Shown here in pieces: positions 1 through 64,000 of a stretch of 64,000 nt of DNA (position 1 is its first letter; each line of letters starts with the position of its first letter). Made by a program: the position numbers and the translations under genes. Origin of the DNA: Propioniciclava coleopterorum (GTDB lineage: Bacteria; Actinomycetota; Actinomycetes; Propionibacteriales; Propionibacteriaceae); the NCBI RefSeq assembly GCF_011393335.1, contig NZ_CP049865.1:186001-250000 (forward strand). The letters are read 5' to 3'. The notes beneath the pieces are model-generated. The model made no database searches. It was not told the DNA's origin and was given only the letters and a program-made list of their open reading frames with translations.

Positions 1-338
1 CCGAGGCCGAGTCACGCGAGAACGCCGCCGCTGGGTTCTGGCCGGGCGGCTCGTCCGAGGGCACCTTCTACGCCTACCAGTACCCCGAGCCCGACGGTTA
101 CCGGGACGCCCACCTGAGCGTCGGCCACTTCGACACCGACCTCGGGGAGTGGGTGCTGCCCTATGAGGAGGTGCGCGCCAGCGGCGACCCCGACAAGCTG
201 CTGCTGCAGTTCCTCAACGAGACCTACGCGCTGGGCGCCGACAACGCGGGCTGGGACCGCGCCGACCTCGAGGTCGACCCGCACCGCCTGGACGCGAAGA
301 TCTACCGCGGCCAGGCGCCCTGGCGCCACCGCCTCTAG
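1..338 (+). CDS. DUF5996 family protein, C-terminal part
   Basis: The frame is already open at the left edge, so only the last ~111 residues are present. It is recognised as DUF5996 by the conserved run FWPGGSSEGTFYAYQYPEP followed by an FDTDLGEWVLPYEEVR block and a terminal YRGQAPWRHRL. Proteins of this family are about 300 residues, so roughly two thirds lies upstream. The function of DUF5996 is not established. No membrane segment is visible in the part seen. The next gene starts about 55 bases later on the same strand, without an obvious terminator between them. Confidence 0.8.
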   Translation, partial: EAESRENAAAGFWPGGSSEGTFYAYQYPEPDGYRDAHLSVGHFDTDLGEWVLPYEEVRASGDPDKLLLQFLNETYALGADNAGWDRADLEVDPHRLDAKIYRGQAPWRHRL

Positions 339-393
339 CCGGACGGCGGCGATCCTCCCCTGCCGCCCCGCCGGGCCGTGGCAGCCTGAGGGC

Positions 394-1398
394 GTGGTCC
401 GGGAGCGCAGGAAGGTCGCCTCCGCCGGCAGGCGGACGGCCATCGCCGTCGGGGTGCTGTGCGCCCTGCTCGCGACGGTGCTGGCGATCCTGTACGCGGT
501 CCCGGAGCTCCAGCCGCTCAGCACCTTCACGGCCATGGCCTCCGCGCTCATCCCCTATGGAGTGCTTGCCTGGGGCATGGCCGTGCTGGGGATCCTGATC
601 GGCGGTCGCGGCCTGCAACGCCTGTGGCTGGTGCCGCCCCTGGTGATGCTGCTGGTGCAGGCCGGCTGGGCGCGCCCCTACTGGCCCGTCGCGCCGCCGC
701 CGTCGGCGTCCGAGCAGGGCCTGCGGGTGTTCTCCGCGAACCTCCACAACGGCGACGCCGACCCCGCGGCCACCGCCGCGGCGATCCGCGCGGCCGCCCC
801 CGACGTCGTGATCCTCATCGAGGTGGACGACGCCTTCCTCGCCGCCCCGACGGTGCGGGACGCGCTGGCCGCCCACACCCACCGCGTGGGCCGCTCGGTG
901 CCCGGCGAGGCGCCGGACCCGTCCACCATGATGATCGCGTCCACCCGGCCGCTGACCGAGTTGGGCCGCCTGCCGGGACGGTTCGACCAGTACCTGGTGG
1001 GCGTCGCGGGCCACGACACGAACCGTCCCTGGACGCTGGCGGCCGTGCATACCATCAACATGCTGACCGGGGGTCGCGCCTGGGACGACGAGGCGGCCGC
1101 GCTCGCCCGCGCGCTCGCGCCTCACCGCGGTGGCCCGCTGATCGTCGCCGGCGACTTCAACGCAACCGTCGAGCAGCAGCCGATGCGGCGGCTGTGGGAG
1201 GCCGGTCTGCGCAACGGGGCGGCGGACGCGGGCGCGGGCTGGGTGCCCACCTACGACGCCGGCCTGGCGCCGAGGGTGGCCTTCGTCGCGATCGACCACG
1301 CGGTGACGTCGCCGTCCGTCCGCGTGACCCGCTTCGTCACGGTCGCGCTCCCGGGCACCGACCACCGCGCGATCTCGTTCACCGCGCAGCGCGTCTGA
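394..1398 (+). CDS. Membrane-anchored endonuclease/exonuclease/phosphatase (EEP) family protein
   Basis: About 334 residues from a GTG at 394, chosen because it immediately precedes a basic stretch and the first membrane helix; the frame is open further upstream but that part overlaps the previous gene. Three hydrophobic segments (about residues 14-34, 41-66 and 74-92) precede an EEP domain (about 110-334). Metal-binding and catalytic motifs are visible in order: VFSANLHNGD, VILIEVDD, VAGDFNAT, AIDHAVTS and the C-terminal GTDHRAI. This layout matches actinobacterial membrane EEP proteins whose catalytic domain is predicted to face outward; the substrate (phosphodiester, lipid or nucleic acid) cannot be told from sequence. 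It converges on leuS with a 61-base gap. Confidence 0.82.
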   Translation: MVRERRKVASAGRRTAIAVGVLCALLATVLAILYAVPELQPLSTFTAMASALIPYGVLAWGMAVLGILIGGRGLQRLWLVPPLVMLLVQAGWARPYWPVAPPPSASEQGLRVFSANLHNGDADPAATAAAIRAAAPDVVILIEVDDAFLAAPTVRDALAAHTHRVGRSVPGEAPDPSTMMIASTRPLTELGRLPGRFDQYLVGVAGHDTNRPWTLAAVHTINMLTGGRAWDDEAAALARALAPHRGGPLIVAGDFNATVEQQPMRRLWEAGLRNGAADAGAGWVPTYDAGLAPRVAFVAIDHAVTSPSVRVTRFVTVALPGTDHRAISFTAQRV

Positions 1399-1459
1399 CG
1401 CCGTGGACGCGACCGCGGCCACGACCGAGAGGGCCGGGGGCCGCGCGTCGCGTCAGGGA

Positions 1460-3928
<2,469 letters not shown>

Positions 3929-3971
3929 GGTGTGTTCTCCTCGTGACGGATGGATCGTGGACGTCGGCATG

Positions 3972-4010
3972 AAAAAGCCCCTGGCTGCCGTGTGGGCATT
4001 CAGGGGCGCC
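3972..4010 (-). terminator. Attenuator hairpin in the leuS leader
   Basis: On the minus strand GCCCCTG pairs with CAGGGGC (7 bp), an inner TGCC/GGCA stem extends the helix, and five U residues follow directly. It lies about 45 bases before the leuS start and inside the leader transcript, so it acts as a conditional terminator if the leader model is right. A second GC-rich stem (GCCGCGC with GCGCGGC) lies between it and the leader ORF stop codon. Confidence 0.7.
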
Positions 4011-4033
4011 GCGCAACCGGGTGAGGCGCGCGG

Positions 4034-4069
4034 CTAGCCGAGAAGTCGCTGGTCGATGCTGCGATCCAT
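4034..4069 (-). CDS. Candidate leuS leader peptide (MDRSIDQRLLG)
   Basis: An 11-codon ORF that ends CGA-CTT-CTC-GGC-TAG, with two adjacent leucine codons (including CTT, uncommon in such GC-rich DNA) just before the stop. Its ATG lies 7 bases after a TATGAT box, so the mRNA would start at or next to the ATG and be leaderless. Two further in-frame ATGs at 4078 and 4081 overlap the -10 box and are less likely. Downstream come a GC-rich stem and the terminator hairpin. Classical attenuation works this way: stalling at the scarce codon changes the fold and prevents termination. Translation is inferred, not shown. Confidence 0.5.
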   Translation of the reverse strand: MDRSIDQRLLG

Positions 4070-4076
4070 GATCGCC

Positions 4077-4082
4077 ATCATA
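4077..4082 (-). promoter_or_regulatory. -10 box of the leuS leader promoter
   Basis: TATGAT on the minus strand, 7 bases before the leader ATG at 4069. No good -35 hexamer is seen 16-18 bases further upstream. Confidence 0.5.
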
Positions 4083-4139
4083 GCCCACCGTCGCCACGCC
4101 CTCGTCCGCCCGCCGCGCCCGCACGGCGGCCCCCACCCG

Positions 4140-5087
4140 TCAGAATCCGGACGCCGTGGCGGGCACGTCGCGGTGTCCGGCGACCAGCGCGTCCCAGTGG
4201 TTCGGGCTCAGCGCAGCCGTGTTCACCAGATCCAGCAGGTCGATCCACCCGGGCGGGCCGGCGACCCGGCCGAGCGCCTCGAGGCACACCACCTGCAGCG
4301 CCCCCTCGCCGCACAGCCACGACGTGAGCCCCAGCGCCACCAGCGCTCCCCCGCGGCACGACGGCACGCTGGCCCGCACCACCTGGAGCCACAGCCGCTG
4401 CTGCACCCGCGCCTCCTGCGGCGTCATCCCCCACAGGTGCCGGTCGAGGAAGCCGTCGTCGTGGCTGGCCAGGCACAGCAGCGTGACGTCGTCCAGATCC
4501 AGCTCCCCCGGGTCGGCGAGGTGCGCGGCCAGCAGCGCCTCCGCGCGCCCCAGCAGGTCACCGTCGTCCTGCAGCGAGGCCTCGACCCGGCGCAGCGACG
4601 CGGCGACCTCCTCGGGTGTGCGCGACGTTTCGATGAGGGCCGCGAGTTCGGCGCGCGACCGCCGCACGGGGCGTCCCTCGAAGGCCGCACGCGCGACGTG
4701 GACGTTCCCGAGCCGGTCGTACGGCGTCCCCTCGCCGTCGGGGGCATCGAACCAGCGGTCGTCCCCGACGACGAGGTAGCGCCGCTCCGTCGTGGCGGGC
4801 AGGTCGGCGTCCACCCGGGCGAGGGTGGCCCAGGCCACCGCCGGGTCTGCGCAGAAACCCAGCAGCAGGAACAGCGCCCGCGGGTAGCGCCGCCACAGGC
4901 TGTCCAGGGCGGGCGCCAGCCGTTCCTCCTCTCTGGGGAGGTCGGCGCGCGCGGTCACCAGGACATGGCCGTCCTCCACCGCCACGACCACGATGGAGTC
5001 GCACGGGTGGAAGCCGAGCAGCGTGGGGATGACCTCGACGAGGTCGGTCATCGTGCGGATGGTGGTGGGTGAGGTGGGGTGCGTCAT
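4140..5087 (-). CDS. DUF4192 domain-containing protein
   Basis: 315 residues from ATG at 5087. The N-terminus (TDLVEVIPTLLGFHPCDSIVVVAVED) is the hallmark of the actinobacterial DUF4192 family, and the domain covers most of the protein. It is predicted to be soluble, with no signal peptide or membrane segment. The role of DUF4192 is unknown. A GAGG sits very close to the start codon, and the gene seems monocistronic: leuS has its own leader promoter beginning about 60 bases downstream, and the gene upstream is divergent. A shorter start at residue 13 (MTDLVEV) is possible. Confidence 0.85.
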   Translation of the reverse strand: MTHPTSPTTIRTMTDLVEVIPTLLGFHPCDSIVVVAVEDGHVLVTARADLPREEERLAPALDSLWRRYPRALFLLLGFCADPAVAWATLARVDADLPATTERRYLVVGDDRWFDAPDGEGTPYDRLGNVHVARAAFEGRPVRRSRAELAALIETSRTPEEVAASLRRVEASLQDDGDLLGRAEALLAAHLADPGELDLDDVTLLCLASHDDGFLDRHLWGMTPQEARVQQRLWLQVVRASVPSCRGGALVALGLTSWLCGEGALQVVCLEALGRVAGPPGWIDLLDLVNTAALSPNHWDALVAGHRDVPATASGF

Positions 5088-5229
5088 ACCTCAGGATTGG
5101 ACGCGCGAGCCGGTGCGCGTCACCGTCCACAGGACCCGGCGTCCTCCACAGTTCGGCGCCGCCTCGACGGCTCCCGGAACCGCCCCGATCGCGCCGCCGG
5201 GTTGGGGCGTGTCGGGTAGCCTCGCGCCC

Positions 5230-5777
5230 ATGACGCAACCGTGGCAGCAGGGTCCCTACCAGCGCCGCCCCGTCGACATCAACGCCTACGCCCCGCCCAA
5301 GCGGCCCGGCGGCATGGGCTGGTTCATCGCCCTGGGCGTGCTCCTGGTCGGGGTCGTCGTCGCCGTCCTCTTCCTGCGTCCCGCGCCGCCCGCTCCCGCG
5401 CCCGCGCCGACCCCCACCGCCACGCAGCCGACCGCGGCCGGCCCGGGCATGCCGTTCACCTCCCCGGCGCCAGCGGGAACGAGGGCCGCTGGGAGGTCCT
5501 GCAGCAGAGCTGGAACGGAGATTCCCTCACCGTCCGCGTCCGGATCTCCGCCGACAAGGGCACCGTCACCTACGGCTTCGTGGCGTTCTCCAACGCCGGG
5601 GTCTCGGTGTACGACCCGGTCGACGGCGCCCCTTCGCCGCAACTCGACACCGGTCGGCTCTCGGCCGGCCAGAGCACGGAGGGCTACGTCCGCATCGACA
5701 TGCCGCGCGGGCCCGCGACCCTCATCCTCACCACGCAGGCCGGGCGGCAGATGTCCGCGCTCCCCATCACGGGCTGA
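5230..5777 (+). pseudogene. Membrane-anchored actinobacterial hypothetical protein, frame broken by one missing base
   Basis: The N-terminal frame starts MTQPWQQGPYQRR, has one membrane helix (GMGWFIALGVLLVGVVVAVL) and a proline-rich linker. The downstream frame holds a compact beta-rich domain (GNEGRWEVLQQSWNGDSL to GRQMSALPITG). Adding one C to the CCCC run at 5462-5465 joins them into a single 182-residue protein, FTSPGASGNEG at the join. The domain resembles small outer-facing domains of unknown function in Propionibacteriaceae. A sequence error is likelier than decay, because the downstream part is still well conserved in character. It lies just before tRNA-Ala, convergent with nothing, and seems to be a single-gene unit. 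Confidence 0.7.
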
Positions 5778-5854
5778 TCTTCGCGACGGCCCCGCCGGCC
5801 GGGCCTCGTGCCCACGGCGGCAGATCGGGGCTCAGCAACAGTGGCGCAGTCGAT

Positions 5855-5884
5855 TTGGTGCTGGCCGCGCGGGCAGGGTAAAGT
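5855..5884 (+). promoter_or_regulatory. tRNA-Ala promoter
   Basis: TTGGTG (5855-5860) and TAAAGT (5879-5884) are spaced by 18 bases; the -10 box ends about 25 bases before the mature tRNA 5' end. This is one of the best sigma-70-type matches in the window. Confidence 0.6.
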
Positions 5885-5909
5885 TCCCATTCGTTCCGCA
5901 CTGGAACAT

Positions 5910-5982
5910 GGGGCTATGGCGCAGTTGGTAGCGCGCTTCCATGGCATGGAAGAGGTCAGGGGTTCGAATCCCCTTAGCTCCA
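5910..5982 (+). tRNA. tRNA-Ala(GGC)
   Basis: 73 bases fold into a full cloverleaf. The acceptor stem GGGGCTA pairs with TAGCTCC and contains the G3:U70 wobble that is the identity element for alanyl-tRNA synthetase. The anticodon loop ATGGCAT gives anticodon GGC, flanked by the CTTCC/GGAAG stem, and the T arm carries GGTTCGAATCC. The 3' CCA is not encoded (the sequence after the discriminator A is CCG), so it must be added by nucleotidyltransferase. Confidence 0.98.
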
Positions 5983-5997
5983 CCGAAGGTCCCCCAG

Positions 5998-6026
5998 AAC
6001 GCTCCGCCGAACGGCGGGGCGTTTCT
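5998..6026 (+). terminator. Terminator after tRNA-Ala
   Basis: AACGC-T-CCGCCG pairs with CGGCGG-G-GCGTT across an AA loop, followed by a short T-rich tail (TTTCTC). It begins 16 bases after the tRNA. Confidence 0.65.
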
Positions 6027-6206
6027 CGTATCCGGACCGCTGACAGCGTCCCGACTCCTGCGCCCGACCCCGCGGGCGGGAGCACGCCGAGATCGCCCTC
6101 CCCCAGGCCGCGCTGCGACCGGCCGGCGGGCTGCGCCGTGGTACGTTCGTCACGCCTCCGCGCCGGACGCGCCGCAGGCCCATCACGACGCCCGAGGAGG
6201 CCCTCC

Positions 6207-6920
6207 ATGCCCACACCGCACATCTCCGCCGAGCCGGGTCAGATCGCTCCGCTGATGATGATGCCGGGCGACCCGAAGCGCGCCGCCCGGATCGCGCAGG
6301 AGTACCTCGACGACGTCGAACTCGTCTCCGATGTCCGCGGCATCGGCTGCTGGACCGGCACGTACCAGGGCACGCCGATGAGCGTGATGGCGTCGGGCAT
6401 GGGCGTCCCGTCGACCTCGATCTACGCCACCGAGCTGTTCCGGTTCTACGGCGTCGAGCGGATCATCCGGGTCGGGACGTGCGGCGGCATGCACCCCAAG
6501 GTCAAGGTCGGCGACACCGTCATCGCCACCGCGGCCCACACGAACGCGTCGATCTCGACCCTGCTCGTCCCCGGCATCAACCTGTCGTGGGCGTCCTCCT
6601 ACCCGCTGCTGCGCGGCGCGATGGACGCCGCCGCGGGCCTCACCGACGCGGGCATCCACGCCGGCCCGGTCTACACCTCCGACCTGTTCTACCTCGCGCG
6701 CCCCGAGATCATCTCGGGCCTGGTCGCGCTGGGAACGCTGGGCGTCGAGATGGAGTCCGCCGCGCTGTTCGCCGCCGCCCAGCAGGAGGGGGCCGAGGCC
6801 CTGACCGTCCTCACGGTGTCCGACCACCTGACCGACGGCAGCGTGGACATGACCGCCGAGGAGCGCGAGACCCTCTACGCCACCGCCGTGAAGATCGCCG
6901 CCGCCGCCCTGCTGTCCTGA
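6207..6920 (+). CDS. deoD: DeoD-type purine-nucleoside phosphorylase
   Basis: 237 residues, the usual size for the hexameric DeoD family, which splits purine (deoxy)nucleosides with phosphate into base and (deoxy)ribose-1-phosphate in cytosolic salvage. Visible motifs are the phosphate-binding MMMPGDPKRA, VGTCGGMHPKVKVGD, the ribose/base pocket GVEMESAALFA and the TVSDHLTDG catalytic Asp region. The ATG at 6207 follows a GAGGAGG at 6194-6200. The gene is preceded by the tRNA terminator and converges with the glycosyltransferase gene 13 bases downstream, so it appears to be a single-gene unit. Confidence 0.95.
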   Translation: MPTPHISAEPGQIAPLMMMPGDPKRAARIAQEYLDDVELVSDVRGIGCWTGTYQGTPMSVMASGMGVPSTSIYATELFRFYGVERIIRVGTCGGMHPKVKVGDTVIATAAHTNASISTLLVPGINLSWASSYPLLRGAMDAAAGLTDAGIHAGPVYTSDLFYLARPEIISGLVALGTLGVEMESAALFAAAQQEGAEALTVLTVSDHLTDGSVDMTAEERETLYATAVKIAAAALLS

Positions 6921-6933
6921 GGCCCGGCCGGAG

Positions 6934-8166
6934 TCAGCCGGCGACGCGCTCCAGCACCCGGATCGCGGCGGCCACCGCGTCGGGCTCCTCGGCCATGCGC
7001 CGGCCCACCTCCGCCGCGCGCCGCCGAGCCCCCGGCTGGGACGCCCACGCCACGGCCGCCCGCACCGCCCCCGCGTCCGGACGCCGGGGGTTCAGCGGTT
7101 CGGGAGCGACGCCCAGCAGGCGCAGCCGCTCGGCCCAGAACGGCTGGTCCAGCGCGAACGGCACCGGGACGGTCGGCACGCCCGCCCGCGCCCCCTGGTG
7201 CGTCGTCCCCGCGCCGCAGTGGTGGATCACGAGGCTGCAGCGCGGGAAGAGCCAGTCGTAGGGGACGTGGTCGACGGGGAACACGTCGGCGGGCAGCCCG
7301 CCCGACTCGAGTCCCGCCCAGCCCGACGACAGCACCACCCGTCGGCCGGCCAGGCCCGCCAGGACCGCGTCCCGCAGCGCCGGCAGTCCGTCGAAGCCGC
7401 TCACCGAGCCGAAGCCCACGAATACGGGCGGCTCCCCGTCGGCGAGGAACGCCTCCAGGCCGGGCGGCGGCCGCCAGTCGGGATCCGGCGGCGGCGTCCA
7501 CGCCCCCGTGATCGTCGCGTCGGCGTGGGTCCAGTCCGGGGCCGCGGGCACCAGGACGGGCGACCAGGCCATCAGGATCGGCATCGCGTCCCAGTCGATG
7601 CGCAGCCTGCCCCGCCCGGCGGCCCGCCGGTCGCGGTTGACGCCCCGGCTGATCACGAGGTCGCCGGCGCGGACGAGCAGCCTGCCCAGCGGGCGGTTCA
7701 GGACGCGGGGCAGCCGCCGCAGCCCGGACGCCGGGGGCGGGTACTCGCTGGTCTCCAGCGTGGGCTGGAGCTGGATCCCGACCAGCGGGATCCCGAGGTC
7801 CTGCGCGACGGATCCCGCCTGATGCAGCCCCAGCACCGAGGACGCGACCACGTCGGCGTCCCGGGCGGCGTCCGCGATCGTGGTGAGCCATTCGCTGCGG
7901 TGGAACGAACTCATCTCGGACAGCGCCCGGCTCGACAAGCGGCCGCTCCCCACCGTCTCCCGCCAGCCGCGCGAGTCCTCGGCCAGCAGGCGCTTGACGC
8001 TGCCCGCCAGGACGAGGAAGTCGATGCCGAGGCGCTCCGCGGCGGGCCCGGCCTGCTCGTCGGCGACGAGGATCGCGTGGTGGCCGGCCCGGTTGAGCCC
8101 GTCGGCGAGCGCCAGGAGCGGGACGTTGTCGCCGGTGCTGCCGTACCCGCTCACCACCACCTTCAT
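6934..8166 (-). CDS. MGT/UGT-family glycosyltransferase
   Basis: 410 residues, GT-B fold of the sterol/macrolide glycosyltransferase group (GT1/GT28-like). The N-terminus (MKVVVSGYGSTGDNVPLLAL) is the acceptor-domain strand-loop with a glycine motif; the C-terminal donor site is the PSPG-like HHCGAGTTHQGARAGVPTV, followed by PFALDQPFWAERL. The start at 8166 is chosen over 8187 because GGAGGAGG lies 7 bases upstream. The enzyme should move a sugar from a nucleotide donor to a lipid, polyketide or small hydrophobic acceptor. No biosynthetic genes flank it, so the acceptor is unknown. Confidence 0.87.
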   Translation of the reverse strand: MKVVVSGYGSTGDNVPLLALADGLNRAGHHAILVADEQAGPAAERLGIDFLVLAGSVKRLLAEDSRGWRETVGSGRLSSRALSEMSSFHRSEWLTTIADAARDADVVASSVLGLHQAGSVAQDLGIPLVGIQLQPTLETSEYPPPASGLRRLPRVLNRPLGRLLVRAGDLVISRGVNRDRRAAGRGRLRIDWDAMPILMAWSPVLVPAAPDWTHADATITGAWTPPPDPDWRPPPGLEAFLADGEPPVFVGFGSVSGFDGLPALRDAVLAGLAGRRVVLSSGWAGLESGGLPADVFPVDHVPYDWLFPRCSLVIHHCGAGTTHQGARAGVPTVPVPFALDQPFWAERLRLLGVAPEPLNPRRPDAGAVRAAVAWASQPGARRRAAEVGRRMAEEPDAVAAAIRVLERVAG

Positions 8167-8258
8167 GGCGGCCTCCTCCGCTCGCACGAACCTTCGCCCA
8201 TGATCCTCACGAAGGGCGGCGGCGCGTCAACCCTGCGCCGGACGCCGTTGTGGTGCGG

Positions 8259-9005
8259 TCAGGCGATCTCCCCCGCGCCCGGGGCGGCGGGGTCGGCGGT
8301 GGCTTCGGTGCCGGTGCTCGCCGGGGCGCGGTCGGCGGTGGCGTCGGCGCCCGCCGGGGCGCGGTTGGCGGGCGCTGCTTCGGCGTCCGCGCGCGGGACC
8401 ACGTTGTTGTAGGAGATCAGCCGCCAGCGATCGGTGACGTCCACCTCGGACCACGAGCAGTTCCACAGGCCGCCGAGCACGTGGAACGCCTCCATGCCGA
8501 GTCCGAGTGCGAGGCACAGTCCCCCGCGCAGTGCCCAGCCGTGCCCGACCACGACGGTGGTGCGCCCCGCGCGCTCCGCCGCGAGCCCGCGCAGCGCCTC
8601 GGCGACCCGCGCGGCGGCCTCCTGCGACGTCTCCCCGGTCGCGGAGCGGCGGAAGTCGGCTCCGGTGCGGATCGCCTCGAGGTACCAGGGGTTGTCGGCG
8701 GCGACCTGCGCCGACGTCTTCCCCTGCCAGGTGCCGATGTTGATCTCGCGCAGCTGCGGGTCGGTCGTGATCGGCGCCCCGGTGGCGGCGGCGATGGCCT
8801 CGGCGGTCGCGGCGGCGCGGCTCAGGTCGGAGGACACGATGCCGTCGGGCGCGAACGCGACGAGCCGGGTCGCGACGTCCGCGGCCTGGCGGCGTCCGGT
8901 GTCGTTCAGGGGGACGTCCTGCTGGCCCTGCATCCGTCCGCCCGCGTTGGCGTCCGTCTGGCCGTGCCGGACGAGGATGAGACGGGTGGGGGCCGCGGCG
9001 GTCAC
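8259..9005 (-). CDS. Histidine phosphatase family protein, GpgP-like
   Basis: 248 residues from GTG at 9005. The phosphohistidine motif RHGQTDANAGGRMQGQQ is near residue 13, the second conserved region SSDLSRAAATAEAI follows, and VVVGHGWALRG carries the second catalytic His. Position is informative: in Mycobacterium tuberculosis the same place after nadD-rsfS is held by Rv2419c (GpgP, glucosyl-3-phosphoglycerate phosphatase), so an orthologous role is likely. The last ~45 residues are a low-complexity Ala/Pro/Thr tail not expected for the family. The start lies one base after the rsfS stop codon, so the genes are translationally coupled. Confidence 0.82.
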   Translation of the reverse strand: MTAAAPTRLILVRHGQTDANAGGRMQGQQDVPLNDTGRRQAADVATRLVAFAPDGIVSSDLSRAAATAEAIAAATGAPITTDPQLREINIGTWQGKTSAQVAADNPWYLEAIRTGADFRRSATGETSQEAAARVAEALRGLAAERAGRTTVVVGHGWALRGGLCLALGLGMEAFHVLGGLWNCSWSEVDVTDRWRLISYNNVVPRADAEAAPANRAPAGADATADRAPASTGTEATADPAAPGAGEIA

Positions 9006-9006
9006 G

Positions 9007-9366
9007 TCAGGACGCGGCCAGTTCGACCTGCGGGGTGTCGCGCCACAGCCGCTCCAGCGAGTACAGCTGCCGCTCCTCGGGGTGCTGGACGTGGACCACG
9101 ACGTCGCCGAAGTCGAGCAGCACCCAGCGGGCCTCCCGATCGCCCTCGCGGCGCAGCACCTTCGCGCCCTCCTTGTGGAGGGCCTCCTCCACCGCGTCGA
9201 CCACGGCGCTGACCTGGCGCTCGTTGGCGCCGGTCACGATGAGGAACACGTCGGTCAGGGCCAGCCGCTCCGACACGTCGAAGGCCACCAGATCGGTGGC
9301 CTGCTTGTCGGCCGCGGCGCCCGCCGCAGCCTGCGTGAGGTGGAGGGCTCGCTCACTCGCCGCCAT
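9007..9366 (-). CDS. rsfS: Ribosome silencing factor RsfS
   Basis: 119 residues, the normal size for RsfS/Iojap. It binds ribosomal protein uL14 and blocks joining of the 30S and 50S subunits when cells starve. Recognisable blocks are [39 protein letters not shown] and the C-terminal [19 protein letters not shown]. The ATG at 9366 overlaps the end of nadD by 14 bases, an arrangement conserved in Actinobacteria. Confidence 0.95.
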
Positions 9367-10015
9367 GGGACTCCTTGTTCTCGGGGACCTCGTAGAGCCC
9401 CCGCTTGCTGATGTACTGCACGATACCGTCCGGCACCAGGTACCAGATCGGCAGGTCCTCGGACGTGCGACGCCGGCAGTCGGTGGAGCTGATCGCCATC
9501 GCCGGGATCTCGAGCAGCGTCACCTTGTCGGCGGGCAGGTGCGAGATGTCCTTCTGCTGCAGGTCGACGCCGGGCCGCGAGACGCCGACGAAGTGCGCCA
9601 GCTCGAACAGCTCGTCGGCACCGCGCCAGGTGAGGATCTGGCTCAGCGCGTCCGCGCCGGTGATGAAGTACAGCTCGGTGTCGGTGCCCCGCTCGGCGCG
9701 CAGGTCGCGCAGCGTGTCGACGGTGTACGTGTCTCCGGGGCGGTCGATGTCGACCCGGCTGACGGAGAACCGCGGGTTGGACGCCGTCGCGATGACGGTC
9801 ATCAGGTAGCGGTCCTCGGCCGGGGACACCTTCTTGGTCGCCTTCTGCCACGGCTGCCCGGTGGGCACGAAGACGACCTCGTCCAGGCCGAACCGGGCGG
9901 CGACCTCGCTGGCCGCCACGAGGTGGCCGTGGTGGATCGGGTCGAACGTGCCGCCCATGACGCCGAGACGCCACGAGCGTTGGCCCTCCCCGAGCGCGAG
10001 CCCGGTGGAGCTCAT
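9353..10015 (-). CDS. nadD: Nicotinate-nucleotide adenylyltransferase
   Basis: 220 residues. NadD transfers AMP from ATP to nicotinate mononucleotide in NAD synthesis. The nucleotidyltransferase motif [12 protein letters not shown] is at about residue 20, and the C-terminal ISSTDCRRR is the counterpart of the ISSTxxR ATP site. Its ATG overlaps the stop of the upstream 46-codon gene in an ATGA, and its end overlaps rsfS. The window also carries nadE, the last step of the pathway, about 19 kb away. Confidence 0.95.
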
Positions 10016-10152
10016 TCGGAGCGGGTGTGGGGCCGGCCGGCGCCGAAGCCGACCAGGACGGCGAGGATCACCATGAGCACCAGGAACACGGACACGCCGG
10101 TCGCCACCGAAGCGAACATGTGGTCGCCGGCGGCCTCGAGCAGAACGGTCAT
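10012..10152 (-). CDS. Small single-helix membrane protein between proA and nadD
   Basis: 46 residues: a short polar N-terminus ([16 protein letters not shown]), one strong hydrophobic helix ([20 protein letters not shown]) and a basic tail RPHTRSE. The reading frame is supported by its ATGA overlap with nadD and by its place 29 bases after proA on the same strand. The start codon lacks a clear ribosome site, so it may depend on upstream translation. No function is recognised; small membrane proteins of this layout can serve as subunits or regulators. The positive-inside pattern suggests an outward N-terminus. Confidence 0.62.
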
Positions 10153-10181
10153 GCGGGGCAGCTTAGCGAAGCCGGGACGCC

Positions 10182-11423
10182 TCAGGCGCGCGTCTGTCCG
10201 CGGCCGGTCACGACGTACTTGGTCGACGTCATCTCCGTCAGGGCCATCGGGCCGCGGGCGTGCAGCTTCTGGGTGGAGATGCCGATCTCCGCGCCGAAGC
10301 CGAACTCGCCGCCATCGACGAACCGGCTGGACGCGTTGACGAGCACCGCCGCGGCGTCCACCTCGGCGGTGAACCGGTCGGCGTTGGCGAGGTCGGCGGT
10401 GACGATCGTCTCGGAATGCCCGGTGGTGTGCCCGGCGATGTGGTCCAGGGCGGCGTCCAGGTCGGGGACGATCGCGCAGGCCAGGTCGAGGGTGAGGTAC
10501 TCGGCGTCGAACTCGTCGGGCCCGGCGGGCACGATGCGCTCGGAGAAGGCGGCGACGTCGGGGGCGCCGTGGACGGTCACGCCCGCGCACTCCAGTTCGG
10601 CCAGCGCACGGGGCAGGAAGCTCGGCGCGATGTCGGCGTGCACGAGCAGCGTCTCGAGCGCGTTGCAGACGCTGGGCCGCTGGGTCTTGGCGTTGAGCAG
10701 GATCTCCAGGGCCATGTCGGGGTCGGCGGAGGCGTCCACGAACAGATGGCAGTTGCCGGTGCCGGTCTCGATCACGGGCACCTTCGCGCCCTCGACGACG
10801 GCGTTGATGAGTCCGGCGCCGCCGCGCGGGATCAGCACGTCGATCAGGCCGCGGGCGGCCATCATGTCGGCGGTCACCTCGCGCCCGCCCTCGACGAGCT
10901 GGACGGCGTCGACGGGCAGGTCGGTGGTGGCGATCCCGGCGCGCAGCGCCTCGATGATGGCCCGGTTGGAGTGCAGCGCGGAGCTGGACCCGCGCAGGAG
11001 CGCAGCGTTGCCGGACTTCAGGGCGATGCCGGCGGCGTCCGCGGTGACGTTGGGGCGGGCCTCGTAGATGATCCCGACCACGCCGAACGGGACGCGCACC
11101 TGGCGCACCTGGACGCCGTTGGGGTTGGTCCAGCCGCGCACCACATCGCCGACGGGGTCGGCGAGCCCGGCCAGGTCGACCAGCCCGGACGCCATGCCGG
11201 CGACCCGCTCGGGCGTGAGCCGAAGCCGGTCGATCAGGGACGCCTCCGTGCCGGCCTCTTGCGCAGCGGTCACGTCGAGCGCGTTGGCGGCCAGCACCGT
11301 GTCGGCGGCGTCGAGCAGGTGCTGCGCCATCGCGGCCAGCGCGGCGTCCTTGCGCCCCCGGGACGCGGTGGCCAGGGCGCGGGCGGCGGCGCGGGCGCGC
11401 TGCGCCTGCTCGAGGAACTCCAT
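10182..11423 (-). CDS. proA: Glutamate-5-semialdehyde dehydrogenase (gamma-glutamyl phosphate reductase)
   Basis: 413 residues. ProA reduces gamma-glutamyl phosphate with NADPH, the second step of proline synthesis. The aldehyde-dehydrogenase-type catalytic cysteine is in [30 protein letters not shown] and [20 protein letters not shown] are family signatures. The start is the ATG at 11423 ([11 protein letters not shown]); although the frame is open upstream, that part has no family similarity. No ribosome site precedes this ATG, but a TAGAAT box ends 7 bases before it, suggesting a leaderless mRNA. proB, normally adjacent, is separated by 812 bases of repeat-bearing noncoding DNA. Confidence 0.96.
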
Positions 11424-11430
11424 GGGTCCG

Positions 11431-11436
11431 ATTCTA
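11431..11436 (-). promoter_or_regulatory. -10 box for leaderless proA
   Basis: TAGAAT on the minus strand, 7 bases before the proA ATG, identical to the box in front of obgE. A -35 hexamer is not evident. Confidence 0.5.
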
Positions 11437-11739
11437 GAGAGGGCACGGTCGCACACGCCCTTGGGGAGCGACCGTGGACACCCTCCCACGTGGCCGCCGG
11501 GTCTGGGAGAGCCTCTGAGGAGACGACCGCTGGGAGCAGGTCTGCTCGCCATCGCGACGATCCGCGCGGACCCGGGTGGTCGGCCACGGCGGCTCATGCG
11601 CCGAGATGTGATCGCGGCCAGGTACGAGTCAATGGCGAATCGATCCCGCCGAGGCCGCCTACGTGCGGGTGTGCCGACCCGCATGGCCGGCCGGCACTCT
11701 CCTCACCGGGAGCTTCTCCTAGCTCATCGAGTCGGACGC

Positions 11740-11836
11740 GTCGTTCTGGTGCCCCGGCTGCACGCTTCGCGCCGCACGGTTTGCGCTGACAAGGGCACCC
11801 GCGAAAGCCGTCTCTCTCTCGGGGCACCAGAACGAC
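11740..11836. repeat. Perfect 17-bp inverted repeat enclosing 63 bases
   Basis: The arms GTCGTTCTGGTGCCCCG (11740-11756) and CGGGGCACCAGAACGAC (11820-11836) match exactly. Inside, TTCGCG and CGCGAA can form a second nested stem. No T run follows on either strand, so it is not a simple terminator. It may be a structured RNA, a small mobile or palindromic element, or a recombination remnant. Confidence 0.7.
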
Positions 11837-11998
11837 AGGAAGGCCCCGGCACCCGGCGCGCTGCAGGCTCACGCGGCTGGATGACGAAGCCCTCGTCGCC
11901 GGTCTGCCCGAAGGACGGCGCCTCCGCGACCCTGACCGAACGCGGCCTCCGCCGCTGCGCATCATCGCGATCTCACGCGCACCCCGCCACGCCGGCGC

Positions 11999-12042
11999 AG
12001 TCGCCCCCCTTTGCGTCAGATGCCCCCTTTCCTACGGGGGCA
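11999..12042. repeat. Inverted copies of the 20-bp repeat, forming a hairpin
   Basis: The stretch 11999-12018 is nearly the reverse complement of a repeat unit of the array that follows. A second partial inverted copy and the first direct copy form TGCCCCC-8 bases-GGGGGCA at 12021-12042. Confidence 0.6.
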
Positions 12043-12221
12043 ACTGCACCGACGCGGGCGACTCGTCACAAACGCGGGCGGCGCGTCGCAAACGGGGGCG
12101 ACTCGTCACGAGCCGGGGCGGCGCGTCGCAAACGGGGGCGACTCGTCACGAGCCGGGCAGCACGTCGCAAACGGGGGCGACTCGTCCCAAACGCGGGCGG
12201 CGCGTCCCAAACGCGGGCGAC
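12034..12221. repeat. 20-bp tandem repeat array with alternating unit types
   Basis: GGGCG-type unit starts fall at 12056, 12076, 12096, 12116, 12136, 12155, 12175, 12195 and 12215, a period of 20 with one unit of 19. Units alternate between GGGCGACTCGTC and GGGCGGCGCGTC forms, each usually ending CAAACG or CGAGCCG, giving a 40-bp higher-order period. The array ends 15 bases before the proB stop codon. Confidence 0.85.
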
Positions 12222-12235
12222 GGGGCCCGAGGAGG

Positions 12236-13366
12236 TCAGGCCCGGAACTTCTTGCGCAGGATCATCGCGTCCCGGTGCACCAGTTCGCGGTCGAAGCCCT
12301 CCCCCAGTTCGTCGGCCAGGGCGCGGGTGGTGCGGCCCAGCATCGAGGGCAGGTCGGCCGCGTCGTAGTTGACCAGGCCGTGGCCGACGAGTTCGCCGTC
12401 GGGGCCGTCCAGGCGGACGGGATCGCCGGCGTGGAACGAACCCGAGAACCCCGAGACGCCCGCCGGCAGCAGGGACGCCTTCCGCTCCACGACGGCGCGC
12501 ACGGCGCCTGCGTCCAGGGTGAGCACCCCGGCGGCCTTGGACGCGTACGCCAGCCACAGCATCTTCCGCGAGCGGCGGCGTCCGGACGCCCGGAACAGCG
12601 TGCCGACCGGCTCGCCGGCCAGGGCGGCGGCGACCTCGGTGGCCGAGGCCAGCACCGTGGTGACGCCCGCGTGGGTGGCGATCTTGGCGGCCTCCAGCTT
12701 GGTGGTCATGCCGCCGGTGCCGACCCCCGAACCGATCCGGGAGGTGTCGACGGCGAGGTCGTCGACCTCCGCGACGTCGGTGATCTTCCGCGCGCCGGGT
12801 CGGGCGGGGTGGTCGGTGTAGAGCGCGTCCACGTCCGAGAGCAGGAACAGAGCGTCCGCGCCGACGAGGTGGGCGACCAGGGCGGCGAGCTTGTCATTGT
12901 CGCCGAAGCGCAGCTCGTTGGTGGCGACCGTGTCGTTCTCGTTCACGATCGGCACCGCCCCCAGCTCCAGCAGCCGGGTGAAGGTGCGCAGCGCGTTGGC
13001 GTAGCTGCCCTGCCGGGTGACGTCCTCGACGGTGAGCAGCACCTGCCCGACCGTGAGGCCGTGCGCGGCGAACAACGAGGTGTACTTGGCCAGCAGGAGG
13101 CCCTGCCCCACGGACGCGGCGGCCTGCCGCGTGGCCAGGTCGCGCGGACGCCGCCGCATGCCGAGCGGGTCCAGGCCCGCCGCCACGGCGCCGGAGGACA
13201 CGACGACGACGTCCTGCCCGGACGCCCGCGCGGCGGCGATGGCGTCCACCAACGCGTTGAGTTGCGGCACATCGATGCGGCCCTCGCGGTCGGTGATGGA
13301 CGAGGAGCCCACCTTGACGACGATCCGCCGCGCCTCGGCGACGGACCTGCGGATGGCTGCGCTCAC
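12236..13366 (-). CDS. proB: Glutamate 5-kinase
   Basis: 376 residues from a GTG at 13366 that overlaps the obgE stop codon (GTGA). ProB phosphorylates glutamate at the gamma carboxyl, committing it to proline. The amino-acid-kinase domain shows [28 protein letters not shown] and [22 protein letters not shown]-terminal PUA domain (about residues 275-376, from [16 protein letters not shown]) is present, as in the long form of the enzyme; proline normally feeds back on the kinase domain. Confidence 0.96.
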
Positions 13367-14865
13367 CCCTGCTCGTCCTCCATGGCCCGCCAGCTCTGCT
13401 TGGGGTCCCGCGACAGGCCCTCGGCCGCGGCCTTGGCGGCGTGGTACTCCGCGTCCAGCTCGCGGCGGCGCTTCACCGAGGCGCGCTCGTCGTGGAGGCG
13501 CTCGTCGTCGCCGCGGCGGGTGAGCAGCTCGGCGCCGGACTGGATCTGCGGCGCGAAGTCGAACACGACGGGGTTCTCCCCGGCGCCGATCGCGACGGCG
13601 TCGCCCTCGCGCGCGCCCAGGTCGAGCAGCTTCTCCTCGATGCCCAGCCGCGTGAACCGGTCGGCCAGGTAGCCGACCGCCTCGGGGTTGTTGAAGTCGG
13701 TCTGCTTGACCCAGCGCTCGGGCTTGTCGCCGCGGACGCGCCACACGAAGCCGCCCTCGCCGTCGCCCATCTTGTTGATGGTGAACGCGGCCGCCGACCC
13801 GGCGACCGGCTCGGGCCGGATCACGATCCGGGCGGGTTCGGGCGCGGGCAGCGAGGCGCGCCGCTCGCGCACCAGGTCGGCCATCGCGTACGTGAGCGCG
13901 TTCAGCCCCTCGCCGGTCTTGGTCGAGATCGGGAACACCCGCAGCCCGCGCGCCTCCAGGTCGGGCAGCACGATGTCGGCCAGCTCGCGGCCGTCCGGGA
14001 TGTCGATCTTGTTGAGCGCGACCAGCCGCGGCCGATCCTCCAGGCCGCCGTACGCGGCGAGTTCGCCCTCGATGATGTCCAGATCGGTGACCGGGTCGCG
14101 GCCCGGCTCGTAGGTCGCGCAGTCGATCACGTGCACGATGGCCAGGCAGCGCTCGATGTGGCGCAGGAATTCGTGCCCCAGGCCGCGGCCCTCGGACGCC
14201 CCTTCGATCAGGCCGGGCACGTCCGCGACCGTGTAGGTGGTGTCGCCCGCGACGACGACGCCGAGGTTCGGGATCAGCGTGGTGAACGGGTAGTCGGCGA
14301 TCTTGGGCCGGGCGCGGCTGATCGCCGCGATCAGGCTCGACTTGCCGGCGCTGGGGAAGCCGACGAGGCCGACGTCGGCCAGCACCTTCAGCTCGAGGGT
14401 GATGGTGCGCTGCTCGCCGTCCTCGCCCAGCAGCGCGAAGCCGGGCGCCTTGCGCGCCGACGTCGCCAGCGCGGCGTTGCCCAGGCCGCCGCGCCCGCCC
14501 GCCGCGACGGTCGCCTCGGCGCCCTCGCCGATCAGGTCGGCGATGATCGCACCCGTGTCCGCGTCGGTGACCACTGTGCCGTCGGGGACCGCCAGCACGA
14601 TGTCGCCGCCGTTCGCGCCCGACTTGTGGTCGCCCTCGCCGGGCTGCCCGTTGGTGGCGCGCCGCTGGGACTGCCGGTGGTAGTCGACCAGCGTCGTCAG
14701 GCCCGGGTCGACACGCAGGATCACCGAGCCGCCGTGGCCGCCGTTGCCGCCGTCGGGGCCGCCGAGCGGCTTGAACTTCTCGCGGTGCACCGACGTGCAG
14801 CCGTGCCCGCCGTTGCCCCCCTGGACGCGGAGGGTGGCGCGGTCGACGAACGAGGGAATGGCCAT
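13363..14865 (-). CDS. obgE: GTPase ObgE/CgtA
   Basis: 500 residues, the three-domain actinobacterial form. The glycine-rich Obg fold is N-terminal ([18 protein letters not shown]), the G domain has [11 protein letters not shown] (G1), [16 protein letters not shown] (G3) and NKID (G4), and an OCT domain follows at about 340-420, then a charged tail. Obg couples 50S assembly with ppGpp signalling and growth. In related genomes it is co-transcribed behind rplU-rpmA; here those genes lie 9.5 kb away and obgE has its own TAGAAT box 8 bases before the ATG. proB follows with a 4-base overlap. Confidence 0.97.
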
Positions 14866-14873
14866 GTCCGCAG

Positions 14874-14879
14874 ATTCTA
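14874..14879 (-). promoter_or_regulatory. -10 box for leaderless obgE
   Basis: TAGAAT on the minus strand in the context CGGTAGAAT, 8 bases before the obgE ATG. No ribosome site lies between them, so a leaderless transcript is likely. Confidence 0.5.
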
Positions 14880-14967
14880 CCGTGGGCGTCCTCGATGGCC
14901 TGCCGTGGCGCCGCGCGCCGCGTCCCGGTCATCTCCGCGCCGGGAGGGGCTTCGGCCGCCACGCGCC

Positions 14968-15315
14968 CTAGGTGTGGCGGTGGCCCATGAAATGCAGCAC
15001 CCGGTGCGCGACGTCGTCGATGAGCCGGTAGCGCATCGTCCGTCCCTCACGGCGCGCCTCGACCCAACCTTCCTCCCGGAGCACCCGAAGTGCTTGGGAC
15101 GCCGCCGTGCGGGTGACCCCGGCCGCGCGTGCAAGGTCGGCGACCGGAGAATCGGGATGCAGGTGCATGTGCGACAGCAGATGGAGCCGAGTCGGGTCGG
15201 CGAGGAGCTCGAAGTGGCGCGCCCACTCCACACCCGTGGGCGGGTCGCCCGCAGGTGATCCCCCAACCTCCGACACGCCGACCTCCGGAACGCTGTCCCT
15301 GCTACCGTCTTCCAT
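14968..15315 (-). CDS. ArsR/SmtB family metal-responsive repressor
   Basis: 115 residues with a winged helix (VEWARHFELLADPTRLHLLS, ARAAGVTRTAASQALRVLRE, then the wing GRTMRYRLIDD). The last helix is rich in possible metal ligands, D-D-V-A-H-R-V-L-H-F-M-G-H-R-H-T, in the place of the alpha-5 sensor site of SmtB, NmtR and CzrA. An in-frame ATG at 15333 would place the start inside the palindromic operator, so 15315 is preferred. The protein is divergent from a NikABCDE-type transporter and presumably represses it until metal binds. Nickel, cobalt or zinc cannot be separated from sequence alone. Confidence 0.88.
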   Translation of the reverse strand: MEDGSRDSVPEVGVSEVGGSPAGDPPTGVEWARHFELLADPTRLHLLSHMHLHPDSPVADLARAAGVTRTAASQALRVLREEGWVEARREGRTMRYRLIDDVAHRVLHFMGHRHT

Positions 15316-15334
15316 GTGTCTGATCAGACACATG
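15313..15334. promoter_or_regulatory. Perfect 22-bp palindrome, probable ArsR operator
   Basis: The 11-base half CATGTGTCTGA is followed by its exact reverse complement TCAGACACATG. It lies between the divergent arsR and nikA genes and overlaps the arsR start codon, so a bound dimer would block both directions. The 20-base form is typical in size for ArsR-family operators. Confidence 0.8.
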
Positions 15335-15354
15335 TTTCTTCGGGAAGAGCCCTC

Positions 15355-16961
15355 ATGCTATCTCGGTTCTCACGGCGTGCCTGCCTCGCCGGCGCACTTC
15401 TGACCCTCAGCCTGATGGGCTGCACGGCCCAGCCGCTCCCCGCCACCTCCGGCAGCGAGATCGTGCTCGCCGACGCTTACGAGCTGGGGGCTACAACCCC
15501 GTCTCCGGCTATGGCGAGCTCGGGGTCTCGCCGCTCTACGACGGGCTGATGCGGCTCGACAGCGCAGGCGACGAGGCCCTCCCCGCGTTCGCACCGGCCT
15601 TGGCCATGGAGGCGCCCATCCCCAACGCCGACTCGAGCGTGTGGAGCGTTCCGCTGCGCCAGGGCGTCACCTTCCACGACGGCACCCCCTTCGACGGTGC
15701 CGACGTGGTCGCCACCTACAACGCGGTGCTCGACCCAGGCAGCGCTTCGGAGATCGCGTCGGCGTTCGCCATGATCGCTGAGGTCAGTTCCAGCCGCACC
15801 GCAACGGGCGAGACCGTCACCTTCACCCTGGCCTACCCCTACGCCGACTTCCCGTCGCGCCTCCTGTTGGCGATCGCCCCCTCCGAGCGGCTCACCGGGG
15901 GGCCGGCGGCGGAGTCGAGCCTCAACCGCGAGCCTGTCGGCACCGGGCCGTACCGACTCAGCGAGTTGACCGCCGACCGTGCCGTGTTCACCGCGAACCC
16001 CCACTATTGGGCCGGCCCTCCGCAGGTGTCGAAGGTGACCACGGTGTATCTGCCCGACGACAACTCCCGCGTCCAGCGGGTGGCGGCCGGGGAGTTCGAC
16101 GGCACCATCCTCCCGCCCGCACTGGCCCGCACGTTCACCTCCAAGCCCGGCTTCGGGATCGAGTCCGCCCACTCCGCCGATTGGCGGGGGGTCTCGCTGC
16201 CCGCCGATGTCGCCTTCACCCGGGATCCCCAGGTGCGTCTCGCCCTCAACCACGCCGTCGACCGGCAGGCGATGGTCGACACGGTCCTTGCCGGGTACGG
16301 CGAGGTGGCGCACACCCCCGTTTCAGCGGTGTACGGCGACGCCTTCGACCCCGCCGCGGTGTTCCCCTACGACGTCGACAAGGCTCGCTCCCTGCTGGCG
16401 GGAGCAGGCTGGAGTCCCGGCCCCGACGGCGTCCTGGTGAAGGGGACCGACCGGGCGGCCTTCACCGTGGCGTTCCGGCCGACCGACTCGGTTCGGCGCG
16501 ACCTCGCGACGGCGTTCGCCGCCGACATGATGCGGGTCGGCGTCGAGGTGACCCTCGCGGGGCTGGACTTCGACAAGATCGAGCCTCGGGTGCGCGACCT
16601 GGGCATCCTGCTCGGCGGCGGCGACAAGCCCTTCTCGCTGGACACCCAGGTCTACGCCGCACTGCACTCCCCCCTGCCCGGGACGGCCCTCTGGGACAAC
16701 CCGGGCCAGTTCAGCACTCCCGCGCGCGACGCTGCGCTCGACCAGGCGCGCCGGACCCTGGACCCGGAGCGACGGACCAGTCTGTACCGACAGGTCCAGG
16801 CGGACTACCTCACCGACCCGTCCTACGTCTTCCTGGTGTTCCTCGAGCACACCTACGCCGTCCGGGACAGCACGTGGCAGCGCGCTCCGGTGACGATCGA
16901 GCCGCACTCCCACGGGGTGAACTGGGGGCCGTGGTGGAACGTGGCCTCCTGGACACGCTGA
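15355..16961 (+). pseudogene. nikA: NikA-type nickel/peptide ABC transporter substrate-binding lipoprotein, frame broken by one missing base
   Basis: The N-terminal frame has a lipoprotein signal (RRACLAGALLTLSLMGC, lipobox Cys about residue 22) and stops making sense at Leu-Gly. Restoring one G in the run 15486-15490 gives ELGGYNPVSGYGELGVSPLY and continues in the long downstream frame, a 535-residue SBP_bac_5 protein (VTFHDGTPFDGADVVATYNA, REPVGTGPYRLSE, IEPHSHGVNWGPWWN). It would bind the metal chelate or peptide outside the membrane and deliver it to the permeases that follow. A GGAAGAG ribosome site lies 7 bases before ATG 15355. Because the rest is intact and the operon continues, a sequence error is likelier than decay. 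Confidence 0.78.
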
Positions 16962-16966
16962 CGACC

Positions 16967-18003
16967 GTGCAGACGGCCCACGGATCGCAGACGCCCTCAC
17001 CGGACCTCGCGACAGCCCGGCGTCGGCGCCGCGCCCGCGAAGTGCGAGGGCTGATCGGGCGGCGGATCACGGTGGCTCTGCCGCTGCTGGTCCTGATCTC
17101 GATGGGTCTGTTCGTCCTGGCCCAGGCCTCGCCGTTCGACCCGCTCGTCGGTTACCTGGGCGACCGCTACCCGCTCACCACACCCGAGCAGCGCCAGTCG
17201 ATGCGTGAGGTGCTCCGGCTCGATCAGCCCTGGTGGGCGGGCTGGCTGGCCTGGGCGTCCGATCTGGTGTCCGGAGATCTCGGCCACTCGCGTTCGTACG
17301 CCATGCCGGTTTCGGCCGTGCTGGCCGAACGTCTGCCCGCCACGCTCCTGCTGTCGGCGGCGGGTCTGGCCGTCGCCCTGCTCCTGAGCCTGCTCGGCGC
17401 CCTGATCGCCGCGCTCAACCCGGGCTCTGTCCTGGACCGGGCGACCCACGCGCTCGCCACCTTCCTGCAGGCTGTTCCGCCCTTCGTTCTCGCCCTGGCC
17501 GCGGTGACCGTCGGGCCATCACCCTCGGCTGGTTCCCGGCGGGCGGGGCCTCCCCCGTGGTCGGCCCCACCACCGCCCTCACCACGGTGCATCATCTGAT
17601 CCTTCCGGCGCTGGTTCTGGGGCTGTCGCAGATGCCGTGGCTGCTGCTCTCGCTGCACGCCGAGATCACCACCGCACTCGCCTCCGACCCGGTGCGCGCG
17701 GCGCTCGCCCGCGGCCTGCCGTGGCCCGGCGTGGTGGTCGGTCACGTGCTGCCGCCCGCCCTGGCGCCTCTGGTCACGCTGGTGGGGGTACGACTCCCTG
17801 AGTTGATCGTGGGGGCGGCCCTCGTCGAGGAGGTGTTCGGATGGCCCGGCGTCGCGGCCGCGATGGTGACGTCGGCCCGAACCCTGGACATGCCGCTTCT
17901 CGCCATCCTGACCGTGGCCAGCACCGCCACCGTCCTGCTCGGCTCACTCCTGTCCGATCTCGGCTACCTCGCTCTCGACCCCCGGGTGCGCATCGATGAC
18001 TGA
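16967..18003 (+). pseudogene. nikB: NikB-type ABC transporter permease, frame broken by one missing base
   Basis: A basic N-terminus is followed by a membrane helix (ITVALPLLVLISMGLFVLAQ) and the conserved DPLVGYLGDRYPLTTPEQ region. The first frame is lost at GGG 17513-17515; with one extra G it reads AAVTVGAITLGWFPAGG, the usual NikB/DppB junction, and continues through the EAA-type loop ASDPVRAALARGLPW to the end. The repaired protein has 345 residues, normal for this family. The start is taken as GTG 16967, six bases after the nikA stop. It overlaps nikC by 8 bases, so the cassette looks like one transcript. Confidence 0.75.
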
Positions 18004-18850
18004 CGCGCTCCTCACCGCCGCCCCGCGCCGTCGGACCGAACCGGGGGCATGGTGGGCCATCATCGTCCTGATCGTGGTGCTCGCCTACGCCGCCCTGGTT
18101 CCCCTGCTCGCTCCCGCCGCCCTGCACGAGGTGGACCTCGCCGCGGCCCGGGAGGCGCCGTCCCCGTCCCACCTGTTCGGCACCGACAACTCCGGGCGTG
18201 ATCTCTTCGTGCGGGTCGCCGAGGGCATGCGCGTCAGCCTGCTCATCGCCCTGGTCTGCGCCCTCACCTCGACGCTCATCGGCGTGGCGGTCGGTACCGT
18301 CGCGGCCGTGGCGGGCGGCGTGGTCGATGGGGCCCTGATGCGCGCAACGGACGCCACCAACGCCCTGCCCCACCTGCTGCTCGGGATCGTGATCGTGGCG
18401 TTCTTCCCCGGCTCGCTCACCGCGATCATCGCCTCCATCGCGCTCACGCACTGGCCGCAGGTCGCCAGGATCGTGCGCTCGGTGGCGGTCACCACCCGAC
18501 GCATGGAGTTCGTGGACGCCGCCTACCTGGCCGGCGCGACCCACCGCGATGTGGCGTTCCGCCACGTCGTGCCCGCCGCTTCGGGCCAGTCGGTCGTGGC
18601 CGTCGTCCTGCTGCTGCCGCACGCCATCTGGCACGAGTCGACCCTGTCGTTCCTGGGCCTGGGGCTGGCCCCCGACCGCGCGTCGCTGGGCACACTCCTG
18701 CAGATCTCACGCGGCGAGGTGATGATCGGTGGTTGGTGGACCCTCGCATTCCCCGCCGCCGCCCTCGTGGTGACGGCCTTCGCGATCGCGGGCCTGGCCG
18801 GGGCAGCGCAGCGTCGCGTGGCCCCGATCGCCGAGGGGCGCGTGACGTGA
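17996..18850 (+). CDS. nikC: NikC-type ABC transporter permease
   Basis: 284 residues, BPD_transp_1 inner-membrane permease with about six helices. The N-terminal extension ends in WWAIIVLIVVLAYAALVPLL, followed by the family marker HLFGTDNSGRDLFVRVAEG; the cytoplasmic EAA loop is VDAAYLAGATHRDVAFRHVV. It pairs with NikB to form the channel driven by the two ATPases downstream. Its start overlaps nikB and its stop overlaps nikD (GTGA), so the genes are translationally coupled. Confidence 0.92.
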   Translation: MTDALLTAAPRRRTEPGAWWAIIVLIVVLAYAALVPLLAPAALHEVDLAAAREAPSPSHLFGTDNSGRDLFVRVAEGMRVSLLIALVCALTSTLIGVAVGTVAAVAGGVVDGALMRATDATNALPHLLLGIVIVAFFPGSLTAIIASIALTHWPQVARIVRSVAVTTRRMEFVDAAYLAGATHRDVAFRHVVPAASGQSVVAVVLLLPHAIWHESTLSFLGLGLAPDRASLGTLLQISRGEVMIGGWWTLAFPAAALVVTAFAIAGLAGAAQRRVAPIAEGRVT

Positions 18851-19731
18851 CCGCCGTCGACATCCGCGCGCTGACCCTGCGCATTCCCACCACCGTCGGT
18901 CGCCGCCCTGCCTGGGTTCACGTGGCCAACGACGTCTCCCTGGCCCTGACCCCCGGTCGGATGCACGCGCTCGTCGGGGAGTCCGGGTGCGGGAAGTCCG
19001 TGCTGGCGGCGACCCTGAGCGGCCTGCTGCCACCGCGCACCCGGGTGAGCGGCCACGTGGTCATCGGGCGGACCGATGTCACGGCCGCGCTGGGGTATCC
19101 CCGCGATCCTGTGTGGGTTCCGCTGCGCGGCCGCGTCGTCGGGACGGTCCCCCAGTCGGCGGCGACGGCCTTCACGCCGACCCGGAGGATCCGTCGGCAG
19201 ATCGAGGAGACCGTCGCCGCCCTGGGGGGTCTCCGCACAGCGGAGGACCTGGCCGACGCCTGCCACCTCCCACGCTGGGCCCTGGACGCCTACCCCCACG
19301 AACTGTCGGGCGGACTGATCGGTCGAGCAGCGCTGGCGGCCGCGTTGGCGGGGCAACCCTCCGTTCTCGTCGCGGATGAGCCCACCGCCTCCCTCGACCG
19401 TCCGCTGGCCCGCACCGTCCTCGGGCTGCTTCGCGCTCAGGCCGACTCGGGGGTCGCCGTCCTGCTGATCACCCACGACCTCGCGGCGCTCCTCGACGGC
19501 GTCCGGGACGGCCGGCCACTGGTGGAGGACCTGTCGGTGATGTACGCCGGACGCCTGGTCGAGCAGGGCCCGGCTTCTGACGTCTGGGCGGCGCCGAGCC
19601 ACTCCTACACCCGGGCTCTGCTCGACGCGCTGCCGCGCAACGGCCTCCGGGAGGTACCGGGAACGCCGCCCACACTCACCGACCCCGATGGCCCGGCGCG
19701 CTTCGACGATCGTCTCCGGGGTGCGTCATGA
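18847..19731 (+). CDS. nikD: NikD/DppD-type ABC transporter ATP-binding protein
   Basis: 294 residues from GTG 18847, overlapping the nikC stop. Walker A is GESGCGKSVLAATLSG, the signature is LSGGLIGRAALAAALAG (a variant of LSGGQ), Walker B is VLVADEPTASLD and the switch His is in LLITHDLAALLDG. The region after the nucleotide-binding domain, with MYAGRLVEQGPASDVW and HSYTRALLDALP, is typical of the oligopeptide/nickel ABC group. The unusual LSGGL instead of LSGGQ/M may lower its ATPase competence but such variation occurs in paired ATPases. Confidence 0.92.
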   Translation: MTAVDIRALTLRIPTTVGRRPAWVHVANDVSLALTPGRMHALVGESGCGKSVLAATLSGLLPPRTRVSGHVVIGRTDVTAALGYPRDPVWVPLRGRVVGTVPQSAATAFTPTRRIRRQIEETVAALGGLRTAEDLADACHLPRWALDAYPHELSGGLIGRAALAAALAGQPSVLVADEPTASLDRPLARTVLGLLRAQADSGVAVLLITHDLAALLDGVRDGRPLVEDLSVMYAGRLVEQGPASDVWAAPSHSYTRALLDALPRNGLREVPGTPPTLTDPDGPARFDDRLRGAS

Positions 19732-20405
19732 GCCTGAACGCCACGGCCATCACCGTGAGCTACGACGGCCGCCTCGTGCTGGACGGCGTCTCCCTGAGCC
19801 TCGCCCCGGGGCGGACGGTGGGGCTGGTCGGCCCGTCCGGGGTGGGGAAGTCGACTCTGGCCCGCGTGATGGCGGGCCTGCTCAGCCCCCTCGCCGGCCA
19901 GGTCACCCGCGACGGTGTTCCGGTCGAGACGGGCCGGGGCCGGATGGCCGGAGCGGTCACCATGCTGTTCCAGTCGCCGCATCGCTCGTGCAGCCCCCGG
20001 CAGCGGCTGGGCGCCCTGATCGCGGAGCCCTGGGCCATCGCCGGTGTGCCGCGAAGCGATCGCCACGAGCGGGTGACGGCGCTGGCGCACGAGGTCGGCC
20101 TCACCACCGACCTGCTGGGGCGACTTCCCGCCCAGGTCAGTGACGGCCAGCTCCAGCGCGCCGCGCTGGCCCGCGCGCTGGCGTCCGGCCCCGACTACCT
20201 GATCTGCGACGAGGCCACGGCCATGCTCGACCCCATCAGCACGGCCGCGATCGTCGCCGTCCTCCGCCGACGAGCCGCCGCCGGGCTGGGCGTGCTGGCG
20301 ATCAGCCACGACACCGAACTGCTCGACGCCTGGGCCGACGAGGTGGTGGCCCTCCCCGCGCTCGGTCCGGAGCGCACGCCGGGCGGCCCCGCCGCCGGTG
20401 CGTGA
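19728..20405 (+). CDS. nikE: NikE-type ABC transporter ATP-binding protein
   Basis: 225 residues, second ATPase of the cassette, shorter than most OppF/NikE proteins because it lacks the C-terminal oligopeptide-binding extension. Walker A is GPSGVGKSTLARVMAG, the Q loop is MLFQSPHRSCSPRQ, the signature is VSDGQLQRAALARALAS, and Walker B is YLICDEATAMLD. The ATG overlaps the nikD stop (ATGA). The gene ends the operon; a GGGG-TGAAA-CCCC stem about 50 bases downstream might help termination but is weak. Confidence 0.9.
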   Translation: MSLNATAITVSYDGRLVLDGVSLSLAPGRTVGLVGPSGVGKSTLARVMAGLLSPLAGQVTRDGVPVETGRGRMAGAVTMLFQSPHRSCSPRQRLGALIAEPWAIAGVPRSDRHERVTALAHEVGLTTDLLGRLPAQVSDGQLQRAALARALASGPDYLICDEATAMLDPISTAAIVAVLRRRAAAGLGVLAISHDTELLDAWADEVVALPALGPERTPGGPAAGA

Positions 20406-20499
20406 GCAGTTGACCGGGACAGGCTGAGGGCCTCGCCCACGACCGCGATCAGGCGGGGTGAAACCCCCAACCTCGGGCGCGGTCACCGCGCGGAGGGGC

Positions 20500-21621
20500 T
20501 CAGGCTCGCCGGTGCAGGAGGTGCGTGGCGACGGCCCCGCGGAGGTTCTCCCCCGCCCGGGCGAGCGCCTCGGGCAGCGGCTGGCCGGCGGGGGTGATGG
20601 TGATCAGAGCCTCCACGGCGCCGTCGCGCAGCAGCACGTCGGCCTCGGGTTCGACGCGTCCGGCGAAGATCGCCACGGGGACGCCGTGGCGCCGGGCGGC
20701 GGCGACGATGCCGGCGGGTGCCTTGCCCGCGAGCGTCTGGGCGTCGGCCGATCCTTCCCCGGTGAGGACCAGGGTGGCGCCGGCGACGCGGTCGTCCAGG
20801 TGCACCAGATCCGCGACCAGGTCGATGCCCGGGCCGAGCTCGGCACCGAGGAGGGCCAGCAGGGCGAAGCCGAGGCCGCCCGCGGCGCCAGCCCCGGCCT
20901 GCGACGCCAGCCGTCCGCGGCTGACGAGGGCGGCGACCCTTTCCAGCACTTCGTCCAGGCGGGGCACGTCCGCAGCGGTGGCGCCCTTCTGCGGGCCGAA
21001 CACGGCGCTCGCGCCGCGCGGCCCGGTGAGCGGGGTGTCCACGTCGCACGCCACCCGGACGCGGACCGCGCCCAGCCGGGGATCCAGGCCGGCCGCGTCG
21101 ACCTCGGCGAGCTCGGCCAGGCCGCGCGGCGTGGTGGCGACGGGTTCCCCCGCCGCGTCCAGGAACCGGACGCCGAGCGCGGAGAGCATGCCGGCACCGG
21201 CGTCGTTGGTGGCCGATCCGCCCAGCCCGATCAGCAGTTCGGTCGCGCCCGCGTCGAGGGCCGCGGCGATCAGCTGGCCGACGCCACGGGTGTCGGCGTC
21301 CCAGATGGCGCGGTCCTCGTCGGCGACGGCCTCCAGGCCGACCGCGGAGGCGACTTCGATGACGGCCAGGTGGCCGGTGAGCGCGAACCGACCCCGGGCC
21401 GGCCGGCCCAGCGCGTCCAGCACGTCCACCTGGACGATCCGCGCGCCGAGCGCCCCGGCGAGGGCGTCGGTGAAGCCCTCCCCGCCGTCGGACAGCGGCA
21501 GCTCGACCGCGTCGGCGTCGGGCCACGCGTCCCGCACCCCGTCCGCCATCGCGGCGGCGGCCTGGGTGGCGGTGAGGGCGTGCTTGAACGAGTCGGGGGC
21601 GCACACGACGCGCACGGTCAT
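20500..21621 (-). CDS. glxK: Glycerate kinase
   Basis: 373 residues of the GlxK/GarK (type 1) family, which phosphorylates D-glycerate to 2- or 3-phosphoglycerate. The N-terminus MTVRVVCAPDSFKHALTATQ with LPLSDGGEGFTDALAGALGA is diagnostic, and LLIGLGGSATNDAGAGMLSA plus LVLTGEGSADAQTLAGKAP form the nucleotide and substrate pockets. It follows the S4-domain gene by 10 bases on the same strand and may share its transcript. No glyoxylate or glucarate genes lie beside it. It converges on the nik operon. Confidence 0.94.
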   Translation of the reverse strand: MTVRVVCAPDSFKHALTATQAAAAMADGVRDAWPDADAVELPLSDGGEGFTDALAGALGARIVQVDVLDALGRPARGRFALTGHLAVIEVASAVGLEAVADEDRAIWDADTRGVGQLIAAALDAGATELLIGLGGSATNDAGAGMLSALGVRFLDAAGEPVATTPRGLAELAEVDAAGLDPRLGAVRVRVACDVDTPLTGPRGASAVFGPQKGATAADVPRLDEVLERVAALVSRGRLASQAGAGAAGGLGFALLALLGAELGPGIDLVADLVHLDDRVAGATLVLTGEGSADAQTLAGKAPAGIVAAARRHGVPVAIFAGRVEPEADVLLRDGAVEALITITPAGQPLPEALARAGENLRGAVATHLLHRRA

Positions 21622-21631
21622 GGGGTCTCTC

Positions 21632-21997
21632 CTAGCGGCCGCGCAGCGCGTCCAGATCGCGCCGCTGCTTCTTGGTCGGGCGTCCGGCTCCGCGATCGCG
21701 CACGGCGACCTTGCCGCTCATCGCGTCGATGGGCGGCGGCTTGTCCGGGGTGTGGTCGACGTAGGCGGTCTGGGCGACCGGCGCGCCGACCCGCTTGGCC
21801 AGGGTGGGGTTCGTCACCTGGAGGATGCGTTCCTCACCTTCGCGGCGCACCCGGATCCTGTCGCCCGTGGCGACGGGTTGGGCCGCCTTGGCGGGGGCGT
21901 CGTTGACGCGGACGTGCCCGCCCCGGCAGGCGGCCGTGGCGGCGGAGCGGGTCTTGAACAGCCGCACCGACCACAGCCATGCGTCCAGGCGAGCCAT
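21632..21997 (-). CDS. S4 domain RNA-binding protein (Hsp15-like)
   Basis: 121 residues. The N-terminal S4 domain reads MARLDAWLWSVRLFKTRSAA with RGGHVRVNDAPAKAAQPVAT, and the basic tail GRPTKKQRRDLDALRGR resembles Hsp15 (HslR), which binds stalled 50S subunits carrying peptidyl-tRNA. A housekeeping role in ribosome rescue is inferred. No catalytic domain is fused to it. Confidence 0.88.
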   Translation of the reverse strand: MARLDAWLWSVRLFKTRSAATAACRGGHVRVNDAPAKAAQPVATGDRIRVRREGEERILQVTNPTLAKRVGAPVAQTAYVDHTPDKPPPIDAMSGKVAVRDRGAGRPTKKQRRDLDALRGR

Positions 21998-22133
21998 GCC
22001 CTCACCCTAGCCGGGCCGGATCCGCTCCGGGCCGTCGACCTGCCCCGCGCACGTGTCCGGGGGACGCCGTGGAGGGCCGACGCCGGGCGCGACCGGGCCG
22101 CCACCGTCCGACGACCCGACCGACGGCGTCGCT

Positions 22134-24227
22134 TCACCAGGTCAGGCCGTGCCCCAGCACGTAGTCGTTGCCGTCGGCGTCGCGGTAGGCGTAGGTCGAG
22201 CCCTCGGGCATGTATTGCTGCTTGGCGAAGCCGGGCACGTCGTTGGGCGAGGCGCAGCGGCCCTGCTCGTCGACCGCGATCACGGCCTCGGACGCCGGCA
22301 GCGTGATCGGCAGCCTGCCGTGCGGGGCGCTCGCCCCGGTGAGCACGTCGAACTGGGCGTCGAAGAACGTGGAGAACCCGGCGACCAGGGCGTCCGCGAG
22401 CGGCTCGACGTCGTCGAGGATCCACGGCATGGCCAGGTTCACCGACAGCACCACCTTCTGGCCGCGGGCGCGTGCGTCCCGGGCCAGGCCACGGAACCGG
22501 TCGGCGCCCAGCAGGGTGGTCTCGGCGTAGGTCTCGCCGCCGGTGGAGGTGAGTTGCTTGTCCTCGCACAGGGTCAGCTCGAGCAGGCCCGGGGTCGAGC
22601 TGAAGTAGTTGCCCGACTGTGGGTCGGCGAACAGCACCACGGCGTCGGCGTCCTCGGGGCGCTCGACCAGCCGCAGCCCGGCGTGTTCGGACGCCGCCGC
22701 GCGCGCCTGCGTCGTCTTGAGCTCGGCGCGCTCCGGGGAGCGGTGGAACACCTCGACGTAGACGGTCGTGCCGGCCGGCAGCGGCAGCGTCCCGCCGGAG
22801 TTCTTCAACGCCACGACCGACTTGCGGTGCGTGGCGGCGGCGAGTTCCCAGCCGGGCGACGCGGCGATCAGGCCGTCCGCCGCGGCGGCGTCCACGTAGG
22901 TGTGCTCGTCGAACAGCCCGAGGGCGAACATCTCGATCAGGAGCCGGGAGCAGGCCTCCTCGAGCCGGGCGCGGGTGATCCAGCCGTGGTCGACGGCGGC
23001 CCGCAGGTCGGCCACGTTGTTGGTGTCGGCGACCAGGTCGGTGCCGGCGTTGATGGTCTTGGCGAACCGCTCGGGGATCGACAGGTCCTCCACGCCCCAG
23101 CACATGTTGTCGGTGATGCCGGAGTCGGAGTTGACGTAGCCGGTGAACCCCAGCTGGCCGCGCAGCAGGTCGTGCAGCACGTAGCGGTTGAACGCGAACC
23201 CGACCTCCTCGTAGGGGATCTCGACGCCGTCGACGGCCTGGACCACCGACTTCGCGATCGAGGGCGCGGAGTAGTACGGCATGAACGACGAGGTCGCGGT
23301 CGCGGCTCGGAACGGCGGCAGGTGGTAGGCCTCGAAGCTGCCGGGGGTCGGGTAGCAGTTCCACTTGCCCTCGGCGTAGTGCGGGTCGAACCCGTTCTCG
23401 CGGGCGCCGCCGCCCGGGAAGTGCTTGATGGTGGTGGCGACGCTGGTGCCGTCGAGCCGCTCGCCCTGCAGGCCGGCGACGAGGCGTCCGATGATGTCGG
23501 CGATCAGCGCGGGGTCCTCGCCGAACGTGCCGTAGATCCGCTGCCAGCGCGGGTCGGTGACCACGTCGGCCATGTACAGGTAGCCCTTGCGGATGCCCGC
23601 CGCCAACCACTCCTGCCGGACGACGGCGGCGAACTCCGACGCCAGGGACGCGTCCCCGCCGACGGCCAGGTCGCCGAGGATGGCGGCGGCGATCCCCAGG
23701 GTGGCCGGGAAGGTCGAGAAGGCGCCGACGGCGTCGTTCATGCCGAAGATCGGCTCGCCGTTCTCGTTGCGCGAGTTGGACGCCGCGAGCGTCGGGATGC
23801 CCAGCCGGGTCGACTCGGCCACCTCGTTCATGGCGTTGTTCCAGGTGGCGAGCTGCGTCGCCGAGACGGGGTCGCGCAGGATGAAGTGGCGCAGCTTGAG
23901 CCGCTCGATGGTCTCGGTGGTGCCGAACACCTTGCGCGTGGCGAAGATGGACGTCCCCGCCTCGATGGTCCGCTCGTCGAGTGCCCCGTCGTGCGACGTC
24001 TCGGCCCCCTCGGGGGCGATGAAGCCGGTGAACCGGGTGTTGATGAGCATCATCCCGACGAGCTCGTCGAGGTCCATCCGGGCGACCAGGTCGGCCGCCC
24101 GCTCGGCCGGCGTGAGCCGCCAGTCCTCGTAAGGGTCCAGCTCGCCGTTGCCGTTGAGGTCCTTGAAGCGGAGCCCGTCCACGTCGATGAGCTGCTTGGA
24201 ACGGACCTCGAGGTGCGGCTGCTGCAT
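22134..24227 (-). CDS. Glycoside hydrolase family 3 beta-glucosidase-like protein
   Basis: 697 residues from ATG 24227, chosen for a GGAG six bases upstream; an earlier start at 24323 lacks one. A GH3 N-terminal barrel contains the TIKHFPGGGARENG loop and the nucleophile Asp in GYVNSDSGITDNMCWGVE; the GH3 C-terminal domain (VVLSVNLAMPWILDDVEP) follows. There is no signal peptide, so it probably acts in the cytoplasm on imported oligosaccharides. Near the N-terminus, DLNGNGELDPYEDW matches a calcium-binding EF-hand-type loop. Its substrate is not certain; it could process unphosphorylated beta-glucosides. A TAGCAT box lies about 40 bases before the start. Confidence 0.92.
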   Translation of the reverse strand: MQQPHLEVRSKQLIDVDGLRFKDLNGNGELDPYEDWRLTPAERAADLVARMDLDELVGMMLINTRFTGFIAPEGAETSHDGALDERTIEAGTSIFATRKVFGTTETIERLKLRHFILRDPVSATQLATWNNAMNEVAESTRLGIPTLAASNSRNENGEPIFGMNDAVGAFSTFPATLGIAAAILGDLAVGGDASLASEFAAVVRQEWLAAGIRKGYLYMADVVTDPRWQRIYGTFGEDPALIADIIGRLVAGLQGERLDGTSVATTIKHFPGGGARENGFDPHYAEGKWNCYPTPGSFEAYHLPPFRAATATSSFMPYYSAPSIAKSVVQAVDGVEIPYEEVGFAFNRYVLHDLLRGQLGFTGYVNSDSGITDNMCWGVEDLSIPERFAKTINAGTDLVADTNNVADLRAAVDHGWITRARLEEACSRLLIEMFALGLFDEHTYVDAAAADGLIAASPGWELAAATHRKSVVALKNSGGTLPLPAGTTVYVEVFHRSPERAELKTTQARAAASEHAGLRLVERPEDADAVVLFADPQSGNYFSSTPGLLELTLCEDKQLTSTGGETYAETTLLGADRFRGLARDARARGQKVVLSVNLAMPWILDDVEPLADALVAGFSTFFDAQFDVLTGASAPHGRLPITLPASEAVIAVDEQGRCASPNDVPGFAKQQYMPEGSTYAYRDADGNDYVLGHGLTW

Positions 24228-24346
24228 GGCGGACTCCAATGGGCTGGACGGGTGCGGGGTCACCTCGATGCTAAGGAGCGCGGCGCATCCCGGCCCAGTT
24301 GTTGCCGTACTTTCCAGAAACATTGCCAGGCGTGTCCGGGGACGCG

Positions 24347-24383
24347 AACGAGGGCGCCCCCAGCGGGAGCGCCCTCGTTCGGA
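24347..24383 (-). terminator. Stem-loop after rplU-rpmA
   Basis: A 13-bp perfect stem (CGAACGAGGGCGC with GCGCCCTCGTTCG) around an 11-base loop, 10 bases beyond the rpmA stop. It lacks a U tract, as many actinobacterial terminators do. It marks the end of the ribosomal operon and separates it from the GH3 gene. Confidence 0.7.
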
Positions 24384-24392
24384 AAAGCTGTG

Positions 24393-24653
24393 TCAGGCCT
24401 GCTCGGCCAGCGCCACGTTCACCACGCGGCGGCCGCGGCGGCTGCCGAACTCGACGGTGCCGGGCTTGAGCGCGAACAGCGTGTCGTCCTTGCCACGGCC
24501 GACGTTGTCGCCGGGGTGGAAGTGCGTGCCGCGCTGGCGGACGATGATCTCGCCCGCGCCGACGACCTCGCCGCCGAAGCGCTTGACGCCGAGGCGCTGC
24601 GCGTTGGAGTCGCGACCGTTGCGCGAGCTCGATGCACCCTTCTTATGTGCCAT
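24393..24653 (-). CDS. rpmA: 50S ribosomal protein L27
   Basis: 86 residues, full length. The N-terminus [20 protein letters not shown] is the conserved tail that reaches the peptidyl-transferase centre; no Firmicutes-type cleavable extension is present. [20 protein letters not shown] follows. It lies 15 bases after rplU. obgE, its usual downstream neighbour, is absent here and lies 9.5 kb further on. Confidence 0.98.
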
Positions 24654-24668
24654 GTCTTCTCAGTCCCC

Positions 24669-24980
24669 TCAGCCGTCGATGCCGGTGATCTTGACGCGGG
24701 TGTAGCGCTGGCGATGGCCCTGGCGCTTCTTGTACCCGGTCTTGTTCTTGTACTTCAGAATGTGGATCTTGGGGCCCTTGTGCTCGGCGAGCACCTCGGC
24801 CGTCACCGACACCTTGGCGAGCTTGCCGGCATCCGTGGTCACGGCGTCGCCGTCGACCAGCATCAGCGGCGTGAGCGGCACGCTGGAGCCGATCTCGGCG
24901 TCGACGATCCTGTCGACGGTGAGGACATCGCCGACAGCCACCTTGTGCTGGCGTCCGCCGCTGCGCACGATCGCGTACAC
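24669..24980 (-). CDS. rplU: 50S ribosomal protein L21
   Basis: 103 residues, full length, starting [20 protein letters not shown] (shown as the first 20) and ending with the RNA-binding [20 protein letters not shown] and [12 protein letters not shown]21 binds 23S rRNA domain V with L20. The start is preceded by an AGGAAAGCAGGTC ribosome site region. The gene is led by a strong promoter and a 115-base structured leader. Confidence 0.98.
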
Positions 24981-25096
24981 GCCTGACCTGCTTTCCTACG
25001 AAAATCTGTCGTCTTGATCGAACATCGGGCCATCGGGCCCGCGCCCTCGGTGCCGGAGGCGGCTCCACATCAGCGAAGCGCCCGCACAGGCACCGG
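24981..25096 (-). other. Structured 5' leader of rplU-rpmA
   Basis: A long leader (~115 bases) begins at the predicted start point. A CGGTGCC/GGCACCG stem (25089-25095 with 25048-25054) encloses about 34 bases, and a GGGCCCGATGGCCC block follows. Such leaders can give feedback control by the ribosomal protein they precede, as L21 leaders do in Firmicutes; this one is not recognised as a known class. Confidence 0.45.
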
Positions 25097-25102
25097 GGAT
25101 CA

Positions 25103-25131
25103 AGATTACTGGCACCCCTGCCCCGGGTCAA
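25103..25131 (-). promoter_or_regulatory. rplU-rpmA promoter
   Basis: TTGACC (25126-25131) and TAATCT (25103-25108) on the minus strand, spaced by exactly 17 bases. This is the closest consensus sigma-70 promoter in the window. Confidence 0.75.
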
Positions 25132-25155
25132 ACCAACCGGGACGGCGTTGCGCCG

Positions 25156-25827
25156 TCATTCGCCCACGGCAAGGAACGTCAGCACGGCACGCACGCGACG
25201 GTTCTCCTCGCCGGGCCCCAGGTCCAGTTTGCCGAAGATGTTGGCGACGTGTTTGCTGACCGCCCCCGGCGACAGGTGGAGTCCCTCGCCGATCTGCCCG
25301 TTCGACTGGCCGCGCGCCATCAGTTCGAGCACCTCGAGCTCGCGCGGGGTGAGCGCGGCCAGCCGCGTCGGCGTCCGGTGCATGAGGCGGGCGGCCACGT
25401 CGGGGTCGACCACGACCCCGCCGGCCGCGACCACGGCCAGCGAGCGCAGGAAGTCCGCCACCCGCGCGACCCGGTCCTTGAGCAGGTAGCCCAGGCCGCC
25501 GACCCCGTCGGGCGTCGCGCCGGCGTCCGACCCGAAGAGCTGGTGGGCGTACTCGGGCGCGACGTACTGGCTCACGAGCAGGATCGCGATGGTGGGGTGG
25601 GCCCGCCGGATGGCCAGCGCCGCCCGCAGCCCGTCGTCGGTGAGCGTCGGCGGCATCCGGACGTCGGTGATGACCACGTCCACGCCGTCGTCGGCGGCGT
25701 GCCGCACGACGGCCAGCAGTTCGTCTGCGTCGGCGGCCTGCGCCACGATCTCGTGGCCCTGGCGCTCCAGCAGGCCCGCGATGCCCTCGCGCAGCAGCGC
25801 GGAGTCGTCCGCGACGATGATCCTCAT
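25156..25827 (-). CDS. LuxR/NarL-family response regulator
   Basis: 223 residues. The receiver domain has the acidic pocket in IIVADDSALLREG, the phospho-acceptor Asp in VVITDVRMPP and the Lys in GYLLKDRVARV; the C-terminal GerE helix-turn-helix begins LTPRELEVLELMARGQSN. It overlaps the upstream histidine kinase gene by 4 bases, forming a two-component pair. The divergent ABC exporter is the probable target, as in many actinobacterial antibiotic- or envelope-stress modules; no binding site was identified. Confidence 0.94.
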   Translation of the reverse strand: MRIIVADDSALLREGIAGLLERQGHEIVAQAADADELLAVVRHAADDGVDVVITDVRMPPTLTDDGLRAALAIRRAHPTIAILLVSQYVAPEYAHQLFGSDAGATPDGVGGLGYLLKDRVARVADFLRSLAVVAAGGVVVDPDVAARLMHRTPTRLAALTPRELEVLELMARGQSNGQIGEGLHLSPGAVSKHVANIFGKLDLGPGEENRRVRAVLTFLAVGE

Positions 25828-26648
25828 GGCCGGCCCTCCCCCTCGGTCGGAACGCCGGTCTCGCCCCGGCGCAGCAGCAGCGGGATGCGCGCCGCCACGC
25901 TCGTCGGCCCGCCCGGCGGGCTCGTGAGGCTGAGCTCGCCGCCGAACGTCGCCAGCCGCTCCCGCAGCCCCGCCAGGCCGTGGCCGGGGCGCAGCGCCGC
26001 GCCGCCGGGACCGTCGTCGACCACGCTGACGTGCAGCGTCGTGTCGGCGGCCACCACCACGCTGACGTGGGAGCCGGGGGCGTGCTTGATCGCGTTCGTC
26101 AGCGCCTCCGACGCGAAGAACCAGGCGGCGCTGAGCACGCCCGGCGGCAGCGGCGGCAGCGGGTGGGGGACCCGCACCTCGATGGCCGACTCGGGCGTGC
26201 TCAGCCGCTCCCCCAGCTCCCGGACCGCCGCCTCGAGGCCGCGCTCGGCCAGCGTCCGGGAATGGACGCCGGCGACGGTCTCGCGCAGCGCCTTCAGCGC
26301 CCCGTCGGTGTCGTCCTGGGCTTCGGCCAGCAGCCGCGCCACGGCGACCAGCTGCGGCGAGTCGGCGGCGGAGCGCAGGCCCTCGAGGGCCAGCAACGCC
26401 TCCCCGACCTTCATGGACGCCGCCACGAGGTACTGCTGCGCGCCGTCGTGGAGGTCGCGCTCGATGCGCGCCCGTTCGATCTCGAACGCGTCCACGATGG
26501 TGCGCCGCGACTCGGTGAGCTGCTGGACGGCGCGGGCGTAGTCGGCCTGCGCCCCCGCCGGGGGCGCCGCCTGCTTGCGTCGGCCGAACACCCGCCCCAG
26601 TCTGCCAGGGTGGAGCTGGGTCCACCCCACAACGGGTGCCCGCGCCAT
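25824..26648 (-). CDS. NarL-type sensor histidine kinase, soluble form
   Basis: 274 residues from ATG 26648. A HisKA_3 dimerisation helix holds the phospho-His in ERARIERDLHDGAQQYL; the HATPase_c domain has FFASEALTNAIKHAPGSH, VVDDGPGGA and GHGLAGLRERLATFGG. A longer frame to 26744 would add a hydrophobic segment, but that stretch runs over the start of the divergent ABC gene and looks like an antisense artefact. With the shorter start the kinase has no membrane helix, so it would sense an internal signal or the transporter itself. Start choice is uncertain. Confidence 0.88.
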   Translation of the reverse strand: MARAPVVGWTQLHPGRLGRVFGRRKQAAPPAGAQADYARAVQQLTESRRTIVDAFEIERARIERDLHDGAQQYLVAASMKVGEALLALEGLRSAADSPQLVAVARLLAEAQDDTDGALKALRETVAGVHSRTLAERGLEAAVRELGERLSTPESAIEVRVPHPLPPLPPGVLSAAWFFASEALTNAIKHAPGSHVSVVVAADTTLHVSVVDDGPGGAALRPGHGLAGLRERLATFGGELSLTSPPGGPTSVAARIPLLLRRGETGVPTEGEGRP

Positions 26649-26682
26649 GGTCCGGCGCCCGCGCCGCCACAAGACTGGAGCC

Positions 26683-27390
26683 ATGACCACGAGCATCCCC
26701 ACCCAGACCACCACGGGCACCCTCCGCGCCCGCGATCTCGTCAAGCGCTACGGCCCGGTCGTGGCGCTCGGCGGCGTCACCCTCGAGCTGTCCGCCGGCG
26801 AGAGCGTCGCGATCATGGGGCCGTCGGGGTCGGGCAAGTCCACCCTCCTGCACTGCCTCTCGGGCATCCTTCCCCCCGACGAGGGCGAGGTCACGCTCGG
26901 CCACCTGCCCGTCTCGCAACTCTCGGACGCCGAGCGCTCCCGGCTGCGGCGCGAGCGCTTCGGCTTCGTCTTCCAGGACGGCCAGCTGATCGGCGAGCTC
27001 CCCGCCCGGGAGAACGTCGCCCTGCCGCTGCTGCTCGCCGGGGTCGGGCGCGGCGAGGCGCTGCGGCGCGCCGACGCGTGGCTGGCGCGCCTCGGCCTGG
27101 AGACGATGGGCACCCGCCGCCCCGGCGAGCTGTCCGGCGGCCAGGCGCAGCGCGTGGCCATCGCCCGCGCCCTGGTGCACGACCCGTCGGTGATCTTCGC
27201 CGACGAGCCGACCGGCGCGCTGGACCAGGCCACCGGCCACGAGGTGATGCAGATCCTCACCGCGACCGCCCGCACGATGGGCGCCACCCTCGTCGTGGTC
27301 ACCCACGACCTGCACGTCGCGCGCTGGTGCTCCCGCCTCATCGAGATCCGCGACGCCCTGGTCCACTCCGACACCCGCCAGGAGGCCTGA
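26683..27390 (+). CDS. MacB/LolD-type ABC transporter ATP-binding protein
   Basis: 235 residues. Walker A is MGPSGSGKSTLLHCLSG, the Q loop is FVFQDGQLIGELPARENVAL, the signature is LSGGQAQRVAIARALVH, Walker B is VIFADEPTGALD and the switch is VVTHDLHVARW. This ATPase subgroup works with FtsX-type permeases that act by mechanotransmission in export or envelope processes. The start overlaps nothing if the kinase begins at 26648; a GGAG lies only two bases before the ATG. The permease follows after one base. Confidence 0.93.
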   Translation: MTTSIPTQTTTGTLRARDLVKRYGPVVALGGVTLELSAGESVAIMGPSGSGKSTLLHCLSGILPPDEGEVTLGHLPVSQLSDAERSRLRRERFGFVFQDGQLIGELPARENVALPLLLAGVGRGEALRRADAWLARLGLETMGTRRPGELSGGQAQRVAIARALVHDPSVIFADEPTGALDQATGHEVMQILTATARTMGATLVVVTHDLHVARWCSRLIEIRDALVHSDTRQEA

Positions 27391-27391
27391 G

Positions 27392-28795
27392 ATGGGCAGC
27401 AACACCCTCGCCCTGTCGACCCAGCTGGCGACCGCACGGCTCCGCGACCCCCGCGGGACCGGATCGCTGGACGTCTTCGCGGTCGTCGCCTACGGCGTCA
27501 CCGCCTGGCTCGCCTTCGTCGTCGCCTCCGGCACGTGGATGTTCGTGCGGCGCCAGACCGAGCCGTCGGCGTGGCTGGTCGCGGTCGACCCCGAGGCGGC
27601 CGCCATGTTCGGCCCCTCCTATGTGGCGCTCGCGTTCATCGCCTGCGCGCTCCTCATCGTGCCGATCCTGACCCTGGGCGGCGCCGCGGCGCGGCTCGGT
27701 GCCCGCGGGCGCGCCCGCCGGCTGGCCTCGCTGCGGCTCATCGGCATGACGTCGGGGCAGATCGTGGGCATGTCGGTCGTGGAGAGCCTCGTCCAGGCGG
27801 CGGCCGGGCTCGTGCTCGGCGCGGCCGCCTGGGGGCTGAGCGTCCCGCTGCTCGGGCTGCTCACCTTCCAGCACGCGGCGGTGGCCGCGCATCACCTGCT
27901 CATGCCCTGGTGGCTGTGGCTCGCGCTGATCGGCACGCTGCTGGCGCTCGCGGCGGTCTCGACCGCGCTGGGGCTGACCCGGGTCTCGATCTCCCCGCTG
28001 GGGGTCGCCCGGCAGACCAGCGCCCCGGCGCTCGGCGCCCGCCGCCTCCTGGCGCTGCTCGCCGGGGTGGCCGCCATCAGCCTGCTCAGCTTCGTGCTGC
28101 AACTCCCCCTCGGCGCCCTGGTGATGGGCCTGATCTTCGCCGGCCTGCTGGGCGCGGGGATCGGGACGATGAACCTGGTCGCACCGTGGCTGCTGCAGGT
28201 GCTGGCCCGCATCGGGGTCGCGACCGGATCGCCGGCCCGGATGATCGCGATGCGCCGCATCATCGCCGACCCCCGCGGCGCCTGGCGCAACGTGTCCTCG
28301 CTGGCCCTGATCGGCGTGATCGCCGGCATGCTCGCCGTCATCCCGGTCGATGCCGCGACCTTCGGCGGGATGGACGACATCAACCTCATGATCATGTCCG
28401 ACATCCGCACCGGTGCCCTGGTCACGCTGGCCATCGCCCTGCTGGTCGGGGCCACCTCGACCGCCCTGACGCAGGCGTCCGACGTGGTCGACCGGTCCGA
28501 CGAGCTCGTCGCCCTGGACCGGATGGGCGTCCCGCCCGCCCTGGACGCCGCCGCGCGCCGCCACCAGGTGCTCATGCCCCTGCTGACCACCCTGGCCCTG
28601 TCGCTCGGCCTGGGTGTCCTCGCCTCGCTGAGCGTGATGTCGGCCTCCCCCGACATGTTCAGCTGGGGGCTGTCGAGCGGGACCCTGGTGCTGGGCACGG
28701 TGCTCGTCGCGGTCGGCCTGACGCTGGCGGCCGCGGAGGCCACCCGTCCCCTGCGCCGCCGGGCGATCCACCAGCAGGTGCGCCGCAACGACTGA
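27392..28795 (+). CDS. FtsX-type ABC transporter permease
   Basis: 467 residues with about eight to ten membrane helices and two FtsX-like halves. The first half has the loop GARGRARRLASLRLIGMTSG, a coupling-helix type sequence repeated in the second half as VDRSDELVALDRMGVPPALD. It forms an exporter with the ATPase in front. No large extracytoplasmic MacB domain is present. Together with the divergent two-component system it makes a sensor-exporter module of the kind found in peptide antibiotic resistance; the substrate is unknown. Confidence 0.9.
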   Translation: MGSNTLALSTQLATARLRDPRGTGSLDVFAVVAYGVTAWLAFVVASGTWMFVRRQTEPSAWLVAVDPEAAAMFGPSYVALAFIACALLIVPILTLGGAAARLGARGRARRLASLRLIGMTSGQIVGMSVVESLVQAAAGLVLGAAAWGLSVPLLGLLTFQHAAVAAHHLLMPWWLWLALIGTLLALAAVSTALGLTRVSISPLGVARQTSAPALGARRLLALLAGVAAISLLSFVLQLPLGALVMGLIFAGLLGAGIGTMNLVAPWLLQVLARIGVATGSPARMIAMRRIIADPRGAWRNVSSLALIGVIAGMLAVIPVDAATFGGMDDINLMIMSDIRTGALVTLAIALLVGATSTALTQASDVVDRSDELVALDRMGVPPALDAAARRHQVLMPLLTTLALSLGLGVLASLSVMSASPDMFSWGLSSGTLVLGTVLVAVGLTLAAAEATRPLRRRAIHQQVRRND

Positions 28796-29431
28796 TCAGC
28801 CCAGGAGGGGCGTCAGGAACTCCTCGGCGGCGGCGACGACCTTCCCCGACGCCGCCGCCGGGAAGCTGTGGGTGGCCCCCGGAACCACGATCAGGTTCCG
28901 GGGGCCACCCTGCGTCCGCGCCAGGGCGTCCGCGAACTCGGCGGGCGAACCGAACGGATCGCGCGCCCCGGACACCAGCAGCATCGGGACGCCGACCGGC
29001 TCCATCTCGGCGGCGCGGCTCGCCTCGGGTTTGCCCGGCGGGTGCAGCGGGAAGCTGAGCGCCAGCACGCCGGCCAGGTCGGGCGTCCAGGTGCGGCAGG
29101 CGATCCGGGCGCCGGCGCTGCGCCCGCCGGTCACCAGCGGCAGGCCGGGCCAGCGGCGTCCCACCTCGGCGACGGCCGCTTCCCAGGCGGGGTCGGACGC
29201 CGGGGGCCGCGGCCCCACCTTCTTCCCGGCCACGCGCCAGCCGAACTCGAACCGGGCGACGACCCAGCCGTGCGCGGGCAGGGCGCGGGCCAGCGCGTCC
29301 AGGTCGACGGTGCGCACCTGACCGGAGTGCCCGCCGCCGAGCAGGAGGACCCCCTTCGGGTCGTCGCCGACCACCCAGGACAGCCGCCCCGGACCCTGGT
29401 CGGTGGGCACCTCCACGCTCTGCTCGCTCAT
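28796..29431 (-). CDS. Alpha/beta hydrolase (KANL3/Tex30-like)
   Basis: 211 residues. The early LLLGGGHSGQVRTVDL loop, the nucleophile elbow TGGRSAGARIA (Ser about residue 107), the late Asp in SGARDPFGSPAEFA and the His in VPGATHSFPAAA form a complete catalytic triad. The family belongs to the KANL3/Tex30 alpha/beta-hydrolase group. It is divergent from nadE with 25 bases between the two starts. Substrate unknown; no secretion signal. Confidence 0.86.
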   Translation of the reverse strand: MSEQSVEVPTDQGPGRLSWVVGDDPKGVLLLGGGHSGQVRTVDLDALARALPAHGWVVARFEFGWRVAGKKVGPRPPASDPAWEAAVAEVGRRWPGLPLVTGGRSAGARIACRTWTPDLAGVLALSFPLHPPGKPEASRAAEMEPVGVPMLLVSGARDPFGSPAEFADALARTQGGPRNLIVVPGATHSFPAAASGKVVAAAEEFLTPLLG

Positions 29432-29456
29432 GCGTGCACCATGACATGCTGAGCGC

Positions 29457-31489
<2,033 letters not shown>

Positions 31490-31493
<4 letters not shown>

Positions 31494-32104
31494 GCCTGTC
31501 CCCCCTGACCGCCGTGATCTTCGACGTCGCCAACGTGATCGTGGACTGGGATCCGCGCCTGCCGCTGGCCGGGCGCGTCCCCGAGGAGACCATCGAGGCG
31601 TTCCTCGCCCACGAGGAGTTCTGGGACCTCAACGCCGAGGCGGACGCCGGGGTGACCATCGCCGAGATGATCCCCCGCGTCGACGCCGACATGCCCGAGT
31701 TGTCGGAGGCGTTCCGGGTCTACCTGGAGCACTTCGCCGACAGCGTGCCGGCGACGGTGCCGGGCACGACCGAGATCCTCGACGAGCTGCTGGCCCGCGG
31801 CGTCCCGACCTACGGGCTGTCGAACTGGTGGCCGGAGAACTTCACGGTGCCGCGCGCGATGGCGCCGGTCATCGGGCGCTTGCGCGACGTCGTCGTCTCG
31901 GGGCACGTCGGGCTCGCCAAGCCCGACCCGGCGATCTTCGAGCTCGCGGCGGCGCGGTTCGGGGTCGAGCCGGCCACGACGCTGTTCGTCGACGACTCGC
32001 TGCCGAACATCGAGTCCGCTGCCGCGCTCGGGTTCGCCACCCACCACTTCACCCACGCCGACCGGCTGCGCCGCGACCTGGTCGACCGGGGCCTGCTCGA
32101 CTGA
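31490..32104 (+). CDS. HAD-family hydrolase (YihX-like phosphatase)
   Basis: 204 residues from GTG 31490, overlapping nadE by 4 bases. Motif I is VIFDVANVIVDWDP, the FDxxNV form of the YihX group in which the usual second Asp is replaced; motif II is YGLSNWWPENF, motif III Lys is in GLAKPDPAIFELAA and motif IV is FVDDSLPNIESAAALG. E. coli YihX dephosphorylates glucose-1-phosphate, but substrates vary. Coupling to nadE may only reflect shared expression. Confidence 0.9.
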
Positions 32105-32126
32105 GCCCCTGCGCCGGGGCGCGCGC

Positions 32127-32906
32127 TCAGTCGAACGGCCAGCCCTCCACCATGCCGGGGGCGCGGTCGGGCTCGCGCAGGAACTCCTGTCCGAACATCA
32201 CCGCGAACGCTGGCGGCGGCATCAGGAGCATCCCGGCGGCGTCGGGCTGGCTGGCGTGCGCCGCCAGCGCGTCCCGCTTCACCTGGATCAGGTCGGAGAT
32301 GTCGACCGCCCAGTGCAGGTGCGCCTCGGGCGTCCCGATCGGGTTGCCGTCGTCCATGGGGGCGTCGACGTCCCACCCCTCGAATCCCTGGGCCGCGGCC
32401 TCGACGGCGAAGCGGCGCATCCGGTCGCGGTTCATGGTCGCCTCCAGGTAGCGGGGCCGGCGCGCGGCCACGTCGGCGGCGCGGCGCGTCACCCGATGCA
32501 CCTGGACGTGGTCGGGGTGACCGTAGCCGCCGTGCCAGTCGTAGCCGACCAGCGCGTCGGCGTCCTCCTCGTCGAGGACGTCCGCGATCTCGCGCGCGAC
32601 GGCGTCCACGTCGGCCCGCATGAAGGCGCCCTCGGCCGCGTTGCTGTCCCAGCCGCGCATCCCGGAGTCGTGGTAGGGCAGCCACACCAGCCGCTGGGCG
32701 CCCGTGACGACGGCGGACGCCTCCGCCTCGGCCCGGCGCAGCTCGGCCAGCGAGCCGGCCTCCCCCTCGGGCAACGTGCCCTGGCTGCCGTCGGTGGCGT
32801 AGATGATGACGACGCGGTGCCCCTGCGCGACGGCGCGCGCGATGGTCCCCGAGGTCTGGCTGGCCTCGTCGTCGGGATGGGCGTGGACGAACACGATGGT
32901 GGACAC
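32127..32906 (-). CDS. PIG-L family deacetylase (MshB/LmbE-like)
   Basis: 259 residues. The zinc motif is VFVHAHPDDEASQTSG, the third ligand lies in DWHGGYGHPDHVQVHRV, and YATDGSQGTLPEG follows the first motif. These match the de-N-acetylase fold of MshB and Mca used in mycothiol metabolism, common in Actinobacteria. Whether it acts on GlcNAc-inositol, mycothiol conjugates or another amide cannot be decided. It converges on the HAD gene with a 22-base gap. Confidence 0.88.
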   Translation of the reverse strand: MSTIVFVHAHPDDEASQTSGTIARAVAQGHRVVIIYATDGSQGTLPEGEAGSLAELRRAEAEASAVVTGAQRLVWLPYHDSGMRGWDSNAAEGAFMRADVDAVAREIADVLDEEDADALVGYDWHGGYGHPDHVQVHRVTRRAADVAARRPRYLEATMNRDRMRRFAVEAAAQGFEGWDVDAPMDDGNPIGTPEAHLHWAVDISDLIQVKRDALAAHASQPDAAGMLLMPPPAFAVMFGQEFLREPDRAPGMVEGWPFD

Positions 32907-32968
32907 GGCGCCACTGTGCCACCACGCGCCTCACAGCGCGCGGCGACGCCCATCCCTCGGGCGGTCGG

Positions 32969-33655
32969 TCAGGGCCGCAGCGGGCGTCCCGCGCTGTCGC
33001 GGGGGCTGCCCGCCAGGATGATGATCCCGTCGATCACGGGCCAGAGGATGCCGAAGCCCATGGTGAGGAAGGTCACCAGGATCTGGGCGATGCCCATGCC
33101 GACGTTGCCCATGTAGAAGCGGCCCACGCCCAGCCAGCCCAGGAAGATCTGCAGCAGGCCGGCCGCCAGCTTGCTCTTGTCGGAGTAGGGGATCCCCGTG
33201 AGCGGGTCCAGGCCGTACGGCGCGGAGATCCCGACCCCGTACCCGGGCCCCATGACGCCGTAGGCGGGCACGGGGTACGGCGCCGGGGCGTAGGGCGGCG
33301 CGGGCCGGCCCGCGGAGGCGTCGTAGCCGCCCGGGTTGGAGCCGAACCCCGTGGCGTAGGCGTTCGTCGGCGTCCCGAATCCGGTGGCGTACGGGTCGGC
33401 CGGCGTCCCGAAGCCCGGCGCCTCGAAGCCCCTCGGTTCGGCGGTGCGCCCCGTCCCGTACGGGGAGGGGCCCGCATCGAACGTGGGCGTCGTGAACGGC
33501 ACCCCGGGCGACCCGAGGGGCTCGGCGGGGTCCGCGGCGAGCGGCTTGCCGAAGTCCGGGAAGGGCGCTTCCCGCGACGCGAGGGGCTCGGCGGGGTCCG
33601 CGGAGAGCGGCTTGCCGAAGTCGGGGAAGGGCGGCGGGGACTGCGGGTCTGACAT
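32969..33655 (-). CDS. TM2 domain protein with proline-rich N-terminal repeats
   Basis: 228 residues. Two near-identical units, PFPDFGKPLSADPAEPLAS and PFPDFGKPLAADPAEPLGS, follow the N-terminus, then a Gly/Pro/Tyr-rich region with GFGTPxxxYATGFG repeats. The C-terminal TM2 domain (from DKSKLAAGLLQIFLGWLGVG) has two membrane helices. The start at 33655 (MSDPQSPPP) is preferred over 33706. The protein probably sits in the membrane with the disordered part in the cytoplasm. Function is unknown; the repeats might bind partner proteins. Confidence 0.88.
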   Translation of the reverse strand: MSDPQSPPPFPDFGKPLSADPAEPLASREAPFPDFGKPLAADPAEPLGSPGVPFTTPTFDAGPSPYGTGRTAEPRGFEAPGFGTPADPYATGFGTPTNAYATGFGSNPGGYDASAGRPAPPYAPAPYPVPAYGVMGPGYGVGISAPYGLDPLTGIPYSDKSKLAAGLLQIFLGWLGVGRFYMGNVGMGIAQILVTFLTMGFGILWPVIDGIIILAGSPRDSAGRPLRP

Positions 33656-33818
33656 GACACTCTCTCTCGTGGTGCCGGGCGGCGCTGCGAAGATATCAGC
33701 GCCCACCGACGGTGTTCACCGTTATGGACGGGCCGGTGCCGGACCGGGACCGGGCACGCACCGGGGAGCCCCTGAGGTCTCGACCCGGCGGCCGTGGAAT
33801 GCTGGATCGGTGCAGCTG

Positions 33819-35066
33819 ATGGCCCTGTCCCCCGGAGACGAACAACGCCTACGCCGGCTCCGCCGGATGAAGGTCGTCGCCCTGTCCCTGCTGATCGCGG
33901 CGGCGGTGATCTACCTCCTCACGTTCCGCCTGGATCACGCGGGCGTCTGGGGGTACGTCAACACCATGGCCGAGGCGGCGATGGTGGGCGCGATGGCCGA
34001 CTGGTTCGCCGTCACCGCCCTGTTCAAGCACCCGCTCGGCATCCCGATCCCCCACACCGCCATCATCCCCCGCAAGAAGGACGAGCTCGCCGGCTCGCTG
34101 CAGTCGTTCTTCGCCGACAACTTCCTCACCGAGGGGATCGTCCGCGAGCGGATGGCGGACGCCCACCTGGCGCGCCGCCTCGGCGTCTGGCTGCAGGACG
34201 AGGCCCACGCGCGCCGACTGGTGGTCGAGGCCGTACGGATCCTGAAGGCCGCCCTGAACAAGGTGAGCGACGAGGACGTCCGCAGCGTCGCGACCGACGT
34301 GCTGCTCCCCCGCCTGGCCAAGGAGGAGGTCGCCCCGATGACAGGGGCCCTGCTGGAGGCCATCGTCGAGGACCGCGCGCACAAGGGGCTGGTCGACCTG
34401 GTGCTGCGCGAGCTCTACACCTGGCTCACCAAGAATCCCCGCGACTTCACCGCGATGCTGCACGAGCGCGCGCCGAAGTGGTCGCCGCAGTTCGTCAACC
34501 AGCGGGTCGTGTCCGCCCTGTACTGGCAGGCGCTGGACTGGGTCGCGGCCGTCCGGGACGACCCCGAGCACCAGACCCGGCAGGCGCTCGACGCCCTGCT
34601 GCTGCGGATCGCCTCCGACCTGGGCGAGGACGCGTCCGTGCAGGCCCGCGCCGAGGCGCTGAAGGTCAAGCTGCTGATGCACCCGCAGATCGGCGACACC
34701 GTGATCTCGCTGTGGCAGAGCCTGCGCGCCAGCCTGAACGACGCCCTGGACGACCCCGACTCGACCATCCGGGCCCGCGCCGTGGCGATGATCGAGGACC
34801 TGGGCCGCACCCTGGTGGTGGACGAGGCGCAGCAGGCGCGCGTCGACGGGCTCGCCCAGGACGCCGTGGGCTACCTCGTCACCACCTACGGCCGGGAGCT
34901 CAGCTCGGTCATCAGCCACACCATCAAGGAGTGGGACGGCCAGAGCGCGTCGCGCCGCATCGAGCTCTACGTGGGCCGGGACCTGCAGTTCATCCGCATC
35001 AACGGCACCGTCGTGGGCGCGCTGGTCGGCCTGATCATCCACGCGGTGACCCAGCTGCTGCTGTAG
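33819..35066 (+). CDS. DUF445 family membrane protein
   Basis: 415 residues. One or two N-terminal helices (VVALSLLIAAAVIYLLTF; YVNTMAEAAMVGAMADWFAV) are followed by the family marker TALFKHPLGIPIPHTAIIP with RKKDELAGSLQSFFADNFLT, a long helical region, and a final helix (NGTVVGALVGLIIHAVTQLL). DUF445 proteins are poorly understood. A GTG at 33810 is an alternative start; neither has a clear ribosome site. The gene diverges from the TM2 gene across 163 bases and converges on DUF2891 with a 4-base gap. Confidence 0.88.
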   Translation: MALSPGDEQRLRRLRRMKVVALSLLIAAAVIYLLTFRLDHAGVWGYVNTMAEAAMVGAMADWFAVTALFKHPLGIPIPHTAIIPRKKDELAGSLQSFFADNFLTEGIVRERMADAHLARRLGVWLQDEAHARRLVVEAVRILKAALNKVSDEDVRSVATDVLLPRLAKEEVAPMTGALLEAIVEDRAHKGLVDLVLRELYTWLTKNPRDFTAMLHERAPKWSPQFVNQRVVSALYWQALDWVAAVRDDPEHQTRQALDALLLRIASDLGEDASVQARAEALKVKLLMHPQIGDTVISLWQSLRASLNDALDDPDSTIRARAVAMIEDLGRTLVVDEAQQARVDGLAQDAVGYLVTTYGRELSSVISHTIKEWDGQSASRRIELYVGRDLQFIRINGTVVGALVGLIIHAVTQLLL

Positions 35067-35070
35067 CCGG

Positions 35071-36102
35071 TCAGCGCCGCCCGCGCGCCCCGGCGGCGAG
35101 TTCGGCCTTGAGGGCGAAGCTGACCAGCCAATGGGTCGCCATGAAGTCGCCCTCGACGATCTCGCGGGCGACCCGCTCCACCTCCGGCTCGGTGCGGGCC
35201 GCGATCCGGGCGGCGGCGTCGGCGTCCAGCAGGCCGGCGAGCTCGCGCAGGTGCCAGGACCGCGACAGCGCGAGCCCGAGCAGGTGCGCCAACTGGCCGT
35301 CGGCGGCGTCGGCACCCACGGGCGCGGCGAACACGGGGTCGCCCTCGCGGGCCAGCCCCGGGAGGAAGTCCGCGAGCCAGCCCGCGGCGTCCGGCCCCAG
35401 GACGCGGGCCATCAGGACCGCCTCGCTCAGGCCCGCCGACAGGAAGTCGTGGCCGCCCGGCTCCCACGCGATCGGGTAGGCGCGGTCCGCGCCGAACCAG
35501 CGGGTCGCGGCCGCGTCGATCGCGCCGACCAGGTCGCGCCGCCCCAGGTCCAGGGCGGCGTCGCGGGCCAGCGCCAGCGCGAACGCGGTGTTCTGGTGGG
35601 TGCCGACGCGCACCGGCAGCGGCATCCCGGGCAGCCAGTCGGCGAACCGCTGCGCCAGCACGTCCCCCAGCGGCGCGAGCGCCGTGGCCCAGCGCGGGGC
35701 GTGCGGGTGGGGCGACGTGGCGGCCGCGGCGACGAGCTGCAGCGCCCAGGCCCAGCCGTAGGGCCGCTCGAAGCTCGGACGCCGGCGCAGCAGGTCCGCC
35801 TCGGCGGCCACGGCGTCCGGGGTGAGGCGCTCGTCCAGCAGGGCGGTCAGCGCGGCCGCCGCGTCGGCGTCCAGTGGGCGTCCGGGCAGGCCGAGCAGCG
35901 TGACCCCGGACCACAGCATGTGGACGCAGCTGTGCCAGTCGTAGCTGCCGTGGAAGGCCGGATGCAGCCGCGTGGGCGTGACGTCGACGTCGTCGGGCCC
36001 GGTGACGGTGTGCTGGGCCGCCCACGGGTAGGGGCGGCGGACGGCCGCCACGACCGTCCCGGCCCAGGCCTGCGCCTGGTCGGGGGTCGGTCGCGCGGTC
36101 AC
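35071..36102 (-). CDS. DUF2891 domain-containing protein
   Basis: 343 residues from GTG 36102. Family markers are RLHPAFHGSYDWHSCVHMLW, RPYGWAWALQLVAAAA, GTHQNTAFALALARDAALD and PGGHDFLSAGLSEAVLMARV, suggesting an (alpha/alpha) barrel with conserved His and Asp. Activity has not been assigned with confidence in this family. It begins five bases after the RNase E/G stop codon on the same strand, so it may be co-transcribed. No signal peptide. Confidence 0.87.
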   Translation of the reverse strand: MTARPTPDQAQAWAGTVVAAVRRPYPWAAQHTVTGPDDVDVTPTRLHPAFHGSYDWHSCVHMLWSGVTLLGLPGRPLDADAAAALTALLDERLTPDAVAAEADLLRRRPSFERPYGWAWALQLVAAAATSPHPHAPRWATALAPLGDVLAQRFADWLPGMPLPVRVGTHQNTAFALALARDAALDLGRRDLVGAIDAAATRWFGADRAYPIAWEPGGHDFLSAGLSEAVLMARVLGPDAAGWLADFLPGLAREGDPVFAAPVGADAADGQLAHLLGLALSRSWHLRELAGLLDADAAARIAARTEPEVERVAREIVEGDFMATHWLVSFALKAELAAGARGRR

Positions 36103-36107
36103 GTCGC

Positions 36108-38915
36108 TCAGGAGTCGGCTGCGGCGGAGCCGGCGGCCGCGTGGTCGCCGCCGTTCGACTCCGAGCCCTTGCCGTTGTCGGAGCGGCCGCGGGAGCGGCC
36201 CGAGCGGGAGCGGCTGGGGCGGCGGCCGTGGTCGCGGTCCCCGCCGTCGGCGGGAGACTGGGTGGCGACGGGGGCGTCGTGGACGTGGTAGCCGCGGCCG
36301 TTGCAGGTCTCGCAGCTCACCGTGAACGCCTCGGCCAGGCCGGTGCCGATCCGCTTGCGGGTCATCTGCACCAGGCCGAGCGAGGTGACCTCGGCGACCT
36401 GGTGGCGGGTGCGGTCGCGGCCCAGGCACTCCACCAGCCGGCGCAGCAGCAGCTCGCGGTTGGCGGGCAGCACCATGTCGATGAAGTCGATGACGATGAT
36501 GCCGCCGATGTCGCGCAGCCGCAGCTGGCGGACGACCTCCTCGGCCGCCTCCAGGTTGTTGGAGGTGACGGTGGCCTCGAGGTTGCCCGACGTGCCGGTG
36601 AACTTGCCGGTGTTGACGTCGATGACGGTCATCGCCTCGGTGCGGTCGATGATGAGCGAGCCGCCGGAGGGCAGATGCACCTTGCGCTCGAGCGCCTTGG
36701 ACACCTGCTCGTTGACGCGGAACTTGTCGAACAGGTCGCCCTCGGTCTCCCGGTCCCAGCGGCGCAGCCGCTCGCTGAGGTGCGGCGCGACGTGCGTGAC
36801 GTAGCCCTCGACGGTGTCCCAGGCGTCCTCGCCCTGGCCGTTGCCCTCGACGACGAGGGCGGTGAAGTCCTCGGTGAACAGGTCGCGCACGATGCGGACG
36901 GTCAGGTCGGGCTCCGCGTAGAGCTGCTGCGGGGCCGAGCCGGCCTTCACCTTCTTCTCGATGACCTCCCACTGCGCCTGCAGGCGGTGGACGTCGCGCT
37001 CCAGCTCGTCCTGGCTCGCCCCCTCGGCGGCGGTGCGCACGATGACCGAGGCGTTGTCGCCGACGGCGGCGTCCAGGATGCCCTTGAGGCGGGCCCGTTC
37101 CCCGTCGGGGAGCTTGCGGGAGATGCCCGAGAGCTGTCCGCCCGGGCAGTACACGACGTAGCGGCCCGGGACCGAGATGTGGCCGGTCAGGCGGGCGCCC
37201 TTCGCACCGATCGGATCCTTGGTGACCTGCACCAGGATCGTCTGGCCGGACTTGAGCACCTTCTCGATGCGGCGGTCCTCGCCGGTCACGCCGTAGGCGT
37301 CCCAGTCGACCTCGCCGGCGTAGATCACGGCGTTGCGGCCGCGGCCGATGTCGATGAAGGCGGCCTCCATGCTGGGCAGCACGTTCTGGACGCGCCCCAG
37401 GTAGACGTTGCCGATCAGGGACGCCGAGCTGTCGCGGTCCACGTAGTGCTCGACCAGGATGCCGTCCTCCAGCACCGCGATCTGGGTGTAGTCCTCGGCC
37501 TGGCGGATCAGCATCTGCCGGTCGAGCGACTCGCGCCGGGCCAGGAACTCGGCCTCGGACAGGATCGGGGCGCGGCGGCGGCCGGCGGCGCGGCCCTCGC
37601 GGCGGCGCTGACGCTTGGCCTCCATGCGCGTGGAGCCCTCGATGCCGGTGATCTCGTCGTTGGGCGACTTGGTGCGACGGGGCTCGCGGACCTTGATGAC
37701 GACGTCGACGCCGTCCTCGTCGGCCGCGCCGGTGTCCTCACCGCGGCGGCGGCGCCGGCGGCGGCGGCGCGACGAGCCGGAGGACGACTCGGAGTGGTCG
37801 TCACCGTCGCCATCGTCGCCCTCGTCGGACGCGCCGGCCTCCGAGGCGTCCTCGCCCTCGGCGTCGCCGCCGTCGGAGGAGTCCTCGTCGGAGTCCGAAT
37901 CGTCGGAATCGCCGTCGTGCTCGTCGGTGCTGCGGCGCCGGCGACGGCCGCCGCGGCGGCGACGGCGGCGGCGCGGCGTCGCGTCGTCGTTCTCGCCGTC
38001 GGCGTCCTCGGAGTCGTCGGAATCGCCGTCGTTGTCGTCGTCGGTGTCCTCGTCGGACGCCGCGGGCTGGTCGCCCCCGATGGCGGCCGCGAGGCTGTCG
38101 AGCGCGGCGGTGACGTCGGCGTCGTCGCGCGCGGCGTCCTCCTGCTCGCCCTTCTCGCGCGAGGCGGTCAGCTCGGCCAGGCTCGCGCCGACCTCGTCGG
38201 CGGTGTCACCGGACTCGGCGTGCTCGTCGGCGTCGGCGCGGCGGCGGCCGCCCCGGCGTCGGGTGCTGCGGGTGCCGGCGCGGCTCGTCCGGCGGGCGGG
38301 GGCCGGGGTGTCCTCGTCGGAGGCCTCGCCCTGGTCCGCGGCGCCCTCGTCGGGGTGGCCTCGGCCTGCGGCGCGTCGGGCGCGGGGGTCTCCGCGGCGG
38401 CGTCCTCGGCCGGAGCGTCGTTCTCGGCGGGGGCTTCCTCGGCCGGCGCGGGGGCGTCCTCGGCGGTCGCCGCGTCCGGGGCCTGCTCAGCGTCCTGGTC
38501 CTGGGCCGGCGCCGCCACGTCCGCGCTGTCGGCGGGTGTCTCGGGTTCGGCGTCCTCGGCGGGAGTCTCGGGCTCGGCGGGCTCGTCGGCCTCAGCGGCG
38601 GGTGCCTCCTCGGCCGGAGCCTCGGGCTCGGCTTCCTCCTCCGCGGCGGACACGGCCTCGGCGGGCGGTGCCTCGACCGGCTCGGCGGCGGGGACGCTCT
38701 CCTCGACGACCTCGGTCGCGGCGGCGTATTCCTCGGGGTCTCCCCCACGGCGGCGGCCTGCTCGGCGACGTCGGCGGGGCCGGTTCGGCGGGGGTCACCA
38801 CCTCGGCGGGCGGACCCGCCGGGCGGGTCGCGGCGCGCCGGCGGCGGCGCGGCGCAGGGGTCGTCGGTTCAGAAGATTCAGAGGTGGCACCGGTGGGTGC
38901 GTCCGAATCGAGCAT
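36108..38915 (-). pseudogene. rne: Ribonuclease E/G with long N-terminal low-complexity region; frame broken by three missing bases
   Basis: The catalytic part (about the last 505 residues, intact frame to 36108) has the S1 domain (LIGNVYLGRVQNVLPSMEAA, IGRGRNAVIYAGE), the metal site IDVNTGKFTG and DFIDM, and the Zn-link CETCNGRGYH. Upstream, about 430 residues of acidic Glu/Ala/Pro and Asp/Ser-rich sequence alternate with arginine blocks. The N-terminus is MLDSDAPTGATSE at 38915, with a GAGGAG site. Three single G deletions, in GGGG at 38776-38779, 38735-38738 and 38352-38355, shift the frame in turn and return it; a protein of about 936 residues results once repaired. Errors are likelier than loss of this core RNA-decay enzyme. 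Confidence 0.85.
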
Positions 38916-39050
38916 GTTGCTCTCCTCACGCGGCGGGTCGCCCCGCCGTACGGTAGGTCGCGCGACCAGGACGAACGCCCTTGGCGCGACGAAGCTTGCG
39001 ATCTGGGGGTACCCGCCGCGGTCGATCGACTCGTCGCGGCCTGGTGCCCC

Positions 39051-39076
39051 GATCGGACACCGAATGGCATCCGATC
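39051..39076 (-). other. Stem-loop in the presumed rne leader
   Basis: GATCGGA and TCCGATC form a 7-bp stem with a 12-base loop, about 136 bases before the rne start, within the 240-base gap to the DUF2344 gene. RNase E mRNAs often have structured leaders used in autoregulation; whether this one does is speculation. Nothing else was recognised in the gap. Confidence 0.35.
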
Positions 39077-39155
39077 CGGCCTCCATTCTTCCACACGGAC
39101 CGGGCAAACCCCAGCGATACGCGCCGACGCAGCCTCGCCACGTCCCGGCGCGGGC

Positions 39156-39878
39156 TCAGTCCGCGGGGCGCTGCTCGAACGGACCGACGATCCGGCCGTC
39201 CTCCAACCGGCCCTGCGCGAGCCGGGTCAGCACCGGCGGCTCGGCGGGCGCGAACCCCGCGTCCACGCGGGTGAGCGCCTGCAGCACGTCGTCGGGACGC
39301 ACCAGCGGCGTGCCGTGGGTGAGCACGACCCGCAGCCGTCCGGGCTCGACGAGCGTCAGATCGGCGATCGCCGCGCGGGCGTCGAACGCGCGCATGCCGG
39401 TCTTGGTCATCCGCTCGACCTCGAGGTGCTCCGCCGCCAGCAGGGCGGCCACGGCCGCGGCCAGCGCGTCCGGGTCGGCCCCGGGCAGCGCGATGCCCCA
39501 CGCGGACGCGGTGAGCCGGTCCGCGAGCGGACCCGCCGCCTCGACCACCTCCACGATCGCCAGTCCGCCCGGCATGGCGGCGTTCAGGGCCGCGGCGACC
39601 TCGTCCGGGTCGACGCGCTCGCTCAGGCCGATCTCGAGGTACTCGGCCTCGGTGGCGGCGCCCGTCGGCGAGGCGTTGGCGAAGGACACCCGGGGGTGCG
39701 GGTTGAAGCCGGAGCTGTACGCCATCGGGACCCCGGCCCGGCGCAGCGCGCGCTCGAAGGCACGGGCGAAATCGCGGTGCGAGGTGAAGCGGGCCCGGCC
39801 CCGCTTGGCGTAGCGGACCTGCAGTTTCTGCACCGGCGGTGCCTGCTGCTCGGGCTGGCGTCGGGCGCTGTTCGTCAC
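39156..39878 (-). CDS. TIGR03936 family radical-SAM-associated protein (DUF2344)
   Basis: 240 residues from GTG 39878. The family signature is LQVRYAKRGRARFTSHRDFA, then RALRRAGVPMAYSSGFNPHP and EAEYLEIGLSERVDPDEVA. It normally sits beside, or is fused to, the B12-binding radical-SAM protein TIGR03960, which here is 15 kb away on the same strand. The biochemical role of the pair is not settled; they occur next to rne and rplU in Actinobacteria. A TAGGCT box ends 8 bases before the start, consistent with a leaderless mRNA. Confidence 0.93.
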   Translation of the reverse strand: MTNSARRQPEQQAPPVQKLQVRYAKRGRARFTSHRDFARAFERALRRAGVPMAYSSGFNPHPRVSFANASPTGAATEAEYLEIGLSERVDPDEVAAALNAAMPGGLAIVEVVEAAGPLADRLTASAWGIALPGADPDALAAAVAALLAAEHLEVERMTKTGMRAFDARAAIADLTLVEPGRLRVVLTHGTPLVRPDDVLQALTRVDAGFAPAEPPVLTRLAQGRLEDGRIVGPFEQRPAD

Positions 39879-39973
39879 GGTGGCTGAGCCTAGCCGAGCC
39901 TATCCAGGCTTGCGGGTGCCGGGTAGGGTGCCTGAACCATCGCGGTGTGCGACCAACGATCAGGAGGTGCGCC

Positions 39974-42277
39974 ATGGCGCGACCGGCACCGGACGCCGAC
40001 CCGGGCGACGCCCGCCTGGAGATCGTCGAGCCGTCGCGGGCGGCCGCCGGCGTCCCGGCGGTGCTGCGGGCCCTGCGGATGGCCACCGAGCAGATGGGGG
40101 TGCCCCGCGCCGCGCTGACGCTGACCGCCGTGAACCAGAAGTCGGGCTTCGACTGCCCCGGCTGCGCCTGGCCCGATCCCGACCACCGGCACGCCGCCGA
40201 GTTCTGCGAGAACGGCGCCAAGGCCGTCGCCGAGGAGGCCACGCTGCGCCGGGTGACCCCCGCCTTCTTCGCCGAGCACCCCGTCGCCGACCTCGCCGAG
40301 CGGTCCGATCACTGGCTGGGTCAGCAGGGCCGCCTCACGCACCCGATGCTGCTGCCCGAGGGCGGCACGCACTACGAGCCGATCGGCTGGGACGAGGCGT
40401 TCGACCTGATCGCCGCGGAGTTGGCCGCCTGCGACAGCCCCGACGAGGCCACCTTCTACACCTCGGGCCGGACGTCGAACGAGGCGGCCTACGCCTACCA
40501 GCTCTTCGTGCGGCAGTGGGGCACCAACAACCTGCCCGACTGCTCCAACCTGTGCCACGAGAGCTCCGGCGTCGCCCTCACCCAGACGCTCGGCATCGGC
40601 AAGGGGACGGTGACGCTCACCGACGTGGAGACCAGCGATCTGGTCATCGTCGCCGGGCAGAACCCCGGCACCAACCACCCGCGGATGCTGTCCGCGCTGG
40701 AGCGCACCAAGCGCAACGGCGGGCGGATCATCGCGCTGAACCCGCTGCTGGAGCCGAGCCTGACGCGGTTCAAGAACCCGCAGACGGCGCGCGGCGTGCT
40801 CGGCCCGGGCACGGACCTGTCCGACGACTACGTGCAGGTCCGGCTCAACGGCGACCTGGCCTTCTTCGCGGGGCTCAACCGGATCCTCATCGAGCGGGGC
40901 GCGCTGGACGAGCCGTTCATCGCCGACCACACCCGCGGCTTCGACGCGGTCGCCGCGCACCTGGCGGGGCTGGACTGGGCCACCATCGAGGCGCACGCCG
41001 GGGTCGACCGGGCCACGATCGAGCGCGTCGCCGACCAGGTGGTCGCGGCGGACTCCGTCATCGTGTGCTGGGCGATGGGGCTGACGCAGCACCGCAACGC
41101 GGTGCCGACCATCCGCGAGATCGTCAACTTCCTCCTCCTGCGCGGCAACGTCGGGCGGCCCGGGGCGGGCGCCTGCCCGGTCCGCGGGCACTCCAACGTG
41201 CAGGGCGACCGCACCGTCGGCATCAACGAGCGCCCGCCGGCCGCCTTCCTGGACGCGCTGGAGCGCCACCACGGCGTCCGGATGCCGCGCGAGGACGGCC
41301 ACGACGTCGTCGCCGCCATCCGCGCGATGGACGCCGGCCGGACGCGGGTGTTCCTCGGCCTGGGCGGCAACTTCGTGCGCGCCACCCCCGACACCGCGCG
41401 CACCGAGCGCGCGCTGCGGCGGACCGCCCTGAGCGTCCACGTCTCCACCAAGCTCAACGGCAGCCACGCCGTCACCGGACGCCGGGCCCTGATCCTGCCC
41501 ACCCTCGGACGCACCGAGCGGGACGAGACCGGCGGCCGCGAGCAGTTCGTCACGGTCGAGGACTCCATGGGCATGGTGCACGCGTCGCGCGGGCGGCTCG
41601 CGCCCGCCTCCGACCAACTGCGCTCCGAGGTCGCGATCGTCACCGGCCTCGCCGAGCGGGTCTTCGGCCGCTCCCCCATCGACTGGGCGGCGCTCGGCGA
41701 GGACTACGCCCGCCTGCGGGACGCCATCGAGGCGGTCGTGCCCGGGTTCGACCGCTACGACGAGCGCGTCCGGCTGCCCGGCGGGTTCGCGCTGCCGAAC
41801 GGCCCCCGCGACGCCCGCCGCTTCGACACCGGTTCGGGCCGCGCCGAGTTCACCGTGAACCCGCTCACCGCGGTCGAGGTGCCGGAGGGCCGGCTGCTGC
41901 TGCAGACGGTCCGCAGCCACGACCAGTTCAACACGACGGTCTACGGCATGGACGACGTGTACCGCGGCGTGAAGGACGGCCGCCGCGTCCTGTTCGTCAA
42001 CGAGGGCGACCGCCGCGCGCTCGGGTTCGCGAACGGCGACCTGGTCGACGTGGTGTCGGAGTGGCGCACGGACGCGGGCGTCGAGGAGCGGCGCGCCCCC
42101 GCCTTCCGGCTCGTCGACCACGCCACGGCGCCCGGCTGCGCCGCAGCGTACTTCCCCGAGACGAACGTCCTGGTCCCGCTGGACTCCACCGCCGAGGAGT
42201 CCGGCACGCCCACCTCGAAGTCCATCGTGGTGCGCCTCGAACCCGCCGCGGACCCCCGCGCGGTCCCGGTGAAGTAG
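39974..42277 (+). CDS. ydeP: FdhA/YdeP-type molybdopterin oxidoreductase
   Basis: 767 residues of the formate-dehydrogenase-alpha-like YdeP family. The N-terminal iron-sulphur motif is GFDCPGCAWPDP with a later Cys (FCENGAKAV), the active-site region is CSNLCHESSGVALTQTLGIG, and the Mo-bis-MGD domains (VIVAGQNPGTNHPRM; SKLNG-type loop; C-terminal LLLQTVRSHDQFNTTVYG) are complete. The electron partner and exact substrate are unknown; E. coli YdeP is linked to acid resistance. An AGGAGG lies seven bases before ATG 39974. fdhD follows without a gap, supporting sulphuration of its cofactor. Confidence 0.93.
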   Translation: MARPAPDADPGDARLEIVEPSRAAAGVPAVLRALRMATEQMGVPRAALTLTAVNQKSGFDCPGCAWPDPDHRHAAEFCENGAKAVAEEATLRRVTPAFFAEHPVADLAERSDHWLGQQGRLTHPMLLPEGGTHYEPIGWDEAFDLIAAELAACDSPDEATFYTSGRTSNEAAYAYQLFVRQWGTNNLPDCSNLCHESSGVALTQTLGIGKGTVTLTDVETSDLVIVAGQNPGTNHPRMLSALERTKRNGGRIIALNPLLEPSLTRFKNPQTARGVLGPGTDLSDDYVQVRLNGDLAFFAGLNRILIERGALDEPFIADHTRGFDAVAAHLAGLDWATIEAHAGVDRATIERVADQVVAADSVIVCWAMGLTQHRNAVPTIREIVNFLLLRGNVGRPGAGACPVRGHSNVQGDRTVGINERPPAAFLDALERHHGVRMPREDGHDVVAAIRAMDAGRTRVFLGLGGNFVRATPDTARTERALRRTALSVHVSTKLNGSHAVTGRRALILPTLGRTERDETGGREQFVTVEDSMGMVHASRGRLAPASDQLRSEVAIVTGLAERVFGRSPIDWAALGEDYARLRDAIEAVVPGFDRYDERVRLPGGFALPNGPRDARRFDTGSGRAEFTVNPLTAVEVPEGRLLLQTVRSHDQFNTTVYGMDDVYRGVKDGRRVLFVNEGDRRALGFANGDLVDVVSEWRTDAGVEERRAPAFRLVDHATAPGCAAAYFPETNVLVPLDSTAEESGTPTSKSIVVRLEPAADPRAVPVK

Positions 42278-43096
42278 GTGGCGCCCGGCATCGTGCGGCG
42301 TCCCGTCACCGTCGTCGGGGACGCCCCGCCCCGCGCCGCCGACTCGGTCGCCGTCGAGGAGCCGCTGGAACTGCGCTCCGGCGGCCGCGTCCTGACCCTG
42401 ACGATGCGCACGCCGGGCCACGATCTGGAGCTCGCGCACGGCTGGCTGCACGCCGAGGGCTACATCGCCGAGCGCTCCGACGTCCTGACCGCGCGGTTCG
42501 CGCGCAGCGAGCCCGAGGACGCCACCCTCGCCACGCCCGGCTACAACGTGCTGGAGGTGACGCTGGCCGGCACGCTCCCGCCCCCGCGCAGCGTCACGGT
42601 CACCAGCAGCGCCTGCGGGGCGTGCGGCTCCGCGTCGCTGGACGCCCTGGTCCGGCAGGGTCGCTTCGACGTCGCCGCGGACGCCACCCAGCTCGACGCC
42701 CGCGTCCTGGTGGGGCTCCCGGCCGCGCTGCGCGAGCACCAGCACGGCTTCGCCGGATCGGGCGGCCTGCACGCCGCCGGGCTGTTCACCGCGACGGGTC
42801 GGCCGCTGGTCGTCCGCGAGGACGTCGGCCGCCACAACGCCGTCGACAAGGTGATCGGCTGGGCGCTGCTGCAGGAGTCGCTGCCGCTGCACGGCGTCGT
42901 CCTGCAGGTGAGCGGGCGGGCGTCCTTCGAGCTCGTGCAGAAGGCCGTGCGGGCGGGCCTGCCGGTGCTGTCGGCGGTCTCGGCGCCCAGCTCGCTCGCG
43001 GTCGACCTGGCCGAGCGCGCCGGGATGACGCTGGCGGGCTTCGTCCGCGAGGGGCGCGCGACGCTCTACACCCGCCCCGACCGCGTCCGCGCCTGA
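42278..43096 (+). CDS. fdhD: Formate dehydrogenase accessory sulfurtransferase FdhD
   Basis: 272 residues from a GTG directly after the ydeP stop. FdhD passes sulphur from IscS to the molybdenum cofactor before insertion into formate-dehydrogenase-type enzymes. The conserved CxxC is in TSSACGACGSASLDAL; earlier RTPGHDLELAHGWLHAEGYI-type and later VREDVGRHNAVDKVIGWAL and LQVSGRASFELVQKAVRAG motifs are clear. Its direct coupling to the YdeP gene identifies that enzyme as its client. Confidence 0.96.
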   Translation: MAPGIVRRPVTVVGDAPPRAADSVAVEEPLELRSGGRVLTLTMRTPGHDLELAHGWLHAEGYIAERSDVLTARFARSEPEDATLATPGYNVLEVTLAGTLPPPRSVTVTSSACGACGSASLDALVRQGRFDVAADATQLDARVLVGLPAALREHQHGFAGSGGLHAAGLFTATGRPLVVREDVGRHNAVDKVIGWALLQESLPLHGVVLQVSGRASFELVQKAVRAGLPVLSAVSAPSSLAVDLAERAGMTLAGFVREGRATLYTRPDRVRA

Positions 43097-43149
43097 GCCT
43101 CCCGCAGGCGAACACCGTTGCCCGATGGCCGCTGCACTAGCCTGCTGGG

Positions 43150-44409
43150 GTGTCCGACTTCATCTTCCGCACCGTGCCCACCAGCGTCCCCGTGACGCCC
43201 GAGATGCGCGCCTGGCAGGACGCCGTCCGCCTCGGCTTCGGCATGTCCGACGGCCCCGACGAGGCCTACGACCACTGGGCCGTCGACGTGGTGGCCGACG
43301 GCTACCGCCTGGACGCGGCCTACGCGACGCCGCCCGCCCTCGCGCCGGTGGCCGAGCTCGAGCAGCCCGTCGCCACGTTCGCGTCCGGGGCCAAGACCGT
43401 CAACGTCGGCGGCGGACGCCTCGAGCCCGCGCTGTTCATCAGCGAGGTCACCGTCCGCACCACCCATCGCCGGCGCGGGCTGCTGAAGCGCCTCATGCTG
43501 GACGCCCTCACCCGGGCGAAGGCCGACGGGCTGGCGCTGGCGACCCTGACGGCGTCCGAGGGCGCCATCTACGGACGCTTCGGCTTCGGCATCTCCACCG
43601 AGCACCGCTCGGTGCGCCTGGACACCGGCCCCCGCCTCGCCTGGTCGCGCGAGGTCGAGCCCCGCGTCGTCCTGACGCCGGCCGCCGACTCCCAGGCCGT
43701 GCGGGAGGAGGTGTTCGCGCGGTTCCACGCCCGGACGCGCGGGTCGCACGAGCGGCCGCACTTCTACGCCAAGTCCAAGACCGGCGTGTGGGAGTACGAC
43801 ACCGACAGCGCGCATCGCGAGTTGCGGGTGGCGGTGCACTGGGACGCCGACGGCGCGCCCGACGGCGTGCTCACCTACGCGGTGAACGAGTCCGAGCAGA
43901 GCGTCCGGGTGTGGGACTTCGTGACGGCCGGCGCCGAGGCCGAGCTCGCCCTGTGGCAGTACCTGGGCTCGATCGACCTGGTCACGGGCGTGGTCTTCCG
44001 GCACCTCGGGCCCGACTCTCCGCTGCGGTGGGCGCTGGCCGACCCCCGCGTCCTGACCACGACCGGGGTCGAGGACTACACGTGGACGCGCCTGCTGGAC
44101 GTGCCGGGGGCGCTGCAGGCCCGCGGGTGGGACGCCGACGGCGAGGCGCGCCTCGAGGTCATCGACCCCCTGGGCTTCGCCGCGGGCACCTGGCGCGTCG
44201 CCGCCTCGGCCGGGCGGGCCGAGGTCACGCGCAGCACCGACGCGCCGCTGCGGGTCGAGGCGCGGGCGCTCGGCAGCCTGTACTTCGGCCTCGCCGACGC
44301 CCGGGCCCTCGCTCAGGCGGGGCAGATCCACGGCCCCGACGACGAGGTCGCGCGCCTGGCCGCGCTGTTCCGGACCGACACCGCGCCCTACAACCTGGCC
44401 GCCTTCTAG
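43150..44409 (+). CDS. Eis-like GNAT family N-acetyltransferase
   Basis: 419 residues from GTG 43150, the size of Eis proteins. Two tandem GNAT domains are followed by an SCP2-like C-terminal domain. The acetyl-CoA loop is VTVRTTHRRRGLLKRLML and the conserved Tyr region is GAIYGRFGFGISTEHRSV. The protein ends in Phe, as in M. tuberculosis Eis, where the C-terminal carboxylate helps catalysis. Eis acetylates many amines, including aminoglycosides; here the physiological substrate is unknown. It converges on the PfkB gene with a 4-base overlap. Confidence 0.9.
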   Translation: MSDFIFRTVPTSVPVTPEMRAWQDAVRLGFGMSDGPDEAYDHWAVDVVADGYRLDAAYATPPALAPVAELEQPVATFASGAKTVNVGGGRLEPALFISEVTVRTTHRRRGLLKRLMLDALTRAKADGLALATLTASEGAIYGRFGFGISTEHRSVRLDTGPRLAWSREVEPRVVLTPAADSQAVREEVFARFHARTRGSHERPHFYAKSKTGVWEYDTDSAHRELRVAVHWDADGAPDGVLTYAVNESEQSVRVWDFVTAGAEAELALWQYLGSIDLVTGVVFRHLGPDSPLRWALADPRVLTTTGVEDYTWTRLLDVPGALQARGWDADGEARLEVIDPLGFAAGTWRVAASAGRAEVTRSTDAPLRVEARALGSLYFGLADARALAQAGQIHGPDDEVARLAALFRTDTAPYNLAAF

Positions 44410-45413
44410 GGCTGCAGCCGCTCCGGCGCGGACCCGGCGTCCGAGGCCGGCTCCTCGCGGGCGGCCGGCCTCGCGGCGGCGTCGAGCTCCCGCACCTCCG
44501 CGGGTCGGGGCGCGTGGGCGCCGGCCCGGCGCACCGTGAGCGCGCTGGTCAGGGCGGCCTGCCGCAGCGGCACCGCCACGTCCTCCCACCGGGCGTGCCG
44601 GAGCCGGGCGCGGGCCTCGGGGCCGCCCAGCAGGCCAAGATCCCACAGGCCCGCCAGCAGGCCGGCCATGAACGAGTCGCCCGCCCCGACGGTGTCGGCC
44701 ACCTCGACCGCCGGCGCGGCCACCTGCAGCGCCGTGTCGTCGTGGGCCAGGCGGGCCAGCGCGCCGTCCGCGCCGCGGGTCATCACGACCAGGGCCGGGC
44801 CGCGACGCGCCCAGGCGGCGAGCACGGCCGCGGGGTCGGCACCCGGGTACAGCCAGGCGATGTCCTCGTCGCTGGCCTTGACCACGTCGCTGAGGGCGAT
44901 CAGGTCCTCGATGCGGGCGCGTACGGCGATGGGCGAGCCCATGATCGCGGGCCGGGCGTTCGGGTCGTAGGACACCGTCGCGCCGGCCCGCAGCCGCGCC
45001 ACCTCGGCGGCCACCCGGCGACCGCCCGGCTCGACGGTCGCGGCCAGGCTCCCGGTGTGCACGTGCCCGATGCCGGACGCCGCGGGCAGCGCGGGGACGT
45101 CCCAGGACAGGTCGAAGGTGTAGCGGGCGTGCCCGCCGGCGTCCACTCGGGCCTGGGCGACCGGCGTCCGCTCGGCGCCGTCGCTGCCGGCGACCACCCG
45201 GACGCCGGCGGCGCGGGCGGCCTGCGCCAGCCGGTCCCCGCGGGCGTCGCGCCCCCACCAGGACGCCAGCAGCGTGTCGACGCCGAGCGCCGCCGTGCCG
45301 GCGGCCACGTTGAGCAGGCTGCCGCCCACGTGCTCGACGGGCTCGCGGCCCTCGCGGAGGACGACGTCGATGAGCGCCTCGCCGATGCACAGCAGCGCCG
45401 GATCCGGGGTCAT
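44406..45413 (-). CDS. PfkB family carbohydrate kinase (fructokinase-like)
   Basis: 335 residues from ATG 45413. PfkB signatures are GGSLLNVAAGTAALGVDTLL near the N-terminus and the anion-hole/base motif VADTVGAGDSFMAGLLAGL. The middle reads VSYDPNARPAIM, usual in fructokinase and related sugar kinases. It lies beside an MFS transporter gene on the same strand (86 bases upstream) and not far from a sugar PTS; a hexose substrate is likely but unproven. TAGGGT ends 7 bases before the start. Confidence 0.91.
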   Translation of the reverse strand: MTPDPALLCIGEALIDVVLREGREPVEHVGGSLLNVAAGTAALGVDTLLASWWGRDARGDRLAQAARAAGVRVVAGSDGAERTPVAQARVDAGGHARYTFDLSWDVPALPAASGIGHVHTGSLAATVEPGGRRVAAEVARLRAGATVSYDPNARPAIMGSPIAVRARIEDLIALSDVVKASDEDIAWLYPGADPAAVLAAWARRGPALVVMTRGADGALARLAHDDTALQVAAPAVEVADTVGAGDSFMAGLLAGLWDLGLLGGPEARARLRHARWEDVAVPLRQAALTSALTVRRAGAHAPRPAEVRELDAAARPAAREEPASDAGSAPERLQP

Positions 45414-45499
45414 GCCGCCCACCCTAAACGCCGTCGCGGGGCCGCGTCAGGCCCGGAGCCCACCGAGCCCCGGTCCCGTACCCCGACAGGGCCGGACGG

Positions 45500-46713
45500 T
45501 CAGGCCGTCGCCTCGTCCCCCTGCGCGCGCAGGTGCCACGTCCAGCCCAGGGCGCCCAGCAGGGTGAAGCCGACCGCGCTCGCCGCGAGGCTCGGCAGGC
45601 TGAAGGCGACCGCGGGGGCGACGAACCCGGCGATGATGGCGTTGAAGAACAGTTGCACGAACGACTGCACCGAGCTGGCGGCGCCCCGGGTGTGCGGGAA
45701 CTCGGCGAGCATCTCCAGCGTGACGGTGGGGACCGTCAGGGCGATGCCGAAGGTGTAGATCGGTAGCGCCAGCACGATCCACGGCAGGTGCTGGGTCGCG
45801 GGCACCATCGCGAGCAGCACGTTGGCCAGCCCCCCGATCAGCGCGACGCGGAAGCCGAGGGTGGCGACCTGACGGCCCGGGATGCGGCCCGCGAGGCGTC
45901 CGCTCATCCAGGAGCCGGCCACCATGCCGCCGATCAGGGGCACGAAGAGGTGCCAGAAGTCCTGCTCGCCGCCGCCCAGCAGCGTCACGATGAACATGGG
46001 CGCCGACGAGATGAACAGGAACATGCCGGCGAAGTTGAGCCCGCCGATCGCCGCGAGCCGGCGCCCATTCGGCGTCCGAAACACGGCCCACAGGCTGCGC
46101 AGCAGCGGCCCGACCCGCAACGGCGTGCGGTCTGCGGCCGGGTGCGACTCCGGCAGCGCCACCAGCGTGAGCGCCACCAGCGCCACGCCGAGGGCCGCCA
46201 GGAACCAGAAGATGCTGCGCCAGTCGCCGCCGATCAGCAGCCAGCCCCCGACGATGGGGCCAGGGCGGGCGCCAGCCCGAAGATCATCGCGATCTGCGCC
46301 ATGACGCGCTGCGCCCGCTCGCGGACGAACAGGTCGCTGACCATCGCGCGGGAGATGATCTGGCCCGCGCCGGCGCTGGCGCCCTGCACGGCGCGCAGGA
46401 TCAGCAGCCAGGTCAGGTCGGGCGCGAGCGCGCAGCCGACCGAGGCCAGCGCGTAGACGCTCAGGCCGGCGACGATGACGGGCTTGCGGCCCAGCGCGTC
46501 CGACAGCGGGCCGTGGAACAGCGACATCACCGCGAACGACAGCAGGTACACGCTCAGGAGTTGCTGCAGGGCGAACGGCGTGACGTCCAGGTCCACGGCC
46601 ATCTGCGCGAACGCCGGGAAGATGGTGTCGATGGTGAACGGGCCCACCATGCCCAGCCCGGCCAGCGCGACCAGCAGGACAGGCTGCGGGGGCATGCGAG
46701 GCGTTTGTGGCAT
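45500..46713 (-). pseudogene. Bcr/CflA-type MFS drug-efflux transporter, frame broken by one missing base
   Basis: Twelve-helix major facilitator. The first frame (MPQTPRMPPQPVLLVALAGL) holds the Bcr/CflA markers FTIDTIFPAFAQMAVDL and motif A GPLSDALGRKPVIVAGL, then ends early at a GGGG run (46256-46259). With one added G the sequence reads ALAPIVGGWLLIGGDWRSIF, motif C of this family, and continues through the second half (VPTVTLEMLAEFPHTRGAAS) to 45500. The repaired protein is 404 residues, normal for Bcr/CflA. Probable sequence error. Likely substrates are drugs or metabolites exported with proton exchange. Confidence 0.8.
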
Positions 46714-46854
46714 CGCGCGATTCTGCCAGGGTTCGGGTCCTCTCCCCCGCGGCGCCCGAGGCGCGACCCTCGACACGCCGTGGCAGTAGTCCCGTGGTCC
46801 CCCCTCACGGGCCCCGACGTCGTGCTAGGGTCATACATGAGCTTCCGCTCAGCA

Positions 46855-46883
46855 GGGTTGCTACCCGTTTCCGGGGCAAGACC
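46855..46883 (+). promoter_or_regulatory. Ribonucleic antiterminator (RAT) site
   Basis: GGGTTGCTACCCG and CCGGGGCAAGACC match the bipartite BglG/LicT RAT consensus (GGATTGTTAC ... GGCAAAACC). Its 3' half overlaps the 5' arm of the terminator that follows, so binding of the antiterminator protein and the terminator are mutually exclusive. It lies about 80 bases before the PTS gene. Confidence 0.88.
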
Positions 46884-46920
46884 TGAGGTGACGCACGTGT
46901 GCGCATCTCAGGTCTTTTTT
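46878..46920 (+). terminator. Conditional terminator before the PTS gene
   Basis: AGACCTGAG (46879-46887) pairs with CTCAGGTCT (46907-46915), with six T residues at the end. This is the classic leader terminator of beta-glucoside operons, blocked when the RAT is bound by BglG. Confidence 0.88.
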
Positions 46921-46963
46921 GCGTTCGGGGGCGGCGACGGAACACGAAAGAACAGGAACCATC

Positions 46964-49018
46964 ATGACAACCAACCCCACCCGATCCGCCGCGCAGGCGA
47001 TCGTCGATGAGGTCGGCGGGCCCGACAACATCGAGAGCCTGACGCACTGTGCCACCCGGCTCCGCTTCCAACTGCGGGACGCCTCCAAGGTCGACCCGGC
47101 CAAGATCGACCAGATCCCCGGCGTCATGGGCGCGGTCCCCCAGGGCGGGGACCGATTCCAGGTCGTCATCGGGGGCGCCGTCCAGAGCGTCTACTCCGAC
47201 ATCATGAACCTCCCGAGCATGGCGAAGGCGGGCAGTCCGGCCCCCCAGTCCGACGCCGACGTCAAGGCCGCCGCCCGCTCGAAGGCGCGCGGCAAGGTCT
47301 GGTGGCTCGACGCCTTCTTCGAGTACCTGTCCGACTCGTTCCGGCCGCTGCTGGGCGTCCTGCTCGGCGCCTCGCTCATCATCGCGTTCACCGCGGTGCT
47401 GGACGCGCTCGGCCTGGTGGACTTCCGCGCCGCCGACAAGCCCGCCGCCTGGGTGTTCGTCGACGCCATGTGGCGCGCCGTGTTCTACTTCCTGCCGCTG
47501 ATGGTGGCGTACAACGCGGCCAAGAAGCTGAACGTCGACCCGTGGGTCGGCGCCACGATCATGGGCGCCCTGATGACGCCCGAGTTCATGAAGCTGAACA
47601 ACCCCGACAGCGGCGTCCCCGGCGTCCTGTGCACCGTGAACGAGACGCTGGGCACCAACCAGTGCGTCGCCGACGTGTTCGGCCTGCCGCTGCAGCTCAA
47701 CGACTACGGCGGCCAGGTGTTCGTGCCGCTGATCATGGTCGCGCTGCTCGCGCCGCTCTACAAGGGCCTGAAGAAGGTCTTCCCCGAGAACGTGCAGATG
47801 GTGTTCGTGCCGTTCATCTCGATGGCGATCATGATCCCCGTCACCGCGTTCCTGCTCGGCCCGCTGGGCATCTGGCTCGGCAACGGCCTGGGCTTCGGGC
47901 TGGCCTGGCTCAACACCAACGCGCCCATCGTGTTCGCGATCCTGATCCCGTTGATCTACCCCTTCCTCGTCCCGCTGGGCCTGCACTGGCCGCTGAACGC
48001 CCTGATGCTCATCAACATCAACACGCTGGGCTACGACTTCATCCAGGGCCCCATGGGCGCGTGGAACTTCGCCTGCTTCGGCGCCACCGCCGGCGTGCTG
48101 GTGCTGTCGATGCGCGACAAGGACGTCCAGATGCGGCAGACCGCGACCGGCGCGCTGGCCGCGGGCCTGTTCGGCGGCATCTCCGAGCCGTCCCTGTACG
48201 GCATCCACCTGCGGTTCAAGCGGATCTACCCGCGCATGCTGGTCGGCTGTCTGACCGGCGGTCTCATCATCGGCATCCTGGGCGCCGGCATCGGCGGCGT
48301 GAAGACCAACGTGTTCGCCTTCACCTCGCTGCTCACCATCCCGGTGTTCGACCCGATCTGGATCTACGCGATCGCCATCGCCGCCGCGTTCTTCGTCGCG
48401 ATGGCCCTGGTCATCGTGTCCGGCTACAAGGACCCGGTCGCCGTCGAGCAGCTCGAGTCGCCGATGGCCGGCCCCGAGCTCCTGGCCCCCGCCGGTGCCG
48501 GCGCCGCGGCCGTGGCCGCCCCCGCCGCGGCCGCCGCGGTGGACGCCCACAAGGGCGCGCAGCTCGTCGTCGGCTCGCCGATGGCCGGGCACGTCATCCC
48601 GGTGACCGAGGTCGAGGACAAGGTGTTCGCGTCCAAGACCCTCGGCGACGGCGTCGGCATCCAGCCGACCGGCGCGCAGGCGCAGGTGCACTCCCCCGTG
48701 GCCGGCAAGGTCGCCACGGTCACCAAGACCGGGCACGCGTTCGGCATCAAGACCGACACGGGCGTCGAGGTGCTGGTGCACGTCGGCATCGACACGGTCC
48801 AGATGAAGGGCGAGGGCTTCGACGTGGCCGTCACCAAGGGCCAGGAGGTCGCCGAGGGCGACCTGCTCGTCACGGTCGACCTCGACAAGGTCCGCGCGGC
48901 CGGGTTCGACACCACGACGGTCGTCACCATCACCAACACCAAGGCGATGAGCTCGGTCACCCCGCTGACCGGCGACACCGTCGCGGTGGGCGGCCCGATC
49001 ATCGACGTCACCCGCTGA
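46964..49018 (+). CDS. bglF: PTS beta-glucoside transporter subunit EIIBCA
   Basis: 684 residues, a three-domain permease that takes up and phosphorylates beta-glucosides. EIIB carries the phospho-Cys in IESLTHCATRLRFQLRD (residue ~27), EIIC has about ten helices (from SFRPLLGVLLGASLIIAF; GGISEPSLYGIHLRFKR), and EIIA has SPMAGHVIPVTEVEDKVFAS with the phospho-His in VLVHVGIDTVQMKGEGF. An Ala/Pro linker joins EIIC to EIIA. The RAT-terminator leader and the antiterminator gene 178 bases downstream mark it as a substrate-induced operon. No phospho-beta-glucosidase is present in the window. Confidence 0.96.
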   Translation: MTTNPTRSAAQAIVDEVGGPDNIESLTHCATRLRFQLRDASKVDPAKIDQIPGVMGAVPQGGDRFQVVIGGAVQSVYSDIMNLPSMAKAGSPAPQSDADVKAAARSKARGKVWWLDAFFEYLSDSFRPLLGVLLGASLIIAFTAVLDALGLVDFRAADKPAAWVFVDAMWRAVFYFLPLMVAYNAAKKLNVDPWVGATIMGALMTPEFMKLNNPDSGVPGVLCTVNETLGTNQCVADVFGLPLQLNDYGGQVFVPLIMVALLAPLYKGLKKVFPENVQMVFVPFISMAIMIPVTAFLLGPLGIWLGNGLGFGLAWLNTNAPIVFAILIPLIYPFLVPLGLHWPLNALMLININTLGYDFIQGPMGAWNFACFGATAGVLVLSMRDKDVQMRQTATGALAAGLFGGISEPSLYGIHLRFKRIYPRMLVGCLTGGLIIGILGAGIGGVKTNVFAFTSLLTIPVFDPIWIYAIAIAAAFFVAMALVIVSGYKDPVAVEQLESPMAGPELLAPAGAGAAAVAAPAAAAAVDAHKGAQLVVGSPMAGHVIPVTEVEDKVFASKTLGDGVGIQPTGAQAQVHSPVAGKVATVTKTGHAFGIKTDTGVEVLVHVGIDTVQMKGEGFDVAVTKGQEVAEGDLLVTVDLDKVRAAGFDTTTVVTITNTKAMSSVTPLTGDTVAVGGPIIDVTR

Positions 49019-49195
49019 CCGACCCCCCTCGGCAGCCCGTGGTCACCGCGGCCACGGGCTGCCGCGCGTCCCGGCGATGTCGCCGCGTCCCCCCGGGGCG
49101 CGGACGCCACCGCTACCGTGGTGCTCACCCGCCGCGGCGTCCCAACGGCGGCCAGCGCCGCCGCCACACCAGCTGAGGAGGATCGCAGGGGTCCC

Positions 49196-50031
49196 ATGAA
49201 GGTACTGCGCGTCTTCAACAACAACGTCGTGCTCGCCCGCGACGCCTCCGGGCAGGAGGTCATCGTCACCGGCCGCGGCATCGGCTTCCAGACCGGGGCC
49301 GGCAGGACGATCGACCCGGCCAGGATCATCCGGGTGTTCGTGCCCAGCGACGGGCGCGACCCCGACCACCTCGCCGAACTGCTGGCCGGCGTCCCACCCG
49401 AGACCATCCAGTTGGTCTCCCACACGCTGACGCAGATCGGCATGGGCGAGCAGGCGGCGCACAGCCCCACGCTCGTGATCGCCCTGGCCGACCACATCAA
49501 CTTCGCCGCCCACCGGGTCGCTCGGGCCTGGTCGTGGAGTATCCGCTGCGCGCCGAGGTCACCCACCTCTACCCCGACGAGGTCGAGCAGGCCCGCCGGA
49601 TCCTGCAGGCCGTCAACGCCGAGCTGGAGCAGCCGCTGCCCGCCTCGGAGGAGATCGCCCTGGCCCTGCACCTCGTCAACGCCGGCATGGCGAGCGGCGA
49701 CCTCACGTTCACCTACCGGATGACCGGGGTGATCCACCAGATGGTCGCGGTGATCGAGGCCGAGTACGCCCTCGAACTCGAGCACGACACGGTGAGCGTG
49801 GGCCGGTTCATCACGCACCTGCGCTACCTGTTCGTCCGGGTGGCGCAGCACAAGCAGCTCACCTCGGACGCCTCCCCCATCGGCGCGGCCATCCGCGGCA
49901 CCTACCCGGAGGCGACGGCGGTCGCCGAGCGGCTGGCGGGCATCATCGAACTCCGCCTCGGCGACGAGCTGACCGCCGACGAGGTGTCCTACCTCGCCCT
50001 GCACGTGGCCCGCATCGCCGAGGGACGCTGA
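49196..50031 (+). pseudogene. bglG: BglG/LicT-family transcriptional antiterminator, frame broken by one missing base
   Basis: The N-terminal CAT RNA-binding domain starts MKVLRVFNNNVVLARDASGQ; PRD1 follows with the His pair region (QLVSHTLTQI, ALADHINFAA). The frame is lost near 49521-49526 and resumes as LVVEYPLRAEVTHLYPDEV, with PRD2 (VSVGRFITHLRYLFVRVAQH) and the C-terminus YLALHVARIAEGR. One added base gives 278 residues, the family norm. The protein should bind the RAT before the PTS gene and be controlled by PTS phosphorylation of its PRD histidines. An AGGAGG lies upstream. A sequence error is likely. Confidence 0.85.
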
Positions 50032-50056
50032 CGACGGCAGGACCCCGGCCCGGCGC

Positions 50057-53000
50057 TCAGCGGGTGAGGCGCTCCAAGGTCACGATCACCGACTCGTACG
50101 GCCGCCCCGTCGCGTGCTCCATGCCGAGCTCGCAGGTGCGGTTGCCCGACACGAAGCCGGCCTCCCCGGCCACGGGCTGCGCCAGCCGCTCGGCGACCTG
50201 GGCGACCTCCTCCTCGGTCGCCGTGGCGGTCAGCTCGGGGTGCAGCATGCCGCGGTCGCCGGCGAAGGCGCAGCAGGTGGCGCTGACGGGCACGAAGACC
50301 TCCTCGCTCACCGCACCGGCCAGCGCGGCGAGGTCCTCGGTGATCCCGAGCGTGTTCATGGAGCACGTCGGATGCACCACGGCCAGGCCGAGCGCGCGCG
50401 CCCGCGGCAGGTCGGGCAGCAGCACCTCGCGCGTCCAGCGCAGCACGTCGACGATCCGCAGCTGGGCGTGCCGCGTCGCCCGCTCCGGGTCGAGCAGTTC
50501 GACGATGTCGTGCGCCAGGCCGAGGGTGCAGCTGGAGGCGTCCACCACGATGGGGAGGCGTCCGCCCTGCGACCAGGACCACATCCGGTCGAGCACGCGG
50601 GCGGCCATGATCCGGTTGCCGTCCTCGAGTCCCTTGGAGTGCCAGACCGTGCCGCAGCACAGCCCCTCCACGTCGTCGGGCAGCCACACCGGATGACCGG
50701 CGCGGTCGGCCAGGGCGACGAACGCCTGGGAGACGGTGGTCGGCTCGGCGGCGGCCTTCGAGGCCCCGAAGATCCGGTTGATGCAGGCGGCGAAGAACAC
50801 GGCCTCGGCACCGTCCCTGGTGGTCGCGGGCAGCCGCGGCGCCGGGCCGGGCAGCTCGGCGACCCAGCTCGGCACCAGCTCCTCGCCGCCGATCCGGCGC
50901 CCGACGCTGGTCAGCGCGGACAGACCGCGGTCGCCGACGACCGGACGCAGCAGCTGCGCGGCCCGCAGCGCGAACCGGCCGGCGACCTCGGCGGCGCCCC
51001 AGTGCCGCGCGAGCTGGACGCCGACGCCCTGGGCGAGCGGGACGGAGCCGTCGCGGCGCAGCTCCTTCATCACCCTGCCGGTGTCGATGTCGACGGGGCA
51101 GGCGATCGCGCACGACGAGTCGCCCGCGCACGTGTCCACCGCCTCGTAGGCGTACTCGTCGGTGATGCGCTGCGCCACGGGGCCGGTGTAGCCCTGCCGC
51201 GCCAGCTCGCGCTGCAGCACGATTCGCTGCCGCGGCGTCGAGGTGAGGTGTCGCGACGGGCAGACCGGCTCGCAGAAGCCGCACTCGATGCACGGGTTGA
51301 GGTGGTCGTGGATGGCGGGCATCGACTTGAGGTCGGTGAAGGCGGCCTCGGGGTCCTCGTTGAGGAAGACGCCGGGGCCGAGCAGCCCGGCCGGGTCCAG
51401 CGCCCGCTTGACGCGCCACATCGCCGCCACGGCGGCCTCGCCCCATTCGCGGCCGAGGTAGGGGGCCATGTTCCGCCCGGTGCCGTGTTCGCCCTTGAGC
51501 GAGCCCTCGTAGCGGTCGACGATCAGGTCGACGAGATCCTCCATGAACGCGCGGTAGGACGCCAGCCGCGCGTCGTCGGTGGCGTCCAGGTAGAGGTAGA
51601 AGTGCAGGTTGCCCGCGGACGCGTGCCCGTTGACCGCCCCCACGAAGCCGTGCGTGACCAGGAGCCGCTGCAGGTCGACGACGGCCTCGGGCAGCCGCTG
51701 TGGCGGCACCACCACGTCCTCGGTGATCAGCGCCGTGCCGTCGGGGCGCGACGCCCCGATCGAGGGCAGCATCCCCGACCGGAGCCGCCAGTACACGGCG
51801 GCCTCGCGCGGGTCGCGCGTGGTGAGCGGCTCGCCCATGGCGACGACCGTCGGGGTGACGATGGCGGCCAGGTCCGCCTCGAACCGCTCCAGGGCCGCCT
51901 CGTCGGTGGCGCGCCGCTCGGTGAGGATCGCCGCGTCCGTGGCGTCGGTGGCGAGCTGATCGATCCAGGCCGGGGTGCCGGCGCGGCCCTGCAGCGAGCG
52001 CAGCGAGGCGGCGTCCATCAGCTCGACGGCCTGGGCATCGGCGTCGTTCAGCGGGGCGACGACCGCGGCCGCGGTGGCGACGTCGGGGAACCGCAGGAAC
52101 GCGGTCGACCGCATCGGGCCGGTCTCCAGCGTGCGCCAGGTGGTGTCGACCACGGCGCCGAGCGTCCCCTCGGACCCCACCAGCAGCAGCGTGAGGATGT
52201 CGGCGGGCCGGTCGGCGTCCAGGAAGGCGTCCAGGCGGTAGCCGGAGGTGTTCTTGATGGCGAACTTGCGCCGGATCAGGGCCGTCAGCTCCGCGTCGGC
52301 GCGCAGGTCGTCGCGGATCGCCTCGAGCGCGGCGTGCAGCTCCGGCTCGTCGGCGCGCAGCCGCGCGTCGGCGTCCGGGGCGCCGGTGTCGACGACGGTG
52401 CCCGAGGCCAGGACCGCGACCAGCGAGTCCAGCGTGGTGTAGCTGTTGTAGCGGGTGCCACAGGTCATCCCGGACGCGTTGTTGGCCAGCACGCCGCCGA
52501 TCGTGGCGGCCCCCGAGCTGGCGGGGTCGGGGCCGAGCATCCGGCCGCGGCGGGCCAGCAGCGCGTTGGCGCGGGCCAGGATGACGCCGGGCTGGGCGCG
52601 CAGCCGCGCCCCGTCGTCCAGGACGCTCACGTCGCGGAAGTGCTCGCGCATGTCGACCAGGACGTCGTCGCCCTGGGACTGGCCGTTCAGGCTGGTGCCG
52701 CCGGCGCGGAACGTCACCCCGCGTCCGGCGCGGCGCGCCGCCGCCAGAACGGTGCGGAGCTGCTCGGGGTCGCGGGGCCGCACGACGACGCGCGGCAGCA
52801 GCCGGTACGGGCTGGCGTCCGAGGAGTACCGGATGAGGTCGCTCGCCGAGGTGAGGACGTCGTCGGCCCCGAGCAGGCGCGTGAGCTCGGCCGCCAGCGG
52901 GTCCAGCGCGCCGTCGAGCACCTCGGGGCCCAGGGCGTCCGGCGCGGCCGGAGCGGGGCGGTGCCGCAGCGCCCGGCGCGCCCGCTTCGAGGCGGGCGGT

Positions 53001-53065
53001 CCCTCGGTGCGGGAGGGCCGGCGGACGCGTTCACGGTGGCGGACATGCCCCCCATGCAAGCACAT
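50057..53065 (-). CDS. FAD-binding and (4Fe-4S) oxidoreductase, D-lactate dehydrogenase-like
   Basis: About 1,000 residues. An FAD-binding PCMH domain (RAGGTSLNGQSQGDDVLVDM; PASSGAATIGGVLANNASGM) and the FAD-oxidase C domain (SLKGEHGTGRNMAPYLGREW) are followed by two 4Fe-4S motifs (CIECGFCEPVCPSRHL; DTCAGDSSCAIACPVDIDTG) and a CCG-type domain with paired cysteines (GLCCGTVWHSKG). Such fused enzymes oxidise 2-hydroxy acids such as D-lactate or D-2-hydroxyglutarate and feed electrons to the quinone pool. The start is uncertain: an ATG at 53046 in another frame (MSATVNASAG) could be the true one if a base is missing there too. Confidence 0.87.
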   Translation of the reverse strand: MCLHGGHVRHRERVRRPSRTEGPPASKRARRALRHRPAPAAPDALGPEVLDGALDPLAAELTRLLGADDVLTSASDLIRYSSDASPYRLLPRVVVRPRDPEQLRTVLAAARRAGRGVTFRAGGTSLNGQSQGDDVLVDMREHFRDVSVLDDGARLRAQPGVILARANALLARRGRMLGPDPASSGAATIGGVLANNASGMTCGTRYNSYTTLDSLVAVLASGTVVDTGAPDADARLRADEPELHAALEAIRDDLRADAELTALIRRKFAIKNTSGYRLDAFLDADRPADILTLLLVGSEGTLGAVVDTTWRTLETGPMRSTAFLRFPDVATAAAVVAPLNDADAQAVELMDAASLRSLQGRAGTPAWIDQLATDATDAAILTERRATDEAALERFEADLAAIVTPTVVAMGEPLTTRDPREAAVYWRLRSGMLPSIGASRPDGTALITEDVVVPPQRLPEAVVDLQRLLVTHGFVGAVNGHASAGNLHFYLYLDATDDARLASYRAFMEDLVDLIVDRYEGSLKGEHGTGRNMAPYLGREWGEAAVAAMWRVKRALDPAGLLGPGVFLNEDPEAAFTDLKSMPAIHDHLNPCIECGFCEPVCPSRHLTSTPRQRIVLQRELARQGYTGPVAQRITDEYAYEAVDTCAGDSSCAIACPVDIDTGRVMKELRRDGSVPLAQGVGVQLARHWGAAEVAGRFALRAAQLLRPVVGDRGLSALTSVGRRIGGEELVPSWVAELPGPAPRLPATTRDGAEAVFFAACINRIFGASKAAAEPTTVSQAFVALADRAGHPVWLPDDVEGLCCGTVWHSKGLEDGNRIMAARVLDRMWSWSQGGRLPIVVDASSCTLGLAHDIVELLDPERATRHAQLRIVDVLRWTREVLLPDLPRARALGLAVVHPTCSMNTLGITEDLAALAGAVSEEVFVPVSATCCAFAGDRGMLHPELTATATEEEVAQVAERLAQPVAGEAGFVSGNRTCELGMEHATGRPYESVIVTLERLTR

Positions 53066-53112
53066 CGGACGCCGTCCCCGCGCCGCCCACGCGGGGACGC
53101 CCGTCCGCGGAA

Positions 53113-53979
53113 TCAGGCCGGGTGGTCGATGGTCTCCTGCAGCGCCGCGCGCATCTCGGCGACGTCGAACGTGGCGGGCGGCCAGGTCGGGTCGAGGTCC
53201 TCCAGCGTGCGCGTCAGGATCTCGGTCACCGCCAGCCTCGCGTACCACTTCTTGTCCGCCGGGACGACGTACCACGGCGCCTGCTCGGTGCTCGTCCTGG
53301 CGAACACGTCGGCGTAGGCCTCCTGGAAGGCGGGCCACTTGCTGCGGGTGTCGATGTCGCCGGGGCTGAACTTCCAGTACTTGTCGGGGCGCTCCAGCCG
53401 CTCCATCAGGCGGGCGCCCTGCTCGTCGTAGGACACCATCAGCGCCACCTTGACCAGCGTGGTGCCCGACTCGATCACCTTCTGCTCCCAGGCGTTGATC
53501 TCGTCGTAGCGCCCGCTCCACACCTCGCGGGGCACGAGCTCGTCGACGCGCACCACGAGGACGTCCTCGTAGTGGCTGCGGTCGAACACGCCGATGCGCC
53601 CGGGCGGCGGCAACTGCTTCTCGATGCGCCACAGGTAGTGGTGCTCCCGCTCCTCGGGGGTCGGGACGCCGAAGCTCGCCAGCTTCACGCCCTGGGGGTC
53701 GACCATCCCCATCACGTGGCGCACGATGCCGCCCTTGCCCGCGGTGTCGAGGCCCTGGAGGACCAGCAGCACCGACCGGTTCCCGCCGCTGCGCCCCTCG
53801 GCGAACAACCGCTCCTGCAGTTCGGACATCTCCTCCCCGCGCCGCGCCATGTACTCCTCGCCGCCGTCGCGGTCCCCCTCCCAGCCGGGCTGGCCGTTGC
53901 GGTCGAACGCCGCGAGATCGAAATCTGGTCCGGCCTTCAGCGCCTCGCGCGGGTCGGTCCTCCACTGTTGCTTCGCCAT
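53113..53979 (-). CDS. ppk2: PPK2-family polyphosphate kinase
   Basis: 288 residues, single-domain PPK2, which transfers phosphate between polyphosphate and nucleotides. Walker A is LVLQGLDTAGKGGIVRHVMG, Walker B is VFDRSHYEDVLVVRV, and the lid and arginine region is MERLERPDKYWKFSPGDIDT. ATG 53979 is preferred over 53997 because AAGGA lies seven bases upstream. The direction (GTP/ATP regeneration or polyphosphate synthesis) cannot be told. It is 47 bases upstream of the FAD oxidoreductase on the same strand. Confidence 0.93.
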   Translation of the reverse strand: MAKQQWRTDPREALKAGPDFDLAAFDRNGQPGWEGDRDGGEEYMARRGEEMSELQERLFAEGRSGGNRSVLLVLQGLDTAGKGGIVRHVMGMVDPQGVKLASFGVPTPEEREHHYLWRIEKQLPPPGRIGVFDRSHYEDVLVVRVDELVPREVWSGRYDEINAWEQKVIESGTTLVKVALMVSYDEQGARLMERLERPDKYWKFSPGDIDTRSKWPAFQEAYADVFARTSTEQAPWYVVPADKKWYARLAVTEILTRTLEDLDPTWPPATFDVAEMRAALQETIDHPA

Positions 53980-54066
53980 GGCGGCATCCTTGCTCATCCG
54001 CGACGCCGATGGGGAGACCCCCGGACGGTGGCGTCCCGCCGAAGGGCGTCCCCGTAGAGTGCGGGC

Positions 54067-54540
54067 ATGGCCGCCCAGACCCCCTTGGGGATCGACCTCC
54101 TGCCCGAGCCCCTGCAGCGTCCCCTGACGTGCGAGGGCCGACCGGCCCGCGTCATCGGCACCATCGCCGAGGAGTGCGACATCGTCGAGTTCGGCGACGA
54201 CGGCAGCGTGGCCGTTCACGACCGGGTCGCCGGCGAGACGCACCCCCTCAACCGGGACCGTCCGAGCCTGGAGTCCTTCCTGGACGCCTTCGCGACGTAC
54301 CTCGAGACCGGGCCGCCCGACGTCCCGCCGACGATCTACACCGCCGGGGAGATGGCGGCGCGGCTCGCCGACCTCCGGGCAGGGCGGATCAAGCCGCAGC
54401 CCCGCCCCGCTCCGCAGCTCTCGCACCGCAAGCGCCTCGCGCGGCTCCGGGCCCGCCTGACGGAGGTCGACGCCGCCGCGCTCGCGCGGGGGCACTGGTG
54501 GCGCGGCACCCTCGAGGAGGCCCGCGACGACCTCCTCTAG
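54067..54540 (+). CDS. Hypothetical acidic protein, possibly SUKH-like
   Basis: 157 residues, soluble, no known motif with confidence. The pattern CDIVEFGDDGSVAVHDRVAG with HPLNRDRPSLESFLDAFATYL resembles the strand-strand-helix pattern of the SUKH-4 immunity group, in which a folded domain reads a short loop of a partner protein. The C-terminal 50 residues are basic and helical. No toxin gene is near, so an immunity role is unsupported. It stands alone, divergent from PPK2 and convergent with the radical SAM gene. A direct 16-base repeat (GGCGGATCGGCYTCCA, twice) lies just after the stop. Confidence 0.7.
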   Translation: MAAQTPLGIDLLPEPLQRPLTCEGRPARVIGTIAEECDIVEFGDDGSVAVHDRVAGETHPLNRDRPSLESFLDAFATYLETGPPDVPPTIYTAGEMAARLADLRAGRIKPQPRPAPQLSHRKRLARLRARLTEVDAAALARGHWWRGTLEEARDDLL

Positions 54541-54611
54541 GCGGATCGGCTTCCAGGCGGATCGGCCTCCAGGTCGGCGTCCGCCCCTCGGGGACGGGAC
54601 GCGTCAGCGCG

Positions 54612-56552
54612 TCACACCGGCGTGATCGGCAGCAGGTGCCGGCCCGTGGGGCCGATCTGGATGGCGGTGTCGAGCTGGGGGCACACGCCGCAGTCGTAGC
54701 AGGGCGTCCAGCGGCAGTCCTCGACGGGCTGCTCGTCCAGGGCGTCCTGCCAGTCCTCCCACAGCCAATCCCGGTCCAGCCCGGAGTCGAGGTGGTCCCA
54801 GGGCAGCACCTCGTCGTAGTCGCGCTCGCGGGTGGTGTACCAGTCCAGGTCCACGCCTGTCCCGGCCAGCCCGGTTTCGCAGGCGGCCACCCAGCGGTCG
54901 TAGTCGAAGTGCTCGCTCCAGCCGTCGAAGCCGCCGCCGTTGCGCCAGCACTCCTCGATGACGGCCCCGACCCGGCGGTCGCCGCGGGACAGCAGCCCCT
55001 CGATGACGCCCGGGCGGCCGTCGTGGTAGCGCATGCCGATCGCCCGGCCGTACTGCTTGTCGGCGCGGATGGTGTCCCGCAGCGCGTGCAGCCGGTGGTC
55101 GATGGTCTCGGCGGACGCCTGCGCCGCCCACTGGAAGGGCGTGTGCGGCTTCGGCACGAACCCGCCGATCGAGACCGTGCAGCGGATGTCGCGCGTCCCG
55201 GCGGCGGCGCGGCCCGTCTCGATGACGCGGGCGGCCATGCCGGCGATGGCCAGCACGTCCTCGTCGGTCTCGGTGGGCAGCCCGCACATGAAGTAGAGCT
55301 TCACGTTGCGCCAGCCGTTGCCGAACGCGGCCGCGACCGTGTCGATCAGGTCGTCCTCGGTGACCATCTTGTTGATGACCTTGCGCATCCGCTCGGAGCC
55401 GCCCTCGGGCGCGAACGTGAGGCCGCTGCGGCGTCCGTTGCGGGACAGTTCGTTGGCCAGGTCGATGTTGAAGGCGTCCACGCGCGTGCTGGGCAGCGAC
55501 AGCGAGACGTTCGTGCCCTCGTAACGGTCGGCGAGCTCGCGGGTGACGTCGGCGATCTCGGAGTGGTCGGCGCTGGACAGCGACAGCAGCCCGACCTCCT
55601 CCAGCCCCGTGGCGTCCAGCCCGCCGGCGACCATGGTGCCGATGGTCTCGATGGACCGCTCCCGGACCGGGCGGGTGATCATGCCCGCCTGGCAGAACCG
55701 GCAGCCGCGCGTGCAGCCGCGGAAGATCTCCACCGAGTAGCGCTCGTGCACCGTCTCGGCGATGGGAACGATCGGCGCCTTGGGGTAGGGCCACTGGTCG
55801 AGGTCCATCAGCGTGTGCTTGGCGACGCTGAACGGGACGCCCGGGCGGTTCGGCGCGACCTGCCGGATCCGGCCGTCGGGCAGGTACGTGACGTCGTAGA
55901 ACCGCGGCACGTACGCCACGCCGTCGGCGGCGAGGCTGAGCAGCAGCCCCTCGCGGCCACCCGGGCGGCCCTCGGCCTTCCAGGCACGGATCAGCTCGCT
56001 GACCCGCAGGGCCGCCTCCTCGCCGTCACCGATGACGGCCGCGTCGATGAAGTCGGCGATCGGCTCGGGGTTGAACGCGGCGTGCCCGCCCGCGATCACC
56101 AGCGGTTCGTCCTCGCCCCGGTCGGCGGCGTGCAGCGCCATGCCGGCCAGGTCGATCGCCGCGAGCATGTTGGTGTAGCCCAGTTCGGTGGAGAAGCTGA
56201 CGCCGAGCACGTCGAACGCGGCCACGGGCCGGTGGTTGTCCAGGGTGAACTGCCCGACGCCGGCGGCGCGCATCAGGTCAGCCAGGTCGGGCCAGACGGT
56301 GTAGGTGCGCTCGGCCAGGATCCAGTCGCGCTCGTTCAGGATCTCGTACAGGATCGCGATGCCCTGGTTGGGCTGGCCGATCTCGTAGGCGTCGGGGTAC
56401 ATCAGCGCCCAGCGGACGTCGGCGTCCTCCCAGGGCTTGGAGACGGAGTTGACCTCCCCACCCACGTACTGGATGGGTTTGCTGACCTTGGCGAGCAACG
56501 GCTCCAGCCGGTCGAACACGGAGTCGTGTCGCGCGCGAGTTTCGGCAGTCAT
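54612..56552 (-). CDS. TIGR03960 family B12-binding radical SAM protein
   Basis: 646 residues. An N-terminal B12-binding-like domain (KPWEDADVRWALMYPDAYEI, then LGVSFSTELGYTNMLAAIDL) precedes the radical-SAM core, whose cluster motif is RGCTRGCRFCQAGMI (CxxxCxxC). A C-terminal WTPCYDCGVCPQLD adds extra cysteines. In Actinobacteria it is the partner of the DUF2344 protein, here 15 kb away. The reaction is unknown; tRNA or rRNA modification has been suggested for related proteins because of the neighbours. TAGCAT lies 9 bases before the start. Confidence 0.94.
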   Translation of the reverse strand: MTAETRARHDSVFDRLEPLLAKVSKPIQYVGGEVNSVSKPWEDADVRWALMYPDAYEIGQPNQGIAILYEILNERDWILAERTYTVWPDLADLMRAAGVGQFTLDNHRPVAAFDVLGVSFSTELGYTNMLAAIDLAGMALHAADRGEDEPLVIAGGHAAFNPEPIADFIDAAVIGDGEEAALRVSELIRAWKAEGRPGGREGLLLSLAADGVAYVPRFYDVTYLPDGRIRQVAPNRPGVPFSVAKHTLMDLDQWPYPKAPIVPIAETVHERYSVEIFRGCTRGCRFCQAGMITRPVRERSIETIGTMVAGGLDATGLEEVGLLSLSSADHSEIADVTRELADRYEGTNVSLSLPSTRVDAFNIDLANELSRNGRRSGLTFAPEGGSERMRKVINKMVTEDDLIDTVAAAFGNGWRNVKLYFMCGLPTETDEDVLAIAGMAARVIETGRAAAGTRDIRCTVSIGGFVPKPHTPFQWAAQASAETIDHRLHALRDTIRADKQYGRAIGMRYHDGRPGVIEGLLSRGDRRVGAVIEECWRNGGGFDGWSEHFDYDRWVAACETGLAGTGVDLDWYTTRERDYDEVLPWDHLDSGLDRDWLWEDWQDALDEQPVEDCRWTPCYDCGVCPQLDTAIQIGPTGRHLLPITPV

Positions 56553-56561
56553 AGGTGGCCC

Positions 56562-56567
56562 ATGCTA
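56562..56567 (-). promoter_or_regulatory. -10 box for the TIGR03960 gene
   Basis: TAGCAT on the minus strand, nine bases before the ATG, with no ribosome site between, fitting an almost leaderless transcript. Confidence 0.4.
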
Positions 56568-56583
56568 ACCGAGGGGCCCGTGG

Positions 56584-56985
56584 CTACCCCAGGGGCCCGC
56601 GCGACTTCCCCCCGCCGGTGTCCTCGGGGCGGTTGGTGAAGCCGGCCGCCTCCAGGTCGTCGCCGAGTTCGTCCACGGTGGCGTGGGCGTCGTCCCACTG
56701 GTCGGTGCGGTAGGCGGTGCGGGCCAGCATGTGGCCGGAGACGGGCGCGGTCAGGATCTGGAGCCCGATGGTCAGCAGCGCCAACAGCACGACGTGCCAG
56801 GTGCGCAGCGTGAGCGCCACGCCGGTCAGGATCAGCACCAGCCCGAACACCTGCGGCTTGGTGGCGGCGTGCAGCCGGGTCATGACGTCGGGGAACCGCA
56901 CGACGCCCACCGCGGCGGCCAGGCAGAACACCGCGCCGGCGAGCACCGACAGCGCCCCCAGCACGTCCAGCACCTCACCCAGCAT
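56584..56985 (-). CDS. mrpG: Mrp-type Na+/H+ antiporter subunit MrpG
   Basis: 133 residues, three membrane helices (LGALSVLAGAVFCLAAAVGV; VFGLVLILTGVALTL; VVLLALLTIGLQILTAPVSG) and a charged C-terminal tail. The motif VRFPDVMTRLHAATKPQ is diagnostic for MnhG/PhaG. It overlaps mrpF by 11 bases and is the last gene of the operon. MrpG is needed for assembly of the antiporter complex that expels Na+ in exchange for protons. Confidence 0.93.
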   Translation of the reverse strand: MLGEVLDVLGALSVLAGAVFCLAAAVGVVRFPDVMTRLHAATKPQVFGLVLILTGVALTLRTWHVVLLALLTIGLQILTAPVSGHMLARTAYRTDQWDDAHATVDELGDDLEAAGFTNRPEDTGGGKSRGPLG

Positions 56986-57376
56986 GGTCGCCCCCGTCCC
57001 GCGGGTCGGCCCCGCTGCGTTCGCGCTCGATCCGGTGGGCCTCCGCCTCGGCCTGCCGGCGCTCCTCGTAGGCGGCCCGCGCCTCGGCCTCGAGGAACAT
57101 CCGCTCGCGCGCCGACGTGCCGGTGATGAGCCGGGCCAGCCCCACCGCGGTGGTGAAGCCCACCAGCGACAGCACCAGGATGATCACCAGGGCGATGGAC
57201 GTGCGATACCACAGCGCGTGCGCGCAGATCGCGGCGATCAGGATCGCGAGCAGCACGTCGGACGCGACGCCGCGGTCCAGGCCGGTGGGCCCCTTGGTGA
57301 GGCGGTAGAAGGCCAGCAGCGCCGAGATCAGCAGGATCACCGCCGCCACCATCAGGATGACCTGACTGATCGTCAT
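56975..57376 (-). CDS. mrpF: Mrp-type Na+/H+ antiporter subunit MrpF
   Basis: 133 residues from ATG 57376, three helices; FYRLTKGPTGLDRGVASDVL is the conserved segment between helix 1 and 2. The C-terminus has a long charged helical tail (ARAAYEERRQAEAEAHRIER) longer than the ~90-residue typical form, possibly a cytoplasmic contact. Its ATG overlaps the mrpE stop (ATGA). Confidence 0.92.
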   Translation of the reverse strand: MTISQVILMVAAVILLISALLAFYRLTKGPTGLDRGVASDVLLAILIAAICAHALWYRTSIALVIILVLSLVGFTTAVGLARLITGTSARERMFLEAEARAAYEERRQAEAEAHRIERERSGADPRDGGDHAG

Positions 57377-58029
57377 GCGTCCTCCCCCGTCGTGTCGGTG
57401 GGTCGGCCCTCGGGCTCCGCGCCGCCGCGGGGCGGACGCGCGTCGCGGCTGCCGGGCAGCGCGACCTCGCGGCGCTCCTCGCGGGTGCCGAACGCCCCCA
57501 CGACGCGGCGCTCGAGCGCCAGGGTGTCGTCGATGGTCTGCTGCCGCTCTCCCGGGTCGGGCAGGTCGAAGACGTGGAGGTACAGCAGTCGCGGCTTGCG
57601 GCGGGCGTCCACGACGATGGTGCCGGGCACCACCGACGCCAGCTCGGCGGTGTTGACCTCGTACAGGTCGGAGTCCGACCGCAGCGCGACCCGGACGATC
57701 CCGGGGTGCGGGACCCGGCGCCCGAAGGCGTACCCGACCAGCTTGACCGACGAGACGGCCAGGTCCTTGAGCAGGTGCAGGCCCAGGACGAGCGTCCGCC
57801 ACGGGTGCAACCGGCCCGCGTAGTCGATGGGCGGCAGCGGGAAGACCACGGTGATGATCCACGCCAGGAGCGCACCCCCGAGCACCGTCACCACATTGAC
57901 CTGCCCGACCAGCACCAGCCAGATGAGGGTCAGCAGCGCGATCTGGCGCGGTTGGAACCGCAGCCGCGCGGGCCGGCGGGTCTCGGGCGTGCCGGACGCG
58001 GCCCCGGTGGTGCGCGGATCGTCGGTCAT
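57373..58029 (-). CDS. mrpE: Mrp-type Na+/H+ antiporter subunit MrpE
   Basis: 218 residues, longer than the usual ~160 because of a Pro/Arg/Glu-rich tail of about 45 residues. Helices at the N-terminus (IALLTLIWLVLVGQVNVVTV; LLAWIITVVFPLP) and the conserved core VLGLHLLKDLAVSSVKLVGY and GTIVVDARRKPRLLYLHVFD identify MnhE. The ATG overlaps the mrpD stop. Confidence 0.92.
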   Translation of the reverse strand: MTDDPRTTGAASGTPETRRPARLRFQPRQIALLTLIWLVLVGQVNVVTVLGGALLAWIITVVFPLPPIDYAGRLHPWRTLVLGLHLLKDLAVSSVKLVGYAFGRRVPHPGIVRVALRSDSDLYEVNTAELASVVPGTIVVDARRKPRLLYLHVFDLPDPGERQQTIDDTLALERRVVGAFGTREERREVALPGSRDARPPRGGAEPEGRPTDTTGEDA

Positions 58030-59564
58030 GGCGTCGCCTCCCCCAGCACGGCCTGGACGTACGCGCCGTCCAGCAGCGATCCCGCGGCCTCGGTGGCGTA
58101 CTGGTACAGCGGGCCGGCGAACACCGTGAGCAGCAGGCTGAGCCCGATGAGGCCGCACGTCGCCGCCACCATGATGGGCGGCATGGGGCCCTCGGACCGG
58201 CCGAGCGGCTCCTCCTCGTCCTCGTCGGCGACGGCCTTGCTGTACGCCACGGGCGTGCCCCAGAAGGCGCGGTTCCACACCTTGGCGATGCAGTACAGCG
58301 TCAGCAGGCTCGTCACGACGCTGGTGGCCACGAGGAACCACGCCAGCGGCGTCCCGACCTGGACGCCCGCGCTCAGCAGGCCGAGCTTGCCGATGAAGCC
58401 CGACAGCGGCGGGATGCCGGCCAGGTTCATGCCGGGCACGATGAACAGCACCGCCAGCAGCGGCGAGGTGATCAGCAGCCCGGAGAGCCGGTCGAGGGAG
58501 TTGCTCCCGCCGACGCGCTGGATCAGCCCCACGACCAGGAACAGCGTCGCCTGGATGGTGATGTGGTGCGCGGTGTAGAAGATGGCGCCCGCCAGGCCGG
58601 CCTGCGTCGCCAGCCCGATGCCCATGATCATGTAGCCGATGTGGCTGACCAGCGTGAAGGACAGCATCCGCTTGATCTCGGACTGGGCGATCGCGCCGAG
58701 GATGCCCACGATCATGGTGGCGGCCGCGACGACGAGCAGCAGTTCGGTCAGGGGCCGGTGCGGGAAGATCAGCGTCTGGGTGCGCAGGATCGCGTACACG
58801 CCCACCTTGGTGAGCAGGCCGGCGAACACCGCCGTGACGGGCGCGGGCGCGGTCGGGTAGGAGTCGGGCAGCCACGCCGACAGCGGGAACACCGCCGCCT
58901 TGATCGCGAACACGATGAGCAGCATGAACTGCAGCAGCGCCTGCGTCCCCTCCGGCAGGTCCGGGACGCGCTGGGCGATCTGCGCCAGGTTGACCGTCCC
59001 GACGGCCGCGTAGACGTTGGCCAGGGCGATGAGGAACAGGCTGGAGCTGACCAGGTTCACCACGACGTAGATCGAGCCCGCCCGGATGCGCGAGCCGGTG
59101 CCGCCCATGGTGAGCAGCACGTACGAGGCGAACAGCAGGATCTCGAAGCCGACGAACAGGTTGAACAGGTCGCCGGCGAGGAAGGCGTCCGAGACGCCGG
59201 CGCACATCAGCAGGAACGTGGGGTGGAAGATCGAGACGGGGGTCTCGCGTTTGACCTCGTCGTCCTCCTGGCCGGCGGAGTAGAGCAGGACGGCCAGGGT
59301 GACGAGCGCGGCCACGGTGAGCATGAGCGCGGAGAGCCGGTCGGCGACCAGGACGATCCCGAAGCCCTGGGGCCAGGCCCCGACCCACAGCGTCTGCGGG
59401 CCGAAGGCGTTGGCCTGCAGGGCGAGCGTCCCGGCGACGCCGACGACGCCGGCCAGGACGAGGATCGACACCAGCCGCTGCGCGCGCGGGCGGCGTCCGA
59501 GCATGAGGGCCAGCGCGGCGCCCAGCATCGGCAGCAGGACGGGGACGGGGAGCAGGTTGTTCAT
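58026..59564 (-). CDS. mrpD: Mrp-type Na+/H+ antiporter subunit MrpD
   Basis: 512 residues, about 14 helices, homologous to the NuoL/M/N proton-pumping subunits of complex I. Conserved proton-path residues are present, including the Glu/Lys region in LFNLFVGFEILLFASYVLLT and VFAIKAAVFPLSAWLPDSYP. Together with MrpA it carries the ion channels of the antiporter. It overlaps mrpC by 4 bases (ATGA). Confidence 0.95.
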   Translation of the reverse strand: MNNLLPVPVLLPMLGAALALMLGRRPRAQRLVSILVLAGVVGVAGTLALQANAFGPQTLWVGAWPQGFGIVLVADRLSALMLTVAALVTLAVLLYSAGQEDDEVKRETPVSIFHPTFLLMCAGVSDAFLAGDLFNLFVGFEILLFASYVLLTMGGTGSRIRAGSIYVVVNLVSSSLFLIALANVYAAVGTVNLAQIAQRVPDLPEGTQALLQFMLLIVFAIKAAVFPLSAWLPDSYPTAPAPVTAVFAGLLTKVGVYAILRTQTLIFPHRPLTELLLVVAAATMIVGILGAIAQSEIKRMLSFTLVSHIGYMIMGIGLATQAGLAGAIFYTAHHITIQATLFLVVGLIQRVGGSNSLDRLSGLLITSPLLAVLFIVPGMNLAGIPPLSGFIGKLGLLSAGVQVGTPLAWFLVATSVVTSLLTLYCIAKVWNRAFWGTPVAYSKAVADEDEEEPLGRSEGPMPPIMVAATCGLIGLSLLLTVFAGPLYQYATEAAGSLLDGAYVQAVLGEATP

Positions 59565-59989
59565 TCGCTCACCCGATCCTCACCGGTGTCGGAGAACCCG
59601 ATGTCCTCGTAGGAATCGGACACGTCGTCGCGCTCGGCCAACTCACGGATGCGGCGGTCCTCCACGTCGTCGGAGACCTCGTCGTGCCCGTTGAGCTGGA
59701 AGCTGCGGTAGGCCACCGTCACGACGAAGGCGGACACCGCCATGGTGATGACGATCGCGGTGAGCACCATCGCCAGCGGGAGCGGGTCGATCATCTTGTC
59801 GATCGGGAACATGTCGAGGATCGGCGGTGCCCCGGCCGGGCCGGCGGCCACCAGGAACAGGATGTTGACGCCGTTGCTCATCACCAGCACGCCCACCAGG
59901 ATGCGGGTGAGCGACCGCTCGGTGAGCAGGTAGACCCCGGCGGCGATGAGGACCCCGGCGACGACGGCCAGCGTGACGCTTCCGGTCAT
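59561..59989 (-). CDS. mrpC: Mrp-type Na+/H+ antiporter subunit MrpC
   Basis: 142 residues, three helices, NuoK-like (VTLAVVAGVLIAAGVYLLTE; GVLVMSNGVNILFLVAAG; PLALVLTAIVITMAVSAFVV type pattern). An acidic C-terminal tail (DDVEDRRIRELAERDDVSDS) is longer than usual. The ATG overlaps the mrpA stop (ATGA). Confidence 0.94.
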   Translation of the reverse strand: MTGSVTLAVVAGVLIAAGVYLLTERSLTRILVGVLVMSNGVNILFLVAAGPAGAPPILDMFPIDKMIDPLPLAMVLTAIVITMAVSAFVVTVAYRSFQLNGHDEVSDDVEDRRIRELAERDDVSDSYEDIGFSDTGEDRVSE

Positions 59990-62922
59990 CGGGCCCCACC
60001 CCCGTGGTGGCGCGCGGTGGCGGGCACGGCGGTCGTGGACTCGGGACGTGGCACGGGGGTGCGCTCCTCCTCGGCCTGCTGGTCGATGCCGGAGCCGAGG
60101 CTGCGCACCAGGTCGAGCATCATGCCGAGCACGACCAGGTAGACGCCGATGTCGAACACCGTCGAGCTGACCAGGTGGAGGTCGCCGAACGCGTTGACGG
60201 TCCCCCACGGCGTCGCGACGGCGTCCAGGCCGGGCAGGGTGAGGTGGATGTCGAAGCTCTGGAAGATCCGCCCGCCGAACGCCCAGGGCAGCATCGCCGC
60301 GCCGGCGCCGATGAACAGGCCCGCGCCGAGGACGCGGCCGGCATCGATCGGCGCCGCGTCGTCGAGTTCCTTCGCGCCCGCCGCCAGGTACCGCACGACG
60401 AGCGCCAGGCCGGCCACCAGCCCGCCGGCGAACCCGCCTCCGGGGAGGTTGTGTCCGGCGATGAGCAGGTAGACCGAAACGAGGATCATGACGCCGAACA
60501 GCAGCCGGGTGACGACCTCGAAGATCAGCGACCGGGCGGCCGGGTGCAGGCTGCGGCTGGCCCGCAGCCACGCCCCCGCGCTCTGGTTGGGCGCGCTGGC
60601 CCGCGTCGGACGCCGCCCCGGCACCCGCGACCGCAGGAAGATGAGGCTCGCCACGCCCGTCGCCGCGATCACCAGCACGGAGATCTCCCCCAGGGTGTCC
60701 CAGGCGCGGGTGTCGACGAGGATGACGTTGACGATGTTCTTGCCGTAGCCGAACTCGTAGGCCGCGCGCTCCAGGCCCGTCGAGGCGGGCTCGGCGGTCC
60801 GGGACCCGGCGCTCACGAGGATCGACGCGGTGACGGTCAGGCCGACCCCGACCGCCAGGATCATGCGCCACCAGCGCGAGCTGTGCAGCGGGCGGTCGGT
60901 GAAGTACTTGGGCAGCGTCCGCATCACCATCAGGAACACCAGCAGCGCGGCGGTCTCGATGAGCACCTGGGTCAGCGCCAGATCCGGCGCGCCGTGGAAC
61001 AGGAACAGCAGCGCCGTGCCGTAGCCGGTGACGCCGACGGTGAGGATGGCCCGGATCCGGCCACGCACCGTGACGAGGCTGATCGCCGCGACACAGACGA
61101 CCACGGCCACGCCGACCTGCGCGAGGTTGTCGTACAGCACCGGGACGACGGGCCACACCGGCAGCACGACCAGCGTGCCGCCCACCAGGACCACGAAGAC
61201 GGTGAGGATCGTGCCGATCGAGGACGCCAGCGAGCCGCGCTGCACGCGGGCGGTGACCTCGACCGCCACGGCGTCCAGCAGCCGCATCGTGGTGCGGTAG
61301 AAGTCGTTGGCGGCGGGCATGTGCGGGAACGTCCCCTGCACCCGCGCGACGCCGTCGCGCAGCCAGAACAGCACCGCGCCGCCGGCGATCGCGAGCGCGG
61401 ACAGCGCCAGCGGCGTCGAGAAGCCGTGCCACAGGGCGAGTTCGTGCGGCGCGGAGCCTTCGCGGATGGTGGCCACGTACGGGGCAAGCGTCTCGGTCAG
61501 CGGGTGGCCCAGGAAGCCCATCACGAGGCAGGCCAGCCCGAGCAGCGCGGGGCCGGCGAGGAAGCCGGGGGTCGGGGGGTGCTCCACCGGGGTGGGCTCG
61601 GCGCGCCGGCGCGTCCCGAACGCGCCCCACCAGAACCGCAGCGAGTACGCCACGGTGAGCATGGAGCCCACGACGATCGCGGCGACGAGCAGCACGGCGG
61701 GTGCGGGCAGCATGCCGGTGCCGTCGCCGGAGTGGGTGAGCTTGACCAGGGCGTCCAGGGCGGACTCCTTGGACACGAACCCGAACAGCGGCGGCAACCC
61801 GGCCATGGAGGCGGCCGCGAGGCCCGCGATCACCGCGAGCGCCGGCAGGCGTCCCGCCAGCCCGGAGAGTTTCGTCAGGTCGCGCGTGCCGGTGGCGTGG
61901 TCGATGACGCCCACGCTGAGGAACAGCGTCGCCTTGAACAGGGCGTGCGCCAGCAGCATGGCCAGGCCCGCCTGGCCTGCGGCCTTGGTGCCCAGGCCGA
62001 CCATGAGCGTGATGAAGCCGAGCTGGCTGACGGTGCCGTAGGCCAGCAGCAGCTTCAGGTCGTCCTGGCGCAGCGCCCGCCAGCCGCCGAGGATCATCGT
62101 CAGCGCGCCCAACAGGGTGATGACGGGACGCCACAGCGGCACCGCGGCGAACGCCGGCGCCATCGCGGCGACGAGGTACACGCCGGCCTTCACCATGGTG
62201 GCGGCGTGCAGGTAAGCCGAGACCGGGGTGGGCGCGGCCATGGCGCCGGGCAGCCAGAAGTGGAACGGCGCCAGCGCGGACTTGCTCAGCGCCCCCACCA
62301 GCATGAGCAGCGCCGCCGCGGTGGCGGCGAGCCCGGTCGGCGGCGCGGCGAGCAGCGCGCTGAGGCTGTAGGAGCCGGTCAGGACGCCGAAGGTCACGAT
62401 GCCGACCAGCATCGCCAGGCCGCCGGTGGTGGTGACGATCAGGGCCGTCGTCGCGGCGGCGCGGTTGGCGCGCCGGGACGAGTCGTGGCCGATCATCAGG
62501 TAGGAGAAGACGGTGGTGAGCTCCCAGAACACGTAGAGCACGACCAGGTCGTCGGCGGCCACGAGGCCCAGCATGGCGCCGGCGAACGCCACCAGCAGGC
62601 CGAGGGTGCGGGCCGGCGGCTTGGCGAAGTACCAGCGGCAGTACACCAGGACGATGAACCCGATCCCGGTCACCAGCAGCCCGAGCAGCCATTGCAGCAG
62701 CCCGACGCGGAAGGTCAGGCTCACCCCCAGCGCCGGGATCCAGTCGACGCTCTCGACGTACCCGGCGCCGTCCAGGATCGGACCCGCCTCGGCCAGCAGC
62801 AGGCAGAACCCGATCAGGGGGACGATCGCGACGACGAGGAACGCGTTGCGGCCGAACCAGCGGGACCACAAGGACGCCATCGCTCCCACGAGGAAGTGGA
62901 GAGCGAGGAGGCCGAGCAGCAC
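59986..62922 (-). CDS. mrpA: Mrp-type Na+/H+ antiporter subunit MrpA with fused MrpB domain
   Basis: 978 residues from GTG 62922, preceded by AAAGGTG. The NuoL-like domain shows VYVFWELTTVFSYLMIGHDS and SALAPFHFWLPGAMAAPTPV; later come the MrpA C-terminal helices and, from about residue 810, an MrpB/MnhB domain (FEVVTRLLFGVMILVSVYLL, LPGGGFAGGLVAGLALVVRY). No separate mrpB gene exists, so A and B are fused, as in many Actinobacteria. It is the first gene of the operon and probably the main ion-conducting subunit. A TAGGAT box lies about 48 bases upstream. Confidence 0.95.
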   Translation of the reverse strand: MLLGLLALHFLVGAMASLWSRWFGRNAFLVVAIVPLIGFCLLLAEAGPILDGAGYVESVDWIPALGVSLTFRVGLLQWLLGLLVTGIGFIVLVYCRWYFAKPPARTLGLLVAFAGAMLGLVAADDLVVLYVFWELTTVFSYLMIGHDSSRRANRAAATTALIVTTTGGLAMLVGIVTFGVLTGSYSLSALLAAPPTGLAATAAALLMLVGALSKSALAPFHFWLPGAMAAPTPVSAYLHAATMVKAGVYLVAAMAPAFAAVPLWRPVITLLGALTMILGGWRALRQDDLKLLLAYGTVSQLGFITLMVGLGTKAAGQAGLAMLLAHALFKATLFLSVGVIDHATGTRDLTKLSGLAGRLPALAVIAGLAAASMAGLPPLFGFVSKESALDALVKLTHSGDGTGMLPAPAVLLVAAIVVGSMLTVAYSLRFWWGAFGTRRRAEPTPVEHPPTPGFLAGPALLGLACLVMGFLGHPLTETLAPYVATIREGSAPHELALWHGFSTPLALSALAIAGGAVLFWLRDGVARVQGTFPHMPAANDFYRTTMRLLDAVAVEVTARVQRGSLASSIGTILTVFVVLVGGTLVVLPVWPVVPVLYDNLAQVGVAVVVCVAAISLVTVRGRIRAILTVGVTGYGTALLFLFHGAPDLALTQVLIETAALLVFLMVMRTLPKYFTDRPLHSSRWWRMILAVGVGLTVTASILVSAGSRTAEPASTGLERAAYEFGYGKNIVNVILVDTRAWDTLGEISVLVIAATGVASLIFLRSRVPGRRPTRASAPNQSAGAWLRASRSLHPAARSLIFEVVTRLLFGVMILVSVYLLIAGHNLPGGGFAGGLVAGLALVVRYLAAGAKELDDAAPIDAGRVLGAGLFIGAGAAMLPWAFGGRIFQSFDIHLTLPGLDAVATPWGTVNAFGDLHLVSSTVFDIGVYLVVLGMMLDLVRSLGSGIDQQAEEERTPVPRPESTTAVPATARHHGGGAR

Positions 62923-62969
62923 GCGGTCACACCTTTCGAGGGATCGTGGCCGGAAGAAAAGTCACGGCC

Positions 62970-62975
62970 ATCCTA
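62970..62975 (-). promoter_or_regulatory. Possible -10 box of the mrp operon
   Basis: TAGGAT on the minus strand, giving a leader of about 40 bases that includes the AAAGGTG ribosome site. The -35 region is not clear. Confidence 0.4.
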
Positions 62976-63031
62976 CCAAGGGCGAGGCCATCGCCCCGTG
63001 TCGGACGGCAACCGTGGGACCGGGACGCCGT

Positions 63032-64000
63032 TCAGAACCGCGGCCCGTACGCCGCCGCGGACGCCAGCGTGGCGTCGAGCTCCGCGCGTCCGGGATCGTT
63101 CGCCTTGACCAGCTTGCGACGCCTCGCCAGGAAGTCGATCAGGACACCCGCGATCAGCAGCACGCCGATGTTGATCAGGATGGTGGCGTCGCCGGCGCCC
63201 GCCTCCCGGTCGAACATGCCCGAGATGTCGATGAACGGCAGCAGCGCCTCGCTCAGCATGTTGTTGACGATGTGGATCGCCACTGCGGCCTCCAGGCCGC
63301 CCGTGCGCCACGTCAGCCAACTGCCCACGAGGGCGAAGGCGACGTAGTACACGTTGAGCCACGGGTCGCCCGCGCCGTGCAACGCCATGAAGACCAGGGC
63401 GGTGACGAGGGTGGACACGCCGAAGCCCACCGCCGGGGCCGGGAACCAGGAGGCGACCACGCGGCCGAGCAGGCCGCGCACGAGGTACTCCTCGCCCGCC
63501 GCCTGGAACGGCGTGGTGAGCAGGATGCCCACGATCATGGGGACGGTGTGGGGCCACAGGCCCACGTCCTGGGGCGGCATGATCGCGTAGCCGATCGCCA
63601 TCAGTACGATCCACAGCGGGGTGAGCACCCCGACGACCAGCCAGAACCAGCGCCAGCGCATCCCGCCGACCACCGAGGTCAGCCAGCGTGGGCGCTGCCC
63701 CACGCACGCCCACGCGGTCAGCATGGCGATCGGGATGCACAGGGCCAGGCTCACGTTGTTGGCGATGAAGAACCCGGGGCCGACGGGGATCTCCCCCGTC
63801 CTGGAGACCTCGGCGAAGTCGACGCCGTCGATGGCCATCCCGATGAACCCGGCGACCCCCGACAGCGCCAGGAAGATGCCGCCCGCCATCAGGAGCGCCA
63901 GCAACGACTTCCACCACCGGTACCGGGGCGCGCGCCAGAACGCGAAGTAGTCCCGGGTTTCGACCGGCAGCGCCGGGCGCAGGTGCGGGGGCAGATCGTC
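63032..64000 (-). CDS. CPBP family intramembrane glutamic endopeptidase, 5' part cut off
   Basis: The frame runs open to the right edge, so the N-terminus is missing; about 322 residues are seen. Several helices are present, with the Abi/CPBP motif AAGEEYLVRGLLGRVVASW (EExxxR), the later catalytic His in ALVFMALHGAGDPWLNVYYV and IHIVNNMLSEALLP. CPBP proteases cleave within membranes, or act in bacteriocin immunity; no bacteriocin genes are visible. The residues before the first helix (VETRDYFAFWRAPRYRWWKS) suggest a cytoplasmic N-terminus. It is 109 bases from mrpA on the same strand. Confidence 0.88.
   Translation of the reverse strand, partial: DDLPPHLRPALPVETRDYFAFWRAPRYRWWKSLLALLMAGGIFLALSGVAGFIGMAIDGVDFAEVSRTGEIPVGPGFFIANNVSLALCIPIAMLTAWACVGQRPRWLTSVVGGMRWRWFWLVVGVLTPLWIVLMAIGYAIMPPQDVGLWPHTVPMIVGILLTTPFQAAGEEYLVRGLLGRVVASWFPAPAVGFGVSTLVTALVFMALHGAGDPWLNVYYVAFALVGSWLTWRTGGLEAAVAIHIVNNMLSEALLPFIDISGMFDREAGAGDATILINIGVLLIAGVLIDFLARRRKLVKANDPGRAELDATLASAAAYGPRF

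Follow-up and report, generated by a model that had tools for sequence, protein, structure and literature searches.

Leucine-reading leaders upstream of leuS have been described in Streptomyces. Attenuators of leuS were predicted in 2005 for S. coelicolor and S. avermitilis (PMC1262725), and an RNA-seq study of S. lividans TK24 reports a leaderless peptide, LeuL2 (MRAVRLLLSEPR), followed by a hairpin and a run of uridines (PMC8079986). As far as the available excerpts of the papers cited here by PMC number go, leaderless leucine leaders are thus already known for leuS. The preliminary description of the DNA studied here, which knew of no established leucine equivalent for leuS, needs correction on this point (PMC1262725, PMC8079986). 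The leader described below, found before leuS of Propioniciclava coleopterorum, joins the kind of switch already described in Streptomyces. The open-access literature searched yielded in its accessible portions neither a leuS leader outside Streptomyces nor a proposal of abutting hairpins. Word matches to leuS in PMC3896937, PMC9413887 and PMC11995493 were irrelevant to leuS leaders, and the accessible part of PMC13236596 does not mention leuS.

The leader lies on the minus strand of the window, the 64-kb stretch of P. coleopterorum DNA that was analysed, and consists of the following parts:

4082-4077, minus strand: -10 box TATGAT, 7 nt ahead of the leader start
4076-4070, minus strand: 7-nt spacer between TATGAT and the leader ATG
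4069-4034, minus strand: leader ORF of 11 codons, MDRSIDQRLLG by translation, probably leaderless
4040..4045, minus strand: putative regulatory Leu codons CTT CTC, CTC being the codon 9 nt before CCGC
4034-4008, minus strand: GC-rich hairpin A, GCCGCGCGCC/GGUUGCGCGGC, the proposed ribosome sensor (limits from the fold)
4007-3977, minus strand: terminator hairpin T, flush with hairpin A (limits from the fold)
3976-3972, minus strand: U-tract TTTTT (from the sequence)
3942-3937, minus strand: leuS ribosome site GAGGAG (from the sequence)
1460..3928, minus strand: leuS, leucyl-tRNA synthetase (TIGR00396)

These parts agree with the preliminary description, which had reported a TATGAT box, 7 bases, an 11-codon ORF ending in Arg-Leu-Leu-Gly-stop, a GC-rich stem and a terminator hairpin with five U residues before leuS. 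The codons of the ORF read ATG GAT CGC AGC ATC GAC CAG CGA CTT CTC GGC TAG on the minus strand. Segment 3972-4045 has a predicted fold of -41.6 kcal/mol, 4.9 SD below its own shuffles. Compared with a LeuL2-type leader, the element likewise sits directly upstream of leuS, carries a short ORF with adjacent Leu codons behind a -10 box that leaves no space for a ribosome site, and continues into a hairpin and a U-rich intrinsic terminator. The product of the gene is bacterial LeuS (TIGR00396, 947.5 bits against a cut-off of 548.4). The mechanically called leuS ORF opens further upstream, with the in-frame ATG 3970 immediately after the U-tract; we take ATG 3928, which has the ribosome site GAGGAG, as the probable start. 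The 7-nt spacing behind the -10 box suggests that transcription in P. coleopterorum starts at the leader ATG, which would make the leader leaderless.

On the two strands of the 64-kb window, this is the only site at which TAnnnT, 6-7 nt and ATG or GTG lead into a short ORF whose two Leu codons are either adjacent or one apart. A simple consensus scan of 3800-4300 gave no sigma-70 promoter, and no -35 box was seen upstream of TATGAT. Terminator T went unreported in a simple scan of the same region, whose sole terminator-like match is on the plus strand at 3842-3860. No Rfam family matched above its gathering score over the leader (M23 RNA reached 14.5 bits against 41.2), and the only such match in the window is a tRNA. 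A tRNA-Ala gene with anticodon GGC occupies 5910-5984.

To place the leader among its relatives, we compared 92 leuS loci, namely the best 80 of 580 actinobacterial relatives and 12 from the window's genus, where LeuS was matched in 12 of 13 genomes; two of the 92 are repeats of others. Of the 92, 54 satisfied a loose rule that required TAnnnT, a gap of 4-9 nt, a start codon and a short ORF with at least two Leu codons. Removal by eye of three doubtful cases (L013, L060, L094) and of L085 and L087, which repeat L003 and L004, left 49 leaders; hairpin counts refer to 48, with L081 excluded. Loci L019 and L021 fell outside the 320-nt limit of the rule and were recovered by the model R2 described below. 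The second genome match of the DNA query (L002, 84% over 42 bases) has no leader layout, looks coding by eye and was set aside.

Although the rule permitted 4-9 nt between TAnnnT and the start codon, the distance in the 49 leaders is 6 nt in 40, 7 nt in eight and 8 nt in one, as leaderless transcripts need. The start codon is ATG in 43 and GTG in six. The peptides include MRAILLLS (Arthrobacter), MRRTLLLT (Nocardioides abyssi), MRPRLLLSPPR (Actinomadura rudentiformis) and MERTTSQRLLG (Propioniciclava sinopodophylli). In all 49 leaders, the codon 9 nt ahead of the hairpin A arm encodes Leu (CTT 44, CTC 4, CTG 1), and the arm itself begins with CCGC in 47, CCAC in one and CCGT in one. CTT makes up 71 of the 133 Leu codons of the 49 leaders and none of the 167 in four genes of the window. 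The stop codon follows that Leu codon by 6 nt in 36 leaders and by 15-30 nt in 13. The gap between A and T is 0 nt in 23 of the 48 leaders, 1 nt in another 23 and 2-3 nt in two. Further leaders gave similar counts, biased in that the search model itself rewards CTT: among 71 leuS matches outside its training set the codon is CTT in 68 and CTC in three, and in 74 leaders the A-T gap does not exceed 1 nt in 62 and measures 2-5 nt in the other 12. At the base of hairpin A, three of the five base pairs are altered on both sides, each in one sequence. The element thus passed the conservation test on which the preliminary description had staked its reading, with Leu at the fixed position in 49/49 leaders, and compensatory stem changes, which it had proposed to look for, were found on this scale. 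Promoter-to-start spacing, Leu codons, the fixed distance from codon to hairpin, A, T, their abutment and their conservation can all be read from the sequences compared.

Two covariance models were used to follow the leader beyond this set. R1 was built from 48 leaders, the window's among them, and R2 from 35 leaders, none from Propionibacteriaceae, after the 11 Propionibacteriaceae of the R1 alignment, L032 and L035 had been removed. In the 3.67 Mb genome, R1 found the window site with an E value of 4.6e-7; the sole other match up to E 10, at 0.04, sits in what looks like a TetR gene and was discarded. R2 recognised the site at 2.1e-6 (next match 0.17), and thus as a profile built without its own family. 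No record named Streptomyces was used in training R1, and R1 nevertheless retrieves MRAVRLLLSEPR, the LeuL2 peptide of S. lividans.

At E 0.01, R1 matched in 152 of the 393 genomes sampled from the class (52 of 123 genera) and, within the family, in 65 of 197 genomes (12 of 29 genera). The remaining 241 class and 132 family genomes gave no match at this threshold, although strict filters lose weak matches; leuS thus often appears to lack a leader. Among the matches listed for the class, which reach E 2.8e-4 at most, leuS lies downstream in 30/30 of the best places and in 42 of 45 others, made up of 21 of the 24 weakest listed, 20/20 from mid-list and L131, which repeats top place L117. LeuS proteins of two types, about 41% identical, are found behind such leaders. 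One genome, G200 (L127, L131), has both types, with one leucine leader before each leuS. Applied to 55 loci, R2 gave matches with E values no higher than 0.01 at 16 of them, and its match at L082 had an E value of 0.53. Up to E 1, R2 found none at L008-L016, the leuS loci of Tessaracoccus, Cutibacterium, Acidipropionibacterium and other Propionibacteriaceae. R1 matched in nine of the 13 genomes of the window's genus; one of the four that lack a match has no LeuS match at the cut-off either. Three loci of the genus (L092, L093, L094) have only a divergent LeuS of 43-48% identity and no R1 match; L094 carries a possible leader, MTVPRGLLIGLR, with no clear U-tract. Within Propionibacteriaceae, the leader therefore looks patchy.

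Taken together, conservation of the Leu codons, of the hairpin and terminator and of the distance from the -10 box to the start supports a leaderless leucine-reading attenuator of leuS. The best reading of its action, and one that we consider probable, is ribosome-sensing attenuation on a leaderless transcript with hairpin A as the sensor. Transcription would begin at the leader ATG or right beside it, which would let a 70S ribosome load on the 5' end of the RNA. When charged Leu-tRNA is plentiful, the ribosome would pass both Leu codons and depart; A would then fold, T would fold flush on A, and RNA polymerase would halt at the U-tract. When Leu-tRNA is scarce, the ribosome would wait with its A site on the Leu codon 9 nt before CCGC. 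The leading edge of a ribosome reaches about 15 nt past the first base of the P site. With the Leu codon in the A site, this edge would fall on GCCGC, the conserved base of A, and A would stay open, allowing more polymerases to continue into leuS. T might be weaker in the absence of A because A no longer stacks coaxially on it, or because a hairpin-stabilised pause is lost. In 42 of the 48 leaders a pyrimidine-G step follows A at a distance of 10-12 nt, an uncontrolled count from which we derive no pause. We infer the stall, the sign of the response and the effect of A loss on T, as we do the leaderless start in P. coleopterorum.

Printed evidence on regulation by ilvB-type leaders is mixed. 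Changes of the branched-chain codons in the M. tuberculosis ilvB1 leader abolished induction (PMC13236596), whereas substitution of the candidate codons of S. coelicolor ilvB is stated to have been without effect (PMC1262725). In the model put forward for M. tuberculosis ilvB1, as excerpted, a mutually exclusive antiterminator is kept from forming by the ribosome at the stop codon (PMC13236596). This gives the first hairpin the opposite role and counts against A as the sensor.

The main alternative, which we regard as unlikely, is a classical trp-like attenuator, in which the stall frees a segment or the loop of A to form an antiterminator by pairing with one arm of T. Such pairing has been proposed elsewhere: antiterminators were marked for Streptomyces leuS by Seliverstov et al. 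(PMC1262725), in Corynebacterium ilvB-II the right shoulder of P2 is the suggested partner of the P1 loop (PMC10272879), and an anti-terminator is proposed for M. tuberculosis ilvB1 (PMC13236596). The window also admits a complex alternative fold, in which GCCUC pairs with GGGGC, GGUUGC with GCAGCC and GGCG with UGCC. However, static folding of the 48 leaders revealed no conserved antiterminator that excludes T. Leader, A, loop and downstream segments paired with the arms of T no better than shuffled sequences, with two weak excesses, namely the 5' arm of A with the 3' arm of T (-4.79 against -4.24 kcal/mol for shuffled, 42/48) and the leader with the 3' arm of T (-8.08 against -7.87 kcal/mol, 28/48). 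With GCCGC masked, T remained in the best fold of 48/48 leaders, by 2.3-12.7 kcal/mol (median 7.7), and in the window the trp-like alternative falls short of the T-containing fold by 10.1 kcal/mol; simple thermodynamics thus predicts termination either way. Natural folds that lack T are also no better than those obtained with loop A shuffled; the share of shuffles whose T-less fold equals or exceeds the natural one in stability has a median of 0.555 (window, 0.69). A conserved classical exclusion of terminator and antiterminator is therefore not supported by these predictions, which, being static, are blind to kinetic competition. Of the ribosome-mediated attenuation originally suggested, the leaderless leucine-reading attenuator is supported, while the classical switch was not found, its alternative helices not clearly exceeding those of shuffled sequences.

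Less probable still is that A acts as a positional antiterminator, a duplex flush against T that blocks the closing of T inside RNA polymerase. This duplex would form during an upstream stall of the ribosome and be masked once the ribosome has moved on to the stop codon. No base-paired antiterminator would be necessary, the conserved 0-1 nt abutment of A and T and the stop codons at or past the 5' arm of A would fit, and masking from the stop codon would agree with the M. tuberculosis ilvB1 model (PMC13236596, as excerpted). Against this, a ribosome on the invariant Leu codon nearest A, mostly the rare CTT, would cover the base of A, and A and T are both present in the best predicted structure. 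A constitutive or otherwise regulated tandem-hairpin terminator with an incidental short ORF is highly improbable. The folding of T in both modelled states would fit it, but the fixed place of the Leu codon, the rare codon choice, the promoter spacing and the similar layout before ilvB (Val/Ile/Leu codons) and a citramalate synthase gene (Ile codons) all speak against it.

The layout before these other genes emerged from the three R1 places without leuS, which precede two acetolactate synthase genes and one citramalate synthase gene. The first was named by profile match (L128) and the second by its likeness to the first (L130), with Ile-Leu-Val-Leu codons; the third (L137, G301:C68:4001-4067) has four Ile codons and two abutting hairpins before the citramalate synthase gene. 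Neither L130 nor L137 showed a -10 box at leaderless spacing. The genome of P. coleopterorum itself has an ilvB leader (L177, upstream of 3178983), whose ORF MHMIALVVRKRVA begins 6 nt after TATGCT. The GTT Val codon of this ORF precedes the CGCG of a hairpin by 9 nt, and a terminator hairpin with TTTTT adjoins that hairpin at 0 nt. With its Ile/Leu/Val codons, this leader resembles the leuS leader in layout.

We tentatively propose, as a possibility somewhat short of probable, that Actinomycetes share an attenuator in which no base-paired antiterminator takes part. The codon 9 nt before its sensor hairpin would be a branched-chain one, mostly U-ending; the hairpin would abut the terminator at 0-1 nt and set termination by stacking, pausing or sterics, and a waiting ribosome would just cover its basal pairs. 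The design would be reused, usually on leaderless transcripts, with Leu codons at leuS, Ile/Leu/Val codons at ilvB and Ile codons at the citramalate synthase gene.

What is new here is the Leu codon, mostly rare CTT, placed 9 nt before CCGC of A in 49/49 leaders, where a waiting ribosome would cover the base of A; what deserves testing is the architecture of abutting hairpins. The findings suggest that leucine control of leuS, described only for Streptomyces in the literature found, reaches a good part of the class (152/393), precedes two distant types of LeuS and includes Propionibacteriaceae. They also pose the mechanistic question of how a stalled ribosome lowers termination if no antiterminator forms.

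The trp attenuator of E. coli has regulatory codons, a first hairpin and a terminator, all shared with the leader of the window, but differs in its base-paired antiterminator and in the ribosome site of its leader peptide. Mycobacterial polycysteine leaderless sORFs, reportedly amino-acid-responsive attenuators (Canestrari, 2020), are likewise leaderless short-ORF attenuators, but they read cysteine and precede other genes.

Closer are the ilvB-II motif of Corynebacterium (PMC10272879) and ilvB1 of M. tuberculosis (PMC13236596), which combine a branched-chain leader ORF with a terminator; they differ in gene and codons, and an antiterminator is proposed in the available text of both. The abutting hairpins of the leuS leader recur before ilvB of the same genome. 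The LEU element before leuA is also an actinobacterial leader with a leucine peptide, but it forms a pseudoknot in which the leuA ribosome site is part of the base stem, and no terminator is described in the excerpt (PMC1262725). The Streptomyces leuS leaders are the closest, with the same gene, a leaderless leader peptide with a run of Leu codons, and a hairpin and U-stretch after it. They are called classical, with an antiterminator (PMC1262725, in part), whereas none was found for the leuS leaders here. The lineage of the window is Propionibacteriaceae, and where LeuL2 has three Leu codons and a TGA after the A arm, the peptide of P. coleopterorum has two Leu codons and a TAG at the start of A.
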